Assembly (NCBI GenBank): GCA_018824325.1
Contig: JAHJFT010000002.1
Span: 1 to 32,331, forward strand
Direction of reading: 5' to 3'
DNA length: 32,331 nucleotides
Source of the DNA: Patescibacteria group bacterium
Lineage (GTDB): Bacteria > Patescibacteriota > Patescibacteriia > JAHJFT01
Below are positions 1 to 32,331 of this stretch, piece after piece (positions within the stretch are counted from its first letter, which is position 1; each line of letters opens with the position of its first letter). The translations under genes and the position numbers were made by a program. The notes beneath the pieces are model-generated. The model saw nothing but the letters and a program-made list of their open reading frames with translations, did not search any database and had not been told where the DNA came from.

Positions 1-480
1 ATCAAAGCCAGCAATCAGATGCCGTCTCTAAGATGGGTAAAATCCAAATCCATGCACCTGACTTTGCATTTTCTGGGCGAGCAAGACCAATCCGGGGTTG
101 AAAAAATAATCCAAGCCATTCAAAATATTGGCGCCGAATTTAATGCCCACACCGTGAAAGCAGGGGAATGGGGAGCGTTTCCCAATCTGCGAAATCCAAG
201 AGTAATATTTTTTAAACTCATGGACGCAGACATTCTGATTAATCTGCAAAAACGGCTGGGCCAGAAACTTGAAAAAATCAGGCTGGATATTGATAAACGC
301 GCCTGGCAAACCCATATCACGGTCGCGCGAAATAAAAACAACACTGGGCCCATGGACTTAAATCTTCCCGAGCTGCCCCGGCTTGCGTGGGAAGTAAGTA
401 GTTTTGAGCTTATGCAAAGCAATCTTCTGCCCGACGGCGCAGAATATGAAATTATAAAAAGTTTTAATCTGGGAAAATGA
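1..480 (+). CDS. thpR: RNA 2',3'-cyclic phosphodiesterase (2'-5' RNA ligase family), 5'-truncated by window edge
   Basis: Two-histidine phosphoesterase that opens 2',3'-cyclic phosphates on RNA ends, and in some members joins tRNA halves by 2'-5' links. The frame is open from base 1, so the start lies outside the window; about 159 residues are visible. The two family HxTx motifs are present: HLTLHFLG near the start and HITVAR near residue 105. The usual N-terminal strand (about 20-30 residues with an FxAI-type motif) is missing, as expected from truncation. The stop overlaps the next start in ATGA, so translation is probably coupled to the downstream gene. RtcB and archease, which act on similar RNA ends, are also in this window but not in the same operon. 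Family assignment is secure; the in vivo substrate is not. Confidence 0.88.
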   Translation: MKASNQMPSLRWVKSKSMHLTLHFLGEQDQSGVEKIIQAIQNIGAEFNAHTVKAGEWGAFPNLRNPRVIFFKLMDADILINLQKRLGQKLEKIRLDIDKRAWQTHITVARNKNNTGPMDLNLPELPRLAWEVSSFELMQSNLLPDGAEYEIIKSFNLGK

Positions 481-2717
481 TTAAATTTTTAGATGTGAAT
501 ATCAGCAATCTGTCCAAGGAGGAAATTTTGCAAAAAATAAAAGACTGGCTCAACAGCCAAAGTTTTCATTATATTACCACGCCCAACTCGGAAATGATTG
601 TTGACGCGCAAAAAGACGCAATATTTAAGTCCATTCACAATAATGCCGACATGACCCTGCCTGATACTTTTGGCATGGTACTGTGGTCAAAGATTCTGGG
701 CCTGCCAAAGATTAACCGCATTCCGGGAGCGGATATGGCCTGGGATGTGCTTGAACTCGCGCAAAAACAAAATAAATCCGTATTTCTTTTGGGCGGCAAA
801 CCCGGCGTGGCCAAAGCGGCCGCTCAAGTCATCGAAAAAAAATTGTCCGGAATAAAAATCGTTGGCGCCGAGAACGGAGGAAAGCTTGCTAAAATCAAAG
901 GCGCGTGGGATTTTGACAAAAATCTAATTCAAAAAATCAATCAATCTTGTCCGGACATTCTCTTAATCGGCCGCGGCCATCCGCATCAAGAATATTTTAT
1001 GTGGGATTTCCGCAACCGCCTTCCCAGTGTTAAGCTGGCCATGGGTATTGGCGGAACATTTGATTTTATTTCCGGAAAAATTAAACGAGCGCCTAAATTT
1101 TTAAGAAAGCTGGGCCTTGAGTGGCTTTGGCGGCTGATTCAAGAACCGTGGAGAGCCGCAAGAATTTATAAAGCGTTAATCACGTTTTCAATACTAGTAA
1201 TTAAAAACAAACTTATGTTCGGACGCAAAAAAATTGTCGTTCGCTTCGCGCCAAGTCCAACCGGCTTTCTTCACATTGGCGGACTGCGCACCGCGCTTTA
1301 TAATTGGATATTGGCCAAACAAAATCGCGGCGTTTTTATTCTCCGGCTTGAAGACACGGACCAAGAAAGACATGTGCCCGAATCGGAAATAGACATTCTG
1401 CAAAGCCTGAGGTGGGCCGGCATTATTCCGGACCAGGGATTGTATTTGGACGACGAAAATCAAATAAAAGAACGCGGAAACTGCAAACCATACCGCCAAT
1501 CGCAAAGACTGGAAATATACCAAAAATACGCCCAAGAACTGCTTGAAAAAAACATGGCTTATCATTGCTTTTGTTCGGAAGAACGCTTGCGCCTGATGCG
1601 CGAACAACAGCAAACTAAAAAACAGCCGCCAAAATATGACGGCCATTGCCGCAATCTTTCATCCGCTGAAGTTGAAGAGAAATTAAGCAATAATCTATCG
1701 CATGTCATCCGGCTCAAGGTGCCGGAACAGGGGACTACTGAATTTAATGATAATATCCGCGATAAAGTTGCGTTTAAAAATTCAGAAATTGACGATCAAG
1801 TACTCATCAAGTCGGACGGTTTTCCCACATATCATCTGGCCAATGTGGTTGACGATCATCTTATGGACGTAAACTATGTTATTCGAGGAGAGGAGTGGCT
1901 TTCTTCAACCCCAAAACATGTCATCCTGTATAACGCCCTTGGCTGGGAGCCGCCGCAATACGCGCACCTCTCCCTGCTCCTGAATCCGGATCGCAGTAAA
2001 CTGTCAAAACGTTCCGGCGATGTCACGGTAAAAGATTATCGCGAAGATGGCTATCTTCCCGAAGCAATTATCAATTTTATCGCCACCTTGGGATGGAATC
2101 CAAAAGCCGATACTGAAATATATGATCTGTTGGAAATCAAAAAATATTTTAAAATCCAAGACATAAATAAATCCGGCGCCGTTTTCAATCGCGAAAAACT
2201 TGATTGGCTCAACAATCACTATATCAGGCAAAAGGACTTAACCGAACTAACCCAACTTTGCGTCCCATACTTGGTCAAGGCTCAATTGATCACCCAATAT
2301 GAAGCCGACCAGGAGCCAGTGCGAATCGGCAAAATCATCATGCTATTCAGCGAACGAATGAAAAAATTGTCCGAATTGCCCGATCAAGCTGGGTTTTTCT
2401 TCAAAAAAATGCTAAAATATGACAAAGGGCTTTTGCGATGGAAAGACACTGACCCGGCTGAAACACGCGCCAATCTGCAACAACTGATTGATTACCTTGA
2501 AGAGTGGAACGAGGACTCATTTATTTCACAAAATCTGGAACAGGAAATCAAGAAATGGATAAATGACAACGGCTTGGAAAACGGCAAAATCCTTTGGCCC
2601 ATGCGCGTGGCTCTATCCGGTCAAGAAAAATCGCCGCCGCCGTTTGATATTGCCGAGATTCTAGGAAAAGACGAAACCTTAAGACGATTGAAACAGGCTT
2701 TGGACATAATCGGCTAA
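477..2717 (+). CDS. gltX: WecG/TagA/CpsF glycosyltransferase fused in frame to glutamyl-tRNA synthetase
   Basis: One open frame of 746 residues carries two unrelated enzymes. Residues 1-240 are a WecG/TagA glycosyltransferase: TTPNSEM near 34, a GADM segment near 84, FLLGGKPG near 103, PHQEYF near 169, then GIGGTFDFISG and a C-terminal EWLWRLIQEPWR. This family adds N-acetylmannosamine-type sugars to a lipid-linked acceptor at the membrane. Residues 247-746 are a class I GluRS: FAPSPTGFLHIGG (HIGH motif, H266) and KLSKR (508-512), about 500 residues as expected for a stand-alone enzyme. Met247 (1215-1217) lies exactly where a separate GluRS would begin, but no Shine-Dalgarno sequence precedes it and no stop separates the domains. 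It could be a true fusion, internal re-initiation, or a lost stop. It overlaps thpR by 4 nt. Both domain calls are secure; the biological form is open. Confidence 0.9.
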   Translation: MIKFLDVNISNLSKEEILQKIKDWLNSQSFHYITTPNSEMIVDAQKDAIFKSIHNNADMTLPDTFGMVLWSKILGLPKINRIPGADMAWDVLELAQKQNKSVFLLGGKPGVAKAAAQVIEKKLSGIKIVGAENGGKLAKIKGAWDFDKNLIQKINQSCPDILLIGRGHPHQEYFMWDFRNRLPSVKLAMGIGGTFDFISGKIKRAPKFLRKLGLEWLWRLIQEPWRAARIYKALITFSILVIKNKLMFGRKKIVVRFAPSPTGFLHIGGLRTALYNWILAKQNRGVFILRLEDTDQERHVPESEIDILQSLRWAGIIPDQGLYLDDENQIKERGNCKPYRQSQRLEIYQKYAQELLEKNMAYHCFCSEERLRLMREQQQTKKQPPKYDGHCRNLSSAEVEEKLSNNLSHVIRLKVPEQGTTEFNDNIRDKVAFKNSEIDDQVLIKSDGFPTYHLANVVDDHLMDVNYVIRGEEWLSSTPKHVILYNALGWEPPQYAHLSLLLNPDRSKLSKRSGDVTVKDYREDGYLPEAIINFIATLGWNPKADTEIYDLLEIKKYFKIQDINKSGAVFNREKLDWLNNHYIRQKDLTELTQLCVPYLVKAQLITQYEADQEPVRIGKIIMLFSERMKKLSELPDQAGFFFKKMLKYDKGLLRWKDTDPAETRANLQQLIDYLEEWNEDSFISQNLEQEIKKWINDNGLENGKILWPMRVALSGQEKSPPPFDIAEILGKDETLRRLKQALDIIG

Positions 2718-2880
2718 AAAAATCCAAAGCACTAAACCCTAAATCCAAAACAATATCAAATGCTCAAAATCCAAAATTCAAAAGAGGTATATTTTACAGG
2801 ATCAATCAATTCGTTTTGAATTTGGAGCATTTGGATTTTGAATTTGTTTTGGATTTGGTGCTTAGGATTTAGGATTTTCG
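2718..2880. repeat. AT-rich inverted repeat, ATCCAAAA family, copy 1
   Basis: Left arm about 2722-2782 (AAATCCAAAAC-type words) and right arm about 2813-2877 (GTTTTGGATTTGG-type words) form a long imperfect hairpin around a roughly 30-nt centre. It fills the gap between gltX and the M23 peptidase gene and ends a few bases before the peptidase start. Related copies lie at 10270-10440 and 26289-26480. Confidence 0.8.
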
Positions 2881-2885
2881 CATTT

Positions 2886-4124
2886 ATGTACAAAATAAAT
2901 AAAAATATCTATCTCTTTCTTTGCCTGATCATCATCAGCACAATTTTTACATCTTGCATTTCTCCTCAGGCCTTGGCTTCTGACACGGATGAAATAGAGG
3001 TTCTAAATCAGGAGGTGGACGAAAAAAAATCCGCCATTGACCTTATTAACAGTCAAATCAACGCTTATAAATCAAAAATAAGCGCCAAGCAGGCGCAGAT
3101 TCAAACCCTGGAAGAGCAGACCGAGGTCATTGAAAACCGAATTGCCAAAGCCGAACTGGACATCACTGTGGTGCGCATGGAAAGCGACGCGTTGAATCTG
3201 GAAATATCCTTGCTGGAAAAACAAATTGACATAAAAGAGCAAGAAATTGATTTACAAAAAAGCACTTTAGCTAAAGTCATCCGCCGAATAAATAAACTTG
3301 ACCAGAGAACCTATCTTGAAGTGCTGTTGGCCAACGATTCCTTTTCCGAATTTTTTGACCAACTCAAATATGTTGAGGATATTCAAAGCGACCTGCAAGG
3401 GCTGCTTACCAACGTGCAAAGCCTTAAAACAAACCTGGAAGACAAGAAATCCAAGCGTGAAACCAAAAAAGAGCAACTGGAACAAACCCGACTGCAGTTG
3501 GAGCAGGAACAAGCCGACTTAACCGAAGAATTGGCGCTCAAAGACATCTTTATAAAAGAGACCGAGTCGTCGGAGAGCATCTATCAACAATTTGTAGCCG
3601 AATTAAGAGAAGAACAGCAATATATTGATAATCAAATCGCCCATCTTGAAGAAAGCATTAGAAAGAAAATTGAGGCAATGGACCAGGCTTTTGAAGACAA
3701 CGGCGGGGGAGACCAAGTGCTTTCATGGCCCCTTGACCCGAGCCGGGGCATTACCGCGTATTTTCACGACCCCACCTATCCGTTTCGCCATCTTTTTGAA
3801 CATCCGGGCATTGATCTACGCGCCTATCAGGGCACGCCGGTCAAAGCCGCGGCCCCGGGATATGTTGTTTGGGCAAAACAGGGAAATCTTTACGGCAATT
3901 ACGTGATGATCGCCCACGCCGGCGGCCTGTCAACCATTTACGCACACTTGTCGCAAATAAACGTCCACGCCGACCAGTTCGTTGAAAGGGGACAGGTAAT
4001 CGGCCTTTCCGGCGGCATGCCCGGAACGCCGGGCTGCGGCCTTTCCACCGGTCCGCACCTGCATTTCGAATTGCGCTCCGGCGGCATTCCGGTAAATCCT
4101 CTTAATTATTTGATTGATTTTTAA
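2886..4124 (+). CDS. Secreted coiled-coil M23 peptidase (EnvC/NlpD-like murein hydrolase or activator)
   Basis: 412 residues from the ATG at 2886. The frame is open 16 codons further upstream, but those codons lie in the inverted repeat, so the later ATG, which begins a signal sequence, is preferred. Residues about 8-31 are hydrophobic and end in an ALA cleavage-like site. Residues about 35-280 are a long charged coiled coil rich in Glu, Gln and Lys. The C-terminal LytM/M23 domain keeps the zinc ligands H306 and D310 (HPGID) and the PHLHFE motif (H391, H393), plus the YAHLS His (H354). An active zinc endopeptidase is therefore likely, unlike degenerate EnvC or NlpD. Likely role: cutting peptidoglycan cross-links at the cell surface during growth or division. 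There is no clear ribosome binding site. It lies downstream of gltX and upstream of a broken hydrolase gene. Confidence 0.9.
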   Translation: MYKINKNIYLFLCLIIISTIFTSCISPQALASDTDEIEVLNQEVDEKKSAIDLINSQINAYKSKISAKQAQIQTLEEQTEVIENRIAKAELDITVVRMESDALNLEISLLEKQIDIKEQEIDLQKSTLAKVIRRINKLDQRTYLEVLLANDSFSEFFDQLKYVEDIQSDLQGLLTNVQSLKTNLEDKKSKRETKKEQLEQTRLQLEQEQADLTEELALKDIFIKETESSESIYQQFVAELREEQQYIDNQIAHLEESIRKKIEAMDQAFEDNGGGDQVLSWPLDPSRGITAYFHDPTYPFRHLFEHPGIDLRAYQGTPVKAAAPGYVVWAKQGNLYGNYVMIAHAGGLSTIYAHLSQINVHADQFVERGQVIGLSGGMPGTPGCGLSTGPHLHFELRSGGIPVNPLNYLIDF

Positions 4125-4137
4125 AAATTTTAATTTT

Positions 4138-4692
4138 ATGAAAAAAGTTTATCTGGTGCATTGCTGGGAAGGCCGTCCTCAAGACGGCTGGTATCCCTGG
4201 CTGAAAACAGAATTGCAAGACAGGGGATTTGAAGTCAATATTTTAAAAATGCCCAACACGGACGAACCGGTTTTTTCCGAATGGCTGTCGCACCTGCGAA
4301 GCACCACGCCCTAACCCGATGAAAATACTTTTTTTGTCGGACACAGCCTGGGTTGCATCACTATTCTTCGTTATCTTGAAAAACTCGCGTCCGGCGCCAA
4401 GATCGGGGGAGTGGTCCTTGTTGCCGGCTTTTCCGAACCAATCGGTTATGATGAAATAAAAAGTTTCCTTGATGCGCCCGTGGAATTTGAAAAAATTAAA
4501 ACCCATACTAATAAATTCTCGGCCATACATTCAGACAATGACCCTTATGTACCCCTGGAGCAGGGGGAGACCTTTAAACAGAAGCTCAACGCCGAATTGA
4601 CTGTCTTAGAGGGCATGAAACATTTTAGCGGCAAAGAAGGCATAACTGAATTACCCCAAGCTCTGGACGCAATTTTAAAATTTGCCAAATAA
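4138..4692 (+). pseudogene. RBBP9/YdeN-like alpha/beta hydrolase interrupted by an in-frame TAA
   Basis: The same reading frame continues on both sides of a TAA at 4312-4314. Upstream: MKKVYLVHCWEGRPQDGWYP and about 58 residues. Downstream, without a frame change: PDENTFFVGHSLGCITILRY onward to a stop at 4690. All three catalytic elements are present after the stop: the nucleophile Ser in GHSLG, an acid in HSDNDPYVP and a His in EGMKHFSG. The protein would be about 184 residues, typical of this small serine hydrolase family. Only the one nonsense codon breaks it, so the lesion looks recent; sequencing error or stop-codon read-through are alternatives. The start is 13 nt after the M23 gene. 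The family function is poorly defined. Confidence 0.75.
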
Positions 4693-4696
4693 TGTC

Positions 4697-4797
4697 TAGC
4701 CCATGTGGGCTCGGGATTGTCCTTAAGGGATCCCTTAAGGACTTCGTCACTCGTCCCGACCGCGGTCAGGTCTCGCTTCCTCGCAAAGACAGCTTGA
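4697..4797. repeat. GC-rich dispersed palindromic repeat, copy A
   Basis: Contains AGCCCATGTGGGCT, a perfect 24-bp palindrome at 4719-4742, and a closing GCTTCCTCGCAAAGACA. It matches the reverse complement of 9590-9660 apart from the central palindrome, which looks inserted. Copy C at 9769-9826 has the same orientation. The arms resemble the TTGCGAGGAACGA-type intergenic repeats found in many bacteria. It is noncoding. Confidence 0.75.
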
Positions 4798-4859
4798 ATA
4801 GGGGGCTATTTTTTTATGCTTATCTTGCGTCGCACAATGTATGTTATACGACCCTCCTT

Positions 4860-5107
4860 AAGCTTAAACTTCCAACCTCGGATCAAGCCATCAGCGCGCC
4901 TGACAACGGCTCTGAGCAAGAAATTGCCGCAGAAACGCCTTATATTGACGCATATGACATTATTTCCGCTAATGTCGCAATAAAACCCTGTAAATTTGAG
5001 GTTTTACTCATGGATATTGAAAAAATCAAAACATTGTCGTAAAAGGCAAAATCAGCGGCGAAAAGCTGGGCACCGTGCTGGTGACGGATTGCGAGATTGT
5101 TGAATAA
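4860..5107 (+). pseudogene. Decayed remnant of a small protein, possibly OB-fold (tRNA_anti-like)
   Basis: A frame reading PYIDAYDIISANVAIKPCKF and then MDIEKIK stops at 5042. A shift of one base in the A-run near 5028-5033 continues it as NIVVKGKISGEKLGTVLVTD and CEIVE to a stop at 5105. The VKGK...DCEIVE ending is reminiscent of small OB-fold tRNA_anti-like proteins, where a similar ending closes the barrel. No credible start is present, because the 5' side runs into the GC-rich repeat at 4697-4797. This is best read as a frameshifted, 5'-deleted remnant. The family guess is weak. Confidence 0.35.
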
Positions 5108-5179
5108 ACGAAAAACCAACAAAATTTCGCTGGTTTCAACGTCCCTAAGAAGCTAACAAACTAATAAGCTAGTAAGAAG

Positions 5180-6100
5180 CTATTTATAATAGACATGGTC
5201 CTCAAACCTCACATTGAAATAATCATAATCCGCCGGATTTAAACCTTGCTCTTTGACAAAGGTGTTGAATTTTACAATCTGGGTTTGAATATTTTTTTCC
5301 AAAGAAATATGTATTTCCCAGCCTTCATCAGCCACCAATTTAAACCAAGTACTTGCCAAATCCTTGATTTTGTAAAATTTCACCTGGTATGAAGTGTACC
5401 TGGTCAGAATCTCCTGCGCGCCGATAATATCGTTGAATTGTTCATTGGTTAGAAAATTCTCACCAATATCAAGACGTTCGCCGGATTCAATATATATGAG
5501 TGAAACTTGAAAATTTACTTCCCCGGCCGCCGGCTCCTCGGCAAAGGGACCAAAAGACAGTCCCGGATAAATCTCATCAAGACTCAAGCGTCGTAAAATA
5601 ATCCCCTGCGAATCCACGAAAAAATATTCCGAGCCCATACTTATTACCGCCTTGGCCGATCTTTCCTCAACGCTGATTTCCAATTTGTTAGGCAGTTTGC
5701 GCTTTATCTTAAGACCGTCAACCACGTACCGCTCCCCTATTTCACGCTCCAGCTTGGACATGTTGGCAATCAAAATATTCTGATTTGGAAAAACCAATAA
5801 CCGCCGCGTCTTTAAAAAATCATCAACCACGGTTTTAAAATCATCCGACTTAATCGTGGTCAAGCCGTCAACCTTAACCTCGGAAATGTAAAAATAAGGA
5901 CCAATCAGTAAAAAATAAACCGCGACCAAAACTAAAAATAAAATTCCGAAGAAAATTATCTTTTTTCGGATTTTTTTTAACGCCGCGATCTTGTCCTTTT
6001 TTGACTGAAACAACGGGTTTTTGTAAATCCCGACGCGCCGCCGATGGTCTCTTAATTTGTGTTTTCTGAATCGAAAAGCCGCTTTATAATCTTTTCTCAT
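5180..6100 (-). CDS. ftsQ: Cell division protein FtsQ (POTRA domain)
   Basis: 306 residues. A basic cytoplasmic N-terminus of about 45 residues precedes one membrane segment (about 48-68). A POTRA-type domain follows, starting ISEVKVDGLTTIKSDDF, and then the FtsQ beta domain with KLPNKLEISVEERSAKAVIS and FFVDSQGIIL, which are recognisable family features. FtsQ is a bitopic divisome protein that bridges early and late division proteins. Its ATG overlaps the ddl stop by 4 nt, giving the order alr-ddl-ftsQ on the minus strand, a variant of the classical division and cell-wall cluster. It is slightly longer than E. coli FtsQ because of the basic N-terminus. It is the last gene of the unit and faces the plus-strand block tail to tail. 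Confidence 0.9.
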   Translation of the reverse strand: MRKDYKAAFRFRKHKLRDHRRRVGIYKNPLFQSKKDKIAALKKIRKKIIFFGILFLVLVAVYFLLIGPYFYISEVKVDGLTTIKSDDFKTVVDDFLKTRRLLVFPNQNILIANMSKLEREIGERYVVDGLKIKRKLPNKLEISVEERSAKAVISMGSEYFFVDSQGIILRRLSLDEIYPGLSFGPFAEEPAAGEVNFQVSLIYIESGERLDIGENFLTNEQFNDIIGAQEILTRYTSYQVKFYKIKDLASTWFKLVADEGWEIHISLEKNIQTQIVKFNTFVKEQGLNPADYDYFNVRFEDHVYYK

Positions 6101-7035
6101 ATTTTCAAACCAAGTTGTACCAACTTATCTAATAAATCAGTGAACTCAATGCCGGCTGATTTTGCAGATTTTGGAAAAAGACTCTCTTTTGTAAAACCCG
6201 GCAGGCTGTTGACCTCAAGAACAAAGATATTGCCGTCTTGAGAAACGATCATGTCTACTCGAGAGTAATCCTTACACCACATGACCCTATGCGCTTTAAG
6301 CCCCAGGCATTGGGCCCGGGCCGTAATTTTTGAGGAAAGTCTGGCCGGCACAATCTCATCACATAATTCTGAATCATATTTTGCCTTAAGGTCAAAAAAA
6401 TCTCGTTTGGGACATATTTCAATCACCGGCAAAGCCTCTTGTCCCAAAATCGGCACAGTAATTTCTTGTCCTCTTATATATTTTTCAACTAAAACCAGCT
6501 CATCCTCCAAAAAAGCGTTGACTATATCTTTCTCTAGGCCAGCCCCATCTTTACAAATTGAAACAGCCACGCTTGAACCGGATGAATTTGGCTTTATTAC
6601 GCAGGGAAAACCGAGTTTCTTTTCAATATTTTGCAAAAGCTTTAATTTTTCTTTTTGAAACTCGGCCCGGCAAATCGCTATGTGTTTAGGAGAAGGAATT
6701 CTAACGGCCCGAAACAAAACTTTACTCATCAATTTATTCATGGCAATTGCCGATGACATAACGCCTGACCCTATATATGGCACCTTGGCTAGTTCCAATA
6801 AACCCTGAATGGTGCCGTCTTCGCCACCCCGGCCATGCAAAGCAATGAAAGCAATGTCAAACTTTTTATCTTGTGCGTCAGACAACAGTCTATTTAAATC
6901 ATCTTTAGGATCGTACTTTGAAACATCGTATTTATGCTTAGCCAAATTTTTAATAACATTTTCTCCGGTATTTAAAGAAACCTCACGTTCACTTGAGGTT
7001 CCGCCAAGAATGACCGCTACTCTTATTTTTGCCAT
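6097..7035 (-). CDS. ddl: D-alanine--D-alanine ligase
   Basis: 312 residues with the ATP-grasp fold. It makes D-Ala-D-Ala from two D-Ala and ATP for the peptidoglycan stem peptide. Motifs in order: GGTSSEREVSL at the N-terminus, HGRGGEDGTIQG near 68, KPNSSGSSVAV in the ATP-binding region, DLKAKY in the middle lobe, and FVLEVNSLPG with Mg-binding residues near the C-terminus. Length matches the DdlB type. It starts about 10 nt after the alr stop and overlaps ftsQ, so all three genes are probably co-transcribed, linking D-Ala production, dipeptide formation and division. Confidence 0.95.
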   Translation of the reverse strand: MAKIRVAVILGGTSSEREVSLNTGENVIKNLAKHKYDVSKYDPKDDLNRLLSDAQDKKFDIAFIALHGRGGEDGTIQGLLELAKVPYIGSGVMSSAIAMNKLMSKVLFRAVRIPSPKHIAICRAEFQKEKLKLLQNIEKKLGFPCVIKPNSSGSSVAVSICKDGAGLEKDIVNAFLEDELVLVEKYIRGQEITVPILGQEALPVIEICPKRDFFDLKAKYDSELCDEIVPARLSSKITARAQCLGLKAHRVMWCKDYSRVDMIVSQDGNIFVLEVNSLPGFTKESLFPKSAKSAGIEFTDLLDKLVQLGLKI

Positions 7036-7044
7036 AAAAAAATG

Positions 7045-8175
7045 CTAAACGATAATTCTTTTTATCACCGGATTTATCCGCGTCACCGCCTCATAGTTAA
7101 TCGTACCAATTTTCTGGGCCAACTCCTCGGCCGTTATGCATTCGCCTCCTTGCGCGCCCAAAAGCACAACCTCGTCTTCGGACTTGACCTCGCCGGCGTC
7201 GGTCACGTCAACCATGCTCATGTTCATGCATATCCGGCCCAATATCTTGCATCTCACTCCGTTTACCAGTACATTGCCCACGCTGGAAAGCCTTCGGTCA
7301 TACCCATCCCAATATCCCACCGGAATAATCGCCGCTCTGGTCCGGTGCGAAACTTTTTCGGTCAAGCCATAACTGACCGCCGTGCCCGGCTCAAGCTCCT
7401 TGACCTGGGCAATTATCGTTTTCCAGCAAATTATCGGCTTTAATTCAATTTTTCTTTTCAACCCGTTGGCCGACACATAGGTCTCCTTGGATGACCACAT
7501 GCCATATTGAGAAATTCCCACGCGCACCATGTCAAAAAAAGTTTGCGGAAAAAGAATGGCCGCGGCTGAACAAGCCGTGTGTTTTATTGGCACCTCAATC
7601 CCCTGCTCCTTGAGCATCTCAATAAATTTATTAAATCGCTCCAGCTGTTCCATGGCAAAAGTGTGGTCCGTGGTGTCTTCAATATTGGCGTAATGCGTGG
7701 AAAGCCCTTCAAAAATCAAATCTGGATATTTCTTTAAAATCTCAAGCCGTTCCAAAAGCTGGTCCAGGCCAATCCCCTGCCTTGAAGTGCCGGTCTCGGC
7801 CTTAAAATGCAAATAAACTTTTTTATTAAATTTTTCAGAAAGCTTACCCAATTCATTTAAGGTCTCTTCATTATAAACCGTTTGGCGAAATTCATTTTCC
7901 ACCACATCTGCCAAGCGCGAATTAATGGTATAGCCCAAAATCAAAATTGGTTTCTCAATGCCTGATTTTTTTAATGCCAAAGCCTCATCAACATTATCCA
8001 CGCCAAACCAATCAACATGCTTTTCAGCAACCTCGGCAACCTCAACCATGCCATGGCCGTAGGCGTTGGATTTTACCACGGACATCAAATTAACCTTTGG
8101 GCCAATAATTTGCCTAAAGGTTTTCAGGTTATGTATTAAACTTTTCTTACTTATCTCAACCCAAGTTTTTTGCAT
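7045..8175 (-). CDS. alr: Alanine racemase (PLP-dependent)
   Basis: 376 residues, fold type III PLP enzyme that interconverts L- and D-Ala. The PLP lysine is K35 in VVKSNAYGHG, and the opposite-face catalytic tyrosine is Y269 in AVSYGLT. The C-terminal beta domain contains IPVGYWDGYDRR and CMNMSMVDVTD. Length is standard. It is the first gene of alr-ddl-ftsQ and supplies D-Ala to Ddl directly. An inverted repeat separates it from serS upstream. No promoter could be assigned with confidence. Confidence 0.96.
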   Translation of the reverse strand: MQKTWVEISKKSLIHNLKTFRQIIGPKVNLMSVVKSNAYGHGMVEVAEVAEKHVDWFGVDNVDEALALKKSGIEKPILILGYTINSRLADVVENEFRQTVYNEETLNELGKLSEKFNKKVYLHFKAETGTSRQGIGLDQLLERLEILKKYPDLIFEGLSTHYANIEDTTDHTFAMEQLERFNKFIEMLKEQGIEVPIKHTACSAAAILFPQTFFDMVRVGISQYGMWSSKETYVSANGLKRKIELKPIICWKTIIAQVKELEPGTAVSYGLTEKVSHRTRAAIIPVGYWDGYDRRLSSVGNVLVNGVRCKILGRICMNMSMVDVTDAGEVKSEDEVVLLGAQGGECITAEELAQKIGTINYEAVTRINPVIKRIIV

Positions 8176-8181
8176 AGTAAT

Positions 8182-8277
8182 GAATTTTAAAGTTTGAATT
8201 TCGAATTTTGATTCAATTTTAAATTCATAATTAAGAATTATGAATTAAGTCGAAATTCAAAATTCGAAATTCAAATC
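8182..8277. repeat. Inverted repeat between serS and alr
   Basis: TTTGAATTTCGAATTTTGA at 8193-8211 is the reverse complement of 8257-8275. The centre contains a second pair (ATTCATAATTAAGAATTATGAAT). It abuts the serS stop codon. It is AT-rich with no clean U-tract, so a terminator role is uncertain. Confidence 0.75.
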
Positions 8278-9544
8278 ATCGCCCCTTGGGAACGATCTTT
8301 TTAATCCCCGCGTACTTGCGCAATACCTTGGGAATTTCCACGCTACCGTCTTTTTGCTGGTAATTCTCCAAAATGGCAATCAATGTCCGGCCCATGGCAA
8401 AGGCCGTGGCGTTCAAGGTGTGGCAGAATTCATTGCCTGATTTTGTTTTATAGCGCATATTCAATCTCCTTGCCTGAAAATCAGTACAATTTGACGCCGA
8501 GTGCGTTTCCCGATATTGGTTTTGCGTGGGAATCCATGTTTCCAAATCAATGGTCGTGGCCGAAGAATCATTCAAATCCCCGGTGCAAAGCTGGACCGCG
8601 CGATAGGGCAATTTTAAATCCTGCAGCATTTTTTCTTCAAGCGACAGCAAAAATTCATGTTCGGCGCGCGATTTTTCAGATGTAGCAATGGAAATCATTT
8701 CCAATTTATCAAATTGATGCACGCGCAAAATACCGCGCACGTCTTTGCCATAACTTCCGGCTTCTCGGCGAAAACAAGTTGAATAACAAACATAACGCCA
8801 CGGCAAATCCTGTTCCGCTAAAATCTCGCCCCTATGATAAGGCAAACCCGATTGTTCGGACGTGCCCACAAGATACAAGTCGTCTTTTTCAAAATGATAA
8901 GTCTCATCCGCGCCCCCGTGCTGAAGAAATCCCATGGCGTCCATTGTATCACCCTTGACCATGACCGGCGGCAGCATTGGAGAAAAACCTTGCTTTAATA
9001 AAATATCCATTGCCCAATGTACAAGCGCGAACTGTAAAAGCACGGCTTCATTTTTCAAATAAGCGAAGCGCGAACCCGAAACCTTACCCGCGCGCTCCAC
9101 GTCAATAATGTCCAAAGACTGACCCAAGGCAACGTGGTCTTTGGGTTTAAAATCAAATTTCGTGGGCGAGCCCACGGTGCGCAAAACTTTATTTTCTGAC
9201 CCATCCTTACCCACCGGCACTTGGTCCAACGGGACATTGGGAATGTCGCGCAGAATCGCGTTGAGAGACTGGCTAATCCGCTTCAACTCTTCTTCCCAAG
9301 ACTTTAAATTCTGCTTCAGTTCTTTCATCCGCCGCATGACGGATTCCTTTTCCGAATTGGGCAATTCTTTAATTTGTTTGCTTACTTTATTTTGTTCTGC
9401 CTTGGCCTGGTCAATTTTTAAAATCAAATCGCGCCTTTGCTTGTCCGACTGTAAAAGTTTCTCAATATCAACTTCATAACTGCGGCTTTGCGCGGCCTTT
9501 TTTATTTTGTCCGGATTCTCTCTGATGAATTTAATGTCTAGCAT
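8276..9544 (-). CDS. serS: Seryl-tRNA synthetase
   Basis: 422 residues, class II synthetase that charges tRNA-Ser (and tRNA-Sec where present). Residues 1 to about 105 form the tRNA-binding antiparallel coiled coil, starting MLDIKFIRENPDKIKKAA. The catalytic core has the serine/ATP loop TSEQSGLPYHRGE, motif 2 FRREAGSYGKDVRG, and motif 3 in the form LNATAFAMGRTLIAILENYQ; the motif 3 arginine is kept although the common NGSGLAVGR wording is changed. Length is normal. No T-box or other leader RNA was recognised upstream. Confidence 0.96.
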   Translation of the reverse strand: MLDIKFIRENPDKIKKAAQSRSYEVDIEKLLQSDKQRRDLILKIDQAKAEQNKVSKQIKELPNSEKESVMRRMKELKQNLKSWEEELKRISQSLNAILRDIPNVPLDQVPVGKDGSENKVLRTVGSPTKFDFKPKDHVALGQSLDIIDVERAGKVSGSRFAYLKNEAVLLQFALVHWAMDILLKQGFSPMLPPVMVKGDTMDAMGFLQHGGADETYHFEKDDLYLVGTSEQSGLPYHRGEILAEQDLPWRYVCYSTCFRREAGSYGKDVRGILRVHQFDKLEMISIATSEKSRAEHEFLLSLEEKMLQDLKLPYRAVQLCTGDLNDSSATTIDLETWIPTQNQYRETHSASNCTDFQARRLNMRYKTKSGNEFCHTLNATAFAMGRTLIAILENYQQKDGSVEIPKVLRKYAGIKKIVPKGR

Positions 9545-9589
9545 ATGAACGAATTAAGAGTTATGGATAAGAAATATTTTTACAATTCT

Positions 9590-9857
9590 ACTGTCGTTGC
9601 GAGGAACGAGTCCTGACCGCAGTCGGGACGAGTGACGCGGCAATCCCGAGCCCACGTGGGCTTAGCCGTCATCTGCCTCAGAGTCCTCACTTAAGTCCCA
9701 CCACTATTGTCAGGTTTTTGCTTTTAAGGAGATTGGATGTGGCCATAGACGGTTTTGCCTTGTGGTTTTGGGATTGCTTCGTCGCTCACCCCTCGACAAG
9801 CTCGGGGCTCGCTTCCTCGCAAAGACACATGAGGAGACGGCCCGACGCGTAATGACA
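9590..9857. repeat. GC-rich dispersed palindromic repeats, copies B and C in inverted orientation
   Basis: This 316-nt gap between serS and the cytidylyltransferase gene has no convincing gene. Copy B (9592-9656) reads GTCGTTGCGAGGAACGA and on to AGCCCACGTGGGCT. Copy C (9769-9826) is a diverged inverted partner ending GCTTCCTCGCAAAGACA. The pair could fold into a large cruciform or RNA stem around about 110 nt of unassigned sequence. Copy A is at 4697-4797. Confidence 0.75.
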
Positions 9858-9860
9858 TTT

Positions 9861-10268
9861 TTATTTTTTTAAACGCAATAAAGAAGATTTATAAATATGC
9901 GCTTGGTACGGTTTTAATCGAACCACTCTTGTTTCTAGCCCAATCTTTTTAATTTCCGACTCAATATTGTCAATAAAATGCGTTTGGTCATAACCCAGGC
10001 AAATCACTTCGGGCTGATGTTCACCAATAATTTCGTGTTTATTCCGATATTTACCCAGCACGGCCAAATCAACATATTTGTTCTGACCAACCATTTTTTT
10101 TCTCTCAACTTCGGAAAAATCAGGCAACCGACCCTTGATTTTGCTCACCGTCTTGTCGCGCGCCACCACCGCAATCAAAAAATCGCCATGTTGTTTGGCT
10201 TGTTTGAAAAAACTCTCATGACCAGGGTGTAAGGCATCAAATGTGCCGAAGACCATCACTTTTTTCAT
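9861..10268 (-). CDS. Cytidylyltransferase-like nucleotidyltransferase (TagD/FAD synthetase-type)
   Basis: 135 residues from the ATG at 10266-10268, giving MKKVMVFGTFDALHPGHESF. An upstream in-frame extension lies inside the inverted repeat and is rejected. The nucleotide-binding HxGH motif is H14-P-G-H17. The C-terminal HIYKSS takes the place of the family ISTT-type motif. The family transfers CMP or AMP to small alcohol phosphates (glycerol-3-phosphate, FMN, ethanolamine phosphate); the substrate cannot be told from sequence. The downstream GC-rich repeats and the upstream inverted repeat separate it from serS and lysS. Confidence 0.85.
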   Translation of the reverse strand: MKKVMVFGTFDALHPGHESFFKQAKQHGDFLIAVVARDKTVSKIKGRLPDFSEVERKKMVGQNKYVDLAVLGKYRNKHEIIGEHQPEVICLGYDQTHFIDNIESEIKKIGLETRVVRLKPYQAHIYKSSLLRLKK

Positions 10269-10269
10269 A

Positions 10270-10440
10270 AAAATGAAAAATAAATCCAAAACCCTAAGCA
10301 CCAAATCCAAAACAAATTCAAAATTCAAATGACCCAAATTCAAAACAATTTAATTGACCGTTTGAGATATCTTGTTTTGAATTTTGGATTTTGAACATTT
10401 GATATTGTTTAGGATTTAGATATTTGGATTTTGGATTTTG
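10270..10440. repeat. AT-rich inverted repeat, ATCCAAAA family, copy 2
   Basis: Left arm about 10270-10345 and right arm about 10366-10440 carry the same words as copies 1 and 3 (AAATCCAAAAC, TTGAATTTTGGATTTTGA). The element fills the space between the lysS stop (10441) and the start of the cytidylyltransferase gene (10268). Confidence 0.8.
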
Positions 10441-11898
10441 CTATTTTTCCGGTTTCAGCGTGGGAAAAAGTATAACATCTTTCAAGTTCGGCTGATTGCA
10501 CAAAATTGCCACAAATCTATCAATCCCCAATCCCCAGCCCGCGGTCGGCGGCATACCGTGCTTCAAGGCGGCAATAAAATCCATGTCAATCATTTGCGCT
10601 TCTTCGTCGCCGCGCTCGCGCAGCTTTTGCTGTTCTTGAAATCTCTCAAGCTGATCCTGCGGGTCGTTCAGCTCTGTGTATGCTTTGACAAGCTCCATGC
10701 CGCAAACGATTGGCTGAAATCTCTGCGTGTACTTTGGATTATCCTCGCATTTTTTTGCCAACGGCTCCATCTCAATCGGATAATCATAAATAATTGTCGG
10801 CTGAACGATTTTGGCACGCACCGTATCTTTATACAAATCATCTAAAAGCTTGCCCCGGTCGGCTTTATAGTCGGAATCAATTTTTAATTTTTTCATTCCG
10901 GCAATCAATTCTTTATCGCTCAACTTGTCAATATCCAGCTTCGCATTTTCCAAAATCGCGTCTTTGAATTTCTTTCTTTTCCAGGGCGAAGAAAAATCAA
11001 TCTCAACGTCACGATAAACAACCCGATGCGAACCATTGACTTCTTTCACCACGTCCGGGATAATCCGCTCGGTAAAATCCATCAACGCTTCGTAATCCTG
11101 GTACGCCCAATAAAATTCAAGGCTGGTAAATTCCGGATTATGCTGCCAGTCAATGCCCTCGTTTCTAAATTGTCTGCCAATTTCATAAACCTTTTCATAC
11201 CCGCCGACAATCAATCTTTTTAAATAAAGCTCGGGTGCTATTCGAAGATATAAATCAGTATCCAAGGCGTTGTGGTGCGTGACAAAAGGACGCGCCGTGG
11301 CTCCGCCCGGAATTGATTGAAGCATTGGCGTTTCAACTTCCATAAATCCGTTCTCATCCATAATCTGACGAAAGGCGCTGATTACTTGGCTTCTTTTTTT
11401 AAATATTTGTTTTACCTCCGGATTAGCAATTAAATCCAAATATCTCTGGCGATAGCGTGTTTCAATATCAGCCAAGCCGTGCCACTTTTCAGGCAAAGGC
11501 AAAAGAGCTTTGCAAATAATTTTAAAATCCTTGGCCAAAATTGACTTTTCTCCTTTTTGCGTGACAAAGGCAGTGCCGCGCACTTCTAAAAAATCGGCCG
11601 CGTCAACCAAATCGTTAAAAATTTTATGCAAGTCCGCGCCAATCTCATCTTTTTTAAAAACAATCTGCATGCGCGAGGTGCCATCCTCAACATGCGCGAA
11701 AATAAGGCCGCCATGCCCCCTTTTGGTCATCACCCGGGCGCACACGCTGATTTCCGCCTTTTGCTTCAAAAGCTTATCAAAACCATCCAAAACCTGGCTA
11801 ATTGTGTGCGTTCTCTCAACCTTGGCCGGATAAGAATTTATCCCCTGTTTGGCCAACTTTTCTAGCTTTTCCAAGCGGTCTTTTTCCTCTTTAATCAT
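10441..11898 (-). CDS. lysS: Lysyl-tRNA synthetase, class II
   Basis: 485 residues. An N-terminal OB-fold anticodon-binding domain (about 45-150, with GGLIFAHVEDGTSRMQIVFK) is followed by the class II catalytic core: motif 2 FRNEGIDWQHNPEFTSLEFY and motif 3 GWGLGIDRFVAIL. It charges tRNA-Lys. Length is standard for a bacterial LysRS. The last codon abuts the inverted repeat at 10270-10440. Upstream, a 14-bp palindrome sits about 20 nt before the start. Confidence 0.96.
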   Translation of the reverse strand: MIKEEKDRLEKLEKLAKQGINSYPAKVERTHTISQVLDGFDKLLKQKAEISVCARVMTKRGHGGLIFAHVEDGTSRMQIVFKKDEIGADLHKIFNDLVDAADFLEVRGTAFVTQKGEKSILAKDFKIICKALLPLPEKWHGLADIETRYRQRYLDLIANPEVKQIFKKRSQVISAFRQIMDENGFMEVETPMLQSIPGGATARPFVTHHNALDTDLYLRIAPELYLKRLIVGGYEKVYEIGRQFRNEGIDWQHNPEFTSLEFYWAYQDYEALMDFTERIIPDVVKEVNGSHRVVYRDVEIDFSSPWKRKKFKDAILENAKLDIDKLSDKELIAGMKKLKIDSDYKADRGKLLDDLYKDTVRAKIVQPTIIYDYPIEMEPLAKKCEDNPKYTQRFQPIVCGMELVKAYTELNDPQDQLERFQEQQKLRERGDEEAQMIDMDFIAALKHGMPPTAGWGLGIDRFVAILCNQPNLKDVILFPTLKPEK

Positions 11899-11919
11899 AT
11901 GAATTTTATATAAAAAATA

Positions 11920-11933
11920 AGGTAAATTTACCT
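11920..11933. promoter_or_regulatory. Perfect 14-bp palindrome upstream of lysS
   Basis: AGGTAAATTTACCT is its own reverse complement and lies 22-35 nt upstream of the lysS start. On the minus strand a run of T follows it, so it could be a short terminator for upstream transcripts or a protein-binding site. Function is not known. Confidence 0.4.
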
Positions 11934-11975
11934 ATATTTTAATCAATTTTTAGCATTTCGTCAAATCCACACATC

Positions 11976-12000
11976 AAAAAATCCCGCAACTTTAGCGGAA
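11976..12000 (-). terminator. Rho-independent terminator downstream of the MYG1/DHH-like gene
   Basis: Read on the minus strand: TTCCGC, loop TAAAGTT, GCGGGA, then six T. The stem has six pairs including one G-U. It ends the transcript of the gene at 12259-13329 after its repeat-bearing 3' region. Confidence 0.65.
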
Positions 12001-12014
12001 TTTCTTAATATACG

Positions 12015-12250
12015 GAAATTGGAAATTGGAAACTAGAAATTGCGGAAAGTTAAATTAATTTCCAGTTTCTCTCGCTTTCAGCGTGATCCCGCCGAAGGCG
12101 GTGGCAATTTCCAATTTCATTTTCCCCAGGTTACGATTGATTTTAAACATCACCCAGCCGTTATTCCAATCCCTAAGCCGGCAATTCTATATCCCCGGCT
12201 TGGGGAATGGGAGCGCTTTTGACTTAAGTCTAGGTGCGCTCAAGACCCTG
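12015..12250 (-). repeat. Duplicated 3' element, copy 1
   Basis: Bases 12015-12070 are identical over 56 bp to 13451-13506. The next part (12127-12250) is a diverged match to 13520-13645: a TTACGATT block, then the hairpin 12175-12181/12195-12201 (AAGCCGG/CCGGCTT), then GGGGAATGGGAGCGC, then CGCTCAAGA. Copy 1 has an extra segment with a GC mini-hairpin at 12088-12104. It lies just 3' of the gene at 12259-13329 in transcript sense. This gap (11899-12258) has no gene. Confidence 0.8.
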
Positions 12251-12258
12251 TTTAAGAT

Positions 12259-13329
12259 TTACTGAGCCCTGCTGGCTTCCTTGGCTTTCCAGCGCTTCTT
12301 GCGACAGCGGTGCAGGCCCGACTGATACAAACGGCATCTCGGACCAAAGCATCTAGGGCTTGTTATACAAAATTCCGGAAAGTCTTCGGGGTTGATGCCC
12401 ATTAGAACAATCTCCTTAATTCTCTGAAATGGAATATTGGTCGGTGGAACATCGGGCGCGCTCAAAGCGCCGTTAAGCAGCATGCCGGCATTTACCGAAA
12501 AATACCATTCTTCCGCGCCCTCAACTTTGCCGCCGCGTGCCAGTTCATTCCAATCGGTCATCAGCATCTTGCCCTTAATTTTCTGTTCCTCCAACCGAAG
12601 CATCTGCACAATATCCGTAATCGTCAAATTTTTCCTCTGATTTGTGTGGATCTGTACATTGCCCCGAGAATTTTTTTGAACGACCACCGAGGCCTGACAG
12701 CCGTAGTTTGAACGCGCGTACCGGGAAAAAGATTCGTTGTCCGATTCAATGAACACGACCTTATGAATCTGACCGCCGAATTTAACATCGTGGATCTCGG
12801 CTTTATTTTCAAATTCATGTTTGGCTGTTTCGTGAAACTCCCGCTGAAGCCCATACTTGGCCTCCAGTGCCGAGATGGCCCAATCAATCACTTTCTCGGG
12901 CGCGTCGGAAAAATGACGGTTAAGATCCTGAATGGTCACCGCCATATCAAATGATCGCACCTGGCCATTAAGATCGCTATCCTTAACATATTTAAGAATT
13001 TGCTTAAGAGCCGGAAGCTTATCCACGCCCAGATCCTTGGCAACCAAAGTGGCCGCGCATTCGCCCCTGTCGCAACTCTCACCCTGACCGTTGAAACCAG
13101 GGTGCTCGTCAAAACGTCCGCGCCCCGTGCCGATCAAAAGACAACCGTCGTTTTCCCAGTCTTGAGCCGAACGTCCGTCAGGCGTTTCTCCGCCCAATGT
13201 CCAAAAGACGATTTCCGCGTCCTCCACGCCCGGATACTTTTTCTTGCCAAACTTCCGAAGAAGCCAGATTGCCGCTATCTCGTCAAGATGCGGCCTGACA
13301 TGAGTTACTAAACATTTCACCCGTTTCAT
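12259..13329 (-). CDS. MYG1/DHH-like putative metal-dependent phosphoesterase, uncharacterised
   Basis: 356 residues from the ATG at 13327-13329, preceded by GAGG at 6 nt. A TTG further upstream overlaps that ribosome site and is rejected. The N-terminus has THVRPHLDEIAA (H10, H14, D16), a DAEIVFW strand near 40, and GRFDEHPG near 75. The spacing of these His/Asp clusters recalls MYG1/UPF0160 and DHH phosphoesterases, which bind metal through such motifs. A Cys cluster lies near the C-terminus (C-x4-C-x3-C and one more Cys), followed by a basic tail. It has a -10-like TATAAT at 13375-13380 but no clear -35. It sits between the two copies of the duplicated 3' element. The family call is tentative and the substrate unknown. 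Confidence 0.6.
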   Translation of the reverse strand: MKRVKCLVTHVRPHLDEIAAIWLLRKFGKKKYPGVEDAEIVFWTLGGETPDGRSAQDWENDGCLLIGTGRGRFDEHPGFNGQGESCDRGECAATLVAKDLGVDKLPALKQILKYVKDSDLNGQVRSFDMAVTIQDLNRHFSDAPEKVIDWAISALEAKYGLQREFHETAKHEFENKAEIHDVKFGGQIHKVVFIESDNESFSRYARSNYGCQASVVVQKNSRGNVQIHTNQRKNLTITDIVQMLRLEEQKIKGKMLMTDWNELARGGKVEGAEEWYFSVNAGMLLNGALSAPDVPPTNIPFQRIKEIVLMGINPEDFPEFCITSPRCFGPRCRLYQSGLHRCRKKRWKAKEASRAQ

Positions 13330-13408
13330 GATAAACCTCAAAAATAAAAGTTAAAAAATATAAAGAACGAAAATATTATATTGCAAATCGGCCAAAAGGC
13401 CTGGAAAA

Positions 13409-13430
13409 TATTTGAATGTTTTTTCAAATA
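13409..13430. terminator. AT-rich hairpin between the two accessory genes, possible terminator
   Basis: TATTTGAA at 13409-13416 pairs with TTCAAATA at 13423-13430 around a 6-nt loop. On the minus strand TTTTCC follows. It could end the transcript of the 13758-14309 gene before the promoter region of the next gene. It is weak because the stem is AT-only apart from one pair. Confidence 0.35.
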
Positions 13431-13450
13431 CTTGCCGCGCCTGTGGCGAA

Positions 13451-13645
13451 GAAATTGGAAATTGGAAACTAGAAATTGCGGAAAGTTAAATTAATTTCCA
13501 GTTTCTATTTTCCATTTTCGTCTTCCCTAGTTTACGATTAGTTTTAAAATATCTTAAGCCGTTGTTCCGTTCTCTAAGCCGACAATATTATTATCAGCTT
13601 GGGGAATGGGAGCGCGCTTCAGGACGAAACACGCTCAAGAAAATT
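13451..13645 (-). repeat. Duplicated 3' element, copy 2
   Basis: 13451-13506 is identical to 12015-12070. The hairpin is 13576-13582/13594-13600 (AAGCCGA/TCAGCTT). On the minus-strand RNA the changed pair is a G-U wobble, so pairing survives; on the plus strand it would be an A-C mismatch. GGGGAATGGGAGCGC and CGCTCAAGA follow as in copy 1. It lies 3' of the gene at 13758-14309. The gap 13330-13757 has no gene. Confidence 0.8.
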
Positions 13646-13699
13646 GATGGGATTTTAATAGCGGGGCAAGCCACCGCCTCGGGCGGGGTGAACGACGTA

Positions 13700-13755
13700 C
13701 CAAGCGTCCAAGAAACCAAGGCCCTTTCCAAGGACCAAGGATCCAAGTTCCCAAG
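13700..13755. repeat. Seven short CCAAG repeats just after a stop codon
   Basis: CCAAG occurs seven times in 56 bp with spacers of 2 to 7 bases, ending 3 bases before the stop codon of the 13758-14309 gene. It is not a CRISPR: the units are 5 bases long and irregular. Confidence 0.6.
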
Positions 13756-13757
13756 CG

Positions 13758-14309
13758 CTACTTGCCAACAACGAGAAACCGATAATGCGGATCGAAGTCG
13801 AGCCCAGGCCAGCTCAAGCTCAGGTAGCGCCCGGCAGCGTCCCCATACAGAGAAGGCACGTACAGGTGGCCACCAGGGTTGCACCAGGAAGAAGCCAGCG
13901 CTATAATGGGGAACTGCCTCTGCTTGTCAGGGTATTTCTTGCCAAAGACAAGGAGCTCCTCTATGGTCGCTGGCCTGTATCCGGCTTCATCCAGACGTTT
14001 GAGCGCCTGGTCGCCGGTGATTGTCTTGTCAAACTGATAAAGCTCCAGCTTGACTTTCTTGTGGCCATTACCCTGAATCGGGAAATGCTCCTCCGTGATG
14101 TCCTCGTTCACCCAGTCAAGCTTGCACGCTTCAATCATCTTGGCGAGCGGCTGGTCGTAGTCAACCACGACTTCGTAGATCTGGGACCGCAACACGCTAT
14201 CCGGATCTAATATAAAGGCCTGTAGGTTCCACCGATTAATACGTCCGCTCTTAATTTGGGCGGCGACCTCGCAAACCTGGTCAACCGTTGCTTTTTCTGG
14301 TTTACACAT
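13758..14309 (-). CDS. Uncharacterised 183-aa accessory protein (GYRPATIEELL family)
   Basis: Start chosen at the ATG 14307-14309 because a perfect AGGAGG (14317-14322 on the other strand) lies 7 nt upstream; a longer frame would add 26 residues ahead of it. The N-terminal half has a helix-rich segment and LKxELYxFDKTITGDQAL. The C-terminal half has GYRPATIEELLVFGKKYPD, QRQFPIIALASSW and a closing LDFDPHYRFLVVGK. No catalytic motif, signal or membrane segment is visible. I recall similar unnamed proteins in CPR genomes but know no function. Codon use differs from neighbours (AAG, GAG, AGG and C-ending codons frequent), which suggests transfer. It has its own promoter about 250 nt upstream and an intervening leader with a terminator-like hairpin. 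Confidence 0.8.
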   Translation of the reverse strand: MCKPEKATVDQVCEVAAQIKSGRINRWNLQAFILDPDSVLRSQIYEVVVDYDQPLAKMIEACKLDWVNEDITEEHFPIQGNGHKKVKLELYQFDKTITGDQALKRLDEAGYRPATIEELLVFGKKYPDKQRQFPIIALASSWCNPGGHLYVPSLYGDAAGRYLSLSWPGLDFDPHYRFLVVGK

Positions 14310-14435
14310 GACAAATCCTCCTCGCATCCATTGGTATTCGCAAAATACATCCAGCCGAATTGCCGAACATACTAAACGATAAACCAAGAGACACTATGTT
14401 TGATTATATAGAACAATATTTTCAATTGACCTTAA

Positions 14436-14485
14436 TAAAAAGGCCTAGGTAACTTTTGAGGGGAATTCAAATTCTACCTAGGCCT
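14436..14485 (-). terminator. Leader terminator (candidate attenuator) before the 183-aa protein gene
   Basis: On the minus strand AGGCCTAGGTA (14485-14475) pairs perfectly with TACCTAGGCCT (14451-14441) around 23 nt and is followed by TTTTATT. It lies between the strong promoter at 14555-14583 and the gene start at 14309, so it should stop most transcripts before the gene unless prevented. Confidence 0.65.
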
Positions 14486-14516
14486 AATATCCCAATAAAA
14501 TAGGATATAAATCCAT
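14484..14516 (-). CDS. Putative 10-residue leader peptide
   Basis: ATG at 14514-14516 with GGGGAG 6 nt upstream encodes MDLYPILLGY and a TAG stop. The last two bases of the stop codon are the first two of the terminator stem, so a ribosome on the stop codon would cover the hairpin base. A small hairpin (ATATCC 14503-14508 with 14487-14492) lies inside the frame. An overlapping 23-codon frame from an upstream ATG lacks a ribosome site. No run of a single regulatory amino acid is present, so the signal sensed, if any, is unclear. Confidence 0.4.
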   Translation of the reverse strand: MDLYPILLGY

Positions 14517-14554
14517 GTCTCTCTCCCCAATTTCTCATTTTTAAATAGCTTTCA

Positions 14555-14583
14555 AGTATAGCATACTCTTAAACATTTGTCAA
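14555..14583 (-). promoter_or_regulatory. Strong sigma70-type promoter for the 183-aa protein gene leader
   Basis: TTGACA (minus strand, 14583-14578), 17-bp spacer, TATACT (14560-14555), with an extended TGC just before the -10. Predicted start near 14548. The insertion sequence begins 13 bp upstream of the -35, so it left the promoter intact. Confidence 0.75.
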
Positions 14584-14596
14584 GGCCTTTTGACGG

Positions 14597-14622
14597 GAGT
14601 GATATAAAGAAGATGGAGCAGG
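14597..14622 (+). repeat. IS1595-type left terminal inverted repeat
   Basis: AGT.ATAT.AAG....TGGAGCAGG is shared with the reverse complement of 15480-15505. TTTGACGG lies just outside. Confidence 0.8.
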
Positions 14623-14675
14623 TATAATGAAAAGTAAGAGGTAAAACTCACTTATTCATTAACCTAACTCCATCT

Positions 14676-15497
14676 ATGTTTACCATACACGCTTCTTGGA
14701 GCGACGCCAAGTGTGCCGCGCTCATAAGAAAAACGCTCTTTTTAAATAGCCGCGCTATTTGTCCCTCATGTGAGGTGCGGCGCAGATTCAAGACTTTGAA
14801 AGACGGCCGTTATTGGTGCGGCAGGTGCCGGCAAAAATACTCACTAAAACAACTTGCCGGCCTTAAGGGATCTCGGTTGCCATTGGCTAAAATTGCTCTT
14901 CTTACGCGTTGTTTCTTAAAGAATTATCCTTTGGCGGTTGCTCAAGATACAACCGGGCTTTCATATCCAACCGTACGCCGCTACTATGATATTTTTCGCT
15001 TAAAAGCGAATAAATATACACTAGAACACGCTCAATTCCTAAAAGGACGAATAGTTATTGACGCTTGCTACATTGGTAAAAAGAGAAACAATAATCAGGC
15101 GGTTGTCCTTGGCGCGGTAGAGGAAGATTATACTAATTTAGCCTTTCGTATTATCCCTCAAGAAGAACAAGGATATGTTGAAAAATTTCTCTATGACACC
15201 GCTTGTCCTTGGAGCCATATTATTCATGACGGCCACAAGGCTTATGAGGATCTATCTTGGACCGGTGTTACTCACGAAGCCGAGATTCATGAGCTAGGCC
15301 AATTCGAGAAAAGCTGTCCAATTGAGCGTATCTGGGCTTTACTTCGGACGAGGATTAGGAGGACCTATCATCATATCTGGAAAGAAAAACTGCCAGACTA
15401 TCTGGCAGAGTTTCGCTACAAATTCTTGTATCGTTCCACAGCCTTAAATGAGCTAAGCTTCCTAGAATTTCTTACTTTGCCTGCTCCAAGAGCTTGA
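14676..15497 (+). CDS. IS1595-family (ISXO2-like) DDE transposase
   Basis: 273 residues, apparently full length. An N-terminal zinc ribbon has CPSC near 30 and CGRC near 48. A helical region with a helix-turn-helix look (LSYPTVRRYY) follows. The ISXO2-like catalytic domain begins near residue 125: first Asp in VIDACYIG, second Asp in IIHDGHKAY, and the acidic/Asn region IERIWALLRTRIRRTYHH. The last segment, LAEFRYKFLYR, is typical of the family. All catalytic positions are intact, so the element may be active. No good ribosome site precedes the ATG. It is transcribed opposite to all its neighbours. Confidence 0.92.
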   Translation: MFTIHASWSDAKCAALIRKTLFLNSRAICPSCEVRRRFKTLKDGRYWCGRCRQKYSLKQLAGLKGSRLPLAKIALLTRCFLKNYPLAVAQDTTGLSYPTVRRYYDIFRLKANKYTLEHAQFLKGRIVIDACYIGKKRNNNQAVVLGAVEEDYTNLAFRIIPQEEQGYVEKFLYDTACPWSHIIHDGHKAYEDLSWTGVTHEAEIHELGQFEKSCPIERIWALLRTRIRRTYHHIWKEKLPDYLAEFRYKFLYRSTALNELSFLEFLTLPAPRA

Positions 15498-15505
15498 TAT
15501 AACTG
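15480..15505 (-). repeat. IS1595-type right terminal inverted repeat
   Basis: Reverse complement begins CAGTTATATCAAG and ends TTGGAGCAGG. It overlaps the transposase C-terminus and is followed by the target duplication TTTGACGG at 15506-15513. Confidence 0.8.
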
Positions 15506-15517
15506 TTTGACGGATTT

Positions 15518-15556
15518 TTTGGCTAAAATAAGCCACTTTAGCTAAGTTTAGCCAAA
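15518..15556. repeat. Short inverted repeat beside the IS
   Basis: TTTGGCTAAA at 15518-15527 pairs with TTTAGCCAAA at 15547-15556 around 19 nt. No U-tract follows on either strand. Confidence 0.5.
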
Positions 15557-15606
15557 TTTCAAGCATCTCCGACTTAACACGCTCAACCCAATTCCACGGT
15601 TTTTTT

Positions 15607-15701
15607 ACAAGAACATAAAAACACAAGAACATAAAAACAAAATTATTTAAATCAACCTTCAAATTGATTGTTCTCGTGCTCTTGTGTTCTAGTGTTCTTG
15701 T
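15607..15701. repeat. Long inverted repeat with ACAAGAAC words
   Basis: 15607-15639 and 15669-15701 (33 nt each) pair with few mismatches. Each arm itself contains two ACAAGAACA-type units. It lies between the IS and the terminator of the zinc-ribbon gene. Confidence 0.75.
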
Positions 15702-15736
15702 GCTTACTTGCCATGTTCAGTCAAAATTTTTATTCT

Positions 15737-15765
15737 AAAAAAAATAAGGCCTATTTACAGGCCTT
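15737..15765 (-). terminator. Rho-independent terminator overlapping the zinc-ribbon gene stop
   Basis: Minus strand: AAGGCCT, loop GTAAAT, AGGCCTT, then A and eight T. A perfect 7-bp stem with a strong U-tract. The gene's TAA (15755-15757) lies in the loop. Confidence 0.85.
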
Positions 15766-16039
15766 TGAGAGCATAAGCGGTGAGCTCAATAGCGCGTGCA
15801 TTTTCAGGATTACAGCGAGAACATGAAGAAACCTTGAGCGTAATTCCCTTTTTGACGGGAAACTTAAGATTTGACGCCTCTTGCAGTTCACCGAGCTGTT
15901 CAATATCCAGCTCTTTAAACAAACCGCATTGGGTACAGGCAAGAAATATTTTTTCCGGGTCGGCACAATCCTCGCATAGAAAATCCTTATCTCCCCCGCC
16001 CTGTATTCCGCAAACAGAACATCTGCCTTTTTCGCTCAT
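15755..16039 (-). CDS. Small four-CxxC zinc-ribbon protein, uncharacterised
   Basis: 94 residues with four Cys pairs, CSVC, CEDC, CTQC and CSRC, enough to bind two zinc ions. Between pairs three and four is LFKELDIEQLGELQEASNLK and a lysine-rich strand. There is no enzyme motif, signal or membrane segment. It has a strong ribosome site (AGGAGG, 5 nt before the ATG), its own promoter (16066-16094) and its own terminator, so it is a one-gene transcription unit. It could be a nucleic-acid-binding or adaptor protein. No family name is recognised. Confidence 0.8.
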   Translation of the reverse strand: MSEKGRCSVCGIQGGGDKDFLCEDCADPEKIFLACTQCGLFKELDIEQLGELQEASNLKFPVKKGITLKVSSCSRCNPENARAIELTAYALKGL

Positions 16040-16065
16040 TTTTTCCTCCTTTCAAAGAAGGATTT

Positions 16066-16094
16066 ACATTACTATATATTAAAATTATTGTCAA
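16066..16094 (-). promoter_or_regulatory. Promoter of the zinc-ribbon gene
   Basis: TTGACA (16094-16089 on the minus strand), 17-bp spacer, TAATGT (16071-16066). The -35 overlaps the stop codon of the upstream gene. Confidence 0.6.
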
Positions 16095-16747
16095 GCCCCT
16101 ATTTGTTTTCTTATAATTTTTACCGCCTTGTCGGCAATTCTGCTTACCGCGCTAAGATAAGCTTCCTCATCCTCATCCGGGTCCGGAATCTGTCCAAAGA
16201 CAATATCCGCGCCAAAGCTTACTTCCCCGCGTTCAGCCTTTTCGACTTTTTTTGGATTAAGCGTCGCGTCAAGCGTGACCAAAGATTTTCTGGATTTTTT
16301 ACCGCCCGTCTCATATGTTAAAAAACCATCCATGCCAATGGCGTCCAAGGGCGTATCCACTGAAGAATAAGCCTTAACCCGATCCATGCCCTCGTCTGTT
16401 TTTAAGCCCAGCTTATCAATAACCTCAAGCCTCAACTCGCGTAAAAAATCCTGGCGCGGATTAACCGGGTCGGCGAGCGAATATTCTTTCATAAGCTCGA
16501 TCATTTTTGGCCTGTTTTTCCAAATCTCTTTCATGCATTGTTTCCTGGCTCGCTCTGCTTCGGACGGTATATGTGAACCCTTTAATATTTCTTCGGCCAC
16601 TCTCAATGATTCACTCGACAAAATTTGTTTTATGGCCTGAAAAAACTCGGGCGGCTGATTATTGGGACCAAAAACATCCATCTGGTATTCTCTGCCAGTG
16701 TATCTGGCCGAATCCGGAACAAATTTTCTTAATTCACCTTTTGGCAT
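16091..16747 (-). CDS. Hypothetical protein, 218 aa
   Basis: No family recognised. It is a soluble, charged protein with no signal or membrane segment. The N-terminal half is helical and Lys/Glu-rich (PPEFFQAIKQILSSESLRVA), with a single Cys. The C-terminal half has a likely beta region (AIGMDGFLTYETGG, SLVTLDATLNP, GADIVFGQIPDPDEDEE) followed by a closing helix. The alternation VKAYSSVDTPLDAIGMDGFL then VTLDATLNP hints at an alpha/beta fold with conserved acids, but no catalytic motif is evident. It is the last gene after greA on the minus strand; the 87-nt gap contains tandem GTTTTTCT-type words (16799-16834). Confidence 0.7.
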   Translation of the reverse strand: MPKGELRKFVPDSARYTGREYQMDVFGPNNQPPEFFQAIKQILSSESLRVAEEILKGSHIPSEAERARKQCMKEIWKNRPKMIELMKEYSLADPVNPRQDFLRELRLEVIDKLGLKTDEGMDRVKAYSSVDTPLDAIGMDGFLTYETGGKKSRKSLVTLDATLNPKKVEKAERGEVSFGADIVFGQIPDPDEDEEAYLSAVSRIADKAVKIIRKQIGA

Positions 16748-16834
16748 AAACTGGTTAAAATTTAGAGTTAAGACAAAATTTAAAAATTTATCATTCTTTG
16801 GTTTTTCTGTTTTTCTGTTTTTATGTTTTTCCGT

Positions 16835-17299
16835 CTATTTTATAGAAACAATCCGATACATCTTCTTCCCGCTCGGCGCGTTAAATTCCACGCTCTCGCC
16901 TTGCCGATGTCCTAAAAGCGCTTGAGCCAGAGGCGTTTCATTGGAAATAAACCCGTGCGCCGGGTCGGCCTCGTTCGGACCGACGATTTTGTAAGTGATT
17001 TTTTGGCCTTCGGTTTCCACGTCAATTTCCGAACCCACGTCAACCATGTCCGTAGCTTTTTTGGATTCATCGATAATCACCGCGTTTTTAATTTGGTCTT
17101 CAATCTCCAAAATACGGCCCTCAAGCATGGCCAGCTCGTCTTTGGCGTCATGATATTCGGCGTTTTCCGAAAGATCGCCCAAAGCCAAAGCCGCTTCAAT
17201 CTTGTCGGTAACCTCCCTTCTTTTTGTGGTTTTGAACGCCTTAAGCTCATTTTGAAGTCTTTCCAGCGCTTCTTTGGAGATATAAAATGGTTTTGTCAT
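16835..17299 (-). CDS. greA: Transcription elongation factor GreA
   Basis: 154 residues. The N-terminal coiled coil carries the catalytic acidic tip GDLSENAEYHDA (D42, E45), which enters the RNA polymerase secondary channel and stimulates cleavage of backtracked RNA. The C-terminal FKBP-like domain has YKIVGPNEADPAHGFISNET and ends SGKKMYRIVSIK. Length is standard. It begins 2 nt after the mrdA stop, so it is probably the last or near-last gene of the long mreB-to-greA unit. Confidence 0.96.
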   Translation of the reverse strand: MTKPFYISKEALERLQNELKAFKTTKRREVTDKIEAALALGDLSENAEYHDAKDELAMLEGRILEIEDQIKNAVIIDESKKATDMVDVGSEIDVETEGQKITYKIVGPNEADPAHGFISNETPLAQALLGHRQGESVEFNAPSGKKMYRIVSIK

Positions 17300-17301
17300 A
17301 T

Positions 17302-19326
17302 TTAATCCAAGTTAATAATTGTTGATTGATTATTTTTTAAATCAAAATATTTTTGAAATATTTCCTGGGCCAAAGGCACGGCCACTTCGCTTCCCTCGCC
17401 GCCTTCTTCAATCAAAACCGTCACCACGACCTCGGGATTTTCGTACGGAGCGAAACCGGTAAACCAGGCGTGCGGCTCGCGCGTACTGCTCCACTCGGCC
17501 GTGCCCGTCTTGCCGGCCACGGAAAACGGCAGGCTGGAAAGCCGGCGCGCGCTTCCCTGGGTCACGGCCAATCTCATGGCCGTGCGCACAATATCTATAT
17601 TTTTTCGCGAGACCACTTGTTCATTCACTACCGCGGCCTCAACCGTGGATAAATTTTTGGTAAGCGCGTCCTCAACCTGATGTACCACGTGCGGCAGGTA
17701 TAAAACGCCGTGGCTGGCAAACACCGAAGTATAGGCGGCCACCTGAAGCGGCGTGACCAAAATATCACCCTGGCCGATGGCGTAATGATAAGTGTCGCCA
17801 ATATACCATCTCTCTTTTTTTGTTTCTTTTTTCCACTCCGGACTGGGCAAAAAGCCCGTTCCCTCGGCGGTCAGGTCAATGCCGAGCCGGTCGCCCAAGC
17901 CGAATTTTCGCGCGTATTCGGTCAGCTTATCCACGCCCAAACCCTCAAAATCCTCGTACCCGCCGCCGATATAATAAAAAAAGGTATTGACCGATTCGGA
18001 TATTGCCTTATAGATGTCAGTCGCCCCGTGTCCACCGGCTTTCCAGTCCGGAAAAAACCACTGGCCGATGGCCAGACCGCCCGTGCTTATTATTGTAGTA
18101 TACGGGTTAATGATATTTTGTTCAAGCGCGGCCGCCGCCACAATCAACTTAAAAGTAGAGCCCGAAGGATATTCTCCGGACAGCGCGCGGTTATAAAGCG
18201 GCTGGTCCGGGTTATTGATAAGCATGCCATAGTCTTCAAAAGAAATGCCCTGAGCGAACAAATTATTATCATAAGCCGGCAAACTGACCAGACTCAACAC
18301 CTCGCCGTTTGTCGGGTCCAAAATCGCCACCGCGCCTTTTTTCTTTCCCAAAGCGTGTAAATGGCTCCGTAGAATATCCTCAACGCTTTTTTGAAGATCC
18401 AAGTCTATGGTCAGATAAAGATTGCTGCCGTCAACCTGCTCCTCCCGGCTGATTATATTTTTTTCAAAACCGAGCGCGTCAACTTCAATTTTTTTATTAC
18501 CATAGCGGCCGCGCAAGTCCCTTTCGTGGGACAATTCCAAACCGGTCTTGCCGATGCGGTCGTTTTTCAGATAATCCATCCCCTCAAGACTTTCATGGTC
18601 AGAATCGCTGATTTTGCCCATGTAGCCGAGGACGTGGGACAGGCTGGGCGCGAAATCGGCCAAAAGATATTCTCTTCGCGAATCCGTGAATATTTTTAAA
18701 AACGGAAAATCCCCGGAATAAAGATAAATTTTAAGCGCCTCCTCATAGGTTAAATTATCCTTCACGATAATACCCTGGTTGTAATTCCACGGTACGTTCC
18801 CAAGCGACGTTTTAATCTCGTCGCCGTTCAGGACAAATTTTTCAACAACCCGGTTTAGCGCTTCTTCCCGCTCCTCTTCTCCGTAAGGCAGGTCAATCGG
18901 CACCATTGCCAAAGAAAAAGTTGAAACATTGGTGACTAAAAGATTGCCGGCGCGGTCGTAAATAATTCCTCTGGTCGAAGGGATGGCCTCAACGCGCATG
19001 CGGTTATTCTCGGCCAAACCGTAATAATACGCGCCCCGGCCGATCTGAAGATAGGCCGCCCGCACGCCGAGCCCGACAAGCAAGGATATAATAACCACCA
19101 AAAAAACCGTCATCTTTTTATTTGACACGGTTACGCCCAAATATTTTTTTTCTTCGCCTTGCTCCATCTTTACTTCAGTTCCCGTATCTTTGTCCAACGT
19201 GTACTTTTCAATATCTTTGGGCACGGTCGTGCCTTTTAGCATACCGGCTTGTACCACAAAAGGATCGTTGAGGTCAACGCTTCTCGGTTTCCGGTTCAAA
19301 AATTTTGCCAATAAATCAAAAAACAT
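17302..19326 (-). CDS. mrdA: Penicillin-binding protein 2 (peptidoglycan transpeptidase)
   Basis: 674 residues. A 72-residue cytoplasmic N-terminus is followed by one membrane helix (about 73-94), the PBP dimerisation domain (TRGIIYDRAGNLL near 118), and the transpeptidase domain with all three active-site motifs: S390-T-F-K393, S445-V-N447 and K606-T-G608. It cross-links peptidoglycan during side-wall elongation, working with MreBCD, which are encoded upstream in the same orientation. RodA is not in the window. It starts 14 nt after the phosphoribosyltransferase stop and ends 2 nt before greA. The N-terminal extension is longer than in E. coli PBP2. The PBP2 call rather than a division PBP rests on motif wording and the mre context. 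Confidence 0.93.
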   Translation of the reverse strand: MFFDLLAKFLNRKPRSVDLNDPFVVQAGMLKGTTVPKDIEKYTLDKDTGTEVKMEQGEEKKYLGVTVSNKKMTVFLVVIISLLVGLGVRAAYLQIGRGAYYYGLAENNRMRVEAIPSTRGIIYDRAGNLLVTNVSTFSLAMVPIDLPYGEEEREEALNRVVEKFVLNGDEIKTSLGNVPWNYNQGIIVKDNLTYEEALKIYLYSGDFPFLKIFTDSRREYLLADFAPSLSHVLGYMGKISDSDHESLEGMDYLKNDRIGKTGLELSHERDLRGRYGNKKIEVDALGFEKNIISREEQVDGSNLYLTIDLDLQKSVEDILRSHLHALGKKKGAVAILDPTNGEVLSLVSLPAYDNNLFAQGISFEDYGMLINNPDQPLYNRALSGEYPSGSTFKLIVAAAALEQNIINPYTTIISTGGLAIGQWFFPDWKAGGHGATDIYKAISESVNTFFYYIGGGYEDFEGLGVDKLTEYARKFGLGDRLGIDLTAEGTGFLPSPEWKKETKKERWYIGDTYHYAIGQGDILVTPLQVAAYTSVFASHGVLYLPHVVHQVEDALTKNLSTVEAAVVNEQVVSRKNIDIVRTAMRLAVTQGSARRLSSLPFSVAGKTGTAEWSSTREPHAWFTGFAPYENPEVVVTVLIEEGGEGSEVAVPLAQEIFQKYFDLKNNQSTIINLD

Positions 19327-19340
19327 GAAAAATATATTAT

Positions 19341-19976
19341 CTATTTTTGTTCACGCGCCTTTCGCAAGCAATCAATAACTTCTTGGTCTGGCGTTTGCGA
19401 AAATTCTTCATAAAACGCGCCCACCGCGCCAAAAAATAACGGCGCCTCAAGCCAAACCGCTTTATCAACCATTGGCTTAATGCGATCCAGGGTATCGCGC
19501 GCCGACACCGGAACGGCAATGATTATTTGCTTGGCCCCTTGGGACTTCACTATCTTGATCGCCGCTTTCATGGTCAGGCCGGTAGCCATGCCGTCATCAA
19601 CTAAAATCACCGTCTTGTTTTTAAAAATTCTCGGCCCTAAGTCTTGCCGATAAATTTTAAGCCTTCGCTCAACTTCTTCAACCTGTTTAGTAATTTCTTT
19701 TTTTAAATAATCTTTGGGTATATCGCCGGTCTCATCATTGGTGATAAATTCGCCATCTTCAGTAATCGCGCCAATGGCAAACTCATCATTTTCCGGCGAG
19801 CCGATTTTTCTTGGCACCACAATATCAAGCGGCGCGTCAAGCGCTTTTGCCACTTCATAACCTAAAACCACGCCGCCTCTTGGCAAAGCGACGACCACAA
19901 CGTCTTTTTTATTTTTGAACTCCTTGAGTTTTTTTGCCAGCTCACGGCCGGCGTGGGCTCTGTCTTTGAATATCAT
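19341..19976 (-). CDS. Phosphoribosyltransferase-domain protein
   Basis: 211 residues, type I PRTase fold. The PRPP-binding loop is VILVDDGMATG (123-133), and the N-terminal VVVVALPRGGVVLGYEVAKA begins the fold. The family includes many proteins of unknown substrate (often annotated 'phosphoribosyltransferase' next to dienelactone hydrolases or alone); PRIGSP/PRKIGSPENDEFAIGA is typical of this subgroup. It lies between rtcB and mrdA in one direction, with an inverted repeat on the rtcB side. Reaction unknown; a nucleobase salvage role is only a guess. Confidence 0.85.
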   Translation of the reverse strand: MIFKDRAHAGRELAKKLKEFKNKKDVVVVALPRGGVVLGYEVAKALDAPLDIVVPRKIGSPENDEFAIGAITEDGEFITNDETGDIPKDYLKKEITKQVEEVERRLKIYRQDLGPRIFKNKTVILVDDGMATGLTMKAAIKIVKSQGAKQIIIAVPVSARDTLDRIKPMVDKAVWLEAPLFFGAVGAFYEEFSQTPDQEVIDCLRKAREQK

Positions 19977-19989
19977 AAAAAATTAATCA

Positions 19990-20105
19990 ATCTACGAAAC
20001 TACGAATACGGTACGAATATACGAATTCATGATGAATATTCAATGCTAGTATGCGTGTTCGAAAAAACATTCGTATATTCGTAGAAAATTCGTAATTTCG
20101 TAGAT
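19990..20105. repeat. Inverted repeat with TACGAA words between rtcB and the PRTase gene
   Basis: 19990-20025 and 20070-20105 (36 nt each) are near-perfect reverse complements. Each arm holds several TACGAA units. The loop is 44 nt. No U-tract is seen. Confidence 0.85.
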
Positions 20106-20109
20106 TTGT

Positions 20110-21564
20110 TTACCCTCCCTTAATCACGGCCAGCGGTTTTAATTTGATAACTTTCTGCCCCAAGCCGGCATGCGCCACCACTTCAACCACCTCATCAACA
20201 TCCTTGTATGCGTCCGGCGCCTCCTCGGCCAAACCGTGCGACGAAGCACATTCCACCACAATGCCCATCTGTTCTAAATTTTTTCTAACTTCAGCGCCAG
20301 TTGCTTTTCTTTTGGCCGCTTTGCGGCTCATGCGGCGTCCGGCGCCGTGGCAAACCGTGCCAAAAGTCGCGGCCATTGCTTCATCCGTGCCGACTAATAA
20401 ATACGACGAAGTTCCCATCGTGCCGGGTATGAACACGGGCTGGCCCGTTTCTTGATGAAGCGCGTTAAGTTCGGCGCGTCCCGGACCAAAGGCCCGCGTG
20501 GCGCCCTTTCGGTGAACGCAAAGCTTGATTTTTTTTCCGTCAACTTCATGCTCTTCAATCTTGGCCATATTGTGCGCCACGTCATAAACAAGCTCAAGCC
20601 CGGTGTCCAGACCTTCAGAGCCCAATATTCTGTCCCACGCTCCCCTGATTAGATGCGTAATCATCTGCCGGTTGGCCCAAGCGAAATTCGCGGCCGCGGC
20701 CATGGCTTTTAAATAATCCTTTCCTTCGGGCGAATTAAGCGGCGCCGCGGCAAGCTCTTTATCATTAAGTTCAATGCCCCACTCGGACAACTTTGGAATC
20801 ATTTTTTTCACATAATCGGCGCAAACCTGATGCCCCAAGCCGCGCGAACCGGTGTGGATCATCACCACAATCTGGTCTTTTTTCAAACCAAGCTTGGCCG
20901 CGATGTTGGGCTCATATATTTCTTCAACTTTTTGTATTTCCAAAAAATGATTGCCCGAACCGAGCGTACCAATTTGGTCGTGGCCCCGGCGCTTGGCACG
21001 GTCGCTCACTTTGGCCGCGTCCGCCCATCTTGAACAGCCCCCTTCTTCAATATATTCCAAATCGCGCTTCGTCGCATACCCCAACGCAAGCATGCGACGC
21101 GCGCCCTTGTTTAAAATTAAATCAAGCTCTTGTGGAGCAAATTCCAAATCCCCGCCCCGGCCAACCCCGCTGGGCACGTCGCGATTAATCTGATGAGCCA
21201 CGGACCGGAGCAAATCTTTAATATCTTCAAAAAACAACGCGCTTCTCAAGAGACGCACCCCGCAATTAATGTCATAACCCACCCCGCCCGGCGAAACCAC
21301 GCCCGTGTCCGCGTCCATGGCCGCCACTCCACCGATGGGAAATCCGTATCCCTCATGCATGTCGGGCATGGCCAATGAATACTTGCAAATACCCGGGAGC
21401 GCGGCCACGTTAACCAACTGCTCAAGCGACCGGTCATCGGCTATCTGGCCGAGCATCTTGTCGGTCGCGTAAACTCTCGCCGGAACGCGCATGTCCGCCC
21501 GAAAATCTTTAGGAATCTCAAAGAGAAAATCAGTCAGCTTTTTAATATTTTTTAAATCAATCAT
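20110..21564 (-). CDS. rtcB: RNA-splicing ligase RtcB
   Basis: 484 residues. GTP- and Mn-dependent ligase that joins 2',3'-cyclic phosphate or 3'-phosphate ends to 5'-OH RNA. The metal and guanylate residues are visible: D98 and C101 (GGVGYDINCGVRLL), H206 (GTLGSGNHFLEIQ), H237 (HTGSRGLGHQ), H331 (HNMAKIEEH) and the GMP-accepting H351 (VHRKGATRAF). Length is typical. Archease, its activator, is encoded directly upstream. It belongs to the run between mreD and mrdA. Confidence 0.96.
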   Translation of the reverse strand: MIDLKNIKKLTDFLFEIPKDFRADMRVPARVYATDKMLGQIADDRSLEQLVNVAALPGICKYSLAMPDMHEGYGFPIGGVAAMDADTGVVSPGGVGYDINCGVRLLRSALFFEDIKDLLRSVAHQINRDVPSGVGRGGDLEFAPQELDLILNKGARRMLALGYATKRDLEYIEEGGCSRWADAAKVSDRAKRRGHDQIGTLGSGNHFLEIQKVEEIYEPNIAAKLGLKKDQIVVMIHTGSRGLGHQVCADYVKKMIPKLSEWGIELNDKELAAAPLNSPEGKDYLKAMAAAANFAWANRQMITHLIRGAWDRILGSEGLDTGLELVYDVAHNMAKIEEHEVDGKKIKLCVHRKGATRAFGPGRAELNALHQETGQPVFIPGTMGTSSYLLVGTDEAMAATFGTVCHGAGRRMSRKAAKRKATGAEVRKNLEQMGIVVECASSHGLAEEAPDAYKDVDEVVEVVAHAGLGQKVIKLKPLAVIKGG

Positions 21565-21574
21565 GCTTGTTAGT

Positions 21575-21716
21575 TAAAAGTCTAAAGTCAAAAGTACAAA
21601 GTAGAGTCCAAGGTTTAAAGTTGCCTCCATGGGAGGTAACCTCAAATCGAGAATAATTTTGGACTTTTAACTTTTGCTTTTAACTTTTGACTTTTGATTT
21701 TGAACTAAATCCAAAA
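21575..21716. repeat. Inverted repeat with AAAAGT/ACTTTT words between archease and rtcB
   Basis: Left arm about 21575-21622 and right arm about 21661-21706 (GACTTTTAACTTTTG-type) pair imperfectly. The centre contains CCTCCATGGGAGG, a perfect short palindrome. Confidence 0.7.
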
Positions 21717-21725
21717 ATAAATTTA

Positions 21726-22130
21726 TCAGATGTCAAAAATAATATCTGCTTCCAATCCCTTCTCCGTCTTCTCAATCTTAAACCCATGATGCGTCACCGC
21801 CTTTATTTCCTGTTTAAATCCCTTGACCGGTCGGGCAACGAGCTCGGCCGCCAAACCGTGTCGCGCGAAACTTTCAAATTTCACGTCAATATAAGTTTCA
21901 TTATTAACATCGCTTAAATAAATGGCCTCATTCAGAAAATCAATGAGCAGCGAATTTTCATCTTCCGACGCCGCCCGTATTTTTCTCACGCGCGTCCCCG
22001 CGCCTACGATATTCGGTTCAATCGCCTCAAAGGCCGCCTTAAGCGCGTTACAAAATAATTCTTGCCGATCTTTGGCCCATACTTTTATTTTCAAATCGGC
22101 CCGATGTTCTAAGATTTCATATTTTTTCAT
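21726..22130 (-). CDS. Archease, activator of RtcB
   Basis: 134 residues. Family features: N-terminal HRADLKIKVWAKDRQELFCN, then NSLLIDFLNEAIYLSDV, IKAVTHHGFKIEKTEKGL and the terminal ADIIFDI. Archease helps RtcB accept GTP and turn over. It overlaps the end of mreD by 14 nt, so it is translated from the mre transcript, with rtcB 161 nt downstream. The pairing confirms an RNA repair or ligation pathway. Confidence 0.93.
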   Translation of the reverse strand: MKKYEILEHRADLKIKVWAKDRQELFCNALKAAFEAIEPNIVGAGTRVRKIRAASEDENSLLIDFLNEAIYLSDVNNETYIDVKFESFARHGLAAELVARPVKGFKQEIKAVTHHGFKIEKTEKGLEADIIFDI

Positions 22131-22638
22131 ATAATCCTCGGCTCTTTTTGAATATACGCATACCGGTTCTAAGCCCCAAATATATTATGACAATTCCGGC
22201 AAAATTTATCACCATTAAGAAAATAAAGGCCTTAACTTCTTCGGCGCTAAAATACGATATAATATCTCCGGAAAAAAACAAATCTTTAACATAATTAAAC
22301 AATTCATACAAAAAAATCATGGATAAGCATAAAAGCGCGGCGCTCATCAACGACCGATTGGTTAAATAATTATAAAATAAAAATCTGCCGATGATGAAAA
22401 GGCAGGCAAACACGAGCACGTTAAGGCCGAGCGGAGAAAAACTAAAAATATCAAAAATTAAGCCGGCAATAATTACAAACAGCCAGGCATAGCGCTTCAC
22501 GTCAAAGATTATCAAAAACACCAAAATCTGCACCGGTAAAAAAAACAAATTCAAGGGATAAGGCATCGCCCAAACCATGCTTATCTCGGCGAGCGCGACA
22601 AGCATGGCCGCCAATATAATTAATGTATATTTAACCAT
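22117..22638 (-). CDS. mreD: Rod shape-determining protein MreD
   Basis: 173 residues, almost entirely hydrophobic with about five membrane helices, in the usual position after mreC (1-nt gap). Residues YPLNLFFLPVQILVF and the GLIFDIFSFSPLGLNVLVF segment fit the MreD pattern (a glycine/aspartate-rich helix then PxG). It links MreB filaments to the wall-synthesis complex. The assignment relies partly on context because MreD sequences diverge quickly. Confidence 0.88.
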   Translation of the reverse strand: MVKYTLIILAAMLVALAEISMVWAMPYPLNLFFLPVQILVFLIIFDVKRYAWLFVIIAGLIFDIFSFSPLGLNVLVFACLFIIGRFLFYNYLTNRSLMSAALLCLSMIFLYELFNYVKDLFFSGDIISYFSAEEVKAFIFLMVINFAGIVIIYLGLRTGMRIFKKSRGLYEKI

Positions 22639-22639
22639 C

Positions 22640-23449
22640 TTAGGGAAATATTATAACCGAAACAAATTTAAGGTTCTTGAAATCCGTGATCGGTTCAACC
22701 AGCGCGCTCTTAAAAGGGTCGTTACTCGGCGCGTCTATTTGATTTATCACACCGACCAGCAAATTCTCGGGTATGCCCTCTTCCAGATTGGAGGTAACCA
22801 CTAAATCATTTATATGAATTTTTTCTTGCTGCGGAATCAACTCCATATTAAGAAGCGAGCTGTAGGTGCCGCTGGCGATGCCGGTTATTTTGTCTTCACC
22901 CATAACCTTGACCGGTATTTTACTCCGCGGGTCGGTAATCAGCCTGACCCAAGTCAAATAATCTTCAACCTCGTGCGCCCGGCCAAGGACCATGCCCTCG
23001 CCCTCGATCACCACCATGCCCGGAGCAATACCGTCGGACGAACCCTTATTGATCAGTATGGATTTCTTGGTGGGCGTGCTGACGTGAGTCAAAACCTTGG
23101 CCGCAACAACCTCATGGTCGCTGGACTCAACATAACCTATCATTTTTATTAATTTTTCCTTTTCCTCCCGTAGAGCCTCAAATTTGACATAATCAATGGC
23201 CAAATTCTGCATCTGCGAACGCATCTCCTCATTTTTGGAAATATAAGTTTCTTTATTGAAGGTAAGCGAATAGATGTTGCCGGCCAGATTAGCCATTCCC
23301 AAAAACACGCCCTGCACCGGCTGAAGCACATACACGGCCGCATTTCTGAAAAAACCGAAAAGACCGAAAGTAGATAAAATAATAAGCAGGATAATTCCTG
23401 CGATCAATATGAGGTTTCGCTTTGTTCTTTTAAAACGTTTAAAAATCAT
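22640..23449 (-). CDS. mreC: Rod shape-determining protein MreC
   Basis: 269 residues. One N-terminal membrane helix (about 13-35), a coiled coil (about 70-105), then the double beta-barrel region with VVAAKVLTHVSTPTKKSILI and GIAPGMVVIEGEGMVLGRA typical of MreC. It forms the periplasmic or extracytoplasmic scaffold binding PBP2. It overlaps mreB by 4 nt and is followed by mreD. Confidence 0.94.
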   Translation of the reverse strand: MIFKRFKRTKRNLILIAGIILLIILSTFGLFGFFRNAAVYVLQPVQGVFLGMANLAGNIYSLTFNKETYISKNEEMRSQMQNLAIDYVKFEALREEKEKLIKMIGYVESSDHEVVAAKVLTHVSTPTKKSILINKGSSDGIAPGMVVIEGEGMVLGRAHEVEDYLTWVRLITDPRSKIPVKVMGEDKITGIASGTYSSLLNMELIPQQEKIHINDLVVTSNLEEGIPENLLVGVINQIDAPSNDPFKSALVEPITDFKNLKFVSVIIFP

Positions 23450-24507
23450 TTTTTGGCCATATTAGCTTCCTCGGTGGTTGAAGGCAAGGCGATATCGTGA
23501 AGTAGCGCCTGATTTGCCAGAAGCACGCCCGTGCCGCGGGCCACGCAGATGAGCGGGTCATCGGCCACGCGCACCGGCACCTCGGCGAACCTGGATATGA
23601 GCTCGTCAAGGCCACGCAAGAGCGAACCGCCGCCGGTCAGCACCAAGCCGCGCTCGTAAATATCCGCGACCAATTCGGGCGGCGTCACCTCAAGCGTTGC
23701 TTTGACATTTTCAACAATCACTTCAAGCGAACGACTAAGCGCGTCTCTGACCTGCATGTCATTAACTATTATTTCCTTGGGCAGACCGGTCAAAAGATCC
23801 CGACCGCGCATTTCAATCTCCAAGGGTTCGGAAAGCTCAATCGCCGAACCTATTTTTATTTTAATCTGCTCGGCGACTTTTTCGCCCAAAAGCAGATTAA
23901 AATGATCCCGAGCGTATTGAACGATATTTTTATTAAATTCCTCGCCGGCGATGGGCAAAGATTTCCAAGTAACCACGCCGCTCAACGAAATGACCGCAAT
24001 TTCGGTGGTGCCACCGCCCACGTCAACAATCATGTTGCCGGTTGAATCGGTCACATTTAACCGAGCGCCGATGGCCGCGGCCATGGGATTTTCCACCAAA
24101 TAAACCTCGCGCGCGCCGGCCGATATGGCCGCGTCTTCAACCGCCTTTCTTTCCACTTCGGTAATCTCAAGTGGCACGCCGATAACGATTCTCGGCCGAG
24201 GCACAAAAGTAAAAGTGTCCCGATGAATTTTGTCAACAAAATATTTAAGCATTTTTTCCGTAACTTCAAAATCCGATATAATCCCGTTTTCCAGGGGTTT
24301 GATCACGGAAATATGGGGCGGAGTTTTCCCAAGCATTTCCTTGGCCTCTCGCCCTACGGCCAGAATCTGATTATTCCGATTACTAATCGCGACAATGGAC
24401 GGCTCATTTATAACCACGCCCTTTTCTTCAACATAAACAAGCGTGTTTGAGGTGCCCAAATCAATGCCCAAATCTCTTGAAAATTGTCCTAAGAGTTTTT
24501 TAAACAT
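23446..24507 (-). CDS. mreB: Rod shape-determining actin homologue MreB
   Basis: 353 residues. Actin-fold ATPase: phosphate 1 motif DLGIDLGTSNTLVYVE, phosphate 2 DVGGGTTEIAVISL, adenosine motif LTGGGSLLRGLDELI. It forms membrane-associated filaments that orient cell-wall synthesis. First gene of the mreB-mreC-mreD-archease-rtcB-PRTase-mrdA-greA run. The start codon follows directly after a hairpin and T-run (24508-24530), with no Shine-Dalgarno, and a clear promoter lies just upstream, so the 5' leader is very short and structured. Confidence 0.97.
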   Translation of the reverse strand: MFKKLLGQFSRDLGIDLGTSNTLVYVEEKGVVINEPSIVAISNRNNQILAVGREAKEMLGKTPPHISVIKPLENGIISDFEVTEKMLKYFVDKIHRDTFTFVPRPRIVIGVPLEITEVERKAVEDAAISAGAREVYLVENPMAAAIGARLNVTDSTGNMIVDVGGGTTEIAVISLSGVVTWKSLPIAGEEFNKNIVQYARDHFNLLLGEKVAEQIKIKIGSAIELSEPLEIEMRGRDLLTGLPKEIIVNDMQVRDALSRSLEVIVENVKATLEVTPPELVADIYERGLVLTGGGSLLRGLDELISRFAEVPVRVADDPLICVARGTGVLLANQALLHDIALPSTTEEANMAKK

Positions 24508-24530
24508 AAAAACCCTAGTTTAATCTAGGG
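24508..24530 (-). promoter_or_regulatory. Hairpin/palindrome at the predicted mreB transcript start
   Basis: Minus strand: CCCTAG, loop ATTAAA, CTAGGG, then TTTTT and the ATG. The predicted transcription start falls at about the first base of the stem, so the mRNA would begin with this hairpin. It is too close to the start to work as a normal terminator. A 5'-end stabiliser, a translation-control structure or a DNA operator are the options. Confidence 0.55.
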
Positions 24531-24536
24531 ATATAA

Positions 24537-24565
24537 ATTATAACCTAAAAATTCAGTTTTGACAA
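24537..24565 (-). promoter_or_regulatory. mreB promoter
   Basis: TTGTCA (24565-24560 on the minus strand), 17-bp spacer, TATAAT (24542-24537). It lies 15-44 nt downstream of the membrane protein stop codon, so the mre run has its own start. Confidence 0.75.
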
Positions 24566-24580
24566 GTCCAATTTTTTGGC

Positions 24581-24964
24581 TTAATTTAGCCGTTTTAACG
24601 AGATAAAGAAAAACTCAAACAGGCCCAATCCCAAAACAAGACAAGCGATATTCCACCAAGCCAGCATGTCTTGGCTCATCAGATAGAGCGTGACTACCAG
24701 CACGAACGACACAAGCAGGGCCTGTCTGAAAGAAGTGGTCACTCTCCTTGAAATATACTCAACGCGTTTTAAGGCAACTATCCTCACGAAAATGCCCAAT
24801 ATGGTCAAAGTGCCGGTCAGGCTTAAAAAAGCGCTCAAATAAAAAAATGCCAAAGCAAGCGCTCCGCCTTCAAACGGATTGAATCCGGTGACCACGATTA
24901 TAAAAGCGCACCAGCAAACCAAAGTGGCGACAAGCATGAAAATTATAAACGCGCGTAAAGTCAT
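24581..24964 (-). CDS. Small membrane protein, four helices, uncharacterised
   Basis: 127 residues from the ATG at 24962-24964, starting MTLRAFIIFMLVATLVCWCA; a longer frame upstream is of low-complexity intergenic origin and is rejected. Four hydrophobic segments (about 4-26, 37-60, 75-97 and 101-120) with a short basic loop carrying VEYISRRVTTSFRQ in the middle. I recall similar unnamed proteins in Parcubacteria genomes. Position before mreB might suggest an envelope role, but mreB has its own promoter. Function unknown. Confidence 0.75.
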   Translation of the reverse strand: MTLRAFIIFMLVATLVCWCAFIIVVTGFNPFEGGALALAFFYLSAFLSLTGTLTILGIFVRIVALKRVEYISRRVTTSFRQALLVSFVLVVTLYLMSQDMLAWWNIACLVLGLGLFEFFFISLKRLN

Positions 24965-25076
24965 ATTAAAATCTAGAAAATAGAACCTACCACCGCCAAC
25001 GGCGGGAGAAAATAGAAATTGGAAATTAGTTATAAAAACTTTATGCAAATATTCCAAAGCTCGGCGATATTTGCGG

Positions 25077-25418
25077 TCATAAATATTTTACAAACTTATT
25101 ATTCTTATCAACTAGAATATTCTTTGACTTAATCGATTTATCCGTTAACTCAAAACCCATAATAATCAGCTCCTCGCCTTCATTTATCAAATGCGCAGCC
25201 GCGCCATTCATGCGAACCTTTCCCGAGCCTCGCCTGCCCACCATTACATAGGTCTCTAAACGCACACCGGTTGTGTTGCTGACAACCAATACTTTTTCAC
25301 CGGGCATCAAATCTACCCTTTCCACCAAATCCTCATCAATGGTGATGCTGCCGATATAATTCAAATCAGTTTGCGTAACCGTGGCCTTATGAATTTTGGA
25401 TCTCAATACCCATCTCAT
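25077..25418 (-). CDS. panD: Aspartate 1-decarboxylase (pyruvoyl enzyme)
   Basis: 113 residues. Converts L-aspartate to beta-alanine, the pantothenate precursor. The self-cleavage site is YIGSI, where cleavage between G23 and S24 makes the pyruvoyl cofactor. K8 and Y21 match the catalytic and processing residues. NGAAAHLINEGEELIIMGFE is the usual C-terminal core. Length is near the standard 120-130. No other pantothenate gene is in the window, which is odd for an organism likely to scavenge CoA precursors. Confidence 0.92.
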   Translation of the reverse strand: MRWVLRSKIHKATVTQTDLNYIGSITIDEDLVERVDLMPGEKVLVVSNTTGVRLETYVMVGRRGSGKVRMNGAAAHLINEGEELIIMGFELTDKSIKSKNILVDKNNKFVKYL

Positions 25419-25480
25419 AAAATTAATTTAGCTTGCTCCCAACTCCTGGTTTCTATTATAGCTTCTATCTGTCAACGTTT

Positions 25481-25939
25481 TTACAAAAGTTGAAAAACTT
25501 CTTCCACGGCCTCAAGATTGTCTTTTCTCTGTTCAACCTCTTCTATATCTATCCACTCTGGACTCATGGCCTCTTCGTCATCTACCTCGTCATCTTCTAT
25601 CAAATCCGTGGTTAATGGTTTGCAAATATAGAAAAAATTTAACATCTGATAGACTTCATCGCCAGGGTCCCAATAACAAAACTGCTCTTTGAAATGAAGA
25701 AATTTTTCAACCCTTATTTCAATGCCGGTCTCTTCTTTTGTTTCTCGTTTTAACGCATCCTCCAGCCTTTCGCCAATATTAACGCCGCCACCTGGAAAAA
25801 ATAACTTGCCGTTGGAACGTACCGTGGTCATTAAAATCTTTCCATTATTAATTATGATGCCATAAACCGAAGGCCTAAACACAAGTTTTTCTTTAGGTAT
25901 TTTTACTTTATTCCCCTTTATTGATACGCACTCAATCAT
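25481..25939 (-). CDS. Nudix hydrolase
   Basis: 152 residues. The Nudix box GGGVNIGERLEDALKRETKE plus ETGIE fits the GX5EX7REUXEEXGU pattern exactly, so it should hydrolyse a nucleoside diphosphate linked to another group using divalent metal. The acidic C-terminal region (IEDDEVDDEEAMSPEWIDIEE) is typical of many Nudix proteins. Substrate unknown. It lies 62 nt upstream of panD on the minus strand. Confidence 0.92.
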   Translation of the reverse strand: MIECVSIKGNKVKIPKEKLVFRPSVYGIIINNGKILMTTVRSNGKLFFPGGGVNIGERLEDALKRETKEETGIEIRVEKFLHFKEQFCYWDPGDEVYQMLNFFYICKPLTTDLIEDDEVDDEEAMSPEWIDIEEVEQRKDNLEAVEEVFQLL

Positions 25940-25985
25940 ATTTTAATTTCCAATTTCTATTAATTACATTTTAACCCAAATCCCC

Positions 25986-26282
25986 CTAAAACACCAATGC
26001 AAACAAATTCTTAACCACTTGGCTCCCCAGTCCCTGATTTATCTCATTAATTAATCTTGTCTTGTTGATTGTCAAATTCTGGGCCACGGCCGAAGAGGCG
26101 CATTTTATTTTAAGATCGCCATTTTGAAAAGAAACATGCTTAATATAGCCAAACACGTCTTGGCCGTGCAGTTCTGTGCATACTTTTTTAAACTCCTCGC
26201 AAACCATGGCCGCCAAAACGCCCCGGCCCAGGCCGGTTCTTTTTATTGCCTCATCTAATAATTGTTTAAGTGGTTTTGCCAT
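25986..26282 (-). CDS. DciA/DUF721-like protein, possible helicase-loading factor
   Basis: 98 residues from the ATG at 26280-26282; the longer frame would run into the inverted repeat. The pattern PLKQLLDEAIKRTGLGRGV, then DLKIKCASSAVAQNLTINK and INQGLGSQVVKNLFALVF fits the DUF721 fold (a KH-like domain), which in other bacteria helps load DnaB. It is shorter than many DciA proteins, which carry an extra disordered part. It lies next to the UvrD-type helicase gene. Confidence 0.7.
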   Translation of the reverse strand: MAKPLKQLLDEAIKRTGLGRGVLAAMVCEEFKKVCTELHGQDVFGYIKHVSFQNGDLKIKCASSAVAQNLTINKTRLINEINQGLGSQVVKNLFALVF

Positions 26283-26288
26283 AATGTA

Positions 26289-26480
26289 AAATAAATCCAA
26301 AGCACAAAATCCTAAATCCAAAACAAATTAAAAATCCAAATGTTCAAAATTCAAAACAAACTAGTTAATTGCATAAAATATATTTGTTTTGAATTTTGGA
26401 TTTTGAGCATTTAATATTGTTTTGGATTTGGTGCTTAGGATTTTGGATTTCAAAATTTAGGATTTAAGTGCTTCGAATTT
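26289..26480. repeat. AT-rich inverted repeat, ATCCAAAA family, copy 3
   Basis: Left arm about 26289-26360 and right arm about 26382-26450 share GTTTTGGATTTGGTGCTTAG-type words with copies 1 and 2. It fills the gap between the helicase gene stop (26486) and the DciA-like start (26282). Confidence 0.8.
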
Positions 26481-26485
26481 TCGCG

Positions 26486-29485
26486 CTAGAGTTTTCTATA
26501 ATCACATATTGACGCAAAATCGCAGTGCTTGCAAAGTTCGCTCGGCTTGGGCGCGAACTCACTCTCTTTAATCTGCTCAATGCGCCGAATAACGGATTCT
26601 TTCAATTTGTCCATGTCTTTTTCCTTGCCCACGAATTCAACGTCACAGCCTTCTTCAAGATAATAATAAACTAACTTCTCAACCTTTTTACCAAAAAGCT
26701 TGGGATCTTCCAACGCCATTTGATAAATCAATAGCTGTTCTTTGTCTTCGCTCGCAAGTTCACGGCGCGCCTTGCCCGTCTTGTAGTCAACTATAGCAAG
26801 GTTGCCGTTTGGAAGTTGGTCAACCCGGTCAATGCGGCCTTTTAAAATATAGTCGCCCAATTTAAGGTTAAACGCTTGCTCCACAACCAAAGCGTTGGGC
26901 CAATCCCTGGACAAAACTTCCCAATATCGAGTCAAAGCCTTTTTGCCCGATTCCTTTCGCTTGCGCATTTCGTTTTCATCCTCGTACCACGAAGAAATCC
27001 ACTCCTGGTCATAGATTGAAATAAGTTCTTCCAATCCTGGTTTGCTTTCGTCGGTCTCCTTATTTCCCTTGTCCCCGAATAGCTGGGCCTGCTCACTCTC
27101 GCGCCTAGTCAGCCATTCGCGAAAAAATCGCTCCAGCGTGTTATGCATTGACCGGCCAAAACTCATGTTACCGCTGCCAAAAACCGGAATCTTAAGAATG
27201 TGCGCGTATTTATATTGAAGCGGACAAGTGCGAAAAGCGACCAAGCGCGTAAAACTAAATTTGGCCGGAAGTTTATATTTAATCTTCGCCGGCTTCTCCG
27301 CCTTGACCGATTCTTCAAAAATCGGCAGTTTGGCCCCGGTAGGGCGAGTCGCGTCTTTTTCTTTAGTATATCCGAGTTCAATCAAAAACCGCGACAGTTT
27401 CTTTTCCCGCAAACCGCCATAATCATCAGCTGAGGTAAAATACAGATTGTGCTTTGCCCGAGTCATAGCTACGTAAAAAAGCCTCCTCTCTTCTTCAAGA
27501 TGGGCGTCGCCTTGGGTCAAAATTTCTTTTACCAACGCGTCCGGAATCGGGATAGCTTCCTTTCTCTCAATGGTGGGAAATCTTCGGTCAACCATGTTCA
27601 CCGCAAAAACATGTTTAAACTCCAAACCCTTAGCGCCGTGAATCGTTAGAATCTGAATCATCTCCGGACCTTCTTCAGGCTCAAATTTCAACGCGCCTTC
27701 CTCTCCGGCCTCAAGTTCAAAATCAATTTCGTTCATAAAATCAGACAACCTTGATTCTTCGTGGTCGGTTTCAAACTTTTTTATTCTTCTCCAAAACTGC
27801 TCCAACCAGCTTAATTTTTGATTTTTCTCAAATTCGGGCAAATGATCAAGCCAATGAAGATACCCGCTTTGCTCCAAAAAATATTTAAATACCTGGCCGA
27901 CATTTTTGGCGCGCGCCATCTTTGAAGCTCGCTCCACAAGCGCGACCACGTTCTCAAGCGATTTTACGGTTTCGGGTTGCAAACTTTTTACCGAAGAGGC
28001 GCGCGTAGAAACCTGCCACAAGGATGAGGATGCTTGCCGCGCCTCCATATTAAGCTCAATAAGCTGATCTTCGGCAATATTATAAATAGATAAGGACATC
28101 ACGCGGAAAAGCGCCGGGCTCTCATGGTAATTATCCAAAAGTTTGAAAAAACTCAAAATATCTATGACCACCGGCCGCGTGTACAAACCCTTAAGCGCGA
28201 GAAACTGATACGGTAATTCGTGGCGCGACAAATAATTGCAAAACGGCGCGGCCGCGTCATTAGAACGCGTCAAAATGGCGAAGTCGTTCCATGAAAGCTC
28301 GGAGTCAGCTGATTTTATTTCAACTATTTTTGAAACCACGCCCGCGACTTCGTCATCAAGATTTTTAAAATGAAGATGAGCGATTTGCGCCTCGCCCTCA
28401 ATCCGAGACTTTAATTTTTTGGTGACTTTCTTCTTTAAATTCTTGTTCTTGAGCTGAGCCTCAAGACGGTTCGGATTATTTTGCTGGATGAATTCATACG
28501 ACATGTCCAAAATATTTTGCCGCGACCGAAAATTTTCCACCAAAATAACTTCTTGAGAATCTGGATAATCCTGCTTAAACTGCAAGATATTGGAAAGCGA
28601 GGCGCCGCGGAACTTGTATATTGATTGGTCATCGTCGCCCACCGCGGTCAAATTATTTCTCGGCGCGGCCAGCATTTTTATAAGTTCGTACTGAGCCCAG
28701 TTCGTATCCTGAAATTCATCAACCAGAATGTATTTAAACTGGTCGCGGTATTTGGCCAGGATGTGCGGCCGCTCGCTCAACAGCTTGAGCGTGTAATTTA
28801 TCAAATCTCCGAAATCAAGCGCCCCACGGTCCAAAAGCAATTTTTGATAAACATGATAAGCGTTGGCCAACTCGTTAATCTTGACTATCTCCTGCGCGCG
28901 CATTTTCTCCTTTTCTTCCCGGCTCGGCTCATGGTCGAATTTTAAATATTCCAAAGAGTCGGTGTCCAGCTTGATTTTTTCGGCGTAATCCAGATAATCC
29001 TGGGGCCACAATCCCTCGTCCTTTGCCCTGGCAAAATGGTCGACCAAAGCGCGGATAAATTTCGTCGGGTTGCCGCGCGGCCGCCAATAGTCCAAATCAA
29101 ACTCGTCCAGATTCTGGCGCATCAAAAGCCAGCAGTCAACCGGCGTAAAAATTTTAAAATTATTGGCAATACCGATGTCAAGGGCGTGGTCTTTGAGCAC
29201 GCGCTCGGCAAATGAGTGGAACGTGGAAATCCAAAGGTCAAGATAGCCGTAAGGCAAAAGCTTGTCCACGCGCTCCTCCATCTCCTGGGCCGCCTTTTCC
29301 GTGAAAGTCAGGGCCAAAATTTCATTGGTCTTGGCCAGATCGCTCGCCAGGATATGAGCCAGCTTTCTCGTAATTACCATGGTCTTGCCCGTGCCCGCGC
29401 CGGCTACCACCAAAACCGGACCGTCGGTGGATTCCACCGCGGCGCGCTGCTCTTTATTCAAACCTTGATAAATATCTTGCGTCAT
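26486..29485 (-). CDS. UvrD/AddA-type helicase with C-terminal Fe-S PD-(D/E)XK nuclease domain
   Basis: 999 residues. Superfamily 1A helicase motifs: Walker A GAGTGKT near 33, the DEFQDT motif, GDDDQSIYKFRGAS, ILTIHGAKGLEFKHVF, and FYVAMTRAKHNLYFT. The last quarter is a RecB/Cas4-like nuclease: D886 in GRIDRVD, D900 and K902 in VDYKTG, and four cysteines C754 (FRTCPLQ), C985, C988 and C994 (CKHCDFASIC) arranged to bind a 4Fe-4S cluster as in AddB, Cas4 and AdnB. One polypeptide thus combines DNA unwinding and end resection, probably in double-strand-break repair. It starts 65 nt from the divergent receiver gene. A TATAAT-like -10 lies in that gap. Confidence 0.93.
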   Translation of the reverse strand: MTQDIYQGLNKEQRAAVESTDGPVLVVAGAGTGKTMVITRKLAHILASDLAKTNEILALTFTEKAAQEMEERVDKLLPYGYLDLWISTFHSFAERVLKDHALDIGIANNFKIFTPVDCWLLMRQNLDEFDLDYWRPRGNPTKFIRALVDHFARAKDEGLWPQDYLDYAEKIKLDTDSLEYLKFDHEPSREEKEKMRAQEIVKINELANAYHVYQKLLLDRGALDFGDLINYTLKLLSERPHILAKYRDQFKYILVDEFQDTNWAQYELIKMLAAPRNNLTAVGDDDQSIYKFRGASLSNILQFKQDYPDSQEVILVENFRSRQNILDMSYEFIQQNNPNRLEAQLKNKNLKKKVTKKLKSRIEGEAQIAHLHFKNLDDEVAGVVSKIVEIKSADSELSWNDFAILTRSNDAAAPFCNYLSRHELPYQFLALKGLYTRPVVIDILSFFKLLDNYHESPALFRVMSLSIYNIAEDQLIELNMEARQASSSLWQVSTRASSVKSLQPETVKSLENVVALVERASKMARAKNVGQVFKYFLEQSGYLHWLDHLPEFEKNQKLSWLEQFWRRIKKFETDHEESRLSDFMNEIDFELEAGEEGALKFEPEEGPEMIQILTIHGAKGLEFKHVFAVNMVDRRFPTIERKEAIPIPDALVKEILTQGDAHLEEERRLFYVAMTRAKHNLYFTSADDYGGLREKKLSRFLIELGYTKEKDATRPTGAKLPIFEESVKAEKPAKIKYKLPAKFSFTRLVAFRTCPLQYKYAHILKIPVFGSGNMSFGRSMHNTLERFFREWLTRRESEQAQLFGDKGNKETDESKPGLEELISIYDQEWISSWYEDENEMRKRKESGKKALTRYWEVLSRDWPNALVVEQAFNLKLGDYILKGRIDRVDQLPNGNLAIVDYKTGKARRELASEDKEQLLIYQMALEDPKLFGKKVEKLVYYYLEEGCDVEFVGKEKDMDKLKESVIRRIEQIKESEFAPKPSELCKHCDFASICDYRKL

Positions 29486-29550
29486 TTTATTTTTTATATT
29501 ATATTTTGTTTACATCCGTACTTTTTTAACCCTTAACTCGGAGCGGACCA

Positions 29551-29907
29551 ATGGCAAAAATATTAATTGTTGACGACGACGCCAATATCCGCTGGGGCAT
29601 TGGCAAATTTTTGGAAGCGTTCGGCCATCAAATCGAAACCGCGATAAACGGCATCGATGCCTTGAGCCAGCTCAAAAAAGCACCTTACGACATCGTTCTC
29701 TCTGACAAATCAATGCCCGAGATGAACGGCGTCACTCTTTTAAAAAGGGTCCAACGAGATTACCCGGAAACGAGAACCATCCTCATGTCCGGCGGCGGCT
29801 TTGCGGAAAAAGACCCGGGTGATCTCCGCGTCCACAAGCCATTCGACTTCAAGACCATGCTCTCAATCATCTCGGCTCTTTGCGCGAAAAAACGCCAGCC
29901 CGCCTAG
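29551..29907 (+). CDS. Stand-alone response regulator receiver protein
   Basis: 118 residues, a single CheY-like domain with no output domain. Acidic pocket D8/D9 (ILIVDDDAN), phosphoacceptor D52 (DIVLSDKSMPEMNG), S80 at the switch position (ILMSGGG), and K96 in VHKPFDF. GGAG lies 8 nt before the start. No histidine kinase gene is nearby. It is followed by its own terminator. Partner and output are unknown. Confidence 0.93.
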   Translation: MAKILIVDDDANIRWGIGKFLEAFGHQIETAINGIDALSQLKKAPYDIVLSDKSMPEMNGVTLLKRVQRDYPETRTILMSGGGFAEKDPGDLRVHKPFDFKTMLSIISALCAKKRQPA

Positions 29908-29932
29908 ACTTTCTCTACGGCGGGCATTTTTT
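29898..29932 (+). terminator. Rho-independent terminator of the receiver gene
   Basis: GCCCGCC (29898-29904) pairs with GGCGGGC (29919-29925), then A and six T. The stem starts inside the last codons of the receiver gene, and the T-run reaches the stop of the convergent glycosylase gene. Confidence 0.9.
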
Positions 29933-30566
29933 ATTTTATTAACAAAAGGGCTTTATCCTTGTCTTTGGTCAAAAGCTTGCCCCAGGCGACAATCAGGGCA
30001 TGATATTCCTTGTAAAGTTTTACCGACTTGGGCAGATTGCTTTCAAAATATAATCTATAATCATCATAATCAACCAACTCCACGCCCAGATTTTGGCACA
30101 ATCTTTTGGTATAAGCGTCAATCACAAAAATCGGCTTAACGCCGGCGTACAACAATATCGAATCCGCCGTCTCCGGACCCAGTCCCCAAAGACCCAGGAG
30201 TTCTTCTCTTTTTCCGACCAATCCGCCCTTGAGCAAGCACGAGGTCTTGCCGCTGTAATTATCACAAATATATTTGGAAAATATTTTAAGCTTTTTGGCT
30301 TTTTGGCGATAATATCCGGACGCACGAACGCAGGCTTGCAATTTGGCGGCCCGAACTTGAGCTACTCGCTCCGGGCAGGTCAGCTCGGCCTCATGCATAT
30401 TCCGTAGAACCAAAACCACATTATTCCAATTCGTGTTTTGCGTTAAAATCGCGCCAACGCATATTTCAAATATCCCCTCTTCTCCCCTAAGCATCCGCGG
30501 CCACCAACGCTGCGGCCCGAAAAACTTATATAACTTTTTATAAATACGGAATAATCGCATAAGCAA
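29931..30566 (-). CDS. HhH-GPD DNA glycosylase (endonuclease III-like) without lyase Lys or Fe-S cluster
   Basis: 211 residues. The helix-hairpin-helix LLGLWGLGPETADSILLY is followed by the catalytic Asp D150 (FVIDAYTKRL). At the position where Endo III has its lyase lysine, this protein has E132, so it is probably a mono-functional glycosylase. The C-terminal Cys cluster (four Cys) of Endo III/MutY is absent; the protein ends soon after YHALIVAWGKLL. This resembles HhH-GPD proteins of the alkyl-purine glycosylase (MagIII-like) group more than true Nth. Damage substrate unknown. It converges on the receiver gene. Confidence 0.88.
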   Translation of the reverse strand: MLMRLFRIYKKLYKFFGPQRWWPRMLRGEEGIFEICVGAILTQNTNWNNVVLVLRNMHEAELTCPERVAQVRAAKLQACVRASGYYRQKAKKLKIFSKYICDNYSGKTSCLLKGGLVGKREELLGLWGLGPETADSILLYAGVKPIFVIDAYTKRLCQNLGVELVDYDDYRLYFESNLPKSVKLYKEYHALIVAWGKLLTKDKDKALLLIK

Positions 30567-30596
30567 ATATTATCAAAAAAATGAAGGAAACGCAAT

Positions 30597-30625
30597 AAAA
30601 AACAGGCTTCAAGATAAAGCCTGTT
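30597..30625 (-). terminator. Rho-independent terminator of the carbonic-anhydrase-like gene
   Basis: AACAGGCTT (30601-30609) pairs perfectly with AAGCCTGTT (30617-30625). On the minus strand it is followed by a T-run. Confidence 0.85.
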
Positions 30626-30637
30626 TTGCGCTGAGCC

Positions 30638-31057
30638 CTAGTCAACGTCGTGAAAAACAACGTTATCCTCCCCCTCAATTTCGGCAATCACCTTTTTCAC
30701 GCTTATTGCCGGAAACGAATCTCGGATCACGTGCTCAGCCTTGGCCAATTCCTGTTTATGAAACTCAAACTCCAGTTCCCGGCTCGCGAACTTCTCGCTC
30801 CCGCCGTAAGCGCCGCAATCCAAGTGCGCTATCAATACGGCGTGGCTCATGTCATGTAATCGATAAGAGCCCTTAATCTGCTTCCAGACATAATTATTTT
30901 CGCCCGGCTCGCATTCAACCAGCTCTTTGATTCCGCCGGCCCCTGACACGCAATCACAGTCGCCCATCAGGCCGGTTTCCTCCATATATGAGGTAAAAGC
31001 GCGCTGAAAACGAAAATCCATGCAATGAACGATCAATGAAGAACATTTGTGTGACAT
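30638..31057 (-). CDS. Minimal beta-carbonic-anhydrase-like protein
   Basis: 139 residues. The zinc motif CxDxR is C12-M-D14-F-R16, and 62 residues later HxxC is H78-L-D-C81, the arrangement of beta-carbonic anhydrases. It is much shorter than the typical 200-residue enzyme and lacks the N-terminal helices and long C-terminus, so CO2 hydration is possible but unproven. It has a strong ribosome site (AAAGGAGG, 6 nt before the ATG), a candidate promoter and a terminator, so it is a single-gene unit. Confidence 0.75.
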   Translation of the reverse strand: MSHKCSSLIVHCMDFRFQRAFTSYMEETGLMGDCDCVSGAGGIKELVECEPGENNYVWKQIKGSYRLHDMSHAVLIAHLDCGAYGGSEKFASRELEFEFHKQELAKAEHVIRDSFPAISVKKVIAEIEGEDNVVFHDVD

Positions 31058-31083
31058 AATAAGCCTCCTTTTATTTAGTTAGT

Positions 31084-31112
31084 TTATTAAGATAAAGGTG
31101 CAATAAATGCAA
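31084..31112 (-). promoter_or_regulatory. Candidate promoter of the carbonic-anhydrase-like gene
   Basis: TTGCAT (31112-31107 on the minus strand), 17-bp spacer, TAATAA (31089-31084), about 27 nt before the start codon. Confidence 0.4.
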
Positions 31113-31136
31113 ATCGCAAAATCTCTTAGGCATATA

Positions 31137-31216
31137 TAGTTAATCAGTTAACCGTTAATCGGTTAATCGGGATATATGGCGCCCGATTAACTGATCTCTG
31201 ATTAACTGATTAACTA
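31137..31216. repeat. Inverted repeat with GTTAATC words downstream of atpC
   Basis: 31137-31171 and 31182-31216 (35 nt each) pair with few mismatches around a 10-nt loop. Each arm is built from GTTAATC/GATTAAC units. It abuts the atpC stop and may slow or end transcription. Confidence 0.8.
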
Positions 31217-31660
31217 TCATTCGGGTTTGATTTCTCGGCCCGCGCCGCGATATTTCTTGCGCGCCACCTTGAGCCGCGCCAACTCTCTTTCCAAAGCCGC
31301 GGCCGCGTCGGCGAACGCCACTTCGTCCAAATCTCTTTTTTGCTCAAGCAGTTCCTCGGCCTTTTTCTTGGCCTGCTCAATTTTTTCCAATTCCAATTCC
31401 TCGGCTCGTTCGGCCGTATCAGCTAAAACCATAATTCGCGAACCCGGCTTTACTACTACAAAACCAGTGGACACGGCCATAATCGTCTCACTGCCGTCGC
31501 GCACCACTCTGGCCTCGCCCGGTTTAAGTCCGCATACCAAAGGCAAATGATTGGGTAGGATGGTAACTTCGCCTTCAGTGGTAGGCAAGGTAATTTGGTC
31601 AACTTCATCCGAATAAACCTCGCGCTCGGGCGTGCAGATTGAGAAATTGATTTTTGGCAT
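31217..31660 (-). CDS. atpC: ATP synthase epsilon subunit (F1)
   Basis: 147 residues. The N-terminal beta-sandwich (FSICTPEREVYSDEVDQITL, PTTEGEVTILPNHLPLV) and C-terminal two-helix region (RAEELELEKIEQAKKKAEEL) match AtpC. It is part of the central stalk and can inhibit ATP hydrolysis. It lies 133 nt after atpD in the normal order, with an inverted repeat between. It is the last gene of the atp operon here. Confidence 0.95.
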   Translation of the reverse strand: MPKINFSICTPEREVYSDEVDQITLPTTEGEVTILPNHLPLVCGLKPGEARVVRDGSETIMAVSTGFVVVKPGSRIMVLADTAERAEELELEKIEQAKKKAEELLEQKRDLDEVAFADAAAALERELARLKVARKKYRGAGREIKPE

Positions 31661-31680
31661 AAACCGTTCAAAAATAAAAT

Positions 31681-32331
<651 letters not shown>

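Follow-up and report, generated by a model that had tools for sequence, protein, structure and literature searches.

Leaders with a Shine-Dalgarno-like purine box complementary to their own terminator hairpin: a candidate class of transcription attenuators in Patescibacteria

Introduction

Several described systems resemble the locus reported here. In peptide-leader attenuators of the trp type, a promoter, a Shine-Dalgarno (SD)-like site, a short frame and an intrinsic terminator precede the regulated gene, and the leader RNA can adopt alternative folds. Intrinsic terminators combine a G+C-rich stem with a U tract, and compensatory changes are found in the stem. In the riboswitch known as the HMP-PP or thiS motif, the terminator itself is reported to contain the sensing element (PMC6478431). 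In Staphylococcus aureus, a UCCCC motif in the icaR 3'UTR (PMC3868564) and the C-rich loops of small RNAs (sRNAs) pair with purine-rich SD-like sequences. Few studies have addressed gene regulation in Patescibacteria, and no Rfam match was found for the leaders described below.

Compared with these systems, the Patescibacteria leader has both shared and distinct features. First, like a trp-type attenuator it has a promoter, an SD-like site, a short frame and an intrinsic terminator before a gene, and alternative folds are predicted, but its short frame is not conserved and contains no control codons; the conserved parts are instead a purine box and a stretch of the terminator complementary to it. 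Second, the terminator has the usual stem, U tract and compensatory changes, whereas its apical loop is also kept in sequence and is complementary to an upstream box. Third, a conserved loop lies inside the terminator, where the HMP-PP/thiS motif has its sensing part; in contrast to that riboswitch, no thiamin genes were seen downstream, Rfam gave no match, and conservation covers the box and the loop only. Finally, a UCCCC-type stretch faces a purine-rich SD-like sequence, as in the S. aureus examples, but here the pairing would take place within one leader 5' of the gene, the box mostly has no start codon, and the partner is a terminator hairpin. This box-loop arrangement is not known from either the HMP-PP riboswitch or the icaR and C-rich sRNA systems, and a search of the open-access literature for leaders of this kind in the lineage gave no account of one.

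Results and Discussion

Layout of the leader in the window

The window, i.e., the whole 32,331-nt stretch of DNA analysed here, belongs to a genome assembly of 1.07 Mb in 127 contigs, and the penicillin-binding protein of this genome has its relatives (42-53% identity) among Patescibacteria such as Falkowbacteria, Uhrbacteria and the Parcubacteria group. All leader elements lie on the minus strand. The leader begins with a sigma-70-type promoter (14555-14583) that carries an extended -10 (TG) and consists of TTGACA (14583-14578), a 17-nt spacer and TATACT (14560-14555). A near-consensus promoter had been claimed in a preliminary description of this DNA, and the claim was borne out: the site matches the consensus at 11 of 12 positions and scores highest within 3 kb. 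It also follows the promoter consensus of the genome itself, in which the pattern TTGACAAA-N12-TGCTATA, with at most 2 mismatches, was matched 65 times, versus 3 times for the reversed control. A promoter special to the box leaders was considered and rejected, as the same promoter is the general one of the genome.

The purine box GGGGAGAGAG (14519-14528) comes next, at a distance of about 20 nt from where transcription is inferred to begin; it is SD-like, and we propose it as the antiterminator strand. A box of the form GRGGAGAGAG recurs at the same leader position in the same genome, in a second genome of the same order (G001) and in further genomes of the class. The box is followed by the short frame MDLYPILLGY, running from ATG at 14516 to TAG at 14484, within which an 8-bp hairpin (hairpin 1, 14487-14508) is predicted between box and terminator; several other leaders have a hairpin of different sequence at this position. 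The terminator hairpin (14441-14485) is made of an 11-bp outer stem with the arms AGGCCTAGGTA and TACCTAGGCCT and an inner UUUGA/UCAAA helix, as indicated by folding and by compensatory changes in relatives. Because the outer ends of the stem fall at 14485 and 14441, the stop codon of the short frame overlaps the terminator base. The inner helix, which the preliminary description lacked, presents a 7-nt loop, AUUCCCC, and the loop pyrimidines UUCCCC (14460-14465) are complementary to GGGGAG of the box through five Watson-Crick pairs and one G-U pair. After the stem come a U-rich tract, TTTTTATTA (14433-14441), and, 131 nt from the stem end, the gene P0001 (13758-14309), which encodes 183 amino acids of unknown family and has its own SD sequence, AGGAGG (14317-14322). 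The ribosome site, the peptide with its stop codon at the stem base, the perfect 11-bp stem with a T-rich tail and the AGGAGG of the gene had all been listed before and are indeed present.

The leader folds better than its dinucleotide shuffles (z = -2.5; 5 of 200 shuffles as good). A simple terminator scan misses the hairpin only because loops of up to 8 nt are allowed in it. No tRNA or tmRNA was found in the scan made for them, and Rfam gave no match at the leaders, neither in the window nor in eight leader-bearing loci that were scanned permissively. P0001 is thus preceded by a leader with a genuine intrinsic terminator, the stem of which has compensatory changes in relatives, and since no other consensus promoter precedes the gene, its expression probably depends on read-through.

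Members of the class and their downstream genes

A DNA search found a paralogous leader on another contig of the same genome (C3). Here the order is promoter, GGAGGAGAGA, ATG-TAG, a hairpin of different sequence and a terminator with the loop AUUCUCC, and the gene that follows is unrelated, encodes 194 aa and carries an SD sequence of its own. Together with the window copy (C38) and C3, 16 members from searches at the genome, class and phylum level make up the set of 18 used below. Two approaches, inspection of the sequence 3' of other promoters in the same genome and G001 and a search of 192 genomes of the class for a promoter -10 followed by GRGGAGAGA, yielded C15, C54 and C126 in the same genome, L060, L062, L123 and L129 in G001, and L169, L170, L176, L187, L188, L201 and L203 in other genera. 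A phylum-wide sample of 380 genomes gave two matches with the full layout (L217 and L219), the rest being mostly ordinary SD sites before open reading frames. The copy number per genome is to be read as at least the number found. We consider it probable that the leaders form a real structural class.

The members stand in front of unrelated genes. This would be expected if the locus were mainly an sRNA, roughly 110 nt long and with a promoter and a terminator of its own, whose loop (UUCCCC or UCUCC) acted in trans on SD sequences and was capped in cis by the 5' purine box, the downstream gene being incidental. A promoter, a short RNA, a strong terminator and an exposed C/U-rich loop, as a trans-acting sRNA would have, are directly evident, and C-rich loops pairing with SD sequences are known in sRNAs. 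However, of the members with enough sequence, nearly all have their next SD-bearing gene in the same orientation, and a promoter search between the terminator and this first gene found none. In addition, the leader is retained 5' of orthologous genes for SLT-type transglycosylases in two different genera (C126 and L060). A cis-acting leader is favoured because of this same-strand gene without an intervening promoter and the leader kept before the SLT genes, and an sRNA as the main function is unlikely, although the short terminated RNA may also act in trans.

Box-loop complementarity and alternative folds

Two things are conserved across the members: the purine box and, in the loop or the 5' arm of the terminator, a pyrimidine stretch complementary to it. 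When 111 promoters in the two genomes of this order, the present one and G001, were screened, 21 had a strong terminator within reach, and a box complement of at least 6 nt lay inside the hairpin in all 8 box leaders and in none of the 13 boxless ones (Fisher p 4.9e-6), a comparison that is partly circular because several members were known before it was framed. Outside the two genomes the effect was weaker, with a complement in 5 of 12 loci versus 34 of 224 background terminators (p = 0.03). On average, a box also fitted its own loop better than that of another member: among 16 members, the box-loop duplexes of own pairs averaged -15.1 kcal/mol, versus -13.4 kcal/mol for swapped pairs (permutation p = 0.0013). 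In a shuffle test of the sequence downstream of promoter and box, the mean longest complement was 6.5 versus 5.2 nt, with few single loci significant. A loose complementarity score over all terminators was uninformative, because its control caught reverse complements of the box and T-rich runs. In a comparison of C38, C3 and L129, four stem pairs show compensatory double changes, and the letters of the loop are largely kept. Duplex and fold tests were used instead of a covariance model because the members outside these three are too unlike.

The nascent RNA was modelled by truncating the transcript directly 3' of the pyrimidines, as it would stand until the second arm of the terminator is synthesised. 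In this state the predicted minimum-energy fold pairs the box with the pyrimidines in all 18 members, with 6-12 pairs. The full leader is predicted to fold as the terminator in 16 of the 18, and the box pairing stays the better fold in L217 and L219. In L188, L176 and L217 the 5' arm of the terminator includes the pyrimidines, and therefore the two folds are mutually exclusive. As in transcription attenuators in general, an intrinsic terminator lies between promoter and gene, and an alternative antiterminator fold that excludes it is found among the predicted structures.

Switching between the folds in the cell, its direction and its signal are our inference. During synthesis of the leader, the purine box would pair with the loop or 5'-arm pyrimidines of the upcoming terminator and enclose hairpin 1; in the window copy, GGGGAG would pair with UUCCCC as the antiterminator. 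As long as this helix held, the terminator would be blocked within the same secondary structure and the gene would be read through. If the box were occupied otherwise, or if the 3' arm were made and won, the terminator would close and transcription would stop. Given the quality of the box as an SD sequence and the likeness of the loop to the 16S anti-SD, the most natural factor to tip this balance would be a 30S subunit on the box, the binding of which would release the terminator. Under this scheme, a ribosome at the box would silence the gene, which is roughly opposite to the earlier leader-peptide proposal. On sequence grounds, and as the likeliest of the explanations considered, we tentatively assign the window leader to a class of transcription-attenuation leaders in Patescibacteria, and we hold this assignment to be only just short of an even chance. 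If it is true, an SD-like box and an anti-SD-like terminator loop would form a simple, testable tie of transcription to ribosome occupancy. We also put forward a wider and rather doubtful idea, in which such leaders would be widespread in Patescibacteria and their terminator loop would mimic the 16S anti-SD, so that free 30S subunits and the loop would compete for the SD-like box and transcription of small accessory genes would report ribosome availability without a leader peptide; in some genomes, the leader would be extended to 400-900 nt by modules closed by purine and pyrimidine stretches.

Where only the loop pairs, a pseudoknot is possible instead of mutual exclusion. Box and loop of the formed terminator would then be paired at the same time and create a site for a protein or a metabolite, in the manner of a riboswitch and not of an either-or attenuator. 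The tight 7-nt apical loops of C38, C3 and L129, which hold the pyrimidines and could pair with the stem closed, would suit such a structure, as would a box conserved beyond the needs of pairing. In L188, L176 and L217, however, the pyrimidines sit in the 5' arm and both helices cannot form together, and neither a conserved aptamer core beyond box and loop nor an Rfam match was seen. We thus regard the pseudoknot as decidedly unlikely for the class.

The window copy and its short frame

Within the attenuation scheme, the window copy is an intact, weakly pairing member. No other leader of the set has a box-loop pairing this weak (-9.9 kcal/mol, about 6 bp), and its box would pair better with 14 of the other loops than with its own. 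It may therefore be mostly off, given the weak box-loop helix and the strong terminator. The same two properties would also fit a terminator that merely ends transcripts, with the purine box as a relic and P0001 expressed from a separate weak promoter, for which a perfect TATAAT hexamer (14403-14408, minus strand), isolated 3' of the terminator and about 95 nt 5' of the start codon, offers a candidate. However, the best -35 match to this hexamer at a spacing of 16-18 nt is no more than 3 of 6, and it lacks a TG extension, in which it differs from the promoters of this genome; the layout of the leader also recurs in relatives, and a second promoter of this kind is highly unlikely to be the explanation.

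The preliminary description had read the short frame as a leader peptide on whose translation expression of the 183-aa protein may depend, and had proposed relatives as a check, with loss of the frame or the stem in them counting against this reading. The stem is conserved, with compensatory changes; the frame is not. In the closest paralog (C3) it is reduced to ATG-TAG, and in most other members a start codon is out of reach, with promoter, purine box and terminator all kept. Among the 18 members, ATG follows the box in C38 and C3 only, and two more have another start codon at that distance, GTG with a 3-codon frame in C54 and TTG with a 20-codon frame in L217; 15 members have neither ATG nor GTG just after the box, and 14 have no start codon there of any kind. 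Since start codons are mostly absent after the box, the peptide is not the conserved feature, and an SD-like sequence kept without a start codon, together with a matching terminator loop, points to a role in RNA pairing. As had been pointed out, MDLYPILLGY contains no run of a regulatory codon, nor did it resemble a known arrest peptide when these were compared by eye. Accompaniment of the P0001 family by the leader was considered and rejected, as the homologs of this gene on C98 and C104 and in G001 all lack it. In this light, read-through brought about by a ribosome that translates MDLYPILLGY and so comes to lie on the base of the terminator stem is most improbable, as the SD-like box, the spacing to the ATG and the stop codon overlapping the stem exist in the window, but the frame is not conserved, start codons occur besides C38 and C3 only in C54 (GTG) and L217 (TTG), and the leader is not tied to the P0001 family. 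In the window copy by itself, a ribosome that pauses at the TAG could nonetheless lie over the stem. The comparison of members suggests that the MDLYPILLGY frame is probably incidental, and we note as a caution that an SD-like site and a short frame before a terminator need not be a leader peptide.

The gene P0001

P0001 has no Pfam match, and its best NCBIfam and PHROGs matches are at chance level. The same genome carries homologs on C98 (71% identity) and C104 (28%), and G001 has one at 45%; among species genomes and viral contigs, the search used gave no relative. The structure was predicted with moderate quality (pLDDT 67, pTM 0.62), and the best Foldseek matches of the model are C-type-lectin domains with E values of 0.26 and worse, a weak resemblance that is suggestive only. 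P0001 and its 71% paralog differ most in the C-terminal part (13758-13900 in the window; 2430-2559 in L014), which is weakly C-type-lectin-like and is possibly a diversified region, such as the target of a diversity-generating retroelement might be.

Genome context and further observations

An insertion sequence of the IS1595 family (909 bp, 14597-15505, plus strand) lies 5' of the promoter. Its transposase (14676-15497) matches Pfam DDE_Tnp_IS1595 (1.9e-13), its ends match at 22 of 32 positions as terminal inverted repeats, and it is flanked by an 8-bp target duplication, TTTGACGG, at 14589-14596 and 15506-15513. When the flanks are rejoined without the element, they closely match the promoter region of the C3 leader. 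The insertion is located 5 bp 5' of the -35 box (after the target duplication) and cuts the promoter off from what used to lie 5' of it. The core promoter remains whole, but a formerly adjoining palindrome (15518-15556) is displaced by about 0.9 kb. This palindromic motif, TTGGCTAAA/TTTAGCCAA, also occurs 5' of the promoters of C3, C15 and L062, and is possibly an operator or another repeated motif.

In several loci, the leader continues for 400-900 nt after the first terminator, up to the first gene with an SD sequence. Examples are L209 (1536-2100, minus strand), L038 (1793-2650, plus strand) and L213 (1526-2600, plus strand), and L062, L210, L201 and L203 also belong here. These long leaders contain tandem modules closed by TTTGGAGGAG ... 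CCTCCAAA, with exact arms of up to 15 bp and spans of 133-170 nt, and may be large structured RNAs. The leader of L038 contains one hairpin, CCCTCACACC...GGTGTGAGG, in two copies (1793-1865 and about 2410-2480) that lie in two different modules. Lastly, at 970-1110 of L015, a promoter is followed by a long hairpin with a single-stranded ACCCCUCCUAGC stretch and without a purine box, and this locus possibly encodes a small RNA.
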